Source: Alphaproteobacteria bacterium
GTDB lineage: Bacteria; Pseudomonadota; Alphaproteobacteria; JANQMY01
Direction: 5' to 3'
Assembly: GCA_028289425.1 (NCBI GenBank)
Contig: JANQPL010000004.1
Coordinates: 62,001-126,000 of the forward strand
Length of the DNA stretch: 64,000 bases
Part shown: positions 1-64,000 of the stretch, piece after piece
Layout: each line of letters opens with the position of its first letter
Position numbering within the stretch: the first letter of the stretch is position 1
The notes under the pieces: model-generated
The model's database searches: none
The model's input: only the letters and a program-made list of their open reading frames with translations
What the model was told of the DNA's origin: nothing
Position numbers and translations under genes: made by a program

Positions 1-2015
1 GCGGTTACCGACACATTCACAAAGTTGGACGACCCGGTTTGACCTGCATCGAAGGCACCTTCCGCGGTCGATCCCAGCACGCCGCCCCGTTCTGAGATAT
101 GGCCGACCCCGACCCGCAGGTCGATGCCGCTCAGCCGATAGCCGATTTCCATGCGTGCCAGGCTTGCGTCTTGGTCTTGGGCGAGCGACTGAGAACTTTG
201 GAACCCGGCAATCTTAAGCGTCGTCCGATCGTTCAGGGCATAGCGCATGCCGCCGCCATTTGCGGGACCCGTCAGCGCATCGTAGGGCGCGAAGAAAGCG
301 GTCCCCGACATGAATTCCGCCCCGCCACCCCTGAAGGGCTGCAGTACGCCCATGGCATCGGACGGCGAGGTGTTGATACCCGCAAAATAACCAAGACGTT
401 TCGTCATCACGCCGCTCATGCGGCCCATCACCGGCGTTTCCTGGAGCGCCCGGCCGCGCGGATCAGGCCCCAATGCCGACCAGAACGGCAACACACTGTC
501 CGCAACATTCTGATCGATGAAGAATGCGGCCTCAAACCCGGATCCCGCCGCGCCATGAACCACCGTGTACGGATCGCTTGAGACGAAACTCTCAAGACCT
601 GTTTGGCGTCCTTCACTGGAGATCTGTTGGTTTAGGTCAAAGAAGAAAGGAAACCCTTGTTCGTCCAACGCCATCACGCTTGCGAAAATGGCGTGTTCGG
701 AACTGTGGACCCCGAATGCGGATCCCAGCGTGGTTATCGTCGCTTCGGCGACGGGCCCGACACCACCGCCTCCGCCGCCGCCTCCGGCACCCCCTCCACC
801 GCCACCGGGCGGCACGCTGACAATGCCCACGGGCTGGATGGCCGCTTCCAGGTCGAGCAGGCCTTGGCCGACGACACTGGCGGCATAAGGTAAAGGCGCT
901 GCCGTATCCAAAATGCGCTGCACAAGTGCCGCGTGCGTCACGCCCGGGAACGCTGCTTTCAGCACCGCCAAGGCACCCGCCACTTGCGGTGCCGCCATGG
1001 AGGTGCCCGTGCCGAAGCCGTAAGTTGCGCCGGGCAAGGTGGAATAAATCGACGTCCCCGGCGCCATCAGGCAGTAGGTCGCCGTGCTGCCGCAATCATT
1101 GCTGCTTGGCCGGGGCGTGCCGTCCAATTGAAGATTGCCGACCACGACCGCATAGCCCGCCACCAGCCCATCGGTGGCGTAGCGCGCGGGATAGGACGGT
1201 TCCGTATCAGAGTCATTGCCCGACGAAATCACCATAATGCGCTCTTGAGCGGCGGCATCACGCATCGCTTCCAACACAATGGAAACCGCGGACGGGCCGC
1301 CCAAGCTCATATTGATGATGTGGGAAGAAAAAGTGGGATTGCTGGTGTATTCGGCCGCTGAAGCACCGCTGCATTGCACGCCCGTGCCATAACATTTTGA
1401 GATGCCGGCTGCGGAGCCGATGGCAACCGCCAGATCGAGCGAATCGAACTTGGCGTTTTCAAAATCGCCCCCGTAGAGGGAGGGCCGTGTGCCCTGAATA
1501 TTGACCAGCTTGGCGCGGTAAGCGACGCCATGGCGCCCAATATTGTCGCGCGCCGCCGCGACAATGCCTGCCACATGGGTGCCATGCGACGAGGGGGCGG
1601 GGCTTGCTTCCGTCGAAAACAAGAAAGTGGGCTCGCCGGACAGGGCGGTCTGTAGATCGGGGTGGTTCAGGTCGATGCCCTGATCAATGATCGCCACGCG
1701 AACGCCGCTGCCAGCGGGCTGGCCGCCTGTGCGGTCCGCATAGGCTTCGGCCGCATTGATCATGGCGAGACCTGTGCTGGCATTGTATTCCGCACCGAAC
1801 CATCCGGCGGCCCCAAGGGCAGGATCGGGCTCGGGCAAGTTTTGATCGGTCACGGTGAGGAGAAAGCTGGAGCCACCCGCCCCACCGGTACTTGCTCCCG
1901 CCGGCGCCGATGCGTCGCCCCCACTGGACCCACACCCGGTAAGTCCCAGAAACAGCGGCGCGGCCGCCACCCCCATTTTCAAGAAAGCGCGAAATGACGA
2001 CGAGTGACGCAACAC
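1..2015 (-). CDS. Subtilisin-family (S8) serine peptidase, lipoprotein, C-terminus beyond window
   Basis: Probably an exported, lipid-anchored protease. Read on the minus strand from a GTG at 2015, preceded by AAGG. The first 28 residues form a lipoprotein signal ending in the lipobox LTGC (Cys28). The S8 triad is visible: Asp111 in VAIIDQGID, His144 in SHGTHVAGI and Ser339 in GTGTSMAAPQVAG, with oxyanion Asn267. A run of about 15 glycines (roughly residues 390-405) then links to a C-terminal region of alternating hydrophobic/polar strands. This resembles the accessory or beta-barrel-like tails of alphaproteobacterial secreted subtilases. The stop codon lies left of base 1, so about 671 residues are seen. 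Upstream, an in-frame TGA blocks any earlier ATG. Whether the tail is a true autotransporter barrel cannot be judged from the truncated end. Confidence 0.93.
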   Translation of the reverse strand, partial: MLRHSSSFRAFLKMGVAAAPLFLGLTGCGSSGGDASAPAGASTGGAGGSSFLLTVTDQNLPEPDPALGAAGWFGAEYNASTGLAMINAAEAYADRTGGQPAGSGVRVAIIDQGIDLNHPDLQTALSGEPTFLFSTEASPAPSSHGTHVAGIVAAARDNIGRHGVAYRAKLVNIQGTRPSLYGGDFENAKFDSLDLAVAIGSAAGISKCYGTGVQCSGASAAEYTSNPTFSSHIINMSLGGPSAVSIVLEAMRDAAAQERIMVISSGNDSDTEPSYPARYATDGLVAGYAVVVGNLQLDGTPRPSSNDCGSTATYCLMAPGTSIYSTLPGATYGFGTGTSMAAPQVAGALAVLKAAFPGVTHAALVQRILDTAAPLPYAASVVGQGLLDLEAAIQPVGIVSVPPGGGGGGAGGGGGGGGVGPVAEATITTLGSAFGVHSSEHAIFASVMALDEQGFPFFFDLNQQISSEGRQTGLESFVSSDPYTVVHGAAGSGFEAAFFIDQNVADSVLPFWSALGPDPRGRALQETPVMGRMSGVMTKRLGYFAGINTSPSDAMGVLQPFRGGGAEFMSGTAFFAPYDALTGPANGGGMRYALNDRTTLKIAGFQSSQSLAQDQDASLARMEIGYRLSGIDLRVGVGHISERGGVLGSTAEGAFDAGQTGSSNFVNVSVT

Positions 2016-2257
2016 TTTTCCGACCCTTGGACTGAGGAACCTGTCCAAGCATCAAAAAAGGTTGCGACTAATAATCCGTGAAGTGACTCCTAAAAGTGCG
2101 ATCACATTTTGAATCGTGTTTTAGGTTCATTCATTGGAAATCACACTTAACGAATGGTGAAGAAGTCGGCCCAGGTGAAGTCCCGAACCCCCATTCCCTT
2201 GCACATTGCAGGCTGATAGGGTGACGCCGAAAACAAATCGGTGATTCGGGGGACTAA
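2016..2257. promoter_or_regulatory. Divergent intergenic region between protease and M20 peptidase
   Basis: About 240 bases separate two divergently transcribed genes, so it must hold both promoters. It is AT-richer than its flanks. I see no convincing palindrome, RNA gene or small ORF. Confidence 0.4.
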
Positions 2258-3712
2258 ATGCGACGCGCACTTCTTGCCGGAGTTGCTCTCTTCGTTCTGA
2301 TTGTAGCGGTCGTGCTCATTCGCACTTTCAACTTCACGCCGGAAGCTCCGTCTACGGTGGAATTGATAACGCACGAACCGGATCCCGACGTGTTGGCGCA
2401 GCACATGTCCGAAGCCATTCGCTTCAAGACGATCTCGACGCAACGGCCGTCGAGTTCGGATCCCGAACAGTTTGAACAGTTTATTGCATGGTTCGAGACC
2501 ACCTATCCGGAAGTGCATGCGGCGATGACCCGCGAATTGCTCGGTCATACGATTCTTTTGCGGTGGCCCGGCACGGATCCGAATGCGCAGCCCGTCCTGT
2601 TGACGAGCCACTATGATGTGGTGCCGGTGATCCCGGGAACCGAGTCGCTTTGGAAAGAGCCGCCCTATTCGGGGAATATCGTCGACGGTTATGTGTGGGG
2701 ACGTGGGGCACTTGATGACAAAAGCGGTGTCATCGCCATTGCGGAAGCTTCCACGCTCCTGCTGAAGAAGGGCTTCACGCCAAAACAAACCGTCTATCTC
2801 AGTTTCGGCCATGATGAAGAGGTGAGCGGCCGAGAGGGGGCCGGTGCCGTCGCCGCCTTACTGAAAGAACGGGGCGTGCAATTGGAATGGTCTCTTGACG
2901 AGGGCTCATTTGTGTTGGATGGCCTCATTCCCGGGCTGGACAAGCCCGTCGCCAGCATCAATGTGGCGGAAAAGGGCTACACGACGCTTCAGCTGATCGC
3001 CAAAGCCGCGGGTGGCCATTCTTCGGTGCCGCCCGGGCGAACCGCGGTGGGCGATTTGGCCGAGGCCATCGTGAAGCTGCAGAATTCCCCACTGCCGGGG
3101 GGATTGGAAGGCGTGTCCGAGGAAATGTATGACGCGCTGTCACGGCACATGTCATTTGCGCAACGCATGGCTTTTGCCAATCGCTGGCTGTTCAGCGGGC
3201 TTGTGGAATCGACAATTTCGCGTATCCCGGCAGGCAATGCCAGTCTGCGCACCACCATCGCGCCGACCATGCTGTCTGCCAGCATCAAAGAAAACGTACT
3301 GCCGATCCGCGCGGTGGCAACGATTAATTTCCGGCTGCATCCGCGAGACACGGTAGAGTCTTTGATGGAGCACGTGCGCAACGCCATTGAGAACGACGCC
3401 ATCGAAATCAATTTGGTGAGCGGGAATGAAGCTTCGAATGTGGCCGACACAAGCTCACCTAGCTTCGCGGCCATGAAGCAAACAGTTGTCGAGATTTTCG
3501 GCGATGTGATCGTCGCGCCCGGCCTGACGGTCGCTGCCACCGACAGCCGCCACTATGCGCTTGTGGCCGACAATGCTTACCGGTTTCATCCGGTGGTGGT
3601 CGGTCCTGAAGATATTGCCAGCTTTCACGGGACCAACGAACGCATCTCCGTCGACAATCTAGTGCGCGCGACAAATTTCTACGCACAGCTGCTCATCAAC
3701 GTGAACGAGTGA
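2258..3712 (+). CDS. M20-family metallopeptidase (carboxypeptidase S / PM20D1-like)
   Basis: Predicted zinc-dependent peptidase or N-acyl-amino-acid hydrolase held in the inner membrane by one N-terminal helix (residues 5-21). Metal ligands of the M20 family are visible: His118 and Asp120 in SHYDVVP, bridging Asp153 in GRGALDDK, and the catalytic and metal Glu pair 187-188 in GHDEEVSG. The dimerisation domain lies between about residues 240 and 380. At 484 residues it matches the long CPS1/PM20D1 group, not the roughly 375-residue DapE or ArgE enzymes. It stands alone, divergent from the secreted protease, and substrate specificity cannot be read from sequence. Confidence 0.93.
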   Translation: MRRALLAGVALFVLIVAVVLIRTFNFTPEAPSTVELITHEPDPDVLAQHMSEAIRFKTISTQRPSSSDPEQFEQFIAWFETTYPEVHAAMTRELLGHTILLRWPGTDPNAQPVLLTSHYDVVPVIPGTESLWKEPPYSGNIVDGYVWGRGALDDKSGVIAIAEASTLLLKKGFTPKQTVYLSFGHDEEVSGREGAGAVAALLKERGVQLEWSLDEGSFVLDGLIPGLDKPVASINVAEKGYTTLQLIAKAAGGHSSVPPGRTAVGDLAEAIVKLQNSPLPGGLEGVSEEMYDALSRHMSFAQRMAFANRWLFSGLVESTISRIPAGNASLRTTIAPTMLSASIKENVLPIRAVATINFRLHPRDTVESLMEHVRNAIENDAIEINLVSGNEASNVADTSSPSFAAMKQTVVEIFGDVIVAPGLTVAATDSRHYALVADNAYRFHPVVVGPEDIASFHGTNERISVDNLVRATNFYAQLLINVNE

Positions 3713-3748
3713 CTTCTTGAAGGGGACTCGACCATCCCGCTCCCCCTT

Positions 3749-3822
3749 CCCGTGAACCTTGTCCTCGGGCCGCGCGAAGCGCGGACCCGGGGGCACCCCT
3801 AGGGTACCCTTATCGGGTGGCT
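3749..3822. repeat. Dispersed repeat with GGGTACCC core, copy 1
   Basis: A roughly 74-base block is nearly identical to 28601-28673. Both contain the paired sequences CGGGCCGCGC and GCGGACCCG followed by a GGGTACCC palindrome. It lies in the spacer between the M20 peptidase and the YdcH-like gene. The same GGGTACCC core is in the loop of the hairpin at 60841-60906. Function unknown. Confidence 0.7.
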
Positions 3823-3925
3823 GGGATGGGAGAGCGGGACGGCCAAGCCGATGATATTGATCTAAGTCATAGTGGCTTAAGGACGGCCGTTTACTTTCCA
3901 ATCATCGAAAAGTTGGAGGTAATAC

Positions 3926-4168
3926 ATGTCTCACGTTCCCCATGAGTTAGCCGAAGATTTCCCCGAATACGCCGACAAGATCCACGACCTGAAGACCAGC
4001 AATGCGCATTTCGCCAAGCTGGCGGACGCTTATCATCACGTGAACCGGGAAATTCACCGGATTGAATCCGGCGTGGAGCCGGCCTCCGATGAACGCAACA
4101 TTAATCTGCGTAAGGAACGCATGCAGCTCAAAGACGAGATCAACGATTTGCTGAAAGCGGCGTCCTAG
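3926..4168 (+). CDS. YdcH-like small protein (DUF465 family)
   Basis: An 80-residue, highly charged helical protein with the DUF465 layout: HELAEDFPEY at the start, then HDLKTSNAHFAKLADAYHHVN, then a Glu/Arg-rich second helix. DUF465 proteins are small helical hairpins of unknown function that are common in Proteobacteria. The start is supported by GGAGG upstream of the ATG. It has no close operon partner: repeat DNA lies before it and a convergent gene after it. Confidence 0.88.
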   Translation: MSHVPHELAEDFPEYADKIHDLKTSNAHFAKLADAYHHVNREIHRIESGVEPASDERNINLRKERMQLKDEINDLLKAAS

Positions 4169-4191
4169 AGCAAGCCTGACATAGATTTGCT

Positions 4192-5109
4192 CTATGCGAT
4201 GCGTGCCAGCCCGGCTTCGGCGGCCGCTGGTTTCGGATGATGTGCCGGATGGCACGCATGGGCCATGATCTCAAGGCTCTCCACCAGACGGGGGCCTGGG
4301 CGGGCGAAGAAGGCATTGCCGTCGGAAACAAAGACACCCCGGGAAGCACCGGCGACAAGGGTTTGCCATTCGGGCGTGGGCTCAATCGCCTTAAGGTCCT
4401 TCAGTGTGCGGTCAATCGGAAAGCCACAACATGAAACGAAGATAAGGTCGGGCTTTGCGTCGACCACTTGCTGCCACGTAATCGTGGATGAATGGTCCCG
4501 GGGCGTGCCCAACAAATCAATGCCGCCCGCCGTTTCGATCAATTCCGGCATCCAGTGGCCGCCTTGAAACGGCGGGTCGAGCCACTCGATAAAGGCAACC
4601 CGCGGCCTGCCCGCAGCCTTAACCGCTTCGTCGGTTCGGGCGCGCACCGCATCGATCCTGTGGTTAAGGTCCGCAAGCACCCGGTCCGAGGAGACACCGG
4701 CCGCCTGCGCCGTCTGCGCGATGGTGCCGAACACGTCCTCAAATGATTGCGGTTCCATATTCACCACACGGGGCGCACTGGGCAGCGAGCCGAGCGCCGT
4801 TTGCACTTCGCCGACGGAAACGGCGCACACGTCGCACAAATCCTGCGTCACGATCAGATCGGGCGCGAGCGTGCGCAGCACATCCATCTTAATTGTGTAC
4901 AAAGCATCCGCCGAGCCCAACCGGTCGCGCACATCGTCGTCGATTTCTTTGGGAGTTTTTTGATCGTCGATGACCGTTTCGGTCACGATCGGCAGGCCGG
5001 CCACATCCGACGGGTAGTCGCAGGAATGGGAAATACCCACGAGCCGGTCGCGCAGACCAAGCGCGCAGATGATTTCGGTCGCACTGGGCAATAGAGAAAC
5101 GATACGCAT
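4192..5109 (-). CDS. BtuF-like cobalamin/iron-type periplasmic-binding-fold protein
   Basis: The opening MRIVSLLPSATEIICALGL is the hallmark of the BtuF/COG0614 binding-protein family. Further family features are the VTQDLCDVCAVS segment and VAFIEWLDPPFQGGHWMPE. At 305 residues it spans the whole two-lobed fold. There is no signal peptide, so it is predicted cytoplasmic, as in the stand-alone 'cobalamin-binding protein' subgroup. No btuC, btuD or TonB gene is adjacent. Ligand (corrinoid or other) is inferred only from the family. Confidence 0.85.
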   Translation of the reverse strand: MRIVSLLPSATEIICALGLRDRLVGISHSCDYPSDVAGLPIVTETVIDDQKTPKEIDDDVRDRLGSADALYTIKMDVLRTLAPDLIVTQDLCDVCAVSVGEVQTALGSLPSAPRVVNMEPQSFEDVFGTIAQTAQAAGVSSDRVLADLNHRIDAVRARTDEAVKAAGRPRVAFIEWLDPPFQGGHWMPELIETAGGIDLLGTPRDHSSTITWQQVVDAKPDLIFVSCCGFPIDRTLKDLKAIEPTPEWQTLVAGASRGVFVSDGNAFFARPGPRLVESLEIMAHACHPAHHPKPAAAEAGLARIA

Positions 5110-5160
5110 GGCCTGGACTATACAGGCAACATTGGTTCGTGCCGAGACCTTCTTACACTC

Positions 5161-5253
5161 GTCATCCCCCGGCTTGACCGGGGGATCCAGTATTCAGTCT
5201 TCGCGAGAGGGAATGTCTATCCCGGATTGCCGGGTTAAGCCCGGCAATGACGA
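5161..5253. repeat. Composite GTCATCC palindromic repeat
   Basis: An imperfect inverted repeat starting GTCATCCCCC and GGGGGATCCAGT and ending CCGGCAATGACGAC. Related blocks occur at 7111-7210, 42365-42487 and 52036-52168. It lies in the spacer between the BtuF-like start and the DUF123 stop. Confidence 0.6.
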
Positions 5254-5262
5254 CCCAAAACA

Positions 5263-5730
5263 TCAATCCACCCACCGCAAAAAATGACTGGGACATACGC
5301 GGCAATCGCTGCTGCCGAAACGGCGAACGGGAACGGTGAATGCGCCGCTTGCCAACAGGTGCCCGATCAAATCGCATTCGTCGCCGCCGGGAAAGGCCAG
5401 GGCGCACAGCCCGGCGGCTTGTGTGGTCACCCGATCCACATGCCAGTGGAGCCTTTTCTTTTTGTCGAAATGCCGCCTAAGGCGGGCCTGCAGCCCGCCC
5501 GGTCCGTGAGCATTGCCGGCATAGACATAGGCACCGGGCGGGAATTTGCCCGTTAAATCGCCGCCACGCAGCGCGACAGTTATCGGTGCCTTGAGGTGAA
5601 GACACAGCAGGTAGGCGCCGGTGCGGTCCCCAAGCCGTTTTTCAAACTCCGCCGGATGCCGTAGAGTAATGGGGGACGGGCATTTTCCCTGGATTAATCG
5701 GCTGACAATTTGATGAAAATCCTCACGCAT
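5263..5730 (-). CDS. DUF123 / GIY-YIG-like nuclease-fold protein
   Basis: About 155 residues with the DUF123 pattern: TGAYLLCLHL, then LTGKFPPGAYVYAGNAHGPGGLQARLRRHF, HWHVDRVT and a C-terminal FGSSDCRVCPSHF. DUF123 proteins are related to GIY-YIG endonucleases (the YxG...YIG-like strand pair is YLL...YAG here). The ATG at 5730 is the only ATG, GTG or TTG in frame before the conserved domain. That start overlaps the start of the divergent gene at 5713. The C-terminal cysteine pair could bind metal. Molecular role unknown, possibly DNA repair. Confidence 0.8.
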   Translation of the reverse strand: MREDFHQIVSRLIQGKCPSPITLRHPAEFEKRLGDRTGAYLLCLHLKAPITVALRGGDLTGKFPPGAYVYAGNAHGPGGLQARLRRHFDKKKRLHWHVDRVTTQAAGLCALAFPGGDECDLIGHLLASGAFTVPVRRFGSSDCRVCPSHFLRWVD

Positions 5731-6120
5731 GTGACGGCGGCGGCTCTTTACCTGGGGCTTGTGGGCTTCATTTTGGATGAAGTTCGGTGTAATCGCGACA
5801 CGTTTTGCTCGGACCCGCTGGTGCGCGCTGTGCGGGACGGCCCGATGGAGAAATGGGGTGAGCGGTTCCCGGTTCGAACGGGCGGGCTGAACCAAGGCAT
5901 GGATCAAGATGCGGTCGTATCGCGCCTCAAACAAGCGGGCTTTCAAGAAGCGGAAGCCGCGGGCAAGCTTACCAAGGACGTGGAACAGGGCCGCAAAGTG
6001 TTCGTCCAACGCAAATCCAATTGGGTGTGCAATGTGGGCTATTACGTGATCTTGGCGTTCGACGATCAGGACCGCCTTCAGTTTGCGGAAGGCACCAAAT
6101 ATGAGCACGGCTGCCTTTAG
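5713..6120 (+). CDS. Small membrane-anchored or secreted hypothetical protein
   Basis: A 135-residue protein with one hydrophobic N-terminal segment (MKILTHVTAAALYLGLVGF) followed by a soluble domain with paired cysteines (CNRDTFC early; VCNVGYY and the C-terminal HGCL late). The pattern of MDQDAVVSRLKQAGF, then a charged stretch, then a strand ending in YYVILAFDDQDRLQ suggests a small SmpA/BamE-like or cystatin-like fold. That is only an impression. ATG at 5713 is preferred over TTG at 5710. No family recognised with confidence. Confidence 0.7.
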   Translation: MKILTHVTAAALYLGLVGFILDEVRCNRDTFCSDPLVRAVRDGPMEKWGERFPVRTGGLNQGMDQDAVVSRLKQAGFQEAEAAGKLTKDVEQGRKVFVQRKSNWVCNVGYYVILAFDDQDRLQFAEGTKYEHGCL

Positions 6121-6132
6121 TGATTTGGGTAC

Positions 6133-7008
6133 TCAGCCGGCGCGATACGCTGCCACTTTATCCGCATACGTATTGAGCGTGTCGAACGCCGCCGCGGGGT
6201 CGTCCGGCGGCAGGGTGAGAATCATGCGTTCCACCCCATTCTCCGCAAGCTGATCGATATATTCCGCCGTCGCCGGCAGGCCGAGCGCTGAAATGGTTGG
6301 CGCGGACTTGCCGGCAGCATCCGCTAGCCGCTTCAGCTCCGCCACATCGTCCGCCAGCGTATGCAACGGTGTTTGCTTGTTTTTGAGCGAGTCGTGCCAT
6401 TCCATGGCAAAGACCGGCAGCCAGCCGTCCCCCAGCGCCACCACCCGCTTCAAAATATTGGGCCCGGCGCCCGCGATGAGCAGCGGCGGATGCGGGTCTT
6501 GCACGGGCTTGGGCCATTGCCAAGACGGGGTGAACTGAACGGTGTCACCTTCGTACTCGGCGACCTCTTGTGTCCACAACGCTTTCATCGCCTCGATACG
6601 CTCGCGGGTTGCTTTGAATCGATCTTCAAATGCGACGCCATGGTTCACCATTTCGGGCGGGTTCCACCCGGCGCCGATACCGAAGATGACACGGCCGTTG
6701 GAGATGTGATCGAGCGTCGCGATCGCCTTGGCGCAATTGATCGCATTGTGCTGGGGCAGAATGATGATCGCCGTGCCCAGCTTGATCCTGGACGTGACGG
6801 ACGCGGCCGCCCCCAATGCCACAAACGGATCGTGCATGGAGCGGTAGGGCATGGGCACGTCACCTCCCAATGGAAATTCCGTGTCCACAGGGATGTGCGA
6901 GTGTTCAGACACGAAGATCGAGTCGAAGCCCAGATTTTCCGCAGCCGACGCCATCTCCCCGGGATTGGGGCCTTTGTGGGTGAGAAAAATGCTGATGCCG
7001 AATTTCAT
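6133..7008 (-). CDS. LLM-class (luciferase-like) flavin/F420-dependent oxidoreductase
   Basis: A 291-residue TIM-barrel monooxygenase-like protein. Family landmarks are MKFGISIFLTHKGP, GFDSIFVSEHSHIP, the LGTAIIILPQHNAI strand, and GRVIFGIGAGWNPPEM. The 'TIGR03619-type' layout usually uses F420 or FMN. A second member lies at 49896-50750. It starts at an ATG 6 bases after GGGAG. No F420 biosynthesis gene is in the window, so the cofactor is unproven. Substrate unknown. Confidence 0.92.
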   Translation of the reverse strand: MKFGISIFLTHKGPNPGEMASAAENLGFDSIFVSEHSHIPVDTEFPLGGDVPMPYRSMHDPFVALGAAASVTSRIKLGTAIIILPQHNAINCAKAIATLDHISNGRVIFGIGAGWNPPEMVNHGVAFEDRFKATRERIEAMKALWTQEVAEYEGDTVQFTPSWQWPKPVQDPHPPLLIAGAGPNILKRVVALGDGWLPVFAMEWHDSLKNKQTPLHTLADDVAELKRLADAAGKSAPTISALGLPATAEYIDQLAENGVERMILTLPPDDPAAAFDTLNTYADKVAAYRAG

Positions 7009-7110
7009 GGCGCGCTCCCTGCTGAGTTTTCGTTAGCTTAGAGCGGTTTATCGGCTAAGGGGACCTAGCTGGAGAGGGGGCTTACCGCCAACCACGCCAA
7101 AACCCCAGAC

Positions 7111-7210
7111 GTCATCCCCTCGAAAGAGGGGATCCAGTAACCCGTCACGCCAGCGCTTTTAACACTCGATCAGAATCAGCGTACTGGATCCTCGCTTGCG
7201 CGAGGATGAC
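7111..7210. repeat. Composite GTCATCC palindromic repeat next to the sdhB-tail scar
   Basis: Starts GTCATCCCCT...GGGGATCCAGT and ends with the reverse form ACTGGATCCTCGC...CGAGGATGAC, giving terminal inverted halves about 100 bases apart. It sits 15 bases outside the displaced sdhB tail at 7226. Most of the 7009-7330 spacer is therefore repeat plus scar DNA. Confidence 0.65.
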
Positions 7211-7224
7211 GGCCTTTGGGACGT

Positions 7225-7277
7225 TTACACCGTCCGCTCGACCATCATCTTTTTGATTTCGGCGATGGCCTTGGCCG
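7225..7277 (-). pseudogene. Displaced 3' end of sdhB (16 codons plus stop)
   Basis: The minus strand encodes [16 protein letters not shown] and a stop, the same 16 residues that end the intact SdhB. Bases 7226-7277 match 8614-8665 at 47 of 52 positions, in the same orientation. The clear in-codon differences are synonymous (for example GTC for GTG, and ATC for ATT). Upstream of this the match stops abruptly. I infer the original sdhB 3' end, separated from the gene by the inserted segment between the two copies. Confidence 0.8.
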
Positions 7278-7330
7278 AGTCCACCATCCCAAGCAGACGA
7301 GTACTCGAAGACGACAAAATTCCAATCGTC

Positions 7331-8515
7331 TTACGGTTCGCTTTCTTTGTCTTGTTGAGGCATCGTGAGCCCCCTCGGCAATCTAGGCGGGTTCCTTTCG
7401 TCCCACTCGGAACGCTCGAAATCGGTCGGATCAAGTTGAGTAAGCTGTGAAAAATCGGCAGATGTGCTGATCGTCGACAGTATCGCCCCGTCAAAGTCAA
7501 CGTCCAATAGCGCTACGCCCTTCCAGATCGATTCCTCAAGGTGAGCATAGCGAAAATTCGCGAAGATGTAGTTGTCATTGTAGATAGAGCTGTCATTCAA
7601 AAAGGCACTTTCAAAGTTTGTAAACCAAGACCCACATTCTCTAAACTCGCAACGGTGGAAGTGCGATTTGCTGAAGTTTGCATCGTCAAATTCGCAGTTA
7701 ACAAATCGTACATCTCGAAAACTCTGACCAGACAGGTCAGAACCGTTCAGTTCAAACCCTCTTACGGTTATGTTATCAAGTTCAAGATTTGGAAGATGAC
7801 AGTTTCGAAGATCAACTTTACGTGTCTCCACACCGTCGATGTTCTTTACACGAATCAGAACCTTAATCGCGGCTAACACGTCGGATGCAAGACTGGTATC
7901 TATTGATGCCTCCGATTGTAGATTGCCGCTCGGACGAGCGCAATTGTTTCTAACAAACGCCGCAAGTATTTCGATTATGGCCTGCACATCGCGTACGCTA
8001 TCAAAACCTATGCGCTCAAGAGCATAGATGGCGCCCAATCGGATAGAGGTTTCTTTGCTTCCAAGCTGTTCAATTGCTTTAGTAAATCGATCCGTTATTT
8101 GCGCTTGCTCACCCAACCGAAGTTGGTCGGAGAGATTTTGTATCTGGTTGGATAGATTTTCAGCTTGAGCAAGCTGCGCTTGGGCCTGAAGTTCATTGGC
8201 GGCAGTCCGTCTCGATACAAGGAAAAGGCCAAACACAGAAATTGGAATTGCGAAAAGCCCCGTCATCATCAGCGAGAGGTTTCGCAAGCGCTCTGTTTCG
8301 TTTGTCCAGTATCGCCATGTCATTAGCTCCTTCTCTGCACTAACAGCCGACCAAATCAAGGCTGCCAGTAGCATAAGTATCAGCACGTTTGCCGAAATGC
8401 CCCAGTTCGAAACGCACCAACCAAACGCGATTCTCGCATGCCTCCACAGGCGACTGAGGTCGGCCGGAAGATCTTCGACAACTAGCTCAAAAATGGCCGG
8501 TCCGAGAGCTGACAT
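7331..8515 (-). CDS. Pentapeptide-repeat membrane protein (island cargo)
   Basis: A 394-residue protein. Two membrane helices (about 40-60 and 80-100) are followed by a coiled-coil-like Gln/Ala/Leu stretch (104-135). A helical module (140-190: DRFTKAIEQLGSKETSIRLG, then ALERI and ILAAFVRNN) comes next. From about 233 to 345 there are degenerate pentapeptide repeats of A(D/N)LXX/FXX type (VDLRNC, NLELDN, GSDLSGQSF, CEFDDANF). The same architecture recurs in uncharacterised membrane proteins of many bacteria. Codon use is strikingly A/T-rich compared with its neighbours. It lies between the two sdhB-tail copies, so it was probably acquired. Role unknown. Confidence 0.9.
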   Translation of the reverse strand: MSALGPAIFELVVEDLPADLSRLWRHARIAFGWCVSNWGISANVLILMLLAALIWSAVSAEKELMTWRYWTNETERLRNLSLMMTGLFAIPISVFGLFLVSRRTAANELQAQAQLAQAENLSNQIQNLSDQLRLGEQAQITDRFTKAIEQLGSKETSIRLGAIYALERIGFDSVRDVQAIIEILAAFVRNNCARPSGNLQSEASIDTSLASDVLAAIKVLIRVKNIDGVETRKVDLRNCHLPNLELDNITVRGFELNGSDLSGQSFRDVRFVNCEFDDANFSKSHFHRCEFRECGSWFTNFESAFLNDSSIYNDNYIFANFRYAHLEESIWKGVALLDVDFDGAILSTISTSADFSQLTQLDPTDFERSEWDERNPPRLPRGLTMPQQDKESEP

Positions 8516-8558
8516 GTTTTCCTTTCTGTTTCCATGTCATGCATACTCTCCTTATACG

Positions 8559-8584
8559 AAAAAGGTCGCCGGGGGGCGACCTTT
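8559..8584 (-). terminator. Rho-independent terminator of the sdh operon
   Basis: On the minus strand a perfect 10-bp stem (AAAGGTCGCC / GGCGACCTTT) with a 4-base loop is followed by a run of five T. It lies about 30 bases past the sdhB stop codon and inside the putative island, before the pentapeptide gene. Confidence 0.85.
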
Positions 8585-8612
8585 CGTTGCATTTGTGTTT
8601 TCGATGTTGGAA

Positions 8613-9407
8613 CTACACCGTCCGCTCCACCATCATCTTTTTGATTTCGGCAATCGCCTTAGCGGGGTTCAAACCCTTGGGGCAGGTCTGCGCGCAATTC
8701 ATGATGGTGTGGCAGCGGTAAAGCCGGAACGGGTCTTCCAGATTGTCGAGACGCTCGCCGGTGGACTCATCGCGGCTGTCCGCCAGCCAGCGATAGGCTT
8801 GCAATAACGCGGCCGGGCCCAAATAGCGCTCCGGGTTCCACCAATAGCTCGGGCAAGATGTGGAGCAACAGGCACACAGAATGCATTCGTAAAGGCCGTC
8901 GAGCTTTTCGCGGTCTTCTTGAGACTGCTTCCACTCCTTCTCCGGCTGCGGCGTGGTGTTGTGCAGCCATGGTTCGATGGACGCGTACTGGGCATAGAAA
9001 TTGGTGAGATCCCCCACCAGATCCTTCACCACTTTGAGCGACGGCAAGGGGTACACCTTCACCGTTCCACGCACTTCGTCGACACCCTTGGTGCAAGCCA
9101 GCGTATTCTTGCCGTCGATGTTCATGGCGCAGGAGCCGCACACCCCTTCCCGGCAAGACCGGCGGAACGTAAGAGACGGATCGATTTCATTTTTGATTTT
9201 GATGAGCGCATCCAGCACCATGGGCCCGCATTCGTCCATATCCACCGTATACGTATCGATGGTGGGGTTCTGATTATCGTCCGGGCTCCAGCGATAGACG
9301 CGGAATTTTTTTGTGTTCTTCGGTTTCTTGCCGCCCGCCGTCTTTTGCACGGGCCATTTCTTGCCCTCTTTGATGGTGCTGTTACGCGGCAGAGTGAAAT
9401 GCGCCAT
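8613..9407 (-). CDS. sdhB: Succinate dehydrogenase iron-sulfur subunit
   Basis: Electron-transfer subunit of complex II. A 264-residue protein with the N-terminal ferredoxin domain ([2Fe-2S] ligands in [16 protein letters not shown] and LACTK). The C-terminal domain carries the [4Fe-4S] and [3Fe-4S] ligands in [16 protein letters not shown] and [20 protein letters not shown]. Last gene of sdhCDAB. Its final 16 codons are duplicated in diverged form at 7225-7277, which suggests that this 3' end was replaced by an incoming copy. The terminator at 8559-8584 follows. Confidence 0.98.
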
Positions 9408-9452
9408 GGATTTATTGCCTTCTGGTCAATTCTCGAAAGTCGTGAAACCGCT

Positions 9453-11240
9453 CTAGTACACCCGCGCTTTCGGGGGAATGTACTGCACGTCGTTGCTCAT
9501 GGTGTAGGCATGGACGGGACGGTAGTCGATGGTCACATCGCCCGTGTCATTGTCGATCCACGAGAGCGTGTGCTTCATCCATTCATCATCGTCCCGGTCC
9601 GGGAAGTCTTCGCGGGCATGCGCCCCGCGGCTTTCCTGGCGGTTCACCGCGGAATTCACGGTAACGACCGCTTGGCTGATCAGATTGTCGAATTCTAGGG
9701 TCTCCATCAGATCCGAATTCCAAATCATGCCGTCATCCGCCACGCTGATGTCGGGCACGCCGGCGAACACATCGGCGATCAGCTTGGTGCCTTCTTCCAG
9801 GACGTCGCCTGTGCGGAACACGGCGCAATTGTTCTGCATCACATCCTGCATGCGGGCGCGCAGCTCCGCCGTGGGCGTCCCGCCTTTGGCGTTGCGGAAT
9901 TTGTCGAGCCGCGCGATGGCGTCTTGCCCTGCCTCTTTCGAAAGATCGGCTTGGGTTTCGCCCGGCACGATTTTTTCCGCCGCGCGCAAGCCCGCCGCCC
10001 TGCCGAACACCACCAAGTCGATCAGCGAGTTGGAGCCAAGACGGTTCGCCCCGTGGACGGACACGCAGGCCGCTTCGCCGATGGCCATCAAACCCGGCAC
10101 CACGGCGTCCGGATCGCCATCCACTTTTGTCAGCACTTCACCGTGATAGTTGGTGGGAATGCCGCCCATATTGTAGTGCACTGTCGGCAGCACGGGGATC
10201 GGTTCCTTGGTCACGTCCACACCCGCAAAGATGCGCGCGCTTTCGGAAATACCCGGCAGGCGTTCCGCCAGCACTTTCGGATCCAGATGATCCAGGTGCA
10301 GATAGATGTGATCCTTCTTCGGGCCCACGCCACGGCCTTCGCGGATTTCGATGGTCATGGAGCGGGACACCACATCGCGCGACGCCAAATCCTTGGCGGA
10401 CGGCGCGTAGCGTTCCATGAACCGTTCGCCTTCCGAGTTGACCAGATAGCCGCCTTCACCGCGCGACCCCTCGGTGATCAACACGCCGGCGCCGTAAATG
10501 CCCGTGGGGTGGAATTGCACGAATTCCATGTCTTGCAAGGGCAGACCGGCGCGCAAGACCATGGCGTTGCCGTCGCCGGTGCACGTATGTGCCGAGGTGC
10601 AGGAGAAATAAGCCCGACCATAACCGCCCGTTGCCAAGATAGTGCGCTTGGCCCGGAAGCGATGGATGGAGCCGTCGTCGAGGCACCAGGCCATGACGCC
10701 GCGGCATTCGCCTTCTTCCATGATCAGATCAAGGACGAAATATTCGATGTAGAATTCTGCGTTGTAGCGCAGGCTTTGTCCGTACAGCGTGTGCAGAATG
10801 GCATGGCCTGTCCGGTCGGCGGCCGCACAAGTGCGCTGCACGATACCTTCGCCAAAATTTGAGGTCATGCCGCCGAAAGCGCGCTGATAGATCTTGCCTT
10901 CTTCCGTGCGGCTGAAGGGTACGCCGAAATGCTCTAATTCGTACACGGATTCAGGTGCATTGCGGCAGAGATACTCAATCGAGTCCTGATCGCCCAGCCA
11001 GTCCGACCCCTTCACCGTGTCGTACATATGCCAGCGCCAGTCGTCTTCCATCATATTGCCAAGCGCTGCAGAGATGCCGCCTTGGGCCGCCACCGTGTGG
11101 CTACGCGTCGGAAAAACTTTGGTGATGTTCGCCGTTCTGAGCCCTGCTTGCGCCGCCCCTAAAGTGGCGCGCAAGCCCGCGCCCCCGGCGCCCACGACCA
11201 CCACGTCATAGGTGTGGTCGACAATGTCATACGCTGTCAT
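9453..11240 (-). CDS. sdhA: Succinate dehydrogenase flavoprotein subunit
   Basis: Catalytic subunit that oxidises succinate to fumarate and carries covalent FAD. The 595-residue length is typical. It shows the FAD-binding [15 protein letters not shown], the flavinylated His in [11 protein letters not shown], the active-site region around [19 protein letters not shown], and the C-terminal HTLSW and DYRPVH segments. Start is supported by GAGGAA before the ATG. Middle of sdhCDAB, 8 bases from sdhD and 45 from sdhB. Confidence 0.98.
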
Positions 11241-11248
11241 CTAATTCC

Positions 11249-11629
11249 TCATCCGGCAAAACTAAGTTTCAATACCGCATACACACAGGCCAACCCGATC
11301 GCCACGGCGAAGAATGTGTTCAGCATCAACAACGCAATCTTCGAGCCTTCATTGGTGACGTAGTCTTCAATCACCACCTGCAAACCGAGTTTCATGTGGT
11401 AAAAGCCCGCACCGATCAGCAGCAGCAGGGGGATCGCCAAGAGAGGCTGCCCAAGCGCTTCGGATGCCGTCGCGTAATCCGCGCCAACCAAGCCGATCAC
11501 GGTGATCAAAAACCAAATCGTAAGCGGCACGAGGGCGACCGCCGTCATCCGCTGATGCCAGAAATGGCCAACGCCTTCTTTCGCCGAACCAAGACCGCGA
11601 ACTTCTCCAAGTGGGGTGCGTAAACTCAT
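11249..11629 (-). CDS. sdhD: Succinate dehydrogenase membrane anchor subunit
   Basis: A 126-residue protein with three hydrophobic helices that anchors SdhAB and shapes the quinone and heme b sites. The segment GVGHFWHQRMTAVALVPLTIW, with its Trp/His/Arg, and the FYHMKLGLQVVIEDYV segment with a His are typical of SdhD. Only three bases separate it from the sdhC stop, so translation is probably coupled. Confidence 0.94.
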   Translation of the reverse strand: MSLRTPLGEVRGLGSAKEGVGHFWHQRMTAVALVPLTIWFLITVIGLVGADYATASEALGQPLLAIPLLLLIGAGFYHMKLGLQVVIEDYVTNEGSKIALLMLNTFFAVAIGLACVYAVLKLSFAG

Positions 11630-11632
11630 GGA

Positions 11633-12049
11633 TCAGCCCCCCATCAGGCCATAGGCGGCCGCCCAGACGACGATGGTGAGCGCGATGGTCGCCAACACAA
11701 CAATCCAACCGGTCATGGATGCGGTGCGCGGCTCGAAGCCGTGGCCCACATCCCAAAAAAGATGCCGGACGCCGTTGAGCAGGTGATAGATCAACGCGAC
11801 GGTGAATCCGAACAGAACGAATTGGCCCAAAAAGCCGCCCGCAAGCGATTGAAAGAGGTCATAGGCCTCGGCACCGGAGGCGGCGGCGATCAGCCACCAG
11901 GCCAGAATGACGGTGCCGCCGTAAAGGCCGATGCCGGTAATCCGGTGGGCCGCCGAGGTGAACATGGTTATTTCCCACCGATACACCTGCAAATGAGGCG
12001 ACAGAGGACGGTTATCGGCGTCCGCCGCGCCGGCTTTTGACTCAGCCAT
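11633..12049 (-). CDS. sdhC: Succinate dehydrogenase cytochrome b556 subunit
   Basis: First gene of the operon. A 138-residue, three-helix subunit with the family signature RPLSPHLQVYRWEITMFTSAAHRITG and the heme-ligand region YHLLNGVRHLFWDVGHG. It binds heme b with SdhD and forms the ubiquinone pocket. The promoter should lie in 12050-12340. Confidence 0.96.
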   Translation of the reverse strand: MAESKAGAADADNRPLSPHLQVYRWEITMFTSAAHRITGIGLYGGTVILAWWLIAAASGAEAYDLFQSLAGGFLGQFVLFGFTVALIYHLLNGVRHLFWDVGHGFEPRTASMTGWIVVLATIALTIVVWAAAYGLMGG

Positions 12050-12340
12050 TCAAAACCCCTTATTTCCGGCGTCTGGACCCTGGTCTGGATTCTGGCCCGA
12101 CTGCCTTTCCCTGGTGCGAGAAATCATTCCGAAACATAGAGCCGTTGCGACCCGTGGCGATGTCATGCGCTGATTTGACCGAAAATTCAAGCCAATGCGC
12201 CGATTTCACGCGCCCAAAACGGGCCCTTTGGCACCGTTCCAATCTAGAGGGGGCGCCCGCCCAGTCAACACAACGCGGGGCCGCGTCGCATCACATATTT
12301 GGTGAGTTTTCGGCCCGATTTACAGGGAAATCGGCACCCC
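12050..12340. promoter_or_regulatory. sdh upstream region
   Basis: About 290 bases between the sdhC start and the stop of the MmcQ-like gene, both on the minus strand. It should contain the sdh promoter. No clear operator, riboswitch or RNA gene seen. Confidence 0.35.
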
Positions 12341-12703
12341 TTATGCGGGCGTCAGCCCCAATTCCTTCTGCTTCTTCTTGCTGAGGCCGGCTGCCACGAT
12401 GGCGTGGGACTGTTTGATGTAGTCCTTGAGCTCTTTTTTGCTTAAGCCCGGCCTGTCGTAGTGCTGGATCCACTTCATGCCGCGGGACGCCAGATACGGC
12501 GCAGGCCGTAGACCAGGCTGATCCTTCAGCACCTCGAACGACAAATCACTGGTTTTGAACGTGAAGGCCGGCCGGTCTTCCGCCCAGCCGCCAATGGCGA
12601 AGACCTTGCCGCCCACTTTCCACACATGGGATCCGCCCCACTGCACCACATAAGAGGTGGCGGGCAGCTTTTCGCAGAAGGCATTGAATTCGTCGTAGGT
12701 CAT
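12341..12703 (-). CDS. MmcQ/YjbR-family protein
   Basis: A 120-residue protein of the YjbR/MmcQ (CyaY-like fold) family: MTYDEFNAFCEKLPATS, HVWKVGGKVFAIGGW, then KTSDLSFEVLKDQPGLRPAPYLASRGMKWI split over two strands, and a C-terminal KDYIKQSHAIVAAGLSKK helix. The family is called DNA-binding by analogy, but function is not established. Monocistronic, with repeat DNA upstream. Confidence 0.88.
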   Translation of the reverse strand: MTYDEFNAFCEKLPATSYVVQWGGSHVWKVGGKVFAIGGWAEDRPAFTFKTSDLSFEVLKDQPGLRPAPYLASRGMKWIQHYDRPGLSKKELKDYIKQSHAIVAAGLSKKKQKELGLTPA

Positions 12704-12757
12704 GTTGAGAGTTTACACACGGTGGTAGGTCATCGCGACCCCGCGGCCTTTGTTTCA

Positions 12758-12861
12758 CCGCTCATCCCGGACAAGCGACCGAAGGAAGCGCAGATCCGGG
12801 ATCTCGTCATGCAGTTATCATGAGATCCCGGCTCGCGCTATCGCGCGGCCGGGATGAGCGG
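12758..12861. repeat. CGCTCATCCCGG inverted repeat
   Basis: Inverted ends CCGCTCATCCCGG and CCGGGATGAGCGG lie about 100 bases apart, with inner inverted segments (GATCCGGGATCTC / GAGATCCCGG). A related unit is at 23833-23910. No coding potential. Confidence 0.65.
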
Positions 12862-12927
12862 AGAGGATGTATTCGTCCGAACAATTGTGTGCTTCAATCG
12901 GTACAGACATGTTTCAATGGAACGCAC

Positions 12928-14160
12928 ATGAAAACAGTCATCAGAAACGGCAATGTGTTCGACACCGGCGCACTCGATTTTACGGGCGAAGCGACGGTGG
13001 TGATCGAAGACGGGCGGATTGCATCTGTCGGCGAGGAGCTTACGGGCGAGGCGGATCTGGAGATCGACGCGCGCGGACAATTCGTCATGCCCGGCTTTAT
13101 CGATGCCCATGTGCATTTGCGCATCGGCACCATGAATTTCGCGAAGCTCGCCAGTTGGACGGAAGTGCAATTCGGCATCGCTATGGCCAGGCTGGCGCGC
13201 GAGACGCTGGAACGGGGCTTCACCACCGTGCGCGATACGGGCGGGGAGCTGGGCGGGCTCATCCGCGCGATCCGCGACGGCGAAATCGACGGCCCCAATA
13301 TCGTCCGCTCAAGCCACATGATTTCGCAGACCGGCGGCCATGGCGATGTGGAAGGCGGTGCCCGGCCCGTGCCCGATTGCGCCTGCCAGATGCGCCATAC
13401 GGCCATGGGCATTGTAGCGGACGGACCCGATGCGGTGCGCAAGGCCGCGCGCCATGTGCTGCGGGAAGGGGCGGACTTCATCAAGATCCATGTGTCCGGG
13501 GGCGTTGCCTCGCCTTCCGATCCGCTGGATTGTGTTCAGTACACGAAGGATGAAGTGGCGGCGGCCGTTCAAGAAGCGCGCAACCGCAAGACTTACGTGG
13601 CGGCTCATGCTTACACGCCGGAAGCGATCACTATGGCCGTGGAAAACGGCGTCCATTCGATCGAACATGGCAATCTGATTGACGTGGGCGCGGCCAAGGC
13701 CATGAAGAACAATGATGCCGTGATGGTGCCGACCCTGGTGACCTATCAGGCCATGGCGGAAGTGGGCGAAATGCTGGGCCTGCCCGCGGTCAACATCGAA
13801 AAGAACAAGCTGGTGCTGGAAGAGGGGCTGAAAGCCGTGGGCATCGCCAAGGAGGCGGGCGTCGACCTTGGCTTCGGCACGGATCTGTTGGGCGAAGCCC
13901 AGCCCTGGCAGAACCGGGAATTCGCCATCCGTGCACAGATGGAATCGGCCCGAGACATTTTGCAATCCATGTATGTGGTGAACCCGCGCCTCTGCCGCAT
14001 GGAAGGCGAGATCGGCACCTTGACGCCGGGCGCCCGCGGCGACGTGGTGATCGGCAACATAAACCCGCTGGACGACATCGCGGCGCTCGCCGAACCGGCC
14101 AAGGTTCTTGCCGCCGTCATCAAGGGCGGCAAGCGTGTTTGGGAATCTGAAAATCCCTAA
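12928..14160 (+). CDS. Amidohydrolase-superfamily metal-dependent hydrolase
   Basis: A 410-residue imidazolonepropionase/prolidase-like TIM-barrel hydrolase. Metal-site motifs are GFIDAHVHLR, the Lys in ADFIKIHVSGG, AAHAYTPEAI, SIEHGN and FGTDLLG, in the expected order. A beta-sandwich made from the N- and C-terminal segments (DGRIASVGEE ... GDVVIGN) is typical. The ATG at 12928 follows GGAA and begins the first beta strand. An in-frame ATG at 12820 would add an unlikely 36 residues. Substrate unknown. Confidence 0.93.
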   Translation: MKTVIRNGNVFDTGALDFTGEATVVIEDGRIASVGEELTGEADLEIDARGQFVMPGFIDAHVHLRIGTMNFAKLASWTEVQFGIAMARLARETLERGFTTVRDTGGELGGLIRAIRDGEIDGPNIVRSSHMISQTGGHGDVEGGARPVPDCACQMRHTAMGIVADGPDAVRKAARHVLREGADFIKIHVSGGVASPSDPLDCVQYTKDEVAAAVQEARNRKTYVAAHAYTPEAITMAVENGVHSIEHGNLIDVGAAKAMKNNDAVMVPTLVTYQAMAEVGEMLGLPAVNIEKNKLVLEEGLKAVGIAKEAGVDLGFGTDLLGEAQPWQNREFAIRAQMESARDILQSMYVVNPRLCRMEGEIGTLTPGARGDVVIGNINPLDDIAALAEPAKVLAAVIKGGKRVWESENP

Positions 14161-14225
14161 TCTCCGCTGACCGACAAAACGTCCTTCAAGCTCCCCCTTG
14201 AGCGGAGGTTGCGATCTGCGATAGG

Positions 14226-14342
14226 TGACCTCGCCCTTCGAGACACCGCCCGTTGGGCGGTTCCTCAGGGTGAGGTCACAATTTGTGCAAATGGATTTCC
14301 TCATCCTGAGGGCGAGCAAAGCGAGCGTCTCGAAGGATGGGA
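14226..14342. repeat. Paired CCTGAGG / CTCGAAGG inverted repeats
   Basis: Two adjacent inverted-repeat units: TGACCTCGCCCTTCGAGAC...CCTCAGGGTGAGGTCA and CCTCATCCTGAGG...GTCTCGAAGGATG. These resemble the widespread intergenic palindromes of alphaproteobacteria. They fill the convergent spacer between the amidohydrolase and the porin. Confidence 0.65.
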
Positions 14343-14406
14343 AATCCGGTTCCGACCCTATGCAATCGATTCCCCACCAGGGGGAGGCGGTAATCAAACG
14401 TGCGAG

Positions 14407-15450
14407 TTAGAAGCTGTATCTCAGCGACAACACCGCCTGGGCTTCTTCCGTGTCGACCACGGTGACGCCGCCCACATCGACCATGGCTTCCGCATAATTG
14501 ACGCCGAGGTTTAGCGACAGGCCGCGGGCGATGTCGTACCGCGCGCCAAAGGCCGCGGCCACTTCGTCATCACCGTCCACTTCGCCGTAGTGGCCTTCCA
14601 GCGACAAGGTCAGCGCGCCCTTCTTCCATTGCACGCCCGAGGATGCGAACCAGCGTTCCGCATCGACCGCGGCGGAAGAAAGATCTTCAAAGCCAAAGCC
14701 CACATCGAACAGATAGCTGCCATAGATGAATTCGCCCACAAGTCCGCCGGCATTGGAGTCGAAACGGGTGGTGCCATCGGATGAGGTGAATTCACTGTGC
14801 GTAAACCGGGCAGTGAAACGATAATCCTTGTTGCCGATGGGCCGCGACCACATGGCGCCGAGATCGAAATTCCCCTGTTCGTCCACCACGGCACTCAATT
14901 CAGCCGGTCCGTAGCGGCCAATGTAGGCGCCGCCTAGATCATCGAAGCCGCCATAGGTATTGTCGAAAGCGAGAAACGCATTGCCGGTGCCGCGGGTGCG
15001 CCGGGTGTTTTCGCGCACGACGCCGTTGACGTTGCCGCCCAACACCGTTCCCCAGACACCACCGACAAAGCCGGCAATATTGTCCGAGTAATGATCGCTT
15101 TCGCCGGACAGGGTAAGCAAGGTGCCCGGATCCGTTTCATACTGACCGAAATAGGCAACACCCACCGTCCACCGATTGCGCAGTTGGGTTTCCGCCGTCA
15201 CCTGAAAGTTGCCCACAAAACCCACATCGAAATCGCCTTCGTCGTCGAAGTCGAGCGCGAGCGGCATGTCGAGCAAACCGTTCAAGGAAATGGTCACGTC
15301 TTCCACTTCGAACGCCAAGGGTTCTTCGATGGAGGACAGGGCGTCGTAATTGAGATTGACCCCTTGCGCAAATGCCGGCGTGGTCAGCGCGGCGGCGCAA
15401 ACGGAACACAGCAAGATCCGGCTCAGAGTCGGCCGCTTGGTTTTCTTCAT
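14407..15450 (-). CDS. Outer-membrane porin-like beta-barrel protein
   Basis: A 347-residue exported protein. The Sec signal peptide ends ...AALTTPAFAQ. The rest is alternating amphipathic strands and it ends in SLRYSF, the C-terminal aromatic recognised by the Bam machinery. The acidic repeats DFDDEGDFDVGF and GNFQVTAETQL resemble alphaproteobacterial Gram-negative porins. ATG at 15450 is chosen because AGGA lies 8 bases upstream; 15456 is possible. Only 10 bases separate it from the haloperoxidase-like gene upstream, so the two are probably cotranscribed. Confidence 0.85.
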   Translation of the reverse strand: MKKTKRPTLSRILLCSVCAAALTTPAFAQGVNLNYDALSSIEEPLAFEVEDVTISLNGLLDMPLALDFDDEGDFDVGFVGNFQVTAETQLRNRWTVGVAYFGQYETDPGTLLTLSGESDHYSDNIAGFVGGVWGTVLGGNVNGVVRENTRRTRGTGNAFLAFDNTYGGFDDLGGAYIGRYGPAELSAVVDEQGNFDLGAMWSRPIGNKDYRFTARFTHSEFTSSDGTTRFDSNAGGLVGEFIYGSYLFDVGFGFEDLSSAAVDAERWFASSGVQWKKGALTLSLEGHYGEVDGDDEVAAAFGARYDIARGLSLNLGVNYAEAMVDVGGVTVVDTEEAQAVLSLRYSF

Positions 15451-15460
15451 CGGCATCGTC

Positions 15461-16837
15461 CTAAGCCTTCTTCGGAAATGTGGATTGGAATGCTTGGCGG
15501 GCAATCGCGCGCCCGGCCTTCATGGCGGCCGTGTGATCGGCTTCCCAGTGCACGCCGCCATAGAGCCGGCTCCAACCGTTCTCTTCGGCGGCCTGGCTCA
15601 AACTTGTCCAACTGCGCCGCCGGCCTTTCAAGGTGGGCCAAAGCACTTGATCGGGCGATTCATGACTGAACGAGACCTTATCCGTCCCCAGAGCAAGGGC
15701 CGTGATCTCGGTACCAACCGCGCCGAAGGTAGAGTGACCTGAGGTGTAGGCCGGGAATTCCGGTGTCGGAATGTAGCTTCGCCAATTGCGCTGGCGCGTC
15801 ACCCGGCCGTCCGAATTATTGAACGCCGCGGCGCGATGCTTGATCGCCGTTTCGGGGCGGATAATGTCGTAATGATACTTGTTGTCCCACGCATTGATGG
15901 ACGCATCGGCCTGGGTCATGCCCAACAGGGCAAACACCCGCGCAAGTTCGATGAAGCTTAAACCCCTGTCTTGCAAAACCTGGATCGCGATGAAGATGAA
16001 ATGGCCGGGCGGTGTGATGCCCCAGGGCCCATCTTCCCAAAACAGCGCAATCTCCGATTGGTCTGCCGTGCGAATGGTGCTGTCGGCACCACCAAGCCGG
16101 CGGATCGTGTCGAATTCCTCCGCAAATTCCGGGCTTGCCGGATCGTAGAACGGGTCTGAGCGGAATTGCGATCCGCTTCTCATGGTCCAAGGCTTGATTT
16201 TGCCCTGACCGGGAAAGAGCGGCCGCGCGAATGTTTCGAACGCCGGGCCCGGTGTTGCGCCGTAGAACGGACCCGTCGGCGTCCAGCGCAAACTGTCCTT
16301 TCGCCTGGCGTACCGCCCGAGATAGAAATTTGCCTCGCTCGGCTCAGATCCGTCATTCGTCCGCATGCGAACCACATGGAGCCCGACCTTCCGACCCCAC
16401 TCGATCGCCGATGACTTTGCCGCACTATTTGGGAATTGATTGAGGAAGCGCGCCCGTTCCGCAACAAATGGCTGTTGAAAAGCCTCCGCCGCTGCATAAC
16501 CGAAGGCGACGCCATAGGCAATTTCCGGATCCGCACCCGCGGGACCCGAACCCACCCCAAAAGGCTCGTCATAAGCTTGGGCGATGCCGTTCGCCGCCAG
16601 GAACCCGGCCGCCATGGGTAGCGAGACATTGTAGGCGGCCCGCGGCGGCGGAATGCGCTGGTCGCGCACCTGCTGCAGAACCGCATCCGTCCAATAAAAA
16701 ACCGTGTTCTGATTTTCTGGTTTGAGAATAGGCGTCAAATAAGACGTTGAACTTCCAAAACGGCTAACACACCCCGATGCCAACAATGCGGATGCGGCAC
16801 CGGCGCTCGCGAGGACCCTTCGCCGGGTGAGCTTCAT
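15461..16837 (-). CDS. Vanadium-dependent haloperoxidase / PAP2-type lipoprotein
   Basis: A 458-residue exported lipoprotein. The signal has a twin-Arg-like TRRRVLASAG followed by LLASGC. The three vanadate/phosphate-binding motifs appear in order: KYHYDIIRPETAI, the TSGHSTFG loop, and SRLYGGVHWEADH (final His about residue 430). The family either oxidises halides with bound vanadate or acts as an acid phosphatase; the length and KxxxxxxRP spacing fit bacterial vanadium haloperoxidases. The fold is all-helical. First gene of a two-gene unit with the porin. Confidence 0.9.
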   Translation of the reverse strand: MKLTRRRVLASAGAASALLASGCVSRFGSSTSYLTPILKPENQNTVFYWTDAVLQQVRDQRIPPPRAAYNVSLPMAAGFLAANGIAQAYDEPFGVGSGPAGADPEIAYGVAFGYAAAEAFQQPFVAERARFLNQFPNSAAKSSAIEWGRKVGLHVVRMRTNDGSEPSEANFYLGRYARRKDSLRWTPTGPFYGATPGPAFETFARPLFPGQGKIKPWTMRSGSQFRSDPFYDPASPEFAEEFDTIRRLGGADSTIRTADQSEIALFWEDGPWGITPPGHFIFIAIQVLQDRGLSFIELARVFALLGMTQADASINAWDNKYHYDIIRPETAIKHRAAAFNNSDGRVTRQRNWRSYIPTPEFPAYTSGHSTFGAVGTEITALALGTDKVSFSHESPDQVLWPTLKGRRRSWTSLSQAAEENGWSRLYGGVHWEADHTAAMKAGRAIARQAFQSTFPKKA

Positions 16838-16885
16838 TCGCTCCCTCCATCAAACGACACACCAAATAGTGGAGTTAGCCTATGC

Positions 16886-16899
16886 TCACGAATTCGTGA
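16886..16899. promoter_or_regulatory. 14-bp perfect palindrome upstream of haloperoxidase/porin unit
   Basis: TCACGAATTCGTGA is a perfect palindrome about 50 bases upstream of the haloperoxidase start, in the divergent spacer with the gene at 17024. Its position suits an operator. No regulator is adjacent. Confidence 0.45.
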
Positions 16900-17023
16900 A
16901 CACTATCCTTTTGTTGTCCAAAAGTGTAACAAGGTTAACAAAAGTGCCACAAATCCCCGTATCTAGCGCAATGACGTAGGGGAATGCAGCAACTTACGGT
17001 CGCTAAGGTTAATAGGAGGCAAT

Positions 17024-17479
17024 GTGGCGGCGCTCGTGGAAGTGACAGCCCTATATGGGGCGGAGCCGGACGACGTGTTCGCATCTGCCCTGCAGTTCGA
17101 TGAATTGATGGACGCAATGTCCGGCCTTGCGGTTTACGAGGGCCTCGCGCCAGGCACCATTGCAGAGGAGGGCAAGACCTACACGGTCGACGTGACCTTC
17201 TGGGGTCTGATCAAAATGAAAGGCCACGTCATGCACGTGGAAAGACTGGATCGGGAAAACCGCGTCCTGCAGAGCCGGGAAAGCGGCAACGGCATCAAGC
17301 GATGGGACCACAATTTGTCCGTCCGTGCCGAGGGCAGCGGGGCCCGTTGGATCGATCGCGTTGAGATTGATGCGGGCTGGCAGACGGCTTTCATCACCCG
17401 ATTTGCGCGCTTCGTATATACGCGCCGGCACAAGCACCGTAAGGCGCTGGAAATCACGCGTCAGATAACAAGAGCTTGA
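17024..17479 (+). CDS. SRPBCC-like (START-fold) hypothetical protein
   Basis: A 151-residue protein starting at GTG, supported by AGGAGG five bases upstream. The pattern (EVTALYGAEPDDVFASAL helix, then a series of strands such as YTVDVTFWGLIK, HVMHVERLD and WIDRVEIDAGW, then a long C-terminal basic helix) resembles polyketide-cyclase/SRPBCC proteins. Weak family match. The basic end (RRHKHRKALEITRQI) is notable. Convergent with the GYD gene. Confidence 0.75.
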   Translation: MAALVEVTALYGAEPDDVFASALQFDELMDAMSGLAVYEGLAPGTIAEEGKTYTVDVTFWGLIKMKGHVMHVERLDRENRVLQSRESGNGIKRWDHNLSVRAEGSGARWIDRVEIDAGWQTAFITRFARFVYTRRHKHRKALEITRQITRA

Positions 17480-17485
17480 GGCGCC

Positions 17486-17791
17486 TCACGCCAGATCGTG
17501 GCCGTCCTGCAATCCTTCCATCAGCTCGCCGATACTGATCGCCGGCAGAGTGGTGATGCTGACCGTACCCCGCGCCGCCAGATCGATGGACATGTGGGCA
17601 ATCGCCTTGTTGTCCGGTGCCTCGACGATCGAGACAAAGTCGTATTCACCCAGCGTGGCGAATTGCTGGAGCACTTTGCACCCGCTTGCTTCGCGAATTT
17701 CCGTGTTGACCTCCCCGGTCCGGGCCGGATCACTGTGAAGGGTTTGCGCCCCTTCGGGTGTCAGTTTTGAGAGAAGAACGTATATTGCCAT
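17486..17791 (-). CDS. GYD-domain protein
   Basis: A 101-residue ferredoxin-like alpha/beta protein of the GYD family: MAIYVLLSKLTPEGAQTL, then LGEYDFVSIVEAPDN (the G-(E/Y)-YD motif) and ARGTVSITTLPAI. The ATG at 17791 with AAAGGG upstream is preferred over GTG at 17800. Function of the family is unknown; members often sit near oxidoreductases. Confidence 0.88.
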   Translation of the reverse strand: MAIYVLLSKLTPEGAQTLHSDPARTGEVNTEIREASGCKVLQQFATLGEYDFVSIVEAPDNKAIAHMSIDLAARGTVSITTLPAISIGELMEGLQDGHDLA

Positions 17792-17895
17792 GGGCCGCAC
17801 CCTTTATTGGTTTGTGAGCCATAGTCTAGTGATAAGAGCATACGCCTAATTGGGCAGGCCGTCCAAAGAAGGCCGCAGAATAAAGGGAGCCGTTA

Positions 17896-18639
17896 ATGGC
17901 CGACATGCACGATCTCGCCAACACAGACCTGAGCCGCAGTGATGTGGGCCTGCTGGACGGCTTGTGTTCGACCCGGGCGATCAGGCGCTATCGGGACGAA
18001 CCGATCCCCGAGCCGATGTTACGGGACATTCTGTTCGCGGCGACACGCGGGCCCAGCGGGTCGAACCGTCAGCCCTTCCGCTTTGTGGTCTTGACCGACA
18101 GCGACCGGGCCCAGGCCGCGAAAAAGCTGATCGCCGAAGGGGCCCAAAAAATGTGGGCGTTCAAGCGCAAGAATGATCAGTATGATGAAGGGTCGGGGGC
18201 CAAGAGCGACTCGCCCAAAGCCCGCATGGCCAATGTGATGCAGACCTATGTGGACAATTTCGCAACCGTGCCTGCGCTGATCCTACCCTGCCTCGTGCGT
18301 TACCGCGACCCCACACCGATGGAGGGCGCATCGCTCTATCCCGCTGTGCAGAATTTGTTACTGGCCGCCAGGGCACTGGGCTATGGCGGTGTGATCACCG
18401 GATTTCACGGCACGGTGGACGAAGAACTCAAAAAGCTGCTGGACATTCCCCAGGAAGTTTTCATTGGCTGCACCGTGACCTTAGGCAAACCACAAGGTGG
18501 CCATGGTCCCGTCCGCCGTCGTCCCATGAGCGAACTTGTGTTTGGTGACACGTGGGGCGTCGCCGCCGATTGGGCCATCGACCCGCCGGGCACCAGCTAC
18601 ACCAAAGCCGGCCCACCACCCGCGAAGCAAAGTGCCTAG
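17896..18639 (+). CDS. Nitroreductase-family FMN oxidoreductase
   Basis: A 247-residue protein with the FMN-binding start STRAIRRYRDEPIPEPMLRDIL, GPSGSNRQPFRFVVL, and the later ASLYPAVQNLLLAARALGYGGVITG segment that is typical of the family. The C-terminal RRRPMSELVFGDTWG closes the flavin site. It likely reduces nitro, quinone or enone groups with NAD(P)H. Start supported by AAGGGAG. It precedes the cupin-like gene by 20 bases, so they are probably cotranscribed. Confidence 0.93.
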   Translation: MADMHDLANTDLSRSDVGLLDGLCSTRAIRRYRDEPIPEPMLRDILFAATRGPSGSNRQPFRFVVLTDSDRAQAAKKLIAEGAQKMWAFKRKNDQYDEGSGAKSDSPKARMANVMQTYVDNFATVPALILPCLVRYRDPTPMEGASLYPAVQNLLLAARALGYGGVITGFHGTVDEELKKLLDIPQEVFIGCTVTLGKPQGGHGPVRRRPMSELVFGDTWGVAADWAIDPPGTSYTKAGPPPAKQSA

Positions 18640-18659
18640 TCGACCCGGGAGCACGCGCC

Positions 18660-19397
18660 ATGAGACCGTTCTTCTCAAGCTTCGTCGCACTGGTTTTATT
18701 CAGTATCGGGACGTCCTGGCCGCTTGCAGCCAATGATCTGAAGACGCTTGGCCTGCCGACCGGCGAACTCATTGAATATGTGGAGGTGCGGGACGAACCC
18801 AGACACCGACACAAGTTCGAGAATGACCGCGTGCGGCTCTACGACGTGTTGATCCCCCAAGGCGACACTACGCTTTACCACCGCCATGCGCAGAACACGG
18901 CCTATGTGGTGATCCAGCCATCGCGCTTTCGCACGCAACTGGCGGGAGGGCCGCCGGTGGAAGCGGACTTGCATGCGCGCGCCGCCTTTTTTGATACGCA
19001 AGCGGAAAAACCGATCATCCATCAGGTGAGCAATATCGGCGATCGAGCCGCCCGTTTGATTGGGGTGGAGATTTACAAGACGGATAAGACACTTACGCGA
19101 GAGCCGCTGGCAGCGACGGGCTTGAACCTCTTCCAATCCCACCCTCAACTTCGCATCTACTACCTGGCGCTGGAGCCACGCCAATCAACCGGCGTTGTTG
19201 ATGCAAACATTTCGACTGTCACCGTCGCATTGACGTCGGGCCGCCTCATTAGCAAAGCCGGCCAAGCGCCAGACTACCCGAATGAGCCGGCGGAACTGAT
19301 GCCGGGCGATTATCGGTGGTCTGAGAATTCCGGCCCGCACGAAACGATCAATGTGGGCGACACAACATTCCATGCGGTACTGTACGAACTTCCTTAG
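18660..19397 (+). CDS. Exported cupin-like hypothetical protein
   Basis: A 245-residue protein with a Sec signal (FVALVLFSIGTSWPLAAN). The mature part contains a cupin-like metal-site pattern (TTLYHRHAQNTAYVVIQ) and a second half with GDYRWSENSGPHETINVG, suggesting a bicupin. The ATG at 18660 follows GGGAG. Its last bases overlap the stop of the convergent gene at 19394. Ligand and role unknown. Confidence 0.8.
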   Translation: MRPFFSSFVALVLFSIGTSWPLAANDLKTLGLPTGELIEYVEVRDEPRHRHKFENDRVRLYDVLIPQGDTTLYHRHAQNTAYVVIQPSRFRTQLAGGPPVEADLHARAAFFDTQAEKPIIHQVSNIGDRAARLIGVEIYKTDKTLTREPLAATGLNLFQSHPQLRIYYLALEPRQSTGVVDANISTVTVALTSGRLISKAGQAPDYPNEPAELMPGDYRWSENSGPHETINVGDTTFHAVLYELP

Positions 19398-19840
19398 CCC
19401 ATCTTCCGTTCAAGGATATTCTTGAGACTGGCCAAGTCCTTGTCGTTTGCTCTGCGCATGGCGCGGGTCATGAAGGGCATCATCAGCCTCGAGAATCCGG
19501 TGGGCGTGCCGCGGTTGCGCAAGGTCATGTGGGTGCGGTCCGTGTCAAGCGGCCGCCAAGTGTAGCTCGTTTCCATGAGGAACGGCCCGTCGGCCGTGCG
19601 CATGACCATTTTGTGGGGCGGATCGAGCTCGATCACTTCATAGGTATAGGCCAGGCGCCGCCCCAGGAAATGAGCGACGAAAGCGATCTGCGACCCGACC
19701 GCAAGAGGCGGCTTGGTCTGCCATTCCACCGATTTGATGTTGACGTACCAATCGGGCGCCTTGTCGGGATCGGCCGCATATGCCGCCACCTCCGCACAGG
19801 GCCGGGCAATTTCGATTTCGGTAAGCACATCCACATCCAT
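19394..19840 (-). CDS. SRPBCC / polyketide-cyclase-like protein
   Basis: A 148-residue START-fold protein: VLTEIEIARPCAEVAAYAADPDKAPDWYVNI, then TYTWRPLDTDRTHMTLRN and a C-terminal RRANDKDLASLKNILE helix. The family binds hydrophobic ligands. It is divergent from the LysR regulator (62-base spacer with a strong palindrome), so it is a likely target of that regulator. Confidence 0.88.
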   Translation of the reverse strand: MDVDVLTEIEIARPCAEVAAYAADPDKAPDWYVNIKSVEWQTKPPLAVGSQIAFVAHFLGRRLAYTYEVIELDPPHKMVMRTADGPFLMETSYTWRPLDTDRTHMTLRNRGTPTGFSRLMMPFMTRAMRRANDKDLASLKNILERKMG

Positions 19841-19890
19841 GGACGCATTATCGTCGGCGGCTCATCTAGTGACAATATTCTATCTATGTG

Positions 19891-19920
19891 ATTGATTGTC
19901 CTATGAATGAGACAATCAAT
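19891..19920. promoter_or_regulatory. Perfect inverted repeat overlapping the LysR start codon
   Basis: ATTGATTGTC-N10-GACAATCAAT: perfect 10-bp arms with the regulator's ATG (19903) in the spacer. The T-N11-A-like geometry fits LysR-type sites, so it may be the regulator's own operator and also control the divergent gene at 19840. A further GACAAT lies at 19871. Confidence 0.7.
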
Positions 19921-20802
19921 TTGGACGATATGCGCCTGTTCGCGGCGGCGGCCGACGCCAAGAGTTTTACGGACGCGGGCAGGAAACTTGGGTTGCCAAA
20001 GCAGACTCTGAGCCGGCGGCTCGCCCGGTTGGAGGAACAGCTGGGCGTCCAACTGATGGTGCGCAGCACGCGCCGCATGGAGCTCACCGAAGCGGGCGCA
20101 GCGTATGCGGATCGCTGCGCCGACATTGTGCGCCAGGCGGCAGAGGCCACCCGCGCCCTCACTGACGCACAGACGGACCCCAAAGGCATCTTGCGCATCA
20201 CCGCCGACCCGGTGTTTGGCGACGCCTTCGTCAGCGACTTAGCGGTAGCGTATGCGACGCGGTTTCCGGACGTGGAATTGGACGTTGTGTTGACCCGCCG
20301 CCATGTGAATCTTATCGAGGAAGGGTTTGATATCGCCTTTCGCGTTGGCCATGTGGCGCAGACCGGATTGACGGCCACGCCCCTCATGCCTGCCGATGTC
20401 AAGTTCTGCGGCAACCCCGACTATTTCTCCCGGTACGGAACACCGTCGCTGCCCGAAGACCTGAAAGATCACCGCTGCATTCTGGTGCCGTCCGAAGGCA
20501 CGTCCATGCGATGGCCCTTGCGCAGCGCCAAAGCGCCCACGACCCTTGTGAGCGGTCCCTTGCGGTTCACCAGCTTCGCCATGGCACACAAAGCAGCGCT
20601 CGCGGGGTTGGGCATTGCAATCTTTCCCGAATTTACGTGTGCGGATGATATCGCAAACGGACGGCTCGTCCCCGTCTTGGACGATTATGTGGCGGAGATC
20701 GGCCACGTCTCGGTCATCCACCCAACCCCGCGCTATCTGGCGCCGCGGGTGAAAGCGTTCATCGATCTAACGGTCGAGAGATTCCGATCTACCGTTTCAT
20801 GA
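19903..20802 (+). CDS. LysR-family transcriptional regulator
   Basis: A 299-residue regulator. The N-terminal winged helix-turn-helix reads LDDMRLFAAAADAKSFTDAGRKLGLPKQTLSRRLARLE. The C-terminal effector domain starts about residue 90 (GILRITADPVFGDAFV). The ATG at 19903 gives the usual LysR start; the GTG at 19888 would add five residues. Its last six bases overlap the 3' end of the convergent CitE-like gene. Candidate target: the SRPBCC gene at 19394-19840. Confidence 0.94.
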   Translation: MNETINLDDMRLFAAAADAKSFTDAGRKLGLPKQTLSRRLARLEEQLGVQLMVRSTRRMELTEAGAAYADRCADIVRQAAEATRALTDAQTDPKGILRITADPVFGDAFVSDLAVAYATRFPDVELDVVLTRRHVNLIEEGFDIAFRVGHVAQTGLTATPLMPADVKFCGNPDYFSRYGTPSLPEDLKDHRCILVPSEGTSMRWPLRSAKAPTTLVSGPLRFTSFAMAHKAALAGLGIAIFPEFTCADDIANGRLVPVLDDYVAEIGHVSVIHPTPRYLAPRVKAFIDLTVERFRSTVS

Positions 20803-21672
20803 TTGCCGCGCCGCGATGGCATCGGCGATGGCGACGGTCTGTTTGGCCTGCTCCAAGTGCAGCAGCTCCACCATCTTGCCGCCTACTTTCAACACGCCCT
20901 TGCCGGCCGCCTCGGGCGATGCAAAGGCGGCGATCACCTCGCGGGCTTCGTCCACCACTTCCGGCGCGGGCGAGAACACGTCGTTGCAAATGTCGAGTTG
21001 GCTCGGGTGGATCAAGGTCTTGCCATCGAAACCGAGCTCTCGGCCCTGTTCGCAAATGGCACGGAAGCCCGCTTCGTTTTTGATGTCGTTATAGACGCCG
21101 TCCAAAATGGTGAGGTCATAGGCCCGCGCCGCCAGCATGCTGAGCGCGAGGCTTGTAATCATGGGCGTGCGGGCATCCGTGTGGCTGGCGTTCAATTCTT
21201 TGGCCAGATCGTTCGTCCCCATCACCATGCAGTCGAGCCGGCCGCCCGCCGCGGCAATCTCTTGCGCGCGCAACATGGCAATGGGCGTTTCCATCATGAT
21301 CCACAAGCGCAAGCCGGCCGGCGCCCCGGCGCCGTCGATCAGTTTGTTGGCGGCCTCTACGTCTTCGGCGCGGTTGATCTTCGGCACCAACAGGCCGTCG
21401 GCGCCGGCTTTGGCGGCTGCAGCGATATCGTCGCGCCCCCATTCCGTATCGAGCCCGTTCACCCGGATGATGACCTCCCGCGGTCCATAGCCGCCCGCCT
21501 TCACCATCTCGCACACTTTGGCGCGCGCTTCCGGCTTTGCTTCCGGCGCCACCGCGTCTTCCAGATCGAAAATGAGCGCATCGGCATCCAGCGTTTTGGC
21601 TTTTTCCATGGCGCGGGCATTGGACCCGGGCATGTAAAGCACGCTGCGGCGCGGACGAAGGGTGGCGGACAT
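20797..21672 (-). CDS. HpcH/HpaI aldolase / CitE-like CoA-ester lyase
   Basis: A 291-residue TIM-barrel lyase resembling malyl-CoA, citramalyl-CoA or citrate lyase beta subunits. Hallmarks are LRPRRSVLYMPGSNARAMEKA, the metal-site Asp/Glu in LIFDLEDAVAPEAK, VIIRVNGLDTEWG, MMETPIAMLRA, and GFDGKTLIHPSQL. It probably cleaves or condenses a beta-hydroxyacyl-CoA with Mg2+. Its exact substrate cannot be read. Convergent with the LysR gene and divergent from pdxY. Confidence 0.93.
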   Translation of the reverse strand: MSATLRPRRSVLYMPGSNARAMEKAKTLDADALIFDLEDAVAPEAKPEARAKVCEMVKAGGYGPREVIIRVNGLDTEWGRDDIAAAAKAGADGLLVPKINRAEDVEAANKLIDGAGAPAGLRLWIMMETPIAMLRAQEIAAAGGRLDCMVMGTNDLAKELNASHTDARTPMITSLALSMLAARAYDLTILDGVYNDIKNEAGFRAICEQGRELGFDGKTLIHPSQLDICNDVFSPAPEVVDEAREVIAAFASPEAAGKGVLKVGGKMVELLHLEQAKQTVAIADAIAARQS

Positions 21673-21775
21673 GATAGAAATCTCCGGCTGGTTCGAAAGC
21701 GGTCGCCAGACTACAAAGACGCGCGCCGTTTCGCCAGCGGCGATGCGGTTTGATCACACTTACGATAGGCAGTCT

Positions 21776-22609
21776 ATGCACGGCATCCTCTCACTCCAAT
21801 CCGAAATGGTTTACGGCCATGTGGGCAACAGCGCCGCGCGCTTTGCCCTGCAGCGCATGGGCTTCGAGGTGTGGAGCGTGCCCACCGTGCTCTATTCGAA
21901 CCATCCGGGCCATGGCGATTTCGGCGGCGAAAACATCCCCGCCAAGGAAATGGCCAAGCTGATCGATGCTCTGGACCGGCAGGGACATTTGGCGCGCTGC
22001 GACGCCGTGCTCACGGGCTATGCCCGCACCGCCGAACAGGTGGCCGTCATGGCCGATGCGGTGACGCGCGTGAAAGCCCAATCGCCGAAGGCCGTATTCA
22101 GTTGCGATCCCGTCTTGGGGGATACGCACACCGGCGTTTACGTACCGTTGGATGTGGCGGACAGCCTGCCAAAGGAATTGGCGCCGCTCGCGGACATCAT
22201 GATGCCCAATCTGTTTGAGCTCGAGACCCTCAGCGGCAAAGAAGTGACCGATGCAGCGTCGGCTGTCCGGGCAGCACATACCTTTTCGTGCCCCGTGGTC
22301 GTCGCCACCTCCATTCCGCAGGCGGATAAACTGGCAACCCTTGCGGTGACCCCGGCAGACGCCTGGATGGTCCTCTCCGACTGGGTCGAGAATGCCCCTC
22401 ATGGGGTTGGGGACCTCACCTCCGCTCTGTTTCTGGGGCACCGCCTGAAAGGCGCGGATATCCCCGACGCTTTGCAGCATTCTGTGAGTTCGGTGTTCGC
22501 CTTGGTGAAGGCCTCCGCCGACGCCGGCAGCAATGAGTTGTTGCTCATCGAGCGGCAAGAATTGATTGAAAAGGCCCCGATGTTGGAGGTGACGGAGGTT
22601 GCCAAGTAG
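21776..22609 (+). CDS. pdxY: Pyridoxal kinase
   Basis: A 277-residue ribokinase-fold enzyme that phosphorylates pyridoxal for PLP salvage. The opening HGILSLQSEMVYGHVGNSAARFALQRMG and VPTVLYSNHPGHG are the PdxY/PdxK signature. Further on are the substrate loop GYARTAEQV, CDPVLGD, and the GVGDLTSALFLG anion hole with catalytic Asp. ATG at 21776 matches family starts; an upstream ATG at 21662 would add 38 unrelated residues. Confidence 0.95.
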   Translation: MHGILSLQSEMVYGHVGNSAARFALQRMGFEVWSVPTVLYSNHPGHGDFGGENIPAKEMAKLIDALDRQGHLARCDAVLTGYARTAEQVAVMADAVTRVKAQSPKAVFSCDPVLGDTHTGVYVPLDVADSLPKELAPLADIMMPNLFELETLSGKEVTDAASAVRAAHTFSCPVVVATSIPQADKLATLAVTPADAWMVLSDWVENAPHGVGDLTSALFLGHRLKGADIPDALQHSVSSVFALVKASADAGSNELLLIERQELIEKAPMLEVTEVAK

Positions 22610-22620
22610 ACGATTGTCGT

Positions 22621-22672
22621 CCCAGCGCCCGTGTCTGGCCTCCGGCCAGCACGAGCATAAACTCCAGCTGGG
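22621..22672. repeat. Dispersed CTGGAGTTTATGCTCGTGCTGG repeat, copy 1 (reverse)
   Basis: A 52-base unit with CCCAGC/GCTGGG ends and an internal GCTGGCC...GGCCAG hairpin. It differs from the copy at 42431-42482 by two bases. A third, shorter copy is at 52117-52159. Lies between pdxY and asd. Confidence 0.8.
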
Positions 22673-22746
22673 ACCCATACTCACTGTGCCTGAAAGTTGA
22701 GTCCGGTGGTTATGGGCCCCTGCCTCCGCAGGGGCGACAGTCACGT

Positions 22747-23769
22747 CTAAGCCGCTTTCTTCAAATGCCTATTGATCAGGATCTCCGCGATCTGGACCGC
22801 GTTAAGCGCGGCGCCTTTGCGCAGGTTGTCCGACACCACCCAAATATTAAGCCCGTTATCCACGGTCGGGTCCGTACGGATGCGGGAAATGAAGGTGGCG
22901 TAATCGCCCACGCATTCCACTGGCGTCACATAGCCTTCGTCTTCCCGCTTATCCACCACCAGGCAGCCGGGCGATTCCCGCAGAATGTCCCGCGCTTCAT
23001 CGTCCGTGATCGGATTTTCAAACTCCAGATTGATGGCTTCCGAATGGCCGACGAAAACCGGCACCCGCACGCAGGTCGCCGTCACATCGATCTTGGGATC
23101 GAGGATCTTCTGGGTTTCCACCACCATCTTCCATTCTTCCTTGGTGGAGCCATCCTTCATGAACGTGTCGATATGGGGGATCACGTTGAACGCGATCTGC
23201 TTGGTGAACTTGTCCTTCTCTATCTCGTCATTCACGAAGATGGCGCGGGTTTGATTGAAGAGCTCATCCATCGCTTCGTTGCCGGCGCCCGACACGGACT
23301 GATAGGTGGAGACCACCACCCGCTTGATCCGCGCGTGATCGTGCAATGGCTTCAGCGCCACCATCATCTGCATGGTCGAACAATTGGGGTTGGCGATGAT
23401 GTTTTTCTTGGCAAAGCCCTCAATCGCCTCCGCATTCACCTCCGGCACTACCAAAGGCACATCCGGGTCCATGCGAAATTTGGACGAATTGTCGATGACG
23501 ACGCAGCCCTGGGCACCGATCTTGGGCGACCAATCCCCCGACACGGACCCGCCGGCCGACATGAGCGCAATGTCGGTGCCTGTGAAGTCGTAATGATCCA
23601 GCGCCTGACATTTGAGATCGCGGTCGCCGAAGGACACCTCCGTGCCGATGGAGCGCGTGGAGGCAAGCGCCACCACCTCATCAGCGGGGAACTCCCGCTC
23701 CGACAGAATGTTCAACATTTCGCGGCCCACATTTCCGGTGGCGCCGACCACGGCAACTTTGTAGCCCAT
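22747..23769 (-). CDS. asd: Aspartate-semialdehyde dehydrogenase
   Basis: Second step of the aspartate pathway: aspartyl phosphate to aspartate semialdehyde with NADPH. A 340-residue protein with VAVVGATGNVGREMLNIL (NADP-binding), the NCSTMQMMVALKPL segment carrying the active-site cysteine, SGAGNEAMDELFNQT, and the VRVPVFVGHSEAINLEF region with the catalytic His. It supplies Lys/diaminopimelate, Thr and Met. Spacer repeat DNA separates it from leuB, transcribed in the same direction. Confidence 0.97.
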   Translation of the reverse strand: MGYKVAVVGATGNVGREMLNILSEREFPADEVVALASTRSIGTEVSFGDRDLKCQALDHYDFTGTDIALMSAGGSVSGDWSPKIGAQGCVVIDNSSKFRMDPDVPLVVPEVNAEAIEGFAKKNIIANPNCSTMQMMVALKPLHDHARIKRVVVSTYQSVSGAGNEAMDELFNQTRAIFVNDEIEKDKFTKQIAFNVIPHIDTFMKDGSTKEEWKMVVETQKILDPKIDVTATCVRVPVFVGHSEAINLEFENPITDDEARDILRESPGCLVVDKREDEGYVTPVECVGDYATFISRIRTDPTVDNGLNIWVVSDNLRKGAALNAVQIAEILINRHLKKAA

Positions 23770-23832
23770 CGTGATTACTCCGGTTCTTATCCCCCTACAT
23801 CAGGGGAAGCACGCTCTTGCCACCTTTCTTTT

Positions 23833-23910
23833 CCGCTCTTCCCGGTCGCGGTCACGCGAACCGGGATCTCCCACCCAAAAGGAGATTCCTGCTTGCGCAG
23901 GAATGAGCGG
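23833..23910. repeat. CCGCTCTTCCCGG / GAATGAGCGG inverted repeat
   Basis: A 78-base unit with inverted CCGCT...AGCGG ends and inner hairpins (CCCGGTCGCG / CGCGAACCGGG and CCTGCTTGCGCAGG). It is related to the unit at 12758-12861. It lies in the spacer between leuB and asd. Confidence 0.6.
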
Positions 23911-23960
23911 CAAGGTGACAAGCGCTCTGACATTCAGCCCATGAAGGGCCGAGACATTGA

Positions 23961-25076
23961 TTACTTAGCGGCCAGATTGTCAAGTTCCGCCAGGATGGCC
24001 GTGCCCATTTCGTCCGTTGAAATCTTGGTCATGCCCGGCTGCATGATGTCACCGGTCCGCTTGCCGCTGGCGAGCACGTTTTCCACCGCCTGCTCCACCA
24101 AATCCGCTTCGTCACCCATGTCGAACGTATAGCGCAGGGCCATGGCGAAACTGGAGATGGTGGCGATCGGGTTGGCGATGCCCTGACCGGCAATGTCCGG
24201 GGCAGACCCGTGGACGGGCTCATAAAGCGCCTTGGCCTTGCCGGTTTCATCGGGCGCGCCCAATGACGCGGACGGCAACATGCCCAGCGATCCCGTCAGC
24301 ATGGCGGCGGCGTCCGAGAGAAGATCACCGAACAAATTGTCCGTGACGATCACGTCGAATTGTTTCGGCGCCCGCACCAGCTGCATGGCGCAATTGTCCG
24401 CGTACATATGATCCAGTTCGATGGTCGGGAACTCATTGTCGTGGACCCATTGCACTTCTTCCCGCCAGAGAATGCCCGATTCCATCACATTGGCTTTTTC
24501 CGCCGATGTCACACGACCATCGCGCTTGCCGGCAAGATCGAAGGCCACCCGCGCCACCCGGCGGATCTCCGACGTCGTATACACTTGAGTGTTGATGCCC
24601 CGGCGTTCCCCATTGGGCAGATCTTCGATTCCGCGGGGCTCGCCAAAATAGACCCCGCCCGTCAGTTCCCGGACGATCATGATGTTAAGGCCACCGACGA
24701 TGTCGGGCTTGAGGCTTGAGGCTTCCGTCAGCGCGCTGAAACAAATGGCAGGCCGCAAATTGGCGAACAGCTCCATATCCTTGCGCAGCCGCAACAAGCC
24801 GCGTTCAGGCTTGATGGAAAAGTCAAGGTCATCCCATTTGGGCCCGCCGACGGCACCCAACAGCACCGCATCCACATTGAGCGCCTTGTCCATGGTGGCG
24901 TCGGTCAGCGGCACCCCATGGGCGTCAATGGCCGCACCGCCCACCAGATCTTCGTCCACATCAAAGGAAACGCCCTTGGCCGCGCCCAGCCAATCCACCA
25001 CGCGGCGCACCTGGCCCATCACTTCCGGGCCGATCCCGTCGCCGGGCAGGATCAAAAGACTTCTGTTGCTGGCCAT
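23961..25076 (-). CDS. leuB: 3-isopropylmalate dehydrogenase
   Basis: Third step of leucine synthesis: NAD-dependent oxidative decarboxylation of 3-isopropylmalate. A 371-residue protein with [14 protein letters not shown], the substrate-binding [18 protein letters not shown] arginines, the YFGEPRGI loop, the metal-site Asp cluster in [15 protein letters not shown], and [24 protein letters not shown] lies 8 bases before the ATG. leuC and leuD lie 34 kb away, so the pathway genes are split. Confidence 0.97.
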
Positions 25077-25215
25077 GGCAGCGCTCCTAATTCGCGATTT
25101 TGAAGAGTGCCGGTGTCTTAAAGAAAATGATGGCGCGGGTCAAAGTGTGTGATCAAGACGATCCACAAATTCATGCTAGGCTGCGGCCAAACACATAACA
25201 AAAAGGGAGACACCC

Positions 25216-25674
25216 ATGGCTTCGGTTCCCAAACCCAAACATGATGGCAGCTTCGGCGAGCGCATGTTCCAGGTAATGGTGCGGATGCACATCTTCTTCT
25301 ATCGGTTGACCGGCGGCGCGATTGGGCACAAATCCGGCAAGACACAAATGCTGCTGCTCACCACCACGGGCCGGAAGTCAGGCCAGAAGCGGACCCTGCC
25401 GGTCATGTATGTGGACACGGACCAGGGCTATGCGGTGGTTGCCTCTTATGCCGGGTCAGACCGGCACCCCGCGTGGTATCTGAATTTGAGTGCGGCGCCG
25501 GACGTGGACATCCAAGTGGGATCGAAGAAAACAGCGGCCAAGGCCGAAACCGTGCCCGAGGGCAATCGCTATTCAGACATTTGGCAAAGAGTGGTTGAGA
25601 TGTATCCCGACTTTGCTCTGTACAAAGAGCGTACGGAGCGGCAGATCCCGATTGTTGAGTTGGTGCCGGTTTGA
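25216..25674 (+). CDS. Deazaflavin/FMN split-barrel oxidoreductase (DUF385, Ddn-like)
   Basis: A 152-residue protein with the DUF385/nitroreductase pattern: GKTQMLLLTTTGRKSGQKRTLPVMYVDTDQGYAVVASYAGSDRHPAWYLNLSA, with Arg/Lys for cofactor phosphates and the PAWYLNL stretch. Actinobacterial members use F420H2; proteobacterial ones may use another flavin. The N-terminal amphipathic helix could associate with membranes. Start supported by AAGGGAG. Confidence 0.9.
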   Translation: MASVPKPKHDGSFGERMFQVMVRMHIFFYRLTGGAIGHKSGKTQMLLLTTTGRKSGQKRTLPVMYVDTDQGYAVVASYAGSDRHPAWYLNLSAAPDVDIQVGSKKTAAKAETVPEGNRYSDIWQRVVEMYPDFALYKERTERQIPIVELVPV

Positions 25675-25687
25675 TCTAACTCTTTTT

Positions 25688-25796
25688 GTCATTCGCCGCG
25701 CAGGCGGCGAATCCAACTTTCACGCACCTCCAAAACCCAATATTCTAGCTAGGAGTTCGTCGAAAGTTGGGTTCGCCGGCTAAACCGGCGAACGAC
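25688..25796. repeat. GTCATTCGCCG inverted repeat, left of GIY-YIG gene
   Basis: Ends GTCATTCGCCG and CCGGCGAACGAC are inverted; an inner pair is GGCGAATCCAACTTT / AAAGTTGGGTTCGCC. A shorter version is at 26150-26177, on the other side of the small nuclease gene. Confidence 0.7.
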
Positions 25797-25826
25797 ACCG
25801 AAATCAAGAGCTGAAGTTGCTCAAAT

Positions 25827-26117
25827 ATGAGCTACTACGTCTACATCCTTGCTTCAGATCGACTAGGCACCCTGTACATTGGTGTAACCCGGAACCTTGT
25901 GAAACGTGTATGGGAGCACAAAGAAAAAGTGGTGGACGGTTTCACAAAGACCTATGGCGTGGATCGGCTCGTATACTTTGAGGAGTTTGGTGATATTGAG
26001 TTTGCAATCAGACGAGAGAAGCGGCTCAAACGCTATAAGAGGGATTGGAAGATCAATCTGATTGAACAACACAATCCGGAATGGCCTGACCTGTATCCGT
26101 CAATTGCACGTCCTTAA
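25827..26117 (+). CDS. GIY-YIG nuclease-family protein
   Basis: A 96-residue single-domain GIY-YIG protein. It has YYVYILASDRLGTLYIGVT (the YVY...YIG pair), the catalytic Arg in TRNLVKRVWEHK, and the Glu-containing VYFEEFGDIEFAIRREKRLKRYKRDWKINLIE. It corresponds to the UPF0213/YhbQ-like group, predicted nucleases of unclear target. Codons are AT-richer than its surroundings. It is flanked by related inverted repeats. Confidence 0.9.
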   Translation: MSYYVYILASDRLGTLYIGVTRNLVKRVWEHKEKVVDGFTKTYGVDRLVYFEEFGDIEFAIRREKRLKRYKRDWKINLIEQHNPEWPDLYPSIARP

Positions 26118-26149
26118 GGTCCGCACAAGGCACTTCCAAATTCGGTCTG

Positions 26150-26177
26150 TCATTCGCCGACTTGGTCGGCGAACGAC
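26150..26177. repeat. GTCATTCGCCG inverted repeat, right of GIY-YIG gene
   Basis: GTCATTCGCCGAC and GTCGGCGAACGAC are near-perfect inverted arms with a two-base loop. It overlaps nothing coding and lies at the convergent end with the sigma-factor gene, so it could also act as a bidirectional terminator-like hairpin. Confidence 0.65.
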
Positions 26178-26179
26178 AA

Positions 26180-27448
26180 TTATGAGTTTCCGCTTTTCCC
26201 CAAATGAGCCACCACATTGGCCAGCCGCCGCTCGAGAAACGCCCGCTCGATGTCGTTGGTGACGCAGTCAAGTGCTGCCTCATAAGCCGCTTTGGCTTCT
26301 TCCAACCGCGCCGTTCGGCGCAGCAGGTCGCCGCGGGTCGAATGATAGAGGTGATAGTGATCGAGCCCTTCGACCGCGTCCAGCAACATCAGCCCCGCCT
26401 CCGGACCGCGCGCCATGGCGTGGGCGGCCACCCTGTTGAGCGCCACGACGGAGGTGGGTGTGAGCTCGTGGAGATGGTCATAGCAATCGGAGATGCGCCG
26501 CCAATCGGTCAATTGGGGCGTGGGCGCATTGGCGTGAAGTCCCGCGATCGCCGCTTGCAACTGGAAGGGCCCTGCGTTTTGCGCCTCAATGGCCTGTTCC
26601 AGCAGTTTGTTCGCTTCCACGATGAGGGACCGGTCCCATAGGGAACGATCCTGTTCGTCCAACAGCAAAAGCGCTCCATCCGGGCCCACCCGCGATTTGT
26701 TCCGCGCTTCATGAAAGAGCATCAGGGCGAGCAAGCCCTTGGCCTCCGGTTCTGCCGGCAATTGATCCACCAACAGGCGCGCCAACCGAATGGCTTCGCC
26801 GGTGAGGGACAAACGCATGAGGTCCTTTCCGGCGGCGGCAATGTAGCCTTCATTAAAAATGAGATAGAGCACGGTGATGACACCGCCGATGCGCTCCCCT
26901 AATTTATCCGCCGACGGAATTTCGTAAGGGATTTGCGCTTTCTTGATCTTCGCCTTCGCCCGCACCAGGCGCTGGCCCATGGTAGGCTCCGGCACCAGAA
27001 ACGCATGGGCGATTTCGGGCGTGGTCAGGCCGCCCAGAGTGCGCAAGGTCAAGGCAATCTGCGCATCCGCCGCCAGGGCCGGGTGGCAGCAGGTGAAGAT
27101 GAGGCGCAGCCGTTCGTCTGGAATTTCCGGCACGTCCTCAATTTCCTGGGGCGCGGCGAAGGTTTCCGACAGGTGAGCCGCTTCTTCCAGTTTCGTCCGC
27201 TCACGTACAGATTTGCGAAAGCGGTCGATCGCCCGGTTGCGCGCCGTGGCCACAAGCCAACCCGCGGGGTTTTCCGGCACGCCTTTCTCCGCCCAGGCCT
27301 TCAGCGCCGAGGCGGCCGCTTCTTGCAGCACCTCTTCCGCCAAGTCGAAGTCGCCCACCGCGCGGATGACCACGGACAAAAGGCGTCCGGGATCATCGCG
27401 CAGGAGTTTCTCCAGCACTTGGGCCGGATTGGAGGTGATATGCGGCAT
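26180..27448 (-). CDS. ECF42-type RNA polymerase sigma factor
   Basis: A 422-residue extracytoplasmic-function sigma factor of the long (COG4941, DUF6596) type. Sigma region 2 is at about 20-85 (GDFDLAEEVLQEAAASALKAWAEKG, RNRAIDRFRK). Region 4 is at about 120-165 (LALTLRTLGGLTTPEIAHAFLVPEPTMGQRLVRAKAKI-like). A roughly 230-residue C-terminal TPR-like extension follows. In this group the sigma factor is typically encoded with DGPF (YciI-like) proteins, as here. Its ATG overlaps the stop of the DGPF gene in a TAATG junction, so translation is coupled. Confidence 0.93.
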   Translation of the reverse strand: MPHITSNPAQVLEKLLRDDPGRLLSVVIRAVGDFDLAEEVLQEAAASALKAWAEKGVPENPAGWLVATARNRAIDRFRKSVRERTKLEEAAHLSETFAAPQEIEDVPEIPDERLRLIFTCCHPALAADAQIALTLRTLGGLTTPEIAHAFLVPEPTMGQRLVRAKAKIKKAQIPYEIPSADKLGERIGGVITVLYLIFNEGYIAAAGKDLMRLSLTGEAIRLARLLVDQLPAEPEAKGLLALMLFHEARNKSRVGPDGALLLLDEQDRSLWDRSLIVEANKLLEQAIEAQNAGPFQLQAAIAGLHANAPTPQLTDWRRISDCYDHLHELTPTSVVALNRVAAHAMARGPEAGLMLLDAVEGLDHYHLYHSTRGDLLRRTARLEEAKAAYEAALDCVTNDIERAFLERRLANVVAHLGKSGNS

Positions 27449-27798
27449 TACCCCATTTCGAAGAACGGCCGCACTTCGACGGTGCCGCCCTTGGCGGTGG
27501 GAATTTGGGCGGCAAGCTCAACCGCTTGCGCAAGATCCTTGCAGTCCAGCACGTAGAATCCGCCAAACTGTTCTTTGGTTTCGGCAAACGACCCATCGGT
27601 GGTGAGCGTTTCGCCGTCGCGCACGCGCACGCAGGTCGCCGTGGCCGTGGGCTGCAGCCGCGCGCCCATTCGCATAATACCCAGCTTCTCGACCATCTCA
27701 CCGAAGGCGGCGTAGCCCGCCATCACTTCCTCGAACCCCGGATCTCCCGGGCCCAATTGTTGGTTCTCATCGTCGCAAATCATGAAGATGTACTGCAT
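27448..27798 (-). CDS. DGPF/YciI-family protein, sigma-factor partner 1
   Basis: A 116-residue ferredoxin-like protein with MQYIFMICDDENQQL, the GYAAFGEMVEKLG helix, and VRDGETLTTDGSFAETKEQFGGFYVLDC, where the family's DGPF motif reads DGSF. Start at 27798 corresponds exactly to the paralogue at 28131-28478. Longer upstream readings run through repeat DNA. Probably modulates or reports to the ECF42 sigma factor; mechanism unknown. Confidence 0.92.
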   Translation of the reverse strand: MQYIFMICDDENQQLGPGDPGFEEVMAGYAAFGEMVEKLGIMRMGARLQPTATATCVRVRDGETLTTDGSFAETKEQFGGFYVLDCKDLAQAVELAAQIPTAKGGTVEVRPFFEMG

Positions 27799-27903
27799 GG
27801 TGTTCTCCCTTTTTTTCCGAACAGAACGCGATGCAGATTCCGCGTCCACCACTATAACGAACGCGGGCATGCGATTTCGACAGGGGTTGGTAATTTCTTT
27901 CAG

Positions 27904-28118
27904 CACCCCCCTCCTATCCTCCCCCCGCAAGCGGTGGGAGGAACTAGGCCACGGCAAGTCGCAGCATTGTCCCCCTCCCTTGATGGGAGGGGGTAGGGGA
28001 GGGTGATCATTAGAGCGTGTCGCGCATAAGTGGGAACCGGTTATGCGCAAAAGACACGCGACAAAACAAAAACCTAAAGCCTGTCGCATGAATCAGTTTA
28101 AGCACGACAGGCTTTAGA
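27904..28118. repeat. Two inverted-repeat units between the DGPF genes
   Basis: The 330-base spacer 27799-28130 is largely repeat. A C-rich unit (CCCCCCTCCTATCC ... GGGGTAGGGGAGGG) spans about 27904-28005. A second unit from 28011 has GCGCATAA/TTATGCGC arms. It also has a perfect 13-bp stem CTAAAGCCTGTCG / CGACAGGCTTTAG at 28074-28086 and 28105-28117. The last could terminate or attenuate between the two genes. Confidence 0.65.
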
Positions 28119-28130
28119 AGCCCTATTCCC

Positions 28131-28478
28131 TCACTCACCATAGAACGGGCGGATTTCGATGCTGCCGTCCTTGGCGTTGGGGATTTGGGCGGCGAGCTCG
28201 ATTGCCTGATCGAGATCTTTGCAGTCCAGCACGTAGAAGCCGCCGAACTGCTCCTTGGTTTCCACGAACGGCCCATCTGTGGTCAGTGTATTGCCGCCCC
28301 GCACGCGAACGGTTGTCGCCATCACCGCCGGCTGCAGACGCGCCGAAGACCGGAGGATCCCCATCTTCTCCACCATCTCCGTAAAGGCCACGTAGCCTGC
28401 CATCAATTCTTCGTAGGCCGGCGTACCCTCTTTCGCCTGAGTGGCCGGTTCGTCACAAATCATGAAAATATATTGCAT
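28131..28478 (-). CDS. DGPF/YciI-family protein, sigma-factor partner 2
   Basis: A 115-residue paralogue of the preceding protein: MQYIFMICDEPATQA, GYVAFTEMVEKMG, then GGNTLTTDGPFVETKEQFGGFYVLDC with an intact DGPF motif. Probably the first gene of the DGPF-DGPF-ECF42 unit. An RBS (GAGGGAG) precedes the ATG. Confidence 0.93.
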   Translation of the reverse strand: MQYIFMICDEPATQAKEGTPAYEELMAGYVAFTEMVEKMGILRSSARLQPAVMATTVRVRGGNTLTTDGPFVETKEQFGGFYVLDCKDLDQAIELAAQIPNAKDGSIEIRPFYGE

Positions 28479-28600
28479 GGTGCGCTCCCTCTCATTGGAC
28501 GCGAACGCCGCACAATAGCGCGTTCATGAGGGTAACGAACGCGCCCATGCAAATTCGACACTTTTTGTGGTGTGATTTTCCCAGCCAGCCCACTCCCCGT

Positions 28601-28673
28601 CCCGTGAACCTTGTACTCGGGCCGCGCAAAGGGCGGACCCGGGGGCACCCCAAGGGTACCCTTGGGGTGGCTG
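28601..28673. repeat. Dispersed repeat with GGGTACCC core, copy 2
   Basis: Nearly identical to 3749-3822, differing at about eight positions, with the same CGGGCCGCGC ... GCGGACCCG pair and a GGGTACCC palindrome extended here to AAGGGTACCCTT. Lies between the DGPF promoter and the gene at 28717. Confidence 0.7.
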
Positions 28674-28716
28674 ACCAACGTCAGATTTTGGGAGAGTGGG
28701 CCCGGCCGGGTAACAA

Positions 28717-29205
28717 TCACATAGCCGTAAGCCGCAGCGCGATGCTCAGATCTGCAGGCTCTGGCGGGCGGCCAAGGGCTTCGCCGATGATCCGGTCGTA
28801 TTCCGGATTGTATTTAGCGCGATAGGTATCGTGCAGGGCCTGGAGTTGCTCTTCGCTGGCATTTGTCATCAAGCCCACTTTCAACTCGTAGACCGCATCG
28901 CCAACGCGCATGCGCAATTCGCCGGCTTCTACGGCCGCGCTGCGCCAACGCCCTTCTTCTTCGCCGAACACATAGATCGCATCATCAATGCCGATCGCCC
29001 AAATCACGTGAACTTGCGGCAAGCCGGCAATACCCGGCGTTTCGACGAGTACGGTGTCATATTTTTCACGGTCATTGACAAAACTAAAGTCGGCCGGCGC
29101 TGCTTCCACGGTTCCCCCAAGATACATGCCCGGCTTGAATTCATACGGAATGACAACAGCCGCGGCCACCAGGACCAACAGCAGTAAAAACAAGATACGC
29201 CCCAT
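28717..29205 (-). CDS. Membrane-anchored hypothetical protein, split-barrel-like
   Basis: A 162-residue protein: one N-terminal membrane helix (ILFLLLLVLVAAAVVI), then a strand-rich domain (DTVLVETPGIAGLPQVHVIWAI, DDAIYVFGEEEGRWRSAAV, GELRMRVGDAVYELKVG) and a C-terminal helix. The strand order recalls FMN/deazaflavin split barrels, but no cofactor motif is clear. GGGGAG precedes the ATG. A similarly built protein is at 50844-51245. Confidence 0.75.
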   Translation of the reverse strand: MGRILFLLLLVLVAAAVVIPYEFKPGMYLGGTVEAAPADFSFVNDREKYDTVLVETPGIAGLPQVHVIWAIGIDDAIYVFGEEEGRWRSAAVEAGELRMRVGDAVYELKVGLMTNASEEQLQALHDTYRAKYNPEYDRIIGEALGRPPEPADLSIALRLTAM

Positions 29206-29294
29206 GGGACTTCTCCCCTACCTACATACTGATTATGGTTGGAAGATTAGAGCAAGTCTGACCAAGATTGAACAGTTCTGACGGAGCCACGTAA

Positions 29295-30317
29295 ATGGGA
29301 GCGAATTTCGAGCGTTTCTGCCCGGCCAGGGCCAAGTTTGTGGCATTCGCGGCCCTATTGCTGTGTTTGCTTGTACCTTTCGGAGCAACAAAGGCCGCGC
29401 CGCTGCCCGAAGGCTTGCGAGGCGGGTCGATCATGATCGACGGGGTAAGGCGCCATTTCCTGGTCTATAATGTGGAGCCGCACAAGACGTTCGGCGCCGC
29501 CGTCGTTCTGCTGCATGGCGGCGGCCAGAGCATGCGTAAGCTGTTTGCACCCAACCGGGCAGGCACGCGCAAATGGCTCGAAATTGCCGACCGCAACAAC
29601 ATTCTTCTGATCGTGCCCAATGGCACAAACGCCAAGACCGGCGACACGGAAGGGGACCGCCAGGCTTGGAACGATTTGCGGCGCAACCGGTCCGCAGGCA
29701 ATTCCACGGCGGATGATGTGACATTCATCAACCGCCTGATCGATACGCTGGCCACCGAAGTCACTTTCGATCCCACTAAGATCTATGTGACCGGCGCGTC
29801 CAATGGCGGCATGATGACCTTCCGTCTACTGATCGAACGCCCCGATCGGTTTGCCGCAGGTGTTGCGTTTATCGCCAATCTGCCGAAGGAAGACGTGGAA
29901 CGGGCCCGGACGCCCACACCGCTCATGCTGATGAACGGCACAGAAGATAAGTTGATTCTCTATGACGGCGGGCCCGTTGCCGGTGGACGGCGCGGCGAAA
30001 CCCGGTCGACCGCCGCGACGCTTAACTACTGGATTGATGTGAACCGCGCCAGCCGCACCAGCGCCACCACCCGCACCCTCCCTGATCGAGATCCGGACGA
30101 TGGCTGCCGCCTCATCGAAACGCGCTACCCGGCAACCGATGGAGGTGCCGATGTGGCCTTTATCAAAATGGACGGGGGCGGACACACGATCCCGGCCACA
30201 GACGGCGGCAATATGGGCTTTGTGGCACACCGCGTCCTGGGCACCCAATGCCGGGATGCCGACGGCGCCGCGCTCGCCTGGGAGTTTATGGACAGGTACA
30301 AATTGGGGGAAAACTGA
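29295..30317 (+). CDS. Exported polyhydroxybutyrate-depolymerase / feruloyl-esterase-type hydrolase
   Basis: A 340-residue alpha/beta hydrolase with a Sec signal (FAALLLCLLVPFGATKA). It shows the LpqC/PHB-depolymerase pattern: VVLLHGGGQSM (oxyanion region), the nucleophile in TGASNGGMMTF, Asp in MNGTEDKLI, and His in DGGGHTIP. Likely cleaves polyester or aryl ester outside the membrane. Divergent from the gene at 28717. Confidence 0.92.
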   Translation: MGANFERFCPARAKFVAFAALLLCLLVPFGATKAAPLPEGLRGGSIMIDGVRRHFLVYNVEPHKTFGAAVVLLHGGGQSMRKLFAPNRAGTRKWLEIADRNNILLIVPNGTNAKTGDTEGDRQAWNDLRRNRSAGNSTADDVTFINRLIDTLATEVTFDPTKIYVTGASNGGMMTFRLLIERPDRFAAGVAFIANLPKEDVERARTPTPLMLMNGTEDKLILYDGGPVAGGRRGETRSTAATLNYWIDVNRASRTSATTRTLPDRDPDDGCRLIETRYPATDGGADVAFIKMDGGGHTIPATDGGNMGFVAHRVLGTQCRDADGAALAWEFMDRYKLGEN

Positions 30318-30428
30318 CGTTTTTCAGGTGTTCGCCAAACATTCCTCTGTGGAATGTATATGTTTCCAAATATTCCATTGTGTTAATCAATTCGGAAGTG
30401 ATACGTGGCGCTCAAATTCCTAAGGCAC

Positions 30429-30453
30429 GATCATCTTTCGCGGAAACATGATC
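30429..30453. promoter_or_regulatory. GATCAT-N13-ATGATC inverted repeat upstream of aceA
   Basis: Six-base perfect arms around a TTTCGCGGAAA-like centre, about 90 bases before the aceA start. Possible operator for glyoxylate-shunt control. Position and symmetry are the only evidence. Confidence 0.35.
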
Positions 30454-30476
30454 CTGCCTCAGATGCTTTGTTGGTC

Positions 30477-30517
30477 GCGCGATCAGGCGGTTGGGGGTGC
30501 CCCAAATCCGGTCGCGC
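30477..30517 (+). promoter_or_regulatory. Stem-loop in aceA leader
   Basis: GCGCGA/TCGCGC outer arms enclose TTGGGG-GTG-CCCCAA, giving a bulged hairpin that ends 20 bases before the aceA ATG and just ahead of its RBS. It may affect translation or mRNA stability. Not a known riboswitch that I recognise. Confidence 0.4.
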
Positions 30518-30537
30518 TCTAATTGGTGAGGTGAAAC

Positions 30538-32139
30538 ATGTCAGCCTATCTAAAAGAGATTGATGCTGTTCGCGCGGAATTGAAGAAGCGCGATGAGTGG
30601 CGGGCCATTAACCCCGAATTCGTGGTGCGCATGCGCGCCCAAAACCGGTTCAAGACCGGCCTGGACATCGCCAAATACACAGCCGATATCATGCGGCGGG
30701 ACATGGCGGACTATGATGCGGATTCTTCCAATTACACCCAGTCGCTGGGTTGCTGGCACGGCTTTACCGCCCAGCAAATGGTGATGGCTGTGAAACGGCA
30801 CCGGAAAACGACGAATAAGTCTTATGTTTACCTGTCCGGCTGGATGGTCGCGGCCCTGCGGTCGGAATTCGGTCCGTTGCCGGATCAATCCATGCACGAA
30901 AAGACGACCGTGCCGGGTCTCATCGAAGAGATCTACACCTTCCTCAAGCAGGCCGATGCCCGCGAGCTGCGCCACATTTTCGTGGAGCTTGACGACGCGC
31001 GCGCCAATGGCGGCGATGTGGATGCGGTGCTCAAGAAGATCGACAATTTCGAAACCCATGTGGTGCCGATCATTGCAGATATCGATGCGGGCTTCGGCAA
31101 TGAAGAAGCCACCTACCTGCTCGCCAAAAAAATGATCGAAGCGGGTGCCTGCGCAATCCAAATCGAAAACCAGGTGTCCGACGCCAAGCAGTGCGGCCAC
31201 CAGGCCGGCAAGGTAACGGTGCCCCATGAAGACTTCCTCGCGAAGATCAATGCGGTGCGCTACGCCTTTATGGAGTTGGGAGTCGACAACGGCATTATTG
31301 TTGCGCGGACCGACAGTCTTGGCGCCGGCCTGACGCAGAAAATTCCTGTGTCCGACAAGGCGGGCGATCTTGCGTCTCAATATACGGACTTTGTGGAAGC
31401 AACCCCGCTCGCTCAAATGGGCAGCCTGAAGGATGGCGACGTGCTGATCCAGCGCAATGGCGAACCGCATGTTCCGACGCGCCTGGAAAACGGTCTCTAT
31501 GCGTTCAAAGAAGATACGGGCTTTGACCGGGTGGTGCTGGACTGCATTACCAGCTTGGAAAACGGCGCCGATCTTCTGTGGATCGAAACCGAAAAGCCGA
31601 ATGTGGCGCAGATTGCAGGCATGGTGAACGCCATCCGCAAAGTGCGTCCGGAAGCAAAGCTTGTGTACAACAACTCGCCCAGCTTCAACTGGACCTTGGC
31701 GTTCCGCGAACAGGTCTATGCGGAATGGAAAGCGGCCGGCAAGGACGTGTCAGCCTATCCGGATCCGGCGCAAGTGGATAAGGGGCTAATGGCCGCCGAA
31801 TTCGACGGCTCCGACCTGGCCAATGCGGCGGACGAATTGGTCCAAAGCTTCCAGAAGGATGCGTCCCGCGAGGCCGGTATCTTCCACCACCTGATTACGC
31901 TGCCGACCTATCACGAAACTGCTCTGGGGACGGATGTTCTGGCGGAAGGCTATTTCGGCGATCTGGGCATGCTGGCCTATGTGCGCGATATTCAGCGCCA
32001 GGAAATCCGCCGGGATCAAGCCTCGGTCAAGCACCAGGATCTTGCGGGCTCCAATATCGGCGACGATCACAAGGAATACTTCGCCGGCGACCAAGCCTTG
32101 AAGGCGGGCGGCAAAGACAACACGATGAACCAGTTCTAA
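30538..32139 (+). CDS. aceA: Isocitrate lyase
   Basis: Glyoxylate-shunt enzyme that splits isocitrate into succinate and glyoxylate. The 533-residue length fits the long Pseudomonas-type isocitrate lyases. The catalytic loop is KQCGHQ (Cys219). Metal-site DIDAGFG and ESLQ-equivalent EARTDS-like VARTDSLGAG are present, with YNNSPSFNW near the C-terminus. Expected when growth is on fatty acids or acetate, which fits the acyl-CoA genes nearby. Malate synthase is not in the window. A clear terminator follows. Confidence 0.97.
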   Translation: MSAYLKEIDAVRAELKKRDEWRAINPEFVVRMRAQNRFKTGLDIAKYTADIMRRDMADYDADSSNYTQSLGCWHGFTAQQMVMAVKRHRKTTNKSYVYLSGWMVAALRSEFGPLPDQSMHEKTTVPGLIEEIYTFLKQADARELRHIFVELDDARANGGDVDAVLKKIDNFETHVVPIIADIDAGFGNEEATYLLAKKMIEAGACAIQIENQVSDAKQCGHQAGKVTVPHEDFLAKINAVRYAFMELGVDNGIIVARTDSLGAGLTQKIPVSDKAGDLASQYTDFVEATPLAQMGSLKDGDVLIQRNGEPHVPTRLENGLYAFKEDTGFDRVVLDCITSLENGADLLWIETEKPNVAQIAGMVNAIRKVRPEAKLVYNNSPSFNWTLAFREQVYAEWKAAGKDVSAYPDPAQVDKGLMAAEFDGSDLANAADELVQSFQKDASREAGIFHHLITLPTYHETALGTDVLAEGYFGDLGMLAYVRDIQRQEIRRDQASVKHQDLAGSNIGDDHKEYFAGDQALKAGGKDNTMNQF

Positions 32140-32167
32140 GAATAAAAGAGGTCAGAAACTAATCTCG

Positions 32168-32198
32168 AAGGGGCGGCCTCATGGCCGCCTCTTTTTTT
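32168..32198 (+). terminator. Rho-independent terminator of aceA
   Basis: AGGGGCGGCC - TCAT - GGCCGCCTCT stem (one G-T pair), followed directly by seven T. It lies 28 bases past the aceA stop. Confidence 0.9.
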
Positions 32199-32256
32199 GT
32201 TTGTCTCGCTGCATTACCCTCGGCACCCGATTGCAACCTTGAAAGCGGGGTTTCAG

Positions 32257-34701
32257 GTGCAGCACACATTCACTTTTACAACGGCATGGCGTGCCTTGAT
32301 TCTCGGCGCAATGATGGTGATGGGCGTCGTGCCAGCGCGTGCCGACGTTCTGGTCGAGTATCTATTCTGGAACGAAATGGGCAAGCAGGTCGGGCAAGCC
32401 ATCAAAAGCCACGAGGAATATCGGGCTGAGCGCCAGCTTTGGAAAGACAATATCGCCGCGGCCAAACAGGAACTGGAAGCCTGCGGCGGCTGCGCTGAAG
32501 CTCAGGCCAAGCTGGACAAATGGCAGGGCATTGAAAATAAATTCCAAGACGTGGCCGGTAGTCTGGCCGTTGCCGGCAAGATGCCGCCGGCACTCGCCCA
32601 ATGGCTCGACATCGACATGCCGCTTACCCCGGGGCGCACAGAGGCCCAGCGTCAAGAGGCATGTGGGATCGTGCGCCGGCCCCAGGCGGAGGGCACCCCG
32701 CCGCAATGTGTGGCCGCTTACAACACCTATATAGACTGTTTGGAAGAGCAGCAACAGCTCAACGGATTCTGCAATTGGCGCCGTGCCCGCAACATTGGCG
32801 GCGCCTGTTGGGACAAGTTCAAGCTCAGAAACCACAGCGCTGCGGGCAATATGGCAGGCTTCGAAAGGGAACAGGAACTGCAAGCGGCGCGTACCGCTGG
32901 GGCCATCATCCCCGAATATGAGGCCGGCACATATCCGATTGTCTATTACGGACGGGTGCCCGATGACTTTCATCCAGATATTCCGCCCCGGGACGTTTTG
33001 GTCGAACGGCTCGCCCAGAAAGGCGACAACTTCGAAGTGCGCATCAGCTTCACGATGAGCAAAAGATCAGCCGGCACACTGAACGAAGTCGCTTTCCTCA
33101 ATTTCCACCACAGTGAGGCTGCCGCCTTTACCAAGTGTTTTTCGCTGGACCGGCCGACCGACGAGGTAGGGCGGCGGATCTGCGATGACTTGGTGGACCT
33201 GTGGCAGTTCTACGAAGAACGTACCCTGATGATTTGTTCATATCAGGGGCAAGAAGCGTCCCACATGCCGCCCTATCTTTATTGGTTCGGCGCCCGGCCG
33301 GAGGGGGCTGCCCCGGAACGGCTTCTCAGCCGATCCCATAACCATCCGGTCTTAAGCATTGCCGGCATCCGGGACAACTGTCCCGCCACCCGCGGCGACG
33401 CGGATGAGGTCGAGGCGGCTTGGAGCGAGCAATTGGCATCGCTGCGCACGGCCCATCCGGAGCAGCCGGCCTCTGTGCGCATGCCCCGCCCGGATTGGAT
33501 TCAAAAGCAGATCGACGAAAGACAAGCACGGCATGATGCGAACTACGCGCGCTTGCAAGAAGGCAAAAAGGCCTTGGCAAGCTTTCCCGTGCAAGGGCGC
33601 TACCGCCTTGAAAACCCCCATGGCACCACCGTTCGGACGGCAGACTGCGTGCTGGTGTCGGCGGGCTTCGAGGCGAAGTACGCAATCAGCTGCGCCTTCG
33701 AGGGGCGGACGATCAACGCGGGCATCACGCACGTCGCCAGCGTGGGAGCATTTATGATCAACAGCAATCTCGGCGATGTTCCGACCCAGGGGAGCTATGT
33801 GGTCGACCTTGCCCACCGGGAAGAAGGAAAGGGGGACGCACTCATCAAATATGGCTCGTCGTCAAACACTTCCGTTTTGAAGCTCGTGCGCACCGGGAAC
33901 CTCACGCCGCTGTTGGCGTTTCCGCTTGAGGGCAAATACGCGCTAGAAATCGTCGGCGACGCGTCGTCCGTTACCGGCGACTGCCAGGCGGTCACAGACG
34001 CCCGTTATCAGCCGCCGCGATTCGATTTCGATTGCACCATGAGCGACGGATCCAACACTAGGAGTGAAGGTGTTTTGAATGCGGCAAATGCCGTTTCCAT
34101 GCATTTCGTCGGCTGGTTTCCCCGCCAATATGTTCTCGACGGAACGCAGATTGACGGCCTGTTCCTTCGGGTAGTGGACGGTTTTGACGCCAAAACACCG
34201 TCAACGGCCGTGCTGACGGGCGGCAATGACCGGGGCATCCGAGCCACCTTCATCCGCACCGGAGATTTGACCGGGCCCACCCTGTCTTCCACCGCCGAGA
34301 CTCCCAAAAAGCAAAGGGAAACATTGGCGTCAAAAATGGATGCTCCGGCGGCACCGACGCCGGCGACCACCACTCCCACCGCCGACGTGCAGCACACGCC
34401 CGTGCGCGGCGGTGTTTCACAAAGCGGCGCCCTGCGCGCCCAAATCGTCAGTGTTCAGACCTACAGCGACGGCATTCGCGTTCAATTCAAGGCGGGCGGC
34501 AGAGGCATGGCAGCACCAGACAGCTCTTGTTTGCGGAGTAAGGATGGGGCGACCAAAGTGTCGCCCAGCGCCATCAATTTGAAGGTCAACAAACCCGGCC
34601 AATATTTCGGCACAATCGACTTTCCGTTATCGGCGCCGGGAGAATGGTACTTTCAATATGCGTGTGCGGAGGAATATTCCCTGGCGTTGGTGGCGAAGTG
34701 A
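32257..34701 (+). CDS. Large exported protein of unknown function with tandem 112-residue modules
   Basis: An 814-residue protein not recognised. GTG at 32257 is chosen because GCGGGG lies upstream and the following residues form a Sec signal (WRALILGAMMVMGVVPARA). An upstream TTG would start inside the aceA terminator. Mature N-terminal half: helical, with a CGGCAEAQAKLDKW segment and several cysteines. Two modules starting FPVQGRYRLE (33583) and FPLEGKYALE (33919) are exactly 112 codons apart; each has two cysteines and a hydrophobic strand pattern. A Pro/Thr-rich linker (APAAPTPATTTPTA) precedes a last beta domain (about 34420-34695). Likely periplasmic or extracellular. Confidence 0.8.
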   Translation: MQHTFTFTTAWRALILGAMMVMGVVPARADVLVEYLFWNEMGKQVGQAIKSHEEYRAERQLWKDNIAAAKQELEACGGCAEAQAKLDKWQGIENKFQDVAGSLAVAGKMPPALAQWLDIDMPLTPGRTEAQRQEACGIVRRPQAEGTPPQCVAAYNTYIDCLEEQQQLNGFCNWRRARNIGGACWDKFKLRNHSAAGNMAGFEREQELQAARTAGAIIPEYEAGTYPIVYYGRVPDDFHPDIPPRDVLVERLAQKGDNFEVRISFTMSKRSAGTLNEVAFLNFHHSEAAAFTKCFSLDRPTDEVGRRICDDLVDLWQFYEERTLMICSYQGQEASHMPPYLYWFGARPEGAAPERLLSRSHNHPVLSIAGIRDNCPATRGDADEVEAAWSEQLASLRTAHPEQPASVRMPRPDWIQKQIDERQARHDANYARLQEGKKALASFPVQGRYRLENPHGTTVRTADCVLVSAGFEAKYAISCAFEGRTINAGITHVASVGAFMINSNLGDVPTQGSYVVDLAHREEGKGDALIKYGSSSNTSVLKLVRTGNLTPLLAFPLEGKYALEIVGDASSVTGDCQAVTDARYQPPRFDFDCTMSDGSNTRSEGVLNAANAVSMHFVGWFPRQYVLDGTQIDGLFLRVVDGFDAKTPSTAVLTGGNDRGIRATFIRTGDLTGPTLSSTAETPKKQRETLASKMDAPAAPTPATTTPTADVQHTPVRGGVSQSGALRAQIVSVQTYSDGIRVQFKAGGRGMAAPDSSCLRSKDGATKVSPSAINLKVNKPGQYFGTIDFPLSAPGEWYFQYACAEEYSLALVAK

Positions 34702-34727
34702 TACCTGTCGATCTGGCCGACGCGGCA

Positions 34728-35483
34728 CTAGTCGAATACCGGGGCGCGTTTTTCCATGAAGGCGGTGGCCGCTTCGGCAAACTCTGCCGACTGCAGTTGG
34801 GCGCCAAAAACGTCCGCTTCCGCCAGCATCTGGTCCTTCACGGCCTGTCGGCCGCCGCGGATCAAGCGCTTTGACGCTTTCATGGCATTGGGGGCCAGGG
34901 CCGCGACGTTCCGGGCCACGTCCATCGTCTGGGTCATCAGGTCTTCGCGCACGAAGACGCGAGACACCAGCCCCGCTTTGAGCGCTTCTTCCGCGTCGAG
35001 TTTGCGGCCGGCGAGCAAGATGTCGTTAGCCCAGGCCGTACCCAACGATGCGGGGACCAGCAGGGACGACGCTGCCTCCGGCACGAGGCCCAGCTTCGTA
35101 AACGGCGCCGAAAAGGTGGCCGTGTCGCTGGCGAACGACAAATCGCAGTGAAGCAGCATGGTGAGCCCCACGCCGATCGCGGGACCGTTGACTGCAGCCA
35201 CCACTGGCTTTTCAGAGTCGCGCAGCGCTTCCAAAAAACGGCTCACCGGCGGCTTACCTTCCGGCATGCCGGCAGCGAAGTCGCCCATGTCATTCCCCGC
35301 CGTGAAAACATCGCCCGCCCCCGTGATGACGACGCACCGAACGCCGTCGTCTTTCTGCGCGTTCTCCAGCGCGTCGGCCATGGCCGCATACATGGCGTGG
35401 CTGAGCGCATTCTTTTGTTCCGGACGGTTGATGGTAATGGTCAACACTTTGCCGTCGCGGGCAATCGCAACGTGATTTGTCAT
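34728..35483 (-). CDS. Enoyl-CoA hydratase/isomerase-family protein
   Basis: A 251-residue crotonase. The oxyanion-hole segment is FTAGNDMGDFAAG (AGxD-type), and GPAIGVGLTMLLHCDLSFASD is the second oxyanion strand. The usual Glu pair is partly replaced: the loop reads SAPFTKLGLVPEAASS with Glu present. Likely acts in fatty-acid or aromatic acid degradation. Start codon overlaps the MarR stop (ATGA), so the two are a coupled operon under the palindrome at 35960. Confidence 0.93.
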   Translation of the reverse strand: MTNHVAIARDGKVLTITINRPEQKNALSHAMYAAMADALENAQKDDGVRCVVITGAGDVFTAGNDMGDFAAGMPEGKPPVSRFLEALRDSEKPVVAAVNGPAIGVGLTMLLHCDLSFASDTATFSAPFTKLGLVPEAASSLLVPASLGTAWANDILLAGRKLDAEEALKAGLVSRVFVREDLMTQTMDVARNVAALAPNAMKASKRLIRGGRQAVKDQMLAEADVFGAQLQSAEFAEAATAFMEKRAPVFD

Positions 35484-35956
35484 GACACTTTCCTTTCCGT
35501 GCGGCGCGCGGCCGCTTTCTTTTCAAACGTGATATCCGCGGCGTTCTTCGCCACATGGGTGAGAAACCGTTCAATCACCTGCTGTTCGGATGTGGTGAAC
35601 GGATCCAGCAACGCACCGTTGATGCGCTTGACCTCGGCGAGCGTGCGGGCAAGCACGTCACGCCCCCTCTCTTCGATGAAGACGTTTTGAACACGGCCGT
35701 CCTCCACATTCGTTTCGCGCCGGACCAGTCCCCGCTCGGACATGCGGTCGACCAAGCCTGTCAGGCTCGAATAGCCCATGTTCAGCACGTCCGCGATCTC
35801 GGTAATGGGCACGCCGTCCTGGCGCGCGAGCACGAACAGCACACCTTGCTGGGAGACGCTGATGTCCGCCTCACGCTTCAACCGCCGATCCGCCGCGCGG
35901 AACAACGCACTGTGAGCGCGTTGTAGCAGGTGAAAAACACGTGGTTGCCGGGCCAT
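35480..35956 (-). CDS. MarR-family transcriptional regulator
   Basis: A 158-residue winged-helix repressor: ISVSQQGVLFVLARQDGVPITEIADVLNMGYSSLTGLVDRMSERGLVRRETNVEDGRVQNVFI, with the wing arginine and the Asp/Arg of the family. It precedes and overlaps the enoyl-CoA hydratase gene. Its start codon lies four bases from a 44-base near-perfect palindrome, which strongly suggests autorepression. The ligand is probably an acyl-CoA or aromatic acid, inferred from the partner. Confidence 0.95.
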   Translation of the reverse strand: MARQPRVFHLLQRAHSALFRAADRRLKREADISVSQQGVLFVLARQDGVPITEIADVLNMGYSSLTGLVDRMSERGLVRRETNVEDGRVQNVFIEERGRDVLARTLAEVKRINGALLDPFTTSEQQVIERFLTHVAKNAADITFEKKAAARRTERKVS

Positions 35957-35959
35957 TTC

Positions 35960-36003
35960 AGTTACTTCGTATGTGAAATACTTATTTCATATGCGAAGTA
36001 ACT
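35960..36003. promoter_or_regulatory. 44-base near-perfect palindrome, probable MarR operator
   Basis: Two 20-base arms (AGTTACTTCG...GAAAT and ATTTC...CGAAGTAACT) around ACTT, with two mismatches. It sits directly upstream of the MarR start codon, over where the promoter and RBS must be, in the spacer shared with the globin-like gene. Confidence 0.85.
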
Positions 36004-36086
36004 GCGGGTTTGTCAAGAGGCAACGCGTCTCATTGTGAGTGTGCCGCGGAGCCCCTAGAGTTGAAGCCCTAGAGCGGAGTGTGCCC

Positions 36087-36482
36087 ATGAGCGACCTGGA
36101 CTTGGTCACCGAAACCTTGGATTTATGCGCCGAAACGGGCGCGGACATCACCGAGCCGGTGTTCAAGCGCTTCTTTACACAGAGCGCCGAATCCGCGGAC
36201 GTGATGGGTCATTCCGATCAATACATGCGCGGACGCATGCTGGAGCAGACCATCGCCCTGCTCCTTGATGCGGATCTTGAGGGCGACACCCCCTATCTAA
36301 AATGGGAAATGGACAACCACCGCAGCTACGGCGTGGCGTTGTCCCTCTATGCGCCGTTTTTCGACGCGGTGCGCGAGACCATCAAAGAGCAACTGGGCGA
36401 GAAGTGGTCTGCGGAGCATGCCAAAGCGTGGGATCAGCGCATCGATAAAGTGATTAAGGCCATCGGCCAGGCGAGCGCCTGA
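36087..36482 (+). CDS. Globin-like protein
   Basis: A 131-residue all-helical protein: DLVTETLDLCAETGADITEPVFKRFFTQSAESADVMGHSDQYMRGRMLEQTIALLL, then MDNHRSYGVALSLYAPFFDAVRETIKEQLG and WDQRIDKVIKAIG. The helix pattern and YxPF-like segment match single-domain globins. The candidate proximal His is in DNHRSYG. GGAG precedes the ATG. Role (oxygen, NO or sensing) unknown. It shares its upstream region with the MarR operator. Confidence 0.8.
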   Translation: MSDLDLVTETLDLCAETGADITEPVFKRFFTQSAESADVMGHSDQYMRGRMLEQTIALLLDADLEGDTPYLKWEMDNHRSYGVALSLYAPFFDAVRETIKEQLGEKWSAEHAKAWDQRIDKVIKAIGQASA

Positions 36483-36573
36483 TTCCTCCTGCAAAGGGGG
36501 GAACCAAAGAACATTCCGCAAGCGATCGGAAAGTGAGCTCCCTCCCCGTTTGCGGGGCAGGCCGCTCACTGCC

Positions 36574-37860
36574 CTACGCCGTGTCAAACTCGATATGCAG
36601 TTCCTTCAAGATGCGCAGCATATAGTTTGGCAGGTGGCGCAAATCGTTCTTGCCGGGGGCGAGCCACACCCGCTCCACTCGGTCGAGAAATGCTTTCATG
36701 CCCCAATAAAGTTCCCGCCGGGCCAGCGGCGCGCCAAGACAATGGTGCGTGCCGGAACTAAAGGCCAGGTGCGACGCGGCGTTATCGCGGTCAAGATCGA
36801 TCTCATGGGGGCAATCGAAGTGGCGTGGGTCACGATTGGCGGCGGCAAAACGCACACACAGCATGGACCCTGCAGGGATTTTCACCCCATGAAGTTCCAC
36901 GTCTTTGGTGACCAACCGGGTAAGGCCTTGCACAGGCCCTTCAAGCCGCAGCACCTCCTCGCAGAACGTGCGCAAATATGTGCCGGGATCCGATTTGAGC
37001 TTCTCCCACACAGACGGGTTTTGCGTGAGCAGCATGATGCCCGCAGACAACGCGTTGGTCGTCGTTTCCGAGCCACCCACAAACGTGTCCTGCATCATTT
37101 CCGCGTGCAGCTCTTCATCCGTCAGTGTACGTCCCCATTCGGGGATCACCGTGTTCACCAAATCCGACAGCAATGTGTTGTTGGGCTGTTCGCGCAGACG
37201 TTCGAAGATCTTCTGAAAGTAGTGTTGTGCTTCGATTTCCTTTTCCGTCGCCCAAATCACTTCCTCTTCGGAAAGACCGAAACCCGTGCCCTTGATCCAG
37301 GCATCGGTCCATTCCTTGATTTGCCAAATATCGTCTTCGCCGGCGCCCATTTGCTGGCAAATGATGGTGAGCGGCAAGGGCACGGCAAATTGGCGGACAT
37401 ATTCGCAGTGGCCGTCGCCGACAAATCCGTCCACGAGCTTTTCGGCAAGCGCCCTGACATCTTCGTCGAGTTCGCGGATGCGGCTCGCCCGAAAGGCATG
37501 GTCGAAGATCGCACGCATTTGCTTGTGTTCGGGGTCATCGCGCCCGGCCAGCGACGCGCCCGGCACCCAGCCTTTCTCCTTGAACATCTCATAGGCAAGC
37601 TTTGCATTGCCTTCCAAATTGGCATGGTCATTCGTCGGCCGCCAATTGGAGAAAGTCTCTTTATCTTTCAGGATGTCGCGCAAATCGTCATAGCGGGTAA
37701 TGAAGTAAAGCCCCGACAGCGGATCTTGCCAGACAGGCGCTTCCTCGCGCAGCACGTCATAAGTGGGATAAGGGCATTCAAGGACTTCCACATCCGCCAT
37801 TTGGGCCTCGGCCAAGCTGGCCGGGCGGATGGGGTTTTCCATGCGGTTGATATCAGCCAT
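36574..37860 (-). CDS. Cytochrome P450
   Basis: A 428-residue soluble bacterial P450 monooxygenase. I-helix oxygen-activation segment FVGGSETTTN, K-helix EEVLRLEGPVQGLTR (ExxR), and heme loop FSSGTHHCLGAPLARRE with thiolate Cys374. Class and length fit CYP families acting on steroids, terpenes or fatty acids. Redox partners are not adjacent. Divergent from the OYE-type gene at 37988, so the two may share control. Confidence 0.96.
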   Translation of the reverse strand: MADINRMENPIRPASLAEAQMADVEVLECPYPTYDVLREEAPVWQDPLSGLYFITRYDDLRDILKDKETFSNWRPTNDHANLEGNAKLAYEMFKEKGWVPGASLAGRDDPEHKQMRAIFDHAFRASRIRELDEDVRALAEKLVDGFVGDGHCEYVRQFAVPLPLTIICQQMGAGEDDIWQIKEWTDAWIKGTGFGLSEEEVIWATEKEIEAQHYFQKIFERLREQPNNTLLSDLVNTVIPEWGRTLTDEELHAEMMQDTFVGGSETTTNALSAGIMLLTQNPSVWEKLKSDPGTYLRTFCEEVLRLEGPVQGLTRLVTKDVELHGVKIPAGSMLCVRFAAANRDPRHFDCPHEIDLDRDNAASHLAFSSGTHHCLGAPLARRELYWGMKAFLDRVERVWLAPGKNDLRHLPNYMLRILKELHIEFDTA

Positions 37861-37987
37861 GTTTTTTCATCATCAAAGAGTGGCAATGCAAATATCCGCG
37901 CAGGACCTAGACAGGTTTCCGCGCGCCTGCCTACCCTAGCGCAAACAACTCCAATGAAAAGCGGCACGCCGCTAAAGGGAGAGCGCC

Positions 37988-39946
37988 ATGGGGCAATACG
38001 ACGTTCTGTTTGAACCGCTGCAAGTTGGACCCATCACCGTTCCCAATCGCATCGTGCGCGCGCCCCACAGCACGGGCCTCACCGGCGAAGCACTGATTGC
38101 CTATCATGAAATGCGCGGGCGCAACGGCGTCGGCCTGTCCACCTTGGAAGCCACCAGCATCCACCCCAGCGCGCCGGGCTGGCTGCAAATGTGGAACGAC
38201 AGTTCCATGCCGTTCCTGGAGGCGCTCAGTAAACAGATCAAGCCCACCGGCATGAAGATGCTGCTGCAGGCCTACCACCCGGGCGCGGGCTATGCAGAGG
38301 TGGCGGGCATGCCGGAACATTGGTCGGCCAGCGCCATTCCCAACCCCATGGCGGGCGTGGTGCCCATCGCTATGACAAAGGCCATGATCGACGATGTGAT
38401 CGCCGCCTTTGCGGCCGCCGCTCTGCGCTGCCGTGATGCCGGATTGGACGGGCTCGATATTCACGCCTCAAGCGGATACTTGCTGCACGAGTTCTTGTCG
38501 CCCGCGCTCAACAAACGCAAGGACGACTATGGCGGGTCGTTCGAGAACCGCTTCAGGTTCACCAGGGAAGTGATCACGGCCATACGCGACGCCGTGGGCG
38601 ACAGCGATTTTGTCGTCGGTGTCCGCCTGCCCAATGAAGATTATGTGCCCGGCGGCATTACCGCCAAGGAGGCCGCTGAGATCGCCGCAGCCGCCGACCC
38701 GTTGGTGGACTATGTATCGCTGCACATGGGGTCCTATTGGCGCTTTCATAAGCTGATCGCCCCGGCAGACGATCCCTTGGGCACTGAAATGCCCGCCAAC
38801 GAGCAAATCGCGCCGAACCTCAAAAGCCCGGTGATGGTCACCGGGCGTATCGTGACCCTGGACCATGCGGCCCATATCGTGAAAAGCGGCACGGCGGCCA
38901 TGGTGTCGATGGTCCGTGCGCTGATCGCCGATCCGGAATTGGTGAAGAAGGCGCGCGCCAATCAAGAGGGGCGCATCCGCCCCTGTATTGCGACCAATAT
39001 GGGCTGCGTCGGTCAGCTCATGAGCCGGGGCGTCATGAGCTGCTCCGTCAACCACACGGCGTCTAAGGAAAGCCGCATGTCCATCGAACCCGAAGACCGC
39101 ACGGAGGCGCCCAAGAAGATCCTGGTGGCCGGCGGCGGACCGGCGGGCTTGGAATTCGCCCGAAACGCAGCCCTGCGCGGCCATCAAGTGCGCCTGTTCG
39201 AGGCAACCAAACATCTTGGCGGGCAGGTGGCGCTGGCCGCCCGCGCGCCCCACCGGGCAGATGTCGGGACCATCATTCCGTGGCTGGAAGGCGAACTTGA
39301 GCAGCTTCAAGTCTCCGTGCAATTGAATGTACCGGTGGACGAGGACGTCATCCGAGAGGAATCTCCAGATCTGGTTGTCGTGGCCACCGGCACCACACCG
39401 CGGGCGGACGGCTTCCAACTCTCCACCCCCGGCAAAGCGGTCCCCGGCTACGACCTGCCTCATGTGCACAATTCGTGGGAACTGTTTGGCGTGGGGCCCG
39501 CCCTGGACCTGAAGGGACGCGCGGTGGTCTATGACGACACGGGTTCGTTCGAAGCCATTTCCGTGTGCGACGTGCTGTTGGAGGCGGGCGTCCCGACCAC
39601 GCTGGTCTCCCGCTTTGACTCCGTGGGCGGCGGCCTGCCCTATCCGGCCGTGACCGCCGGAGCCGCACGCGAACGCCTGTTCTCACAAGACTTCGACTTT
39701 GTTGGCAGCCACTACGTGCGCGGCATCACCTCCGACTCGGTAGAGATCGGCGTTCTGTATACGGATCGCTCAAGAAGTCTAGATGCCGACATTGTCGTCC
39801 TTGTGGGCTATAACGAACCCAACCGGCAATTGCCCGAAGCGCTCGCCGGCATGGACATCCCCCATCACGTCATCGGCGACGTGCTGGGCCGCAACAGCAT
39901 CATGAATGCCATGCACGCAGGCGCGGAGCTGGGGCGGCGGATTTAG
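37988..39946 (+). CDS. Old Yellow Enzyme-type NADH:flavin oxidoreductase with FAD domain
   Basis: A 652-residue protein built like 2,4-dienoyl-CoA reductase or trimethylamine dehydrogenase. It has an FMN TIM barrel (1-330; HASSGYLLHEFLSP and NKRKDDYGGSFENRFRF), a cysteine cluster, then FAD/NAD domains (ILVAGGGPAGLEFARNAALRG). The cluster that normally binds [4Fe-4S] as C-x2-C-x3-C-x11-C reads Cys333-x2-Thr336-x3-Cys340-x11-Cys352, so one ligand is replaced. Similar changes occur in demethylase-type relatives. Likely reduces an enone or demethylates a tertiary amine. Confidence 0.92.
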   Translation: MGQYDVLFEPLQVGPITVPNRIVRAPHSTGLTGEALIAYHEMRGRNGVGLSTLEATSIHPSAPGWLQMWNDSSMPFLEALSKQIKPTGMKMLLQAYHPGAGYAEVAGMPEHWSASAIPNPMAGVVPIAMTKAMIDDVIAAFAAAALRCRDAGLDGLDIHASSGYLLHEFLSPALNKRKDDYGGSFENRFRFTREVITAIRDAVGDSDFVVGVRLPNEDYVPGGITAKEAAEIAAAADPLVDYVSLHMGSYWRFHKLIAPADDPLGTEMPANEQIAPNLKSPVMVTGRIVTLDHAAHIVKSGTAAMVSMVRALIADPELVKKARANQEGRIRPCIATNMGCVGQLMSRGVMSCSVNHTASKESRMSIEPEDRTEAPKKILVAGGGPAGLEFARNAALRGHQVRLFEATKHLGGQVALAARAPHRADVGTIIPWLEGELEQLQVSVQLNVPVDEDVIREESPDLVVVATGTTPRADGFQLSTPGKAVPGYDLPHVHNSWELFGVGPALDLKGRAVVYDDTGSFEAISVCDVLLEAGVPTTLVSRFDSVGGGLPYPAVTAGAARERLFSQDFDFVGSHYVRGITSDSVEIGVLYTDRSRSLDADIVVLVGYNEPNRQLPEALAGMDIPHHVIGDVLGRNSIMNAMHAGAELGRRI

Positions 39947-39969
39947 CGGACACGCACGCAGCTTTACCC

Positions 39970-40098
39970 GTCATTGCCCGGCGCTAGAGCGCGATCAGGT
40001 TAAGTGGAATCCGATTAATCGTCCGATCGCCTGCCTTCGCCGAAGCGAAGCTTAGGCGAAGGCAGGCCCGGACGCGCTTACGCTTACCGGGTAATGAC
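39970..40098. repeat. Nested inverted repeat upstream of TonB receptor
   Basis: Outer ends GTCATTGCCCGG and CCGGGTAATGAC. An inner perfect 13-bp pair GCCTGCCTTCGCC / GGCGAAGGCAGGC lies at 40029-40041 and 40055-40067. It fills much of the 286-base spacer 39947-40232. The rest (about 40100-40230) should hold the receptor promoter; no riboswitch is seen. Confidence 0.65.
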
Positions 40099-40232
40099 GG
40101 TCAGAATGCTATTCGCTCGGGCTGGGCACCCGCAACCCAAGGACGTGAATCTATCAAACCTGGCACTTGTGCCGCGCAGTCTGTCCACTCTATAGATAGG
40201 TCAGCGGCGCCTAGCAGGTAAAAGGGGGGATT

Positions 40233-42278
40233 GTGCCGGGGGAGTTTCAGTTTCGGTGGGCGACGCTTGTCCTTGCGTTAACAGTTCTGGCAACCGCCCC
40301 GGCCCGCGGGGAGCCGGTTTCGGATGACGTGGACGAGATCATGGTCTTCGGCCGCGCGATCGAACAAATCGGCCGCGCCCGCGCCGGGTCGGAAGGTGTC
40401 GTGGGCTATTCCGATTTCGAACGGCGGCCCCTGTCACGGGTCGGCGAGTTGATGGAAGTTATTCCCGGGCTGATCGCCACGCAGCATTCGGGCACGGGGA
40501 AAGCGAACCAGTATTTCCTGCGCGGCTTTAACCTGGACCACGGCACCGATTTTGCCGCTTTCTTCGACGGCACGCCGATCAACTTTCGAACCCATGGGCA
40601 CGGTCAGGGCTATCTCGACCTTAACTTCATCATCCCGGAACTGACCGAGCGGCTGGAGTTTCGCAAAGGCCCTTACTATGCGGATGTGGGAGATTTCACC
40701 GCTGCCGGCACCGCCGCCTTCAAAACCTACGACACGCTGCCTCACGCGATCGGGCAGGCAGCATTCGGACAAAATGGATATCGCCGGGGTCTGGCGGCCG
40801 CTTCGTTCGGGCTGGCGGGCGGCGACATGTTGCTGGCCGGCGAAACCGTGTTCTACGACAACCCATTCGACCTGGACGAAGACCTCGAGAAATACAATGC
40901 CTTCGCGAAATACTCGCGCCGCCAGGCTGGGGCCGACTGGTCCGTCTCGTTCAGCGCCTATGACGCAAGCTGGACGTCCACCGACCAGGTGCCGTTGCGC
41001 GCCATTGAAAGCGGTCTCATTCCACGGCTTGGCTTCATAGACCCGGACCTTGGTGGGGAGACAACTCGCCTGTCGCTCAGTGGAGAAACCACCGTTGGGA
41101 ATCTGTCGCTGTCGGCCTATGCGCTGTATTACGACTTCGCGCTCTTCTCCAACTTCACCTATTTCGCCGGCGATCCGGTCAATGGCGACGAATTCGAGCA
41201 GCGCGACGAACGGATCATGTTGGGCGGCACCGCGTCGTACAGCCAGCCGTTCACCCTCGCCGGCACGGCGGGCTCCATTCGCCTGGGCACGGACCTTCGG
41301 TACGACGACATTTTCAACATCGGCTTGTTCAATACGGTCGGGCGCACGCGGATCAACACGGTGCGCGACGACGAGGTACAAGAGTTGTCCGTGGGCGCTT
41401 TTGCCGAATTGGAAGTGGCCCTGACCGACCGGTTGCGCGCATCAGCCGGCCTGCGCGGCGATTTCTTCACCTATGACGTGACGTCCTCGCTGCCGCAAAA
41501 CTCGGGCGACGGAACCGACGGCATCGTGACCCCCACGGCGGGGTTGGCCTGGCGCGCGACCGACCACATCGAACTCTACGCCAATTACGGACAGGGGTTT
41601 CACTCCAACGATGTGCGCGGCGCGGCGATCTCAATCGATCCCATCACCTTGCTGCCCACCGATCCGGTCGATGTGCTGGTGCGCGCAGAAGGGGCGGAGG
41701 TCGGCGCCCGGCTCGAAAGAAACGGCCTTAGCGCCACTTTGGTGGGGTTCTGGCTCACACTCGACAGCGAGCTCGTCTTTGTGGGCGATGCGGGCACAAC
41801 GGAACCCAATGACGGATCGCGCCGCTTCGGCGTCGAGTTCAACGCGTTTTGGCGCCCTGCGGACTGGATCGCCTTTGACGCAACGGCCGCCTACACGGAC
41901 GCCCGGTTCAAAAACGTGCCTGCAAGTGCTGACCGCATTCCTCAAGCGGTGGAGAACGTTTTCGGCGGCGGCATTACCGTGCAGCCGATTGAACCGTTCA
42001 CCGCAACGCTCCGGGTACGGCGTTTCGGCGAGGCCCCGTTGGTGGAAGACGCGGGCGTGTTCTCGGAACCGACGACGGTGGTCAATCTCGGCTTCTACTA
42101 CGATCTGGGTCCGGCGCAATTGAGTTTAGATGTATTGAATCTGTTCGACTCGGAAGATGCGGACATCACCTATTTCTTCGAATCCCAACTGCCTGGCGAA
42201 GCGGTGCCGGTTCCGGATATTCACCTGCACCCGGTGGAGCCGCGACAGGTGCGCGGAGCGATTACCATTCGGTTCTAA
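40233..42278 (+). CDS. TonB-dependent outer-membrane receptor
   Basis: A 681-residue receptor. GTG start with AAAAGGGGGGA upstream, and a Sec signal ending ARGEP. TonB-box-like DEIMVFG is followed by the plug (about 50-170; VIPGLIATQHSGTGKANQYFLRGFNLDHGTDFA) and a 22-strand-type barrel ending in GAITIRF with a terminal Phe. No siderophore, heme or cobalamin genes are adjacent. The BtuF-like protein is far away and not an evident partner. Substrate unknown. Confidence 0.95.
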   Translation: MPGEFQFRWATLVLALTVLATAPARGEPVSDDVDEIMVFGRAIEQIGRARAGSEGVVGYSDFERRPLSRVGELMEVIPGLIATQHSGTGKANQYFLRGFNLDHGTDFAAFFDGTPINFRTHGHGQGYLDLNFIIPELTERLEFRKGPYYADVGDFTAAGTAAFKTYDTLPHAIGQAAFGQNGYRRGLAAASFGLAGGDMLLAGETVFYDNPFDLDEDLEKYNAFAKYSRRQAGADWSVSFSAYDASWTSTDQVPLRAIESGLIPRLGFIDPDLGGETTRLSLSGETTVGNLSLSAYALYYDFALFSNFTYFAGDPVNGDEFEQRDERIMLGGTASYSQPFTLAGTAGSIRLGTDLRYDDIFNIGLFNTVGRTRINTVRDDEVQELSVGAFAELEVALTDRLRASAGLRGDFFTYDVTSSLPQNSGDGTDGIVTPTAGLAWRATDHIELYANYGQGFHSNDVRGAAISIDPITLLPTDPVDVLVRAEGAEVGARLERNGLSATLVGFWLTLDSELVFVGDAGTTEPNDGSRRFGVEFNAFWRPADWIAFDATAAYTDARFKNVPASADRIPQAVENVFGGGITVQPIEPFTATLRVRRFGEAPLVEDAGVFSEPTTVVNLGFYYDLGPAQLSLDVLNLFDSEDADITYFFESQLPGEAVPVPDIHLHPVEPRQVRGAITIRF

Positions 42279-42364
42279 TTCGCAACCGTTGCTGTAGTTC
42301 TCCCACGACTCCACACAAAATCAATCAACGGGATAAGACCCATTTGATCGCCACCTGGCCAAAT

Positions 42365-42487
42365 GTCATCCCTGCGAAAGCAGGGATCCATAACCACAGG
42401 GCTCATATATTTTAGCAAGGGATTATGGCCCCCAGCTGGAGTTTATGCTCGTGCTGGCCAAAGGCCAGACACGGGCGCTGGGGCGAC
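42365..42487. repeat. Composite GTCATCC element containing CTGGAGTTTATGCTCG repeat, copy 2
   Basis: Begins GTCATCCCTGCGAAAGCAGGGATCCA, ends GCGCTGGGGCGAC, and holds the 52-base unit (42431-42482) also found at 22621-22672. Lies at the convergent ends of the TonB-receptor and SDR-fold genes. Confidence 0.75.
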
Positions 42488-42494
42488 TGATGAA

Positions 42495-43460
42495 CTAAAT
42501 CATCTCTCGTCGCGTCAGCTCAGTGACGACGCCTTCCAGGATCTCGTCGATGTCGCGGATCTCAATGCCCAGAGTTGCTTGGCGGCTTAAGTCGAACTGG
42601 GTGGCGCGCACGGGCGTTTCGTTTGGATCGACCGCCGGCATTTTGTAACCCGGAACGGCATTTTCCAGCGCCATCAAAATCTCACGCCAATGCCAGCTTT
42701 TCTTCACGCCGAAATACCGTCCGCTGGCGGAGGGGTTGTCCAGCGCCGCCACATGCAGCTTTGCCAGATCGCGCACATCAATCATGGACATAGAGCCGTT
42801 AGGCACGCTGTCGGTCAACCGCTCCCCATTGAGGATCGCCGCAAACATTCTAAGGCTGGTGACCGGCTCGGGCTGATAACACGGCCCTGCGATCAGCGAC
42901 GGGTTGATCGTCACGGCGCGAAACGCGCCGCCGGATGACGCCAATTTGCCCAAGACGGTCTGATCGAGCCGCGTTTTGCCGACAGCGGCAAATTTCTTGG
43001 CGGCCAGTTGCACGTCCGGGTCCGACCAATGATCCATCTCCCGCTTGAGTTCCGGCTCGCCTTCCGGCGGGTTGGTGGAACCGGTGCTGGAAGTGAACAC
43101 GGCCCGATCGATTGCCAGCTCAATCGCCGCGTCGGAGACGTTCTCCGCCAGGGCCTCCATCAGCGGCATGGTGTCCGGTTCGATCTTGGCGGAGCCCGCA
43201 CACATGATCACACCAACGCAACCGTCCATCGCGGCGGCGAGGCTGTCTTTGTCGAATGCGCTGGCCGAATGGAGTGTCAAGTCGGCACCATCCGTTGCGA
43301 CCTGCGCGGCCATGGTGTTGAGCCAGTCTTTGTTCGGCCCGCCGGCATCCCGAAGCGTACCGTGTACGGATAGACCGCGCGACAACAGCTCAGCAGCGAC
43401 ATGGGAGCCTACGAAGCCGCTAGCGCCGATAACGCAGATGGGTTTGTCAGATGTCGACAT
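42495..43460 (-). CDS. Extended-SDR (NAD-dependent epimerase/dehydratase-like) protein lacking catalytic Tyr
   Basis: A 321-residue Rossmann protein of the dihydroflavonol-reductase type: VIGASGFVGSHVAAELLSRG, AVFTSSTGSTNPPEG, and INPSLIAGPCYQPEP. Aligning the YxxxK motif on Lys162, the Tyr position is Ala158 (KFAAVGKTRLDQ). Unless Phe157 or another residue substitutes, it may bind a dinucleotide without normal SDR catalysis. It follows the VHL-like gene by 18 bases on the same strand, so they are probably cotranscribed. Confidence 0.88.
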   Translation of the reverse strand: MSTSDKPICVIGASGFVGSHVAAELLSRGLSVHGTLRDAGGPNKDWLNTMAAQVATDGADLTLHSASAFDKDSLAAAMDGCVGVIMCAGSAKIEPDTMPLMEALAENVSDAAIELAIDRAVFTSSTGSTNPPEGEPELKREMDHWSDPDVQLAAKKFAAVGKTRLDQTVLGKLASSGGAFRAVTINPSLIAGPCYQPEPVTSLRMFAAILNGERLTDSVPNGSMSMIDVRDLAKLHVAALDNPSASGRYFGVKKSWHWREILMALENAVPGYKMPAVDPNETPVRATQFDLSRQATLGIEIRDIDEILEGVVTELTRREMI

Positions 43461-43478
43461 ATTTTACTTTCATGTTGA

Positions 43479-43994
43479 TCAAAGACCGCCGCGGCAATTG
43501 CACAGGGATTGCCCTCCCGTCGCTTGGTTTGTCCATAGTCCGGTCCATTCTGAGTTCATGCTGCCACACAAATCGGGACACATGGCTTCCGCATCCATTT
43601 GAGTCTCGATCGGTTGTTCGGAGATCACGTCCCGCAGCGGAACCAAGTCCACTTCGGATTGGAGTTTCACCGTGCGGGTTTGGCCGTCCGGCAGATAAAC
43701 ACCCAGGCACCCCTTCTCTTCCGTGGCGGCAACCCACGGATGGGTGACAAAGGTGGGCTGTCGATGCGTTTGTGTCGGCTCAAGATCCGCATACTTCACA
43801 CGCTTTCCTTGGAAGTTGAGCCAATAGATCTGAATGACATCCTCGGACTCATTCTCGAAGACAATCTCAGTCCCCACATCGCTGACGCGGGACTTGATCT
43901 TGCCTGCTTCTTCCACTTGGCAATTTGCGAACGCCATGGTGGGCGCGGTCATCATGGCAAGGACCACCAGGGCTGCTTGATAAAGGTGTTTCAT
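43479..43994 (-). CDS. Secreted protein with VHL-like beta domain and mannan-binding-lectin-like domain
   Basis: A 171-residue protein. Sec signal is residues 1-23 (ends AFA). Residues 43-104 align with the beta domain of the von Hippel-Lindau protein. Residues Trp58, Tyr68, His85 and Trp87 have the same spacing as human VHL Trp88, Tyr98, His115 and Trp117, which form the hydroxyproline pocket; Thr81 stands for Ser111. Residues 137-167 (MCPDLCGSMNSEWTGLWT...SLCNC) match the cysteine-framed repeat of the MVL mannan-binding lectin. Six cysteines in the mature part suggest disulfides. Inference: an exported ligand-binding protein for glycosylated or hydroxyproline-rich targets. First gene before the SDR-fold protein. 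Confidence 0.82.
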   Translation of the reverse strand: MKHLYQAALVVLAMMTAPTMAFANCQVEEAGKIKSRVSDVGTEIVFENESEDVIQIYWLNFQGKRVKYADLEPTQTHRQPTFVTHPWVAATEEKGCLGVYLPDGQTRTVKLQSEVDLVPLRDVISEQPIETQMDAEAMCPDLCGSMNSEWTGLWTNQATGGQSLCNCRGGL

Positions 43995-44081
43995 GTTATC
44001 CCCCAGAAATTTACTCTCTTGAAAGCCATACGGTTCATGCCATTCACCGTAACGCCGTTTCCAAGCGAGGCAAAGACACCG

Positions 44082-44711
44082 TCACGGCGCGCGCCCGATG
44101 ACGCCGTAGAGCGGATCGCGGCCGGGTGCCGGCGGCACCGCCTCCACCAGCTGAATGTCCGTGAACCCACCAGTTTCCAAATACAGTTGAACCAGCTGAC
44201 CATGACCTTCCGATGAAAGCGCCTGCCAAACCGCCACCGCCTTTGTGGGGAAACAGCGGTGGGAAAACGTCACGATCAGCGGTGCCCCGGGTTTCAAAAC
44301 GCGGGCGAGTTCCGTCATCACCGCGGCCGGGTCCGTCAGATATTGGATCGACACACACAGACCGGCGCCATCAAATGAGTCGTCTTCCAGATCAAGTGCA
44401 GGAGCCGTGTTCAGATTTTGGACAAACCAGCGATCAAACCGGGGATTGGCGGCAAGTTCCTCCGCATTCATGCCGTGGCCCACAACTTCGCCATAGGCGA
44501 CCTCGTCGGGCAGGTGACTGACCCACGAACTCATCACATCCAAAATGCGCCCACCGTCCGGCAGATACGCGTGATAGAGCGCCGTTACGCCGGCGATCGC
44601 GTCGTCATCAATATGGGTGACCAGCCGTGGCGGCGCGTAGAAATCCTCATCCGGTGTTTCATCCATACGCCGAAAGGCATTGGGCGGTAGTTTGCTTTGG
44701 AGATCCGTCAT
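44082..44711 (-). CDS. SAM-dependent methyltransferase (class I-like)
   Basis: A 209-residue protein with a Rossmann SAM-binding pattern: GRILDVMSSWVSHLP (motif I variant without the usual GxGxG), FDRWFVQNLN, DDSFDGAGLCVSIQYLTDPAAVMTELARVLKPGAPLIVTFSHRC. The late steps fit ubiquinone-type and other small-molecule methyltransferases. ATG at 44711 (MTDLQSK) is preferred. Divergent from the gene at 44801 across a 25-base palindrome. Confidence 0.88.
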   Translation of the reverse strand: MTDLQSKLPPNAFRRMDETPDEDFYAPPRLVTHIDDDAIAGVTALYHAYLPDGGRILDVMSSWVSHLPDEVAYGEVVGHGMNAEELAANPRFDRWFVQNLNTAPALDLEDDSFDGAGLCVSIQYLTDPAAVMTELARVLKPGAPLIVTFSHRCFPTKAVAVWQALSSEGHGQLVQLYLETGGFTDIQLVEAVPPAPGRDPLYGVIGRAP

Positions 44712-44759
44712 GCCTGACCAGGGTAGCGTGTGCCTTCCGTGTCCGCCAGCGATTGCCAA

Positions 44760-44784
44760 CTATTGACATATTATATGTCAATAG
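44760..44784. promoter_or_regulatory. 25-base perfect palindrome in divergent promoter
   Basis: CTATTGACATA-TTA-TATGTCAATAG: perfect 11-bp arms, 16 bases before the ATG at 44801 and 48 upstream of the methyltransferase start. It is much AT-richer than its surroundings. A classic dimeric-repressor operator shape, but no regulator gene is adjacent. Confidence 0.75.
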
Positions 44785-44800
44785 TATATCGCCAGGGATC

Positions 44801-45463
44801 ATGAGATTCCTCTTGCGGATGTGTTTGGTGTTTGTCGCCGTGTTCGCGGCGGCGTTTTGGTATGTCTTCTTTTCGCCGCGGCCGCCCAACATGACGGACC
44901 CGGCAACCCTTGCCGGTGACGGCAGTCTGATCGACTACTGCCAATTGCCCGAGTTGGACGGCAGCGGTCTTAAGGCCGCCGACATCCCCAAGGGCAATAC
45001 GCCCGGCTGCAGGTACAGCCATTTCCCCTTGCCCATTCTCGCGAATTGCACCGAGCCGCTTGCGGAAGGCGTGCGGGATATTCGCGGATTATGGATCGGG
45101 GTTTCCGGCAAGGTCGGTCATGTGGAACGCATCGAACAATGCGGCAGCCGCACCGTGGTGACCAGCAGCGGCATCATTCACGATTACGGCCCCAACAGCA
45201 CGGGCGTGTTGAACACCAACGATACGGAAGGCGGCGTTCGGTTCACCCTGGGCGGCAAACCCTATTGCCCACGCACCTCCGCCAGCATGATTTGGGAAGA
45301 CGGCATTCTCAATTTCTATGCCTTTGGGTTGACGCCGCTTTTGGCCGTGCGCCGCTATCCCGATGGCGACGCGCTGGTCTGGGAATATGTGGACGGCAGC
45401 ATCACCCGCATGAAGCGAATTTGTCAGCTTCCCGAAGAACATAAGATCCCCAAGCCTCGGTGA
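44801..45463 (+). CDS. Membrane-anchored hypothetical protein
   Basis: A 220-residue protein: one N-terminal membrane helix (FLLRMCLVFVAVFAAAFWYVFF), then a periplasmic domain with cysteines in IDYCQLPEL, GCRYSHF, ANCTEP, EQCGSR, KPYCPRT and KRICQLP. Strand-rich end with DALVWEYVDGSITRMKRI. Six conserved-looking cysteines suggest disulfides. No family recognised. Start is fixed by the palindrome and by the hydrophobic segment beginning right after the ATG. Confidence 0.75.
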   Translation: MRFLLRMCLVFVAVFAAAFWYVFFSPRPPNMTDPATLAGDGSLIDYCQLPELDGSGLKAADIPKGNTPGCRYSHFPLPILANCTEPLAEGVRDIRGLWIGVSGKVGHVERIEQCGSRTVVTSSGIIHDYGPNSTGVLNTNDTEGGVRFTLGGKPYCPRTSASMIWEDGILNFYAFGLTPLLAVRRYPDGDALVWEYVDGSITRMKRICQLPEEHKIPKPR

Positions 45464-45504
45464 AGAATGGTTAGCCAACCCACGCCCCATTGTCGGCTTT
45501 GAAA

Positions 45505-46896
45505 CTAAGTGGCGGTCACTTTCGGATTGATCGGTGTTGGGCAGGTAACGCCGGCTTCTACAATCCCCGCTGCATCCAAGCACACATCTTCCCGCCAGCG
45601 ATCCGCATAGATTTGGACACCCGTTGGCAGACCGTTAGCCACACCGGTGGGCAGCGCGACCGAGGGCAAGCCCAGCACGTTTCCCGGCGTGATAAAACGC
45701 ACCGTATCCTCAACGGTTCGCAGACCCGTTGCGGGATCGAGATCGGCGTCGGCTGGCCAGGGTGTTTGACACCAGGTGGGACCAATGACGACAGGATAGG
45801 TTTCAAAAAACGCCGACCAAAGGCGCGTGAGACGCGACCGTTCCGCATGCAATTTGGGACTTGTGATCTTGCTGGGCGAAAACTCGTCGCACAACTGGCC
45901 AATAACAGTGTGCAGGGCAGGAGACAGTATGTGTTCCAAGACCGGCAGAAGTTCTGAAAAATCCGCGGCCAGGACAAAGCCCCAGATTTCGTTGACACGG
46001 GCCAATTCCGGTGGCTGTGCGTGTTCTACCTGCCATCCAGCTGCCTGAAGGATGGCGCCGGCCCGCTCGATTTCCGCGATGGTCACATCCGGAACGGGGC
46101 CGCCGGGAATTTCCGTTACCAAAGCCGCCCGTTTTTCGGTAGGAGGACCTTGAAGCGGTGCATCCACAGAAACGGTATCGCGGATATCGCGACCGGCCAG
46201 CACCTCCAGCCCGATCTTCAGATCAGTAACCGAGCGCGTCATCGGCCCTTCCACCAGCATGGCCTGCACCGCCATGCCCCCATCCTGTGGGTCGATGGAC
46301 ATGGCATGCGGTATGCGCCCCGCCGTGGGCTTGAGGGACGTGATGCCATTGCAATAGGCGGGATTGCGGACGGATCCGCCAATGTCATTTCCCAAGCCGA
46401 AAGGGGTCATACCGGTTGCCAACGCCACCCCATCGCCGCCACTGGACCCACCGGCTGTGAGCTCCGCATTCCATGGATTGAGCGTGCGCCCACGCAAAGG
46501 ATTATCCGTCGACAGACGAAGCCCCATTTCCGGCATATTGGTGCGCGCGAGCGGCACGGCACCCGCCGCCTTCATGCGCGTTACCACCGGCGCTTCCAGC
46601 GGGGGCATGGCCTCCGCAAAAGCCGGCACCCCATTGGTCGTGGGTTGGCCGAAATAATCGATGTTCTCTTTGATCGTGAACGGCACGCCATGGAAAGGGC
46701 CGGTGGGGTCGGACGTGTCGGCGGCATCGGCAGCGGCCAGTGCATCCTTTTCCAGAACCACAGTGACCGCGTTGACCGTGCCGTTTATCGCCTCGATGCG
46801 GTCCAGATGCGCCTGCACCACCTCGCGGCTCGACACCTCGCGGTTTTTGATGAGCGTGGCGAGTTCGTGCGCGGGTTTTTCGTGTAATTGGGTCAT
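45505..46896 (-). CDS. Amidase-signature enzyme
   Basis: A 463-residue amidase with the Ser-cisSer-Lys triad: Lys in PFTIKENID, the cis-Ser in TAGGSSGGDGVALA, and nucleophile Ser in GNDIGGSVRNPAYCNG. These normally read GTDIGGSIR, so the Thr is Asn here. Likely hydrolyses an amide of unknown structure. GGAGG 8 bases before the ATG at 46896 decides the start over 46911. Confidence 0.94.
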   Translation of the reverse strand: MTQLHEKPAHELATLIKNREVSSREVVQAHLDRIEAINGTVNAVTVVLEKDALAAADAADTSDPTGPFHGVPFTIKENIDYFGQPTTNGVPAFAEAMPPLEAPVVTRMKAAGAVPLARTNMPEMGLRLSTDNPLRGRTLNPWNAELTAGGSSGGDGVALATGMTPFGLGNDIGGSVRNPAYCNGITSLKPTAGRIPHAMSIDPQDGGMAVQAMLVEGPMTRSVTDLKIGLEVLAGRDIRDTVSVDAPLQGPPTEKRAALVTEIPGGPVPDVTIAEIERAGAILQAAGWQVEHAQPPELARVNEIWGFVLAADFSELLPVLEHILSPALHTVIGQLCDEFSPSKITSPKLHAERSRLTRLWSAFFETYPVVIGPTWCQTPWPADADLDPATGLRTVEDTVRFITPGNVLGLPSVALPTGVANGLPTGVQIYADRWREDVCLDAAGIVEAGVTCPTPINPKVTAT

Positions 46897-47083
46897 GGTG
46901 AGCGCCTCCAAACTGATCGTTCTTCGGCATGCACGCTAGCAAATGCGCCAAAACTTGTCGCCGACGGTCATCGTCGCACCTGGTGTCAACAAGTTCAGCC
47001 TTCCCGGCCGCTAAACCCTTCGACATGGGCGGCGAATTGCCTTACCAGGGAGTGAGGGAATTCATCAGCCACATGAAAGATCC

Positions 47084-48154
47084 ATGACCCTTCTCATTTT
47101 CTTCCTGGTGCTGGCCATCGGGGTGTCGTTTTTCTGCTCAATTGCCGAGGCTGTTCTTCTATCGGTCCGGCCGTCCTATGTGGCCACGCTGGACCAGCAA
47201 GGCGACCCGCGCGCCAAAACCTTGCAAAAACTGCGAGACAATCTGGACCGGCCGCTCGCAGCGATCCTCACAGCCAACACCATCGCCCACACGGTGGGAG
47301 CGGCGGGCGTGGGGGCGCAAGCCGCTGTTTTGTTCGGCAACGAATATTTAGGGGTGATCTCCGGCGTCTTGACCCTGCTGATCCTGGTCTTCTCCGAAAT
47401 CATTCCCAAGACCTTGGGCGCCACCTATTGGAAACAGCTGGCGCCTACTTTCGGCCGATTGATTGATGGGCTGACGATCTTGCTCTTGCCGTTCGTATGG
47501 CTGTCCGCGCTGCTCACCCGCCTGCTGGCCCCATCCGGCGTCAGCGGCTTTACCTTCAGCCGGGAAGAAATGGAAGCCATGGCGGAGATCGGTGCCACGG
47601 AAGGCGTGCTGGAAGCCAAGGAACTCAAGATCGTCAAAAACCTGATGGACCTGCAGCAACTGTCGGTGCGGGACATCATGACCCCGCGCTCGGTCGTATT
47701 CTCGGTTTCGGCGGACATGAAAGTGAAGGATTTTTTCGCGGAGCATCAGAAAAATCCGTTCTCGCGCATTCCTTTGTACAAGGACGGAATCGATGATGTG
47801 ACACGCTATGTGTTGAAGTCGGACCTGTTTGCGGCGCAAGCCAAAGACGAATTCGACCGCCCCCTGTCCGATTTCGAGCGGGAGTTCCTGGCGTTGCCCG
47901 ACATTTTGTCGGCGTCGGCCTGTTTCGACCGCCTGACCCAAGAACGCAGCCACATCGCCCTAGTGGTTGACGAATATGGATCGATGGTGGGCCTGGTCAC
48001 ACTTGAAGACGTGCTGGAAACATTGATCGGCCTTCAGATTACGGATGAATTGGACACGGTCGAGGACATGCAAGCCCTGGCACACAAAAGATGGCGGGAG
48101 CGGATGCAGGACATCGGCGTCGATCCCGACAGCTTCGAAAACGCGAAGGATTGA
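47084..48154 (+). CDS. CNNM/CBS-domain transporter-like protein (hemolysin C family)
   Basis: A 356-residue inner-membrane protein. The N-terminal DUF21/CNNM region has about four hydrophobic helices (1-150: LLIFFLVLAIGVSFFCSIAEA, TANTIAHTVGAAGVG, VFSEIIPKTLGA). Two CBS domains follow (about 195-310: VRDIMTPRSVVFSVSADM; SHIALVVDEYGSMVGLVTLEDVLETLIG). The family is tied to Mg2+/Co2+ movement. The usual C-terminal CorC-HlyC domain is missing; it ends soon after the second CBS. Confidence 0.94.
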   Translation: MTLLIFFLVLAIGVSFFCSIAEAVLLSVRPSYVATLDQQGDPRAKTLQKLRDNLDRPLAAILTANTIAHTVGAAGVGAQAAVLFGNEYLGVISGVLTLLILVFSEIIPKTLGATYWKQLAPTFGRLIDGLTILLLPFVWLSALLTRLLAPSGVSGFTFSREEMEAMAEIGATEGVLEAKELKIVKNLMDLQQLSVRDIMTPRSVVFSVSADMKVKDFFAEHQKNPFSRIPLYKDGIDDVTRYVLKSDLFAAQAKDEFDRPLSDFEREFLALPDILSASACFDRLTQERSHIALVVDEYGSMVGLVTLEDVLETLIGLQITDELDTVEDMQALAHKRWRERMQDIGVDPDSFENAKD

Positions 48155-48222
48155 ATTGGCAAGGGTGACCGTTACCCTCTAGGCTGTCGCTGACAGGATT
48201 TCACAAAGCGGAGCGCATCCCC

Positions 48223-49023
48223 ATGGCATTCGACAGCATCAGCATCGACATCAAAGACCGCGTGGCGTGGCTCACCATCAACCACCCGCCCATCAATCTG
48301 TTCGACATGCAGCTCATCGGCGACATGGATGCCGCCGGCGCCCAACTGGCCGAAGACGACAGCGTGGGCGCCGTGGTGGTGCAAAGTGCGGATCCCGAAT
48401 TCTTCATCGCCCATGCGGATGTCAATTTGATCCTGGACATTGCCGGCCAAGATCAGGGCGAGTCCGACGGTACGTCGTTCTTCCATGTGATGACGGAACG
48501 TTTCCGCACCATGCCCAAAGCCACCATCGGCAAGATCAATGGGGTTGCCCGCGGTGGTGGCCTGGAGCTGCTGGCGGCAATGGACATGCGGTTTTGTTCC
48601 ATCGAAAAAACAGTGCTGGCCCAGCCGGAAGTGTCCGTGGGCATCATTCCCGGCGGTGGCGGTTCCGCCCGCTGGCCACGCATGATCGGCACAGGGCGCG
48701 CGCTCGAGATGATGCTGGGGGGCCAGGATTACGATGGGCCCACGGCCGAACGCTATGGCATCGTCAACCGGGCTCTGCCGGCAGCGGAGCTGGACGGTTT
48801 TGTGGACGATCTGGCGCGGCGCATTGCCGGTTTTCCGCCGGAAGCCATCGCGCTTGTCAAGAAAGTGGCATATCAGCAGGGCCCCATCGAAGAAGCACTG
48901 AAGGTCGAGTCCCTGTCGTTCGACCAAAGCGCGCGCACGCCCGAGGCCCTTGCACGCATGAAAGCGTTTTTGGACGCAGGCGGACAAACCCGCGAGGTGG
49001 AGTTGGGCGGCCTTTTTGGGTGA
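48223..49023 (+). CDS. Enoyl-CoA hydratase/isomerase-family protein
   Basis: A 266-residue crotonase. HADVNLILD forms part of the first oxyanion region and GVARGGGLELLAAMDMRF the second; VLAQPEVSVGIIPGGGGSARWPRMIG is the next conserved stretch, retaining Glu and Pro. Start supported by CGGAG. Likely acts in fatty-acid or branched-chain acyl-CoA degradation. No partner genes adjoin it. Confidence 0.93.
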   Translation: MAFDSISIDIKDRVAWLTINHPPINLFDMQLIGDMDAAGAQLAEDDSVGAVVVQSADPEFFIAHADVNLILDIAGQDQGESDGTSFFHVMTERFRTMPKATIGKINGVARGGGLELLAAMDMRFCSIEKTVLAQPEVSVGIIPGGGGSARWPRMIGTGRALEMMLGGQDYDGPTAERYGIVNRALPAAELDGFVDDLARRIAGFPPEAIALVKKVAYQQGPIEEALKVESLSFDQSARTPEALARMKAFLDAGGQTREVELGGLFG

Positions 49024-49029
49024 GGCTCG

Positions 49030-49272
49030 CTAGCGGCTTTCCAACGCCGCGCTTGGCACCGGCGAGCGCGGCGTCGGCACGAAAGGTTCGTTCTGAAGCG
49101 CCCCAACGGCCTGGACAACGCGCATACGGTCACTCAAGAGCTGATTGAACTGCGTATCGCAGCCGGAGATGGGCCCCGGATAAGCCCCGATTTCCTGGTT
49201 CACTTGGCTCTGCGCGGCGCGCAGATAAGCGAGCGCCGTGTCCAGCGAGGCTTGATAAGACTTGCGTGTCAT
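49030..49272 (-). CDS. Small hypothetical protein
   Basis: An 80-residue protein: TRKSYQASLDTALAYLRAAQSQVNQEIGAYPGPISGCDTQFNQLLSDRMRVVQAV. One helix-rich N-terminal half, then a Pro-rich tail. No signal and no family recognised. The ATG at 49272 is followed by typical codons, while the longer reading to 49404 runs into non-coding-like residues. Confidence 0.6.
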   Translation of the reverse strand: MTRKSYQASLDTALAYLRAAQSQVNQEIGAYPGPISGCDTQFNQLLSDRMRVVQAVGALQNEPFVPTPRSPVPSAALESR

Positions 49273-49442
49273 TGTTTCGCTCCGTAAACGAATAATTCCA
49301 CTGCGGACAACAGTAACCCCGAACGACCGGCCTGAAAATGGAATAGGGCGATAGGGTTTCATTCCCACTGAGACTGCGTTGCGCGGTTCCATTATCAGCG
49401 GCATTCTGTTTTGATGAAGGCAAAACGATCGGAGAGCAGATC

Positions 49443-49841
49443 ATGACACTGTCGAAGATTTGTCTGTGGGCCGCCGCCTTATTGTGTTTCGCCGGTCTGT
49501 TGTTGCATGAATTGGCCGGCAGCCCCACCGTGCTGCCGCCTCTATCGTCAACCGATCTGCCTGCGGACGTTATCTGGCTGCATCATTTTTCTTGGCATGT
49601 GGGATCTGTTGCGCTGGGCGCCATGGGGGTGTTGTTCATTTGGCCGGCGATCACCCAATCCCCTCCGTTCCCTGCATTTTTTGCCAGCGCCATGAGTTCG
49701 GCGCTTGGCGTGCTTGGGGTGAGCTTGGCGGTGGGCGGCCATGAAGCCCTGTGGGGCACGCCCGCGCCTTATCTTTGGTGGCCCATTGCCATTCTTGGCC
49801 TGGCCGGCGCGATGACCACGCGGCGGCAGCCGGGTATTTAA
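49443..49841 (+). CDS. Small multi-pass membrane protein
   Basis: A 132-residue protein with four hydrophobic segments (CLWAAALLCFAGLLLHELAG; HVGSVALGAMGVLFIWPAI; SSALGVLGVSLAVGG; LWWPIAILGLAGAM). The pattern (helix, HHFSW, helix, helix, GHEALWG, helix) suggests a small uncharacterised inner-membrane family. GGAG precedes the ATG. Confidence 0.75.
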   Translation: MTLSKICLWAAALLCFAGLLLHELAGSPTVLPPLSSTDLPADVIWLHHFSWHVGSVALGAMGVLFIWPAITQSPPFPAFFASAMSSALGVLGVSLAVGGHEALWGTPAPYLWWPIAILGLAGAMTTRRQPGI

Positions 49842-49895
49842 GGGTATCAGCAACCGGCACAGTCAGCGTGACGACACAAAGGATTTTGCTGCGTC

Positions 49896-50750
49896 CTAAA
49901 GCTTCGCGATGACCTCGTCGCCCAGCTTCTTGATGCCGTCGACCGGGTCGGCCCCCAGCGCAAAAATCGGCACGACGGCGCGCGCGGCCCCCAAATCCTG
50001 CATGGGCTTCAGGGCCTCAAGACCGCCGCCCGGCCACATCACCGTAATCTCAAGTTCGTCGTAATTTCGGTCCGCCGCCTTGCATGCCGCGCGCAGCTGA
50101 TCGAGCTGCGGCGCCAATTCCGCCGCATCCGCGGTGGGGGCGAACCAGCCATTGCCCAAGGTCGCAATCCGCTCGAAGATCTTGCCTTTGTTGCCCCCCA
50201 TAATGACCGGGAAGGGATCTTGAACCGGCGTCGGATAACTCTTGAAGCCCGTCCAATCGACAAATTCGCTTTGGTGTTCGACGGTTTCCCCCGACCACAC
50301 TTTGCGCATGGCGGCAATGTAATCATCAAACCGGGCACCCCGTTTTTCGAACGGCGTGCCCATGGCGCGGAATTCTTCCTTGAGCCAGCCAATGCCGGCA
50401 CCCAGCATGAAGCGGCCGCCGGAAATGAAATCGAGGCTCGCCACCTGTTTTGCCAGAAGCATCGGGTTGGCCTGGGCGACGATGTTCACGCCGGTGCCAA
50501 GGCGCAGTGTCTTAGTAGCGGCGGCCACCGCACTCAATGCAATGAGCGGATCGACAAAAACCGTATCGGGCTCGGCCCCCATCTTGCCGCTTTCATTGTA
50601 CGGATATTTGGACGCGTAATCCTCCGGCACGATCACGTGCTCGAACGTCCACACGGATTCAACGCCCACGCTTTCGGCAAGCTGTGCCGTGCCGATGATC
50701 TGCTCAAGTGATTGAAAGCCGATATTGATGGGGATGAGGCCGATTTTCAT
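49896..50750 (-). CDS. LLM-class (luciferase-like) flavin/F420-dependent oxidoreductase
   Basis: A 284-residue paralogue-type protein of the gene at 6133-7008: MKIGLIPINIGF, GVESVWTFEHVIVPEDYAS, LRLGTGVNIVAQANPMLLAKQVASLDFISGGRFMLGAGIGWLKEEF. F420 or FMN use cannot be decided by sequence. It is followed on the same strand by nothing close; the divergent side is a small membrane gene. Confidence 0.93.
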   Translation of the reverse strand: MKIGLIPINIGFQSLEQIIGTAQLAESVGVESVWTFEHVIVPEDYASKYPYNESGKMGAEPDTVFVDPLIALSAVAAATKTLRLGTGVNIVAQANPMLLAKQVASLDFISGGRFMLGAGIGWLKEEFRAMGTPFEKRGARFDDYIAAMRKVWSGETVEHQSEFVDWTGFKSYPTPVQDPFPVIMGGNKGKIFERIATLGNGWFAPTADAAELAPQLDQLRAACKAADRNYDELEITVMWPGGGLEALKPMQDLGAARAVVPIFALGADPVDGIKKLGDEVIAKL

Positions 50751-50843
50751 GGGGCGCGCGCTCCTGTCGGGGTTGTGGTTCCCATCACCCTAACAGGGTT
50801 TTGCAACGACTCTCAAAATGAAAAAAGCGGACCATACAGGCGT

Positions 50844-51245
50844 TCAACGCGGGTCGAGACGCAAAAAACGGCTGGGCGCAAAGCCACAAAAGAAGCGCAG
50901 GACAAAACCCATATTGTAATGCTTGGACACGGTCGCACGTTCGTCGCCCTCTAGCGGAACAGCGGTATAGGCCGCACGTTCACCATGACGGATGCCTTCC
51001 ACATCTGGGTTTTTGAGCACGGCGTAATGCCAGCTACGCAGCCAATGATTAGAAGAGATGTAGAGTGCTCCTTCATGCTCCAAGACCGCTAGTTTCCGCT
51101 GCATTTCGCCGCCGTTCCCGTCTTTCACCAGAAGGGTGATGCCACCCTCCATATCGGGCTGAACGACGCGGATCAGCACCTCTACCGTAGCGACGAACGC
51201 CACATAGCCAAGAAGACCGTAACCAACAAGCCAAAGCACATTCAT
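50844..51245 (-). CDS. Membrane-anchored split-barrel-like protein
   Basis: A 133-residue protein: one N-terminal helix (LWLVGYGLLGYVAFVATVEVLI) then a strand-rich domain (GITLLVKDGNGGEMQRKLAVLEHEGALYISSNHWLRSWHYAVLKNPDVEGI) that follows the DUF385 order, with the HWLRSWHYAVLKNP stretch in place of HPAWYLNLxANP. Likely a flavin or lipid-facing relative. Start 18 bases from the first of two TetR-type operators, so it is a probable target of the divergent regulator. Confidence 0.8.
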   Translation of the reverse strand: MNVLWLVGYGLLGYVAFVATVEVLIRVVQPDMEGGITLLVKDGNGGEMQRKLAVLEHEGALYISSNHWLRSWHYAVLKNPDVEGIRHGERAAYTAVPLEGDERATVSKHYNMGFVLRFFCGFAPSRFLRLDPR

Positions 51246-51262
51246 GATGAGCCCCTCTGTTT

Positions 51263-51300
51263 ACGTACAGCGTACGTTACGATATACGTACAGTGTACGT
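51263..51300. promoter_or_regulatory. Twin 15-bp palindromes, probable TetR operators
   Basis: ACGTAC-AGC-GTACGT (51263-51277) and ACGTAC-AGT-GTACGT (51286-51300): each has perfect 6-bp arms around a 3-base centre, and they repeat every 23 bases. They lie in the spacer between the TetR start and the divergent gene at 51245. Confidence 0.85.
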
Positions 51301-51318
51301 GAGTCAAGAGGAACCACC

Positions 51319-51990
51319 GTGACCGCCGGAAAGGGCGCTAATCGACAGAAAGGGCGCACCGCGCTGACCCGAGACACCATCCTGCGCGCCGCCATCGCCT
51401 ATGCGGATGAGCATGGGACGGATCGCTTAAGCATGCGGGTGCTGGCAAGCGAGCTCGGCTGTGGGGCGATGTCGCTTTACAATCACGTGTCGAACAAAGA
51501 CGATTTGTTCGACGGTATGGTCGACCTGATCGCCGGCGAAATCGACCTCCCCCCGGCGCAGGTGACCGATTGGAAAGCCGCGTTGCGCGACACCGCCGTT
51601 TCTGCGCAGCGAACCTTAGCGCACCACGAATGGGCGGTGAGTTGTTGGTCGACCCAAAAACTGGGATCCGCGAAATTACAGCACATGGAATCGATCCTCC
51701 GTGTACTGCGCGAAGCGGGATTTTCGGTGCCCTTAGCCTGCCGCGCCTATCACGCCATCACGATGCATATTGTGGGTTTTACCTTTCAGCAGCTTGATTT
51801 CCCGTTGAAAGGCGATGCAGAGATTAAAGAGGCTGCCGGAAACTTCATGCGAGAATTTGCTGACCACGACATTCCGTATTTCATGGAACATGTGCAGCAT
51901 CATCTGTCCGACGATCACGAGGAGGACGAATTCACTTTTATGCTGGACTTGATTTTGGATGGGCTGGAGAGGCTGAAGAAAGGCTCGTGA
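51319..51990 (+). CDS. TetR-family transcriptional regulator
   Basis: A 223-residue regulator: TRDTILRAAIAYADEHGTDRLSMRVLASELGCGAMSLYNHVSNKDDLFDGMVD is the helix-turn-helix domain. The C-terminal ligand domain carries HHEWAVSCWSTQ and AITMHIVGFTFQQLD in the style of TetR_C tetracycline-repressor-like proteins. GTG at 51319 with AGAGGA upstream is chosen, as earlier starts lie inside the operators. Probably represses itself and the gene at 50844-51245. Confidence 0.93.
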   Translation: MTAGKGANRQKGRTALTRDTILRAAIAYADEHGTDRLSMRVLASELGCGAMSLYNHVSNKDDLFDGMVDLIAGEIDLPPAQVTDWKAALRDTAVSAQRTLAHHEWAVSCWSTQKLGSAKLQHMESILRVLREAGFSVPLACRAYHAITMHIVGFTFQQLDFPLKGDAEIKEAAGNFMREFADHDIPYFMEHVQHHLSDDHEEDEFTFMLDLILDGLERLKKGS

Positions 51991-52035
51991 ATCGCAAAGC
52001 GGCAGCCGCGATTGTCTCGACGACATAGTCGTAAG

Positions 52036-52168
52036 TGTCATCCCCGACGGCGAAGCCGATCGGGGATCCAGTAACCAATGAATCTAAGTACTGGCGATGC
52101 CTTTACTGGATCCTCGCTGGAGTTCATGCTCGTGCTGGCCAAAGGCCAGACACGGGCGCGACGATGAC
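52036..52168. repeat. Composite GTCATCC element containing CTGGAGTTCATGCTCG repeat, copy 3
   Basis: Starts GTCATCCCCGACGG...GGGGATCCAGTAAC and ends ACTGGATCCTCGC + unit + CGACGATGAC. The internal unit (52117-52159) matches 22621-22672 and 42431-42482. Between the TetR and thiolase 3' ends. Confidence 0.75.
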
Positions 52169-52177
52169 ATCAGTTGT

Positions 52178-53383
52178 CTACAGCCCGCTCTTCTCGAGGA
52201 TGTGCACACCGCAGGCGGAGCCCAGGCCGATCACATGGGCAAGGCCCACCTTGGCGCCGTCGATCTGGCGGTCGCCGCATTCGCCGCGCACGTGCTGGCA
52301 CACCTCCCAAATATTGGCGATGCCGGTTGCCGAAATCGGATGCCCTTTGGACTGCAATCCGCCGGAGACGTTGACCGGCGTTTTGCCGTCCCGCCAGGTG
52401 GCACCGGAACTGAAATAGTCGGCGGCACCGCCTTCTTCGCACAACATCAGATTGTCGTAATGCACAAGCTCGGCCGTGGCGAAGCAGTCGTGCAACTCCA
52501 CCAGGTCCAGATCGTCGGGACCGACGCCAGCTTGCTCGTAAGCGGTCTTCGCCGCATTGCGCGTCAGCGTGTTTACGTTGGGCAGAACCTGGCAGGCTTC
52601 TTCGTACGGGTCGGTGGTGAGGACCGAAGCTGTCACCTTAACCGCGCGGCGCTGCTGCTCCAGCGACAGGGTTTTCAGCTTCTCGCCATTGACCACCACG
52701 GCGGCCGCCGCCCCGTCGCAATTGGCCGAACACATAGGCCGCGTGTTGGGATAGGCGATCATCACATCGCCCATGATCTGTTCGGCGGGCATGGCTTTGG
52801 TATATGCCGCCAATGGATTGAGCGTGGAGTGGAAGTGGTTTTTCTCGCTGATCTTGGCGAAAAGCTCGAAACTGGTGCCGCCGTATTTGTGGCCGTATTC
52901 CATGCCGATTTGCGCGAACACGCCGGGCATGGTCTCCGTGCCGATACGGCCATCCACGGGCGCGACCGCGCCGAAACGGCCGGTCGGCTGCCATTCGTCA
53001 CTGTCTTCCTTTTTGGTATTGCCGCTCAGTAAGCCCGCACCGGCCAGTTTTTCAACACCCACCGCCAGGCCCATATCGCATTCGCCGGCCTTGACCGCCA
53101 TGATCACCGTGCGCAAGGCGGTCGCGCCCGTGGCGCAAGCGTTCGAGACATTGTAGACGGGGATGCCGGTTTGCCCGATTTGCTTTTGCAGTTGTTGGCC
53201 GACGCCGCCCCGTCCCATCAGATTGCCGGCGGCCAGCACGCCGATCTCCTTCATGCTAACGCCCGCATCTTTGAGGGCCGCTTGAATGGCTTCCGCCCCC
53301 AGATCAACAACGTCTTTGTCCGGATGTTTGCCGAACTTGGTCATGTTAATGCCTAGGATCCAACTCTCGTCACGTGCGCTCAT
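52178..53383 (-). CDS. Thiolase-family protein (lipid-transfer/SCP-x type)
   Basis: A 401-residue thiolase-fold acyltransferase: nucleophilic Cys in VSNACATGATALR, LVELHDCFATAELVHYD, and SGGLQSKGHPISATGIANI with the catalytic His. The last normally has GHPxGATG. The pattern fits acetyl-CoA acetyltransferases of the SCP-x group rather than FadA. It is followed 38 bases upstream on the same strand by the zinc-ribbon/OB protein, the usual partner. Confidence 0.93.
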   Translation of the reverse strand: MSARDESWILGINMTKFGKHPDKDVVDLGAEAIQAALKDAGVSMKEIGVLAAGNLMGRGGVGQQLQKQIGQTGIPVYNVSNACATGATALRTVIMAVKAGECDMGLAVGVEKLAGAGLLSGNTKKEDSDEWQPTGRFGAVAPVDGRIGTETMPGVFAQIGMEYGHKYGGTSFELFAKISEKNHFHSTLNPLAAYTKAMPAEQIMGDVMIAYPNTRPMCSANCDGAAAAVVVNGEKLKTLSLEQQRRAVKVTASVLTTDPYEEACQVLPNVNTLTRNAAKTAYEQAGVGPDDLDLVELHDCFATAELVHYDNLMLCEEGGAADYFSSGATWRDGKTPVNVSGGLQSKGHPISATGIANIWEVCQHVRGECGDRQIDGAKVGLAHVIGLGSACGVHILEKSGL

Positions 53384-53421
53384 GGCCGTTTCTCCTGAAT
53401 GAATTTTGTTGTTGGGGCGGT

Positions 53422-53817
53422 TTAAGCCGCGGGTTCAAATCCAAATCCGATCGCTTCGGTGCCGGCACCGTCTTTGCCCATGGAAAAAGTGGCCAGCCGC
53501 ACTTTCATGCCCAGCGACACATGTTCCGGGTCGGGCTCCGTGTTGATGATGTTGGCGCGCACGGACGTGCCGCCGCAATCCACCACGGCGGACACGAAGG
53601 GTACGGGAATGCCCTTGGCGGCGTGCGCGACAATGGTGAAGGCGCGCACCTCGCCCTCGGTGGCCACGGCAGTTTTTTTGAATTCGGTGCCGAAACAGGC
53701 CGCGCACGCATTGCGGCGGTCAAAAAACTTGGCGCCGCAATTTGTGCATTCATGCGCCACCAAATGGGGCTCACTGCCCAGTTCCAAATAGTCGACCAGT
53801 GGCACCTGTTTTGACAT
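53422..53817 (-). CDS. Zn-ribbon plus OB-fold protein (DUF35), thiolase partner
   Basis: A 131-residue protein: rubredoxin-like zinc ribbon (CTNCGAKFFDRRNACAACFG) then an OB fold (VRAFTIVAHAAKGIPVPFVSAVVDCGGTSVRANIINTEPDPEHVSLGMKVRL). DUF35 proteins pair with thiolases and are thought to help acyl transfer. The ATG at 53817 follows CAGGAG. Read in the same direction just before the thiolase. Confidence 0.92.
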   Translation of the reverse strand: MSKQVPLVDYLELGSEPHLVAHECTNCGAKFFDRRNACAACFGTEFKKTAVATEGEVRAFTIVAHAAKGIPVPFVSAVVDCGGTSVRANIINTEPDPEHVSLGMKVRLATFSMGKDGAGTEAIGFGFEPAA

Positions 53818-53947
53818 GACGCATTCTCCTGGAATGGTTGGGTTCTTTTGCTCGGCTTGTCCGAGAGTTACCGTCATCCAGCCGAAAATTGGCGCCCGCG
53901 TCAAGGAGGGACAAGGAAATCCCCCTGAGAAAAAGGCCAACTAATCT

Positions 53948-55153
53948 TTAGGCGGGTCGCAAGTTTTGACGCCGCATCAGTCGAAAAATCCGACGCAGAA
54001 ATGCTTTTCGGCGAGAACCTTGCGGCAAGAGCGCGTTGTAAATCGCACTGCGACGAACGACCCAAGCCGCGGATCGCCGCCACTGTCCCCTAACATGATG
54101 CGCATCTGCATATTCAAGAATCTGGCGCCACTCTGCCAAGACCGCCTCATTGCGCAGCAAGACTCGTCTCATATGGGCGTTCATCTTCTCAGGATGAGGG
54201 AAACAAGCGGGAATATCGTTTCCCGTGGCTAGGAAATTGAGCATGGTCCGCAGGCACTTTTCGCATCGACCACAGTTTTTTGACTGTTCTTCACCCTCCC
54301 AGCAGACCCGCAGATTGTCGCGGCCTTCCGGCCATTCGGCAATAGCCGCCACTTTTTCGGTTCTGCTGTGAGAGGCGCCATCGTGCAGGACCCTGAAGGT
54401 TACCGAGCTGAGCAGATGATCTGTTATTGGCGAAGACCCCCAAGGAACGACAAGTGAGTCGTAGGGCTCGCTGCTGCCGAGCAGGCAGTTGCCGGCAAGA
54501 TGCTTCAGATTGTCGAGGGCAGCAACGACGGCCGAGGCGAACGCATGCTCCCAATTAGATTTGATGACCAACCTATAATTTGTCCGTATCGGGATCGTTT
54601 CAATGCCCAGTGCGAGAAGCAATCTATTTGCATTCGCCAACGCAATCCGGAATTGGTCGTGCTCGACCAGCGGAATGTCAAATCCATGCACCAGAACACA
54701 ATGCCGAATTTCTTGCGATCGGTGACCAACCTGCATTCGGCTGTGCCTGAGAACCGAAAAGGTCGCGTCGACTCCGCCGGAGAACGCGCAGATCGCGCCC
54801 GCTGGGCCAAGGGCGTCTTCGCGGACATGGTCAGGCCTGATGTCTACGGTGTGGTACAGGTCAGGCAACCATTTGTGCCACGCTGCTTGAAACTCATCCA
54901 AATTACCCAGCAAGGATCTCGAAACAGAACCGTGGACAATGATGTCCCGTTTCTCTTGCATGGCATCCATCAGAACTGCGCGCAAATGGGCATCACAGTC
55001 GGTTTCTACCGACATCCGCTCGGATCGGGGAAGCTCAAACCACAACTCGCGGCGGTCGACTTCAGCCCCCTGATCGAACGAGACGAGCTGACAAGAACGG
55101 CGCACGCCCAGTGGTACGTCATCTAGCCTCGGAAATAGGTGAAGTTCTCTCAT
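53948..55153 (-). CDS. QueC-like PP-loop ATPase with N-terminal extension
   Basis: A 401-residue protein. The ATP-pyrophosphatase P-loop is AFSGGVDATFS (about 123-133). QueC-like zinc cluster: C-x9-C-x2-C-x2-C in VCWEGEEQSKNCGRCEKCLRTM (about 300-320). QueC itself (7-cyano-7-deazaguanine synthase) is about 230 residues; here there are about 115 extra at the N-terminus and about 85 at the C-terminus (basic, RRSAAWVVRR and RRIFRLMRRQ). QueC-like proteins of this size occur in defence and natural-product loci, but no partner is adjacent. Composition is AT-richer than its neighbours. Start 55153 preferred over 55306. Confidence 0.75.
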   Translation of the reverse strand: MRELHLFPRLDDVPLGVRRSCQLVSFDQGAEVDRRELWFELPRSERMSVETDCDAHLRAVLMDAMQEKRDIIVHGSVSRSLLGNLDEFQAAWHKWLPDLYHTVDIRPDHVREDALGPAGAICAFSGGVDATFSVLRHSRMQVGHRSQEIRHCVLVHGFDIPLVEHDQFRIALANANRLLLALGIETIPIRTNYRLVIKSNWEHAFASAVVAALDNLKHLAGNCLLGSSEPYDSLVVPWGSSPITDHLLSSVTFRVLHDGASHSRTEKVAAIAEWPEGRDNLRVCWEGEEQSKNCGRCEKCLRTMLNFLATGNDIPACFPHPEKMNAHMRRVLLRNEAVLAEWRQILEYADAHHVRGQWRRSAAWVVRRSAIYNALLPQGSRRKAFLRRIFRLMRRQNLRPA

Positions 55154-55389
55154 CGCTGCCCAAAACCGCGAAGCGCCACAAATGTTTCTCTGGCTGATCC
55201 AGGTAATTGAATTGGCTTGGCGCCGCTTTCTGGTTCCCCCTTGCCCCTTTTCTATCTTAAGTTGAAACTGATTGTCGACACTTATGTGATGGTGTGAGGC
55301 GACCAATCGCCGAGTTGGCCTATCCCGAAGAAAAAATGCGCGGCTCGCCCTTTAGGTCATGGTTAACAAAGCCTGATCACACTGCGCAC

Positions 55390-55833
55390 ATGATTCGCGC
55401 GCTCTCTTTGCTGCTTCCGGTCCTGGTGCCGTCTTGGCGGTTTTTCGCCATGGTGGCGCCATCGCCGCGCATTGAGGTGGCCATTGCCGATCCCGGGGGC
55501 GCCGCATGCTCTGCCTGGCAAGAGTTCCGCCCGCGCCCGGCGCGCATTTCCGTTTGGGGGTCGCTGCGAAATCTGTTTTGGAACCCCCATTGGAACGAAA
55601 CCCTCTATTTAACAGCGTGTGCGGAGCGTTTTTTGGCCGACGGGTCAAAGCCGCATCTTGACTACATCGTTCGGCGCGTGCGTGCAGATCTGCAGCATCC
55701 TGACCAAGACACAAACAGCCACCAGGTTCTGATCCGCCTTGTTGTGGTGATGCGGTCGGACGGCCAGGTGGTTCGCGAAGAGCTTTACCGTTCGCCCGCC
55801 GTCGCCCTTGTCGACGAAAGTAATTCGACGTGA
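55390..55833 (+). CDS. Hypothetical protein paired with HTTM-like membrane protein
   Basis: A 147-residue protein with a hydrophobic start (ALSLLLPVLVPSWRFFAMV), then a mixed domain (SVWGSLRNLFWNPHWNETLYLTACAERFLAD; VLIRLVVVMRSDGQVVREELYRSP). Its stop overlaps the GTG of the next gene (GTGA), so the two are translationally coupled. Earlier in-frame ATGs exist at 55294 and 55336. Function unknown; probably membrane-associated. Confidence 0.65.
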   Translation: MIRALSLLLPVLVPSWRFFAMVAPSPRIEVAIADPGGAACSAWQEFRPRPARISVWGSLRNLFWNPHWNETLYLTACAERFLADGSKPHLDYIVRRVRADLQHPDQDTNSHQVLIRLVVVMRSDGQVVREELYRSPAVALVDESNST

Positions 55834-56531
55834 CCTTCGAACTCGCGCTGCGTCTTACCGAAATTCTGCTGGGGTTTGCGTTGCTTCAGCAGAGCCTGGA
55901 ACACCTTACGCTCCAGCCTGCTGATCGGCTGCTGTTTGCTGTCCGAGGGGTCTTGAGCCTGACCCTCATGGTGGGGATCGCCCCGTCTGTCGTGGCGCCC
56001 CTGTTGCTTGCCATTTGCGTGGCGCTGCTTGTCCGCTACGACGGCCCGTACAATGGCGGCAGCGACCGCATGAGCCTGCTGGTATTGATATGCCTTACCG
56101 GGGCCCACCTGGCACCGACGCATTATTGGCAACAAGTGGCGTTTGCCTATCTGGCCGCGCAGCTTGTGTTGTCCTACGCGCTGTCCGGGGGCGTTAAGAT
56201 CGTGAATGCCGATTGGCGCAGTGGGGCCGCGCTGCAGGACGTTTTTCTTTTCTCCGCCTACCCTGTTTCCGATGCGCATCGCGGGTGGGCCCGGCAGCCC
56301 GGTCCTCTATGGGCCGCGTCTTGGGCCGTCATCTTGTTTGAGCTGGCTTTTCCGCTGGCTTTGTTGACGCAGACCACTTTGGTCCTTGGACTGACGATCG
56401 CTGCCCTGTTTCATCTGGCCAATGCCTATCTGTTCGGCCTTAACCGGTTTGTGTGGGCGTGGCTGGCCGCTTACCCGTCGATCCTTTGGCTGCAGGCGCA
56501 AATCATCGCGCCACTTGTGCAAATGCAATGA
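55830..56531 (+). CDS. HTTM-like multi-pass membrane protein
   Basis: A 233-residue integral membrane protein with about six hydrophobic segments. The segment SGGVKIVNADWRSGAALQDVF and the end FHLANAYLFGLNRFVWAWLAAYPSILW match the HTTM domain shared with vitamin-K-dependent carboxylase-like bacterial proteins. The usual catalytic residues cannot be located with confidence. GTG start overlapping the preceding stop. Confidence 0.82.
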   Translation: MTFELALRLTEILLGFALLQQSLEHLTLQPADRLLFAVRGVLSLTLMVGIAPSVVAPLLLAICVALLVRYDGPYNGGSDRMSLLVLICLTGAHLAPTHYWQQVAFAYLAAQLVLSYALSGGVKIVNADWRSGAALQDVFLFSAYPVSDAHRGWARQPGPLWAASWAVILFELAFPLALLTQTTLVLGLTIAALFHLANAYLFGLNRFVWAWLAAYPSILWLQAQIIAPLVQMQ

Positions 56532-56645
56532 CCACTTGTGTCCGCCTGACTTCCCTTTTTGGGGAGGCCGAAGAAATCCTGCCGTCCCGGCGTTTTGGCA
56601 ACAGGGAAACCGCCCCAAGACCCATTCAAACGAGCTGCAGCGCGC

Positions 56646-56843
56646 TTACCCGAGAGACAATCCAAGTTTGTCCAAAAGCACGCGCTGGACTTCGTTCCGA
56701 TGGCCGTCGGTGTCCATGAGTTCCGGCAATTGAAGGTCCTGCCGGTCATGTCTCACCGTCCCTAAACTTTCGCCCATCTCCTGTTCTGACCGGTCTTGAT
56801 CTGATGAAGATACATCGTATACTTGCGAATGATTATCACTCAC
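56646..56843 (-). CDS. Doubtful small ORF with iron-box-like start region
   Basis: A 65-codon frame beginning GTG, or a 43-codon frame from ATG at 56777 (MGESLGTVRHDRQDLQL, ending RVLLDKLGLSLG). Codon use in its last 40 codons is like real genes here. The first 17 residues vaguely recall HemP but the rest does not. No conserved family. It lies in the 374-base spacer 56532-56905, which otherwise holds no feature I recognise. Confidence 0.3.
   Translation of the reverse strand: MSDNHSQVYDVSSSDQDRSEQEMGESLGTVRHDRQDLQLPELMDTDGHRNEVQRVLLDKLGLSLG
56825..56843. promoter_or_regulatory. Fur-box-like sequence
   Basis: GCGAATGATTATCACTCAC matches the 19-base Fur consensus at 13 positions, including the AATGATnATCA core. 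It lies about 65 bases upstream of the + strand gene at 56906. By itself a weak match. Confidence 0.3.
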
Positions 56844-56905
56844 AGTTATAGTGTGTTATCGGTCAGCACAAGGCGTTATCGGAGACCGTCGAAAGGTGTC
56901 ACGGA

Positions 56906-57604
56906 ATGAATGAGTCAACTTTGCTGCGGGCTGCAGGGTTGCTGGCCGTCCTCGGCGGCGTTTTGAATGGCTTTGCGGATTATCTGTTGCAAGGGGGCCT
57001 GATCCCGCGGGCAGCCGTCAATACGTACGAACACCTGCCGCATGTCCCTTATGACCTCGTTTTTTGGGGCAGCATCATCGGCAATGCCGCCATACCGCTG
57101 TGGCTGCTGGGGTTTTGGCCCGTTTATGTCGCGTTGGCGCCGGCCGGGCGATGGATTGCGCTGCCGCCCGTCTTGTTTCTGGGGTATGGCTTCTCGCTCT
57201 TCGCGGGGTACCATGGTTCATATGCTCTGTATGCGGCGGGTTTCCAGGCCCAGTCCCAGGGGCCGGCTGAACTTTCCGAAACACTGACGACGCTGGTGCA
57301 GCGTCTGCATGAATATCATGATGCTCTGGTTGTGCTCATTGGCATGACGATTCCAATCGGATCGATTTGGTTCGTCGCGGTCGTCCTGTTCTTCCGAACG
57401 CATTTCTCGAAATGGATGGTGATCTTCTCGCCGCTTATTGTGCCGCTCACCCAACCGCTGGTCGAGATGTTGCCCGCCCCATGGGGCGGATTTGTGCGAC
57501 CTGCCTGGGGCACCACGATCTTCACGCTATTCTTTTTGATCGCCACAGTGGTGACGTGGAACGTCAAGGCGGGTGATCCAGCGAAAACGGATGGAACGCA
57601 ATAG
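56906..57604 (+). CDS. Multi-pass membrane protein of unknown function
   Basis: A 232-residue protein with about six to seven hydrophobic helices (LLRAAGLLAVLGGVLNGFADYLL; LVFWGSIIGNAAIPLWLLGFWPVYVAL; HDALVVLIGMTIPIGSIWFVAVVLFF). Conserved-looking polar residues sit near the membrane (FAGYHGSYALYA; LHEYHD). I recognise no functional family with confidence. Confidence 0.8.
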   Translation: MNESTLLRAAGLLAVLGGVLNGFADYLLQGGLIPRAAVNTYEHLPHVPYDLVFWGSIIGNAAIPLWLLGFWPVYVALAPAGRWIALPPVLFLGYGFSLFAGYHGSYALYAAGFQAQSQGPAELSETLTTLVQRLHEYHDALVVLIGMTIPIGSIWFVAVVLFFRTHFSKWMVIFSPLIVPLTQPLVEMLPAPWGGFVRPAWGTTIFTLFFLIATVVTWNVKAGDPAKTDGTQ

Positions 57605-57737
57605 AAGATGGCGGGTAAACCGATCCTGGGCGTTCACGACAGTCCTCGTTGCGGTAACGGCGCATTTCAAAGGGGACAGACCCTTTTGATTGCTGTTGTT
57701 TGGTTGAGGGAATGTGCGCCGTCCGAAATCCGATCGC

Positions 57738-58145
57738 TCAGTCCACCACCGCAATTGCTTCCACCTCAATATGGAAGTCCGAGGCTGCCAGTGCTTGAAC
57801 ACCAATAAGCGTGCTTGCCGGTGGGTTCTCTTTGGAGATATGCGCATCGCGAACCGGCGAGATGGCCTCCCGTTTGTCAGGAGAAAAATCGACCACGTAG
57901 TAGGTCATTTTGACCACGTCCTCGAAAGACGCCGACGCCGAGGCCAGCGCAGCGGAAAGATTCTTGAAGACCTGTTCGGTTTGTGCGCGAAGATCGCCCT
58001 TGCCGATCAGTTTTCCGTCAGCATCAATACCCACTTGTCCGGAGATGAAGATCATCTTGCCGCCTTGGGCCGAGACGATCTGAGAGAACCCAAAGGATTT
58101 GGTGTCCAAAAGGCCTTGGGGTTTGGGGTAGTCGATGGTTGCCAT
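57738..58145 (-). CDS. RidA/YjgF-family protein
   Basis: A 135-residue protein of the RidA fold (reactive enamine/imine deaminase). GKMIFISGQVGIDADGKLIGKGDLRAQTEQVFKNLSAALASA is standard. The catalytic Arg of classic RidA is not clear: the final segment reads PPASTLIGVQALAASDFHIEVEAIAV, lacking the usual R-S-x-x-P...R. Such subfamilies (Rid4-7) have other or unknown activities. Confidence 0.92.
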   Translation of the reverse strand: MATIDYPKPQGLLDTKSFGFSQIVSAQGGKMIFISGQVGIDADGKLIGKGDLRAQTEQVFKNLSAALASASASFEDVVKMTYYVVDFSPDKREAISPVRDAHISKENPPASTLIGVQALAASDFHIEVEAIAVVD

Positions 58146-58365
58146 AAGGGCCCTCCGGTTTCTTGTGTCGACGACAGATCAATTAAATGGTGAATGGTGC
58201 TTGTAGCCCATTCCGCAGGCATTGATCATCGGCATGTTTCGATCGAACGCAATCTTCTGGCCTCCCCCATAAAGGAGAGACAAAAGTTAAGTGACCTCAA
58301 TTGCTCTGGATGCTAGGGACCAGCCCTGGCATGACGGGTAGAATCAATGGGGCCGGACCATTGAC

Positions 58366-58639
58366 CTAGAGCGTCGGACGGTGAAATGGAACCATTCTGC
58401 CGAGGTCGTTTTGCGTCAGGACCAAGCTGTCCGGCGCTGGCCATACTGGGGGTACGGTCAAGCCGGACGGCGCCGGTCATGGCGCAAAACGGCCCGGCCC
58501 TTTGGGTTTGCGTCCGGCGGCCGTCCGCTGCGTCGAACGGCTCGACCGATGCCCCACATCGCTCTTCACCGTTCTCCTGGCGGATCGATCCGCCGGACTG
58601 CAAACAGAATTGACTCTATTTCACCGTCCGATGCTCTAG
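58366..58639. mobile_element. 274-base MITE-like element with 22-base inverted ends
   Basis: Ends CTAGAGCGTCGGACGG... and ...CCGTCCGATGCTCTAG are 22-base inverted repeats with one mismatch. The interior has no plausible ORF and is repeat-like. Non-autonomous mobile repeat is the simplest reading. It fills much of the 620-base gap 58146-58765. Confidence 0.65.
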
Positions 58640-58643
58640 TGAC

Positions 58644-58753
58644 GTCATTACCCGGTAAGCCGCTTAGCGGCGCACCCGGGTAATCCAATGATGACACCGA
58701 GAAAACCATGGGAGTCCGATCTGGATCACCCGGACATAGCCGGGTGATGACGA
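58644..58753. repeat. GTCATTACCCGG inverted repeat
   Basis: GTCATTACCCGG ... ACCCGGGTAATCC and a second part ending CCGGGTGATGAC; related to the ends of 39970-40098. Together with the MITE-like element it occupies the spacer downstream of leuD. The remaining bases 58146-58365 show nothing I can name. Confidence 0.6.
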
Positions 58754-58765
58754 TGTCGGGAGTTT

Positions 58766-59380
58766 TTACCCCGCGTTCAGCCAGGGTTGGCTGAGCTTCA
58801 TTTTTTCTTCGAACGCGTCGATCTTGTCGGACTTCTGAAGCGTTTGGCCGATATCGTCCAGGCCTTCCAGCAGGCAGTGCTTGCGGAACGGGTCGATGTC
58901 GAATTTCACCGTGCCGCCGTCGGGCCCTTTGATTTCCTGGTTCTCCAGATCCACGGTGATGGTGGCATTGGAGCCGCGGTCGGCATCGTCGAACAGTTTG
59001 TCGAGGGTCGCCTGGTCCACCACGATGGGCAGGATGCCGTTCTGGAAACAGTTATTGTAGAAAATGTCGGCGAAGCTGGTGGAAATGACCACCTTGATGC
59101 CGAAATCCTTGAGCGCCCAGGGCGCGTGTTCGCGGGACGAGCCGCAGCCGAAATTATCACCCGCAATCAAGATCTCCGCATTGCGGTAGGCCCGCTGGTT
59201 GAGAACGAAATCCTCAATCTCCTTCCCGTCGGGCGTGAAGCGCATTTCATCGAACAGATGCTTGCCAAGACCCGTGCGCTTGATGGTCTTCAAGAACTGT
59301 TTGGGGATAATCATGTCGGTGTCGACGTTGATCATATTGAGCGGGGCGGCAACGCCGTTCACGGTCTTGAATTTGTCCAT
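58766..59380 (-). CDS. leuD: 3-isopropylmalate dehydratase small subunit
   Basis: A 204-residue small subunit that forms the swivelling domain of isopropylmalate isomerase with LeuC. Signature [51 protein letters not shown] and the [13 protein letters not shown] loop. ATG at 59380 decides the start; it is 12 bases from the leuC stop. Same operon as leuC. Confidence 0.97.
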
Positions 59381-59391
59381 CAAAAATCCCC

Positions 59392-60792
59392 CTACTGAAG
59401 ATCGCGTACGTCTGTAAGGCGGCCTTCGATGGCCGCCGCCGCCGCCATGGCCGGGCTCACAAGATGAGTGCGGCCGCCGCGGCCTTGCCGGCCTTCGAAA
59501 TTGCGGTTCGAGGTGGAGGCACAGCGTTCGCCCGGCTCCAGCTTGTCCGCATTCATGGCGAGGCACATGGAGCAGCCCGGCTCGCGCCATTCAAAGCCCG
59601 CTTCCGTGAAGATCTGGTCGAGGCCTTCTTCCTCGGCCTGCGCCTTGACCAGGCCCGAGCCCGGCACGATCAGCGCGTTGACGGTTCCGGCCACTTTGCG
59701 GCCCTTGGCAATCTTGGCCACTTCGCGCAGATCCTCGATACGGCCATTGGTGCAGGAGCCGATGAAGACCTTGTCGACGGCAATGTCCTGCATGGCGGTG
59801 CCGGCAGTGAGGCCCATGTAGTCCAATGAGCGTTCGATGGCGCGGGCCTTGCCCTCGTCCGCTGCATCGCCCGGATTGGGCACGGCGCCGGTGATCGGCA
59901 CCACATCTTCGGGGCTGGTGCCCCAGGTAACTTGCGGCACGATATCGGCCGCGTTCAGTTCGATTTCGGTATCGAACAGAGCACCTTCATCCGTATACAG
60001 TGTTTTCCAGTAGTTGAGCGCCATTTCCCACGCGCCGCCCTTGGGCGCACGCGGGCGCCCTTGCACATAATCAAACGTCTTTTCGTCGGGCGCGATGAGG
60101 CCCGCGCGGGCGCCGCCTTCGATGGTCATGTTGCAGACGGTCATGCGGCCTTCCATGGAAAGCGCGGTGATGGCATCGCCCGTATATTCGATCACATGGC
60201 CGGTGCCGCCCGCCGTGCCGATTTTGCCGATGATGGCCAGCACCATGTCTTTGGCTGTGACGCCCGCGGGCAGGTCGCCGTTCACGGCCACGCGCATGTT
60301 TTTAGAGCGCTGGTGCAGAAGTGTTTGGGTCGCCAGCACATGCTCCACTTCCGACGTGCCGATGCCAAACGCCAGCGCGCCGAAGGCGCCGTGGGTCGCG
60401 GTGTGGCTGTCGCCGCAAACGACTGTCATGCCCGGCTGGGTGGCGCCCTGTTCCGGGCCCACAATATGGACGATGCCCTGGCGAATGTCGCTCATGGGGA
60501 AATAGTCGATGCCGAAATCGGTGGCGTTCTTTTCGAGCGTTTCCACCTGGAGCTTCGATTCCGGATCGTCGATGCCCTTCGACCGGTCGGTGGTGGGCAC
60601 GTTGTGGTCCGGCACCGCGATCGTATTGTGCGGCCGCCGCACGGGGCGGTTCGCCATGCGCAGGCCTTCGAAGGCCTGGGGGCTGGTTACTTCGTGCACC
60701 AGATGCAGGTCGATATAGACGAGACACGTGCCGTCGTCTTGTTCATCCACCAGATGAGCGTCGAGAATTTTTTCGTAGAGAGTCTTAGGCAT
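59392..60792 (-). CDS. leuC: 3-isopropylmalate dehydratase large subunit
   Basis: A 466-residue aconitase-type enzyme that interconverts 2- and 3-isopropylmalate. [4Fe-4S] ligands are in [10 protein letters not shown] and [44 protein letters not shown] and [22 protein letters not shown] are also present. It precedes leuD and follows rplS across a strong hairpin. leuB is elsewhere in the window. Confidence 0.98.
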
Positions 60793-60840
60793 TGTCTTTC
60801 TCCGGCGGCGCTTGCGCGCCGTGTGGGAATGACCTGACCG

Positions 60841-60906
60841 CCCCGCTCCCCCGGCCCAACCACCCCCAGGGTACCCTTATCGGGTGGTTGGGCCGGGGGA
60901 GCGGGG
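60841..60906. repeat. Perfect 23-bp hairpin between rplS and leuC with GGGTACCC loop
   Basis: Arms 60841-60863 and 60884-60906 are exact reverse complements (CCCCGCTCCCCC... / ...GGGGGAGCGGGG) around a 20-base loop that contains GGGTACCC. It lacks a T run on either strand. Lies between rplS (upstream on the minus strand) and leuC. May reduce read-through or protect mRNA ends. Copies of the GGGTACCC block are at 3749 and 28601. Confidence 0.75.
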
Positions 60907-60928
60907 AGGTGTGGGAACCAATAAAAGC

Positions 60929-61342
60929 CTAACCCTCGCTGGCTTCAGCGGCCGGCGCCTCTGCACCTTTATCCTTGCCGCGATGGTCTTGCTTCTCTGC
61001 GATGCGGGCGGACTTGCCGCGGCGCGAGCGCAGATAATAGAGCTTGGCGCGGCGCACCCGGCCCCGGCGGACAAGGTCAATCGAGTCCACAAGCGGGCTG
61101 TAAATCGGGAACACCCGCTCCACGCCTTCGCCATAGGAAATCTTGCGCACCGTGAAGCTTTCCGTCAGGCCCTCGCCCGAGCGGCTGATGCACACGCCTT
61201 CATAGGCCTGGATCCGCTCGCGGCTGCCTTCCTTCACCTTCACATTGACCCGCACCGTATCGCCCGGGGCAAAGTCCGGCACCGTCTTCTTCTCAGCCAA
61301 TTGCTGCTGCTGTTCTTTTTCGAGCTGCTCAATCAAGTTCAT
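60929..61342 (-). CDS. rplS: Ribosomal protein L19
   Basis: A 137-residue protein of the 50S subunit at the inter-subunit bridge. The core [11 protein letters not shown]..., [35 protein letters not shown] is standard. The last about 20 residues ([22 protein letters not shown]) form a charged and alanine-rich tail beyond the usual length of about 115-120. Start at 61342 follows AGAGGCCGGGTC. Part of the rpsP-rimM-trmD-rplS cluster. Confidence 0.97.
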
Positions 61343-61380
61343 GACCCGGCCTCTTTCTTCTCTAAATCGATATTCTAAAA

Positions 61381-62088
61381 CTATGTTTCGTTCGTCTTCG
61401 CGTTGCGGCGGGCCCACAAATCCGGGCGCCGCTCTTTCGTTGCCTGTTCCGCCTGTTGCCGCCGCCATGTCTCGATCTCGCCATGATGGCCCGACAGAAG
61501 CACCGGCGGAATGTCATGGCCTTCCCAAGTTTGGGGCCGCGTATAGTGGGGATACTCTAAGATCCCGTTTGTAAAACTCTCTTCTATTGCCGATTGACCG
61601 TCCCCCATCACCCCGGGCAACAGCCTGACGGCCGCATCAATAAGCGCCATCCCGGCGATTTCGCCGCCGGACAGCACAATGTCTCCTACACACACCTCTT
61701 CGCCGCCGCGCGCGTCGATCACCCGCTGATCGATGCCTTCGAACCGGCCGCACAAAATGGCGACCCCCGGTCCCTGTGCCAGCGCCGCAACCCGCTCTTG
61801 GGTCAGCGGCCGCCCCCTGGGTGTCATCACCAAGAGAGGCAAATCGATCTTCTCGCGTCCCGCATCGATGGCGGCTGCCACCACATCGGCTTTCATAACC
61901 ATGCCCGGGCCGCCGCCCGCCGGCGTATCGTCGACGGTGCGGTGTTTATCGCGCGCAAATCCGCGAATGTCCAACAGGTCGAGCCGCCAGATCCCCGCTT
62001 CCTGCGCCTTGCCTGCCAATGACAGGCCAAGCGGCCCCGGAAACATTTCCGGATAGAGCGTCAACACCTGGGCACACCACGTCATCAC
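61381..62088 (-). CDS. trmD: tRNA (guanine-N1)-methyltransferase
   Basis: A 235-residue SPOUT methyltransferase that makes m1G37 in tRNAs. Deep-knot motifs [14 protein letters not shown] and [13 protein letters not shown], with [14 protein letters not shown]. Start ATG-ATG overlaps the rimM stop (62085-62088), so it is coupled. The C-terminal [17 protein letters not shown] is the usual tail. Confidence 0.97.
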
Positions 62089-62633
62089 TCGCTCTCCAGA
62101 ACACCGTTCGGCGGATCCACCATGACAATGCCTGCTTCCAGATCGACCTTCGGAACCACGTCCAGGGTGAAGGGGACGAACACAGTCTTTTTCTTGTCCT
62201 TGTCCGATCCGACGAGAGCCACTTCCATAAGATCGCCCGCGCCGAAATCGGCCACCTGCACCACGTCGCCAAGCTGGGCACCGGTCCGATCGATCACCCG
62301 AAGGCCGATCAAATCGGCGATGTAGAATTCGTCCTCCTCTGCTTCCGGGAGACGGTCGCGCGGCACGTAAAGCCGTGTGCCTTTGAGCGCTTGCGCCTGT
62401 TCCCGGGTTTCAATGCCTTCCAATTTGGCCGTGACCCCTGCTTTGGCCCGGCCGGTAATCGTCACCTCAAACGTCTTAGAACCATCTTCGGTTTGCACCG
62501 GCCCATAGGCCCCGACCCCGTCGGGATTTTCCGTAAAGGGCTTGATGGTCACTGCCCCGCGCACCCCATGGGCACCGGACACGGCGCCCAGGCAGACACG
62601 GTTTGGGTCAGCTTTCGGTCTCGGCTCCTTCAT
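62085..62633 (-). CDS. rimM: 16S rRNA processing protein RimM
   Basis: A 182-residue factor that helps mature the 30S head and binds S19. N-terminal RimM beta barrel ([26 protein letters not shown]) and C-terminal PRC barrel ([65 protein letters not shown]). Its start overlaps the 3' end of rpsP by 26 bases and its stop overlaps trmD. Confidence 0.97.
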
Positions 62634-63081
62634 TCGTCTCTTCTGTCGGGGCTTCTTCCGCGGGCGCTTCTTCCGCCGGTGCTTCTTCGGCCGGCGCCTC
62701 CTCTGCCGGAGCTTCCGCCGCCTCCTTCTCGGCCTGGGCCGCTTCTTCGGCCGCTAGGCGCGCCGCTTCCGCCCGCTCTTGCGCCTTAGCTTTCGGATTT
62801 GCTTTTTGCGGATTGTTGCCCGGCTTGAATTCCAAAATGTTGGCATCGCCCAGGAAGCGCGCCACCCGGTCGGTGGGCTTAGCGCCATGGCCCAACCAAT
62901 GTTTCACGCGATCCTCATCAAAGGAGATCCGCTTCTCGCTGTCTTTCGGCAGCAAAGGATTGTAGACCCCAAGCCGCTCGATAAAGCGGCCGTCGCGCGG
63001 GCTGCGGCTGTCAGCCACCACAATCCGGTAGAACGGGCGTTTCTTGGTGCCGCCCCGTGCCAATCTAATCTTAAGAGCCAT
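62608..63081 (-). CDS. rpsP: Ribosomal protein S16 with long acidic tail
   Basis: The first about 85 residues are canonical S16 ([43 protein letters not shown]). The protein is 157 residues rather than about 80-90: a helical Ala/Glu/Lys stretch is followed by four APAEE units and one APTEE, ending NEGAETES. Long acidic S16 tails are known in alphaproteobacteria. It overlaps rimM by 26 bases. Confidence 0.97.
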
Positions 63082-63141
63082 TGAAAACTTGCCTTCTTTC
63101 GTCGTCGTCTCTTGCGTTGGTTAGAACTAAATTCTAGTCGT

Positions 63142-64000
63142 CTATTTCTTTTTGCCGGTGCCGGGAAACCCAGGGGGCAAACCGGGAAGATCGGGGCCGC
63201 CTGGGCCACCCAATCCCGGAGGCAGGCCGTCGCCGCCTAGACCCGGAAGGCCGCCGCCCTGCGGAACGCCCCCTTGGGGCATGGCCGGCATGCCACCGCC
63301 GAACAGATTTCCAAGGCCACCGCGCATCATGCCTTTCTTTCCCATCTTGCCCATCTTCTTCATCATGTCGGCCATTTGCCGGTGGGTTTTGATGAGCCGG
63401 TTCACGTCCTGCACGCTGGTGCCGGAGCCCGCCGCGATCCGCTTTTTGCGGCTGCCATTCAAAAGTTTCGGGTTGCGCCGCTCTTTCGGCGTCATGGAGC
63501 TGATGATCGCTTCCTGATGCTTCAGGATCTTGCCGTCCAAATTGGCTTCATCGAGCTGGTTCTTCATTTTGCCCATGCCCGGCAGCATGGCGAGCACGCC
63601 CTGCATGCCCCCGAGCTTGCTCACCTGGCGCAATTGTTCGGCCATGTCTTCCAGGTCGAACGTGCCCTTCTTCATCTTGCGGGCAAGCTTTTCGGCGTCT
63701 TCCTTGTCGATGGTTTCGGCGGCCTTTTCGACCAGGCTCACCACATCGCCCATGCCGAGAATTCGCCCCGCAATCCGCTCCGGATGGAAGTCTTCGAGCG
63801 CGTCGATTTTCTCGCCTGTGCCCAGCAGCTTGATGGGCTTGCCCGTCACAGCGCGCATGGAGAGCGCCGCGCCACCCCGGCCGTCGCCGTCGATCCGGGT
63901 GAGCACAATGCCCGACAGGCCGATACGGCCTTCGAACTGTTCGGCCACATTAACCGCATCCTGGCCGGTCAGGCTGTCGACCACCAGCAGGGTTTCGTGT
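63142..64000 (-). CDS. ffh: Signal recognition particle protein Ffh, N-terminus beyond window
   Basis: The right edge cuts the gene: 286 residues from the end of the G domain onward. Visible: LLVVDSLTGQDAVNVA, VLTRIDGDGRGGAALSM (the usual TKLDGD reads TRIDGD), GxGE KIDALEDFHPERIAGRILGMGD. Then the methionine-rich M domain (MKKMGKMGKKGMMRG; RIAAGSGTSVQDVNRLIK), which binds signal peptides and 4.5S RNA. The last about 70 residues are unusually rich in Gly and Pro. First gene of the downstream cluster. Confidence 0.97.
   Translation of the reverse strand, partial: HETLLVVDSLTGQDAVNVAEQFEGRIGLSGIVLTRIDGDGRGGAALSMRAVTGKPIKLLGTGEKIDALEDFHPERIAGRILGMGDVVSLVEKAAETIDKEDAEKLARKMKKGTFDLEDMAEQLRQVSKLGGMQGVLAMLPGMGKMKNQLDEANLDGKILKHQEAIISSMTPKERRNPKLLNGSRKKRIAAGSGTSVQDVNRLIKTHRQMADMMKKMGKMGKKGMMRGGLGNLFGGGMPAMPQGGVPQGGGLPGLGGDGLPPGLGGPGGPDLPGLPPGFPGTGKKK

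Follow-up and report, generated by a model that had tools for sequence, protein, structure and literature searches.

The gene at positions 53948-55153 of the window (the whole 64,000-nucleotide stretch of DNA analysed here) probably encodes a member of a family of QueC-fold ATP pyrophosphatases that take part in decorating the glycans of the cell surface, in most cases alongside a polysaccharide pyruvyl transferase (PPT), a reading to which we assign a probability of roughly 0.55. A role on glycans is the most likely one, rather than queuosine synthesis or phage defence, because relatives of the gene often adjoin genes that modify sugar polymers. Computation shows the fold and a complete pyrophosphate loop (PP-loop) with its zinc cluster, the absence of the QueC substrate motifs, a likeness to QatC along the full length, and a genomic association with PPT and with glycan genes. 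The gene family is an unnamed and widely transferred group of its own within the QueC superfamily, and it is not described in the 2026 survey of the QueC family (PF06508), which distinguishes ten clusters and whose text mentions neither polysaccharide, pyruvyl nor PF04230 (PMC13329287). Our results add a large, cross-phylum family to this superfamily, and one that is tied to PPT.

Sequence features of the window gene

The open reading frame is intact on the minus strand, with an ATG start at 55153 and a TAA stop at 53948-53950, and comprises the following features.

53948..55153, minus strand: coding sequence of a QueC-fold PP-loop protein of QatC-like overall architecture, 401 aa
54806..55153, minus strand: N-terminal domain, residues 1-116, beta-beta-beta-alpha-beta-alpha-beta, of RNase H-like topology with weak matches only; conserved across the family
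54764..54781, minus strand: pyrophosphate loop SGGVDA, residues 125-130; S125, G127 and D129 invariant in 68/68 relatives
54671..54685, minus strand: family motif GFDIP, residues 157-161; G157 in 68/68, D159 in 67/68
54572..54583, minus strand: family motif TNYR, residues 191-194; T191 in 64/68, N192 in 63/68
54419..54445, minus strand: family motif PWGSSPITD, residues 237-245; G239 and P242 each in 66/68
54353..54385, minus strand: family motif HDGASHSRTEK; R264 invariant, K267 nearly so
54254..54304, minus strand: zinc cluster C-x9-C-x2-C-x2-C (CWEGEEQSKNCGRCEKC), residues 284-300; C284, C294, C297 and C300
53963..54193, minus strand: C-terminal helical extension, residues 321-397

The P-loop and the zinc cluster that the earlier note had read in the sequence are thus both present. 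SGGxD is found in 66 of the 68 family members, and all four zinc-cluster cysteines are invariant in the 68 relatives, with the exact spacing kept in 64. Conservation within the N-terminal domain centres on D54, G75, N84, W92, W95, P97 and Y100, and D258 is a further family-specific conserved residue. PWGSSPITD is proposed to be the substrate-pocket segment that replaces the YPDC of QueC, a placement that we infer. The protein is nearly twice as long as QueC, as had been noted, but this is normal for its own family: the 68 dereplicated relatives span 347-440 aa, which makes the N- and C-terminal "additions" a property of the family. Its base composition does differ from that of the flanking genes, the GC3 (0.595) being the minimum and the codon-usage score (-1.278) the worst among the 20 window genes examined.

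Comparison with canonical QueC

Profile searches place the protein at the margin of known families. No NCBIfam model matched it; the best Pfam match, DUF6395 (PF19932), reached 20 bits, below the cut-off of 25, and covered the zinc region, that is 31 of 174 profile positions. DUF6395 is matched by 28 of the 68 relatives at E 0.01, and our literature search found no papers on it. The Pfam QueC model (PF06508) gave 13.1 bits, under its curated cut-off of 22, and the sole PADLOC match was to DpdF (E 0.02, 11.4 bits). A PDB search with the single sequence returned no match, and a PDB profile search returned only weak matches to GMP synthase and QatC.

Canonical QueC (PDB 3BL5, 2PG3) shares with the window protein the PP-loop Rossmann core and the zinc cluster, but it is half as long and carries YxQxHxxE, VPxRN and YPDC, motifs that are experimentally essential in QueC, where Y35, R99 and Y131 of the E. 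coli enzyme are required (PMC13329287). These three motifs are missing from all 68 dereplicated family members, the window protein included, against 11/11, 10/11 and 11/11, respectively, in alphaproteobacterial QueC controls. Because YPDC, the site of the Tyr/Asp nucleobase readers of QueC, is missing, 7-carboxy-7-deazaguanine is an unlikely substrate; QatC has likewise replaced these readers (PMC13279940). An ordinary or second QueC producing preQ0 would account for the QueC-type PP-loop and zinc cluster, as well as for the second rank of QueC among the structural matches given below. However, the same genome encodes a canonical queC (G000:C3:57879-58547, 224.9 bits) 4 kb to the left of the window, and for this reason the ordinary-QueC reading, which the earlier note would have adopted had no such gene been found and had the window gene rescued queuosine, fails; with the sub-threshold PF06508 score and the lost motifs also against it, we consider it almost certainly wrong. 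As had been stated, queD, queE and folE are missing beside the gene, and no queuosine genes occur among its neighbours. The description of the protein as a QueC-superfamily ATP pyrophosphatase other than the queuosine enzyme stands.

Predicted structure

AlphaFold2, run on 68 sequences, gave a model with a pLDDT of 96.5 and a pTM of 0.92. In VIA comparisons its top match is QatC (9y02_B; Z 15.5, rmsd 4.6 over 304 residues, model residues 1-368), followed by QueC (3bl5, Z 12.9, and 2pg3, Z 12.8; 178-182 residues) and then by Cap9 (9nto; Z 12.2, 169 residues). Further VIA matches, at Z 10 or lower, are other PP-loop enzymes, LarE, ThiI and MnmA among them, which mostly activate carboxylates, carbonyls or amides. 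Foldseek alone gave no match with an E-value below 0.001; its first match, on the N-terminal part, was RNase HI, and QueC was missing from its top 50. In profile-profile comparison, QatC was matched with 93.6% probability over 98 columns and QueC with 32.7% over 20.

The earlier note had proposed predicting the structure of the N-terminal 115 residues. Modelled alone with AlphaFold2, the 116 N-terminal residues yield a confident fold (pLDDT 95.0) with no confident relative, the best VIA matches (Z 6.0) being RNase H-like and connection domains, which may reflect only a common arrangement of secondary structure.

Distribution of the family

A scan of genome contigs detected at least 523 stretches encoding relatives, the best 80 of which belong to Pseudomonadota, Cyanobacteriota, Bacteroidota, Planctomycetota and other phyla; matches on plasmids extend the family to Bacillota and halophilic archaea. 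Phyla are patchily distributed over the family tree. No relative was found in a phage collection searched by tblastn, nor in viral contigs searched with the single protein as query. Within a broad sample of 397 proteobacterial genomes, 12 hold the gene, several of these with between two and four copies, in some cases arranged in tandem, as if handling two related substrates. Tandem or multiple copies in one locus or genome were seen in L016, L041, L094, L095 and L015, and in genomes G469, G534, G594 and G633. The relatives on two haloarchaeal plasmids (L178, L180) are distant, at 25-27% identity, and one haloarchaeal relative lies near an ATP-grasp protein, sugar oxidoreductases, an asparagine-synthase-related protein and a flippase. 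On a Priestia plasmid, a DUF6395 gene occurs near two copies of the family.

Gene neighbourhoods of relatives

The neighbours in homologous loci, to which the earlier note had pointed as a check, support a glycan role. The commonest Pfam family among the 108 proteins flanking relatives is PF04230, the polysaccharide pyruvyl transferases (21 proteins), followed by flippases, Asn_synthase, glycosyltransferases, ManC and Wzt. By profile, a PPT occurs in 28 of 62 dereplicated loci, and in 18 of these 28 it lies within 700 bp of the QueC-like gene; the 80 loci sampled are the best matches to the window protein, and glycan clusters commonly contain PPT genes. Judged from the other genes of the same loci, 5.25 such adjacencies would be expected, and none of 100,000 simulations reached 18. 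Two adjacent PPTs come in addition to the profile count, one recognised directly by Pfam (L026) and one by its 45% identity to the former (L029). Deposited annotations independently give PPT neighbours in Azospirillum, two Gloeothece, Gemmobacter and Priestia. In Azospirillum brasilense Sp7 the homologue is AMK58_RS27450 and its PPT neighbour AMK58_RS27455.

Gene order is recurrent in the cyanobacterial cassettes, which read PPT, AsnB-like, QueC-like, and takes the form AsnB-like, QueC-like, one gene, PPT in L070 and L083. The QueC-like/PPT pairs of L026 and Azospirillum are mostly separate from other glycan genes; a dihydroorotate dehydrogenase gene and further genes unrelated to glycans lie upstream of the L026 pair. 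In L054, L056, L057, L058, L061, L070, L071, L083 and L094, the QueC-like gene always has an asparagine-synthase-like protein of about 600 aa beside or near it, and mostly a PPT as well. The adjacent PPTs share no Met-Gly N-terminus, and we rejected N-terminal protein modification of the PPT. Our literature searches found no paper that pairs this QueC-like family with PPT or a PP-loop protein with a pyruvyl transferase, nothing on PPT with asparagine synthase in cyanobacteria, and no decisive link in work on Psychrobacter glycan structures.

The earlier note had called the gene stand-alone, which holds for the window copy and a few close relatives but not for the family, with its glycan clusters and PPT pairs. 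No PPT lies beside the window copy, nor beside four close relatives that are likewise outside glycan clusters (L023, L024, L030 and L031), and no universal small partner gene was seen around the solitary copies. The genome of the window nevertheless encodes two PPTs, one of which (C3:607404-608006) matches the paired-PPT profile at 2.5e-56, is closest to the paired PPT of L028 (35%) and sits among ORFs that we read by eye as glycosyltransferase-like. PPTs are also held in trans by the genomes of L023, L024 and L030; the bin of L031 contains none, and the sister genome G001 lacks both the QueC-like gene and a PPT. Among the 397 proteobacterial genomes, a PPT is present in 8 of the 12 holders versus 122 of the 385 others, with a Fisher p of 0.015 that is optimistic because the 12 holders are partly related; in the remaining four, no PPT is found at E 1e-6.

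Proposed function and alternative readings

By analogy with the superfamily, the protein would bind ATP through SGGVD and adenylate a carboxylate, from which AMP would be displaced by an amine, be it ammonia or an amino group carried by a sugar or an amino acid. The genomic context suggests that the acid may be carried on a glycan precursor, or be a small acid that is joined to one, and the result would be a uronic acid, a pyruvate-ketal acid or a small acid amide-linked on the precursor. It is from the superfamily and the neighbours that we infer this amide chemistry. The predicted pocket, in which GFD-P, TN-R, PWGS-P-TD and HDG...R..K would take the place of the Y, VPxRN and YPDC elements of QueC, would fit a substrate other than 7-carboxy-7-deazaguanine, and the partner of the window copy could be the paired-type PPT located elsewhere on the same contig. 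Tentatively, we suggest that a branch of the QueC superfamily that is shaped like QatC performs a new step of glycan assembly, in which the carboxylate of a uronic acid, or of a pyruvate ketal formed by the adjacent PPT, is activated and then amidated or coupled to an amine, and that the QatC defence enzymes are related to this branch, one pathway having supplied the other. If true, an amide-type substituent not yet described is to be expected on polysaccharides that are pyruvylated or acidic, and QatC gains a structural relative in metabolism.

The same genomic evidence would also serve for an enzyme that acts on a sugar substrate by other PP-loop chemistry, such as thiolation, amidine formation of the WbpG/PseA type or N-acyl transfer of a hydroxy acid to an amino sugar. 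LarE, ThiI and MnmA are among the structural neighbours, and a precedent linked to PF06508 exists in WbpG, an enzyme of O-antigen synthesis (PMC13329287), the N-acetyl sugar amidotransferases WbpG and PseA being, like the present family, PP-loop enzymes encoded in surface-glycan clusters. Yet no NCBIfam sugar-amidotransferase model matches, and the cysteines are of the zinc type, not those of the LarE three-Cys cluster or of WbpG, whose SGGxDSxY and CxxC(x)6CxC differ from the SGGVDATF and NCGRCEKC of the window protein, which leads us to regard such chemistry as somewhat improbable. We find it very doubtful that the family makes a small-molecule or peptide-derived product, with glycan genes merely included in its clusters: the neighbours are mostly glycosyltransferases, flippases, ManC and Wzt, and PPT is the closest partner. 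What speaks for such a product is that NRPS genes adjoin the Gloeothece copies and that the neighbouring AsnB-like proteins, which start with MAN, MTN, MAL or MTL, lack the N-terminal catalytic Cys of glutamine-dependent enzymes. Beta-lactam synthetase and the lasso cyclases are asparagine-synthase-like proteins that likewise lack this residue.

The earlier note had suggested that the protein may be a defence or nucleotide-modification enzyme, and its perception of a resemblance to defence-system QueC homologues was correct in so far as QatC of qatABCD (PDB 9y01/9y02; PMC13279940) is the closest protein in architecture. Both have the same length class, a possibly homologous N-terminal alpha/beta extension, a four-Cys PP-loop core and C-terminal helices; the structural match takes in both extensions, profile-profile comparison favours QatC over QueC, and the window copy occupies a variable slot. 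A protein acting like QatC or Cap9 would adenylate an acid and couple it to a partner protein through the latter's N-terminal glycine. Nevertheless, none of the QatC, Cap9 and Dpd families to which profile comparison had been proposed recognises the window protein: the QatC profile (NCBIfam NF041925 / PADLOC) finds no match in it or elsewhere in its genome, and only two of the 68 relatives, at E 0.0047 or weaker; the PADLOC QueC (Cap9) profile does not match it; and no dpd genes lie beside it. No QatC or other defence model reaches its cut-off in the query or the 68 relatives, the conserved motifs differ, and RxRxxxF/Y, present in 7/7 QatC controls, occurs in 9/68 relatives and is missing from the query. 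The context differs as well, with no qatA, qatB, qatD or CD-NTase gene nearby and no QatB-type MGTS partner found, and defence models at 1e-15 are matched by 3 of the 108 adjacent proteins versus 21 PPTs. Cap9 of type IV CBASS (PDB 9NTO) shares the core fold, but is about 185 aa long, retains the QueC pocket and accompanies a CD-NTase; the true Cap9 of this genome is a separate gene, within an apparently complete type IV CBASS on another contig. A defence function is therefore unsupported by these searches and in our view unlikely, and the case cautions against labelling all divergent QueC homologues as defence genes. Matches to PADLOC mad3 (best 1.7e-30) occur in three proteins encoded next to relatives.

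Genomic setting of the window copy

The window gene is a recently, horizontally acquired singleton. A homologue is present in 2 of 142 related genomes, and the gene lies in a slot whose contents vary.

53852..56812, no strand: variable slot between syntenic flanks, with different contents in the same-genus genome G001

Around the window gene lie genes for a thiolase, a ChsH2-type OB-fold protein, a 179-aa ORF, an HTTM protein and DUF6796. In G001 the flanks are syntenic, with the thiolase and OB-fold protein on one side and DUF6796 on the other, and the roughly 3 kb between them hold different ORFs; the HTTM protein has no match in that genome.

The genome has three QueC-superfamily proteins, since the Cap9 of its CBASS adds to queC and the window gene. 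This apparently complete type IV CBASS, on C17 (L019:6188-9932, minus strand), has strong PADLOC matches throughout and consists of a CD-NTase starting with MGGSGGGS, a TGT (Cap10), the QueC-like Cap9 (3.2e-66), a 2TM/SLATT effector and an OGG. Within the slot of the window copy, the 179-aa ORF, to which no Pfam family matched, and the HTTM-domain protein follow one another on the plus strand (55294-56531), divergent from the QueC-like gene. PADLOC gave no match to the ORFs of the slot in G001; this counterpart (L108 5368-7828, G001:C47) holds three other accessory ORFs.
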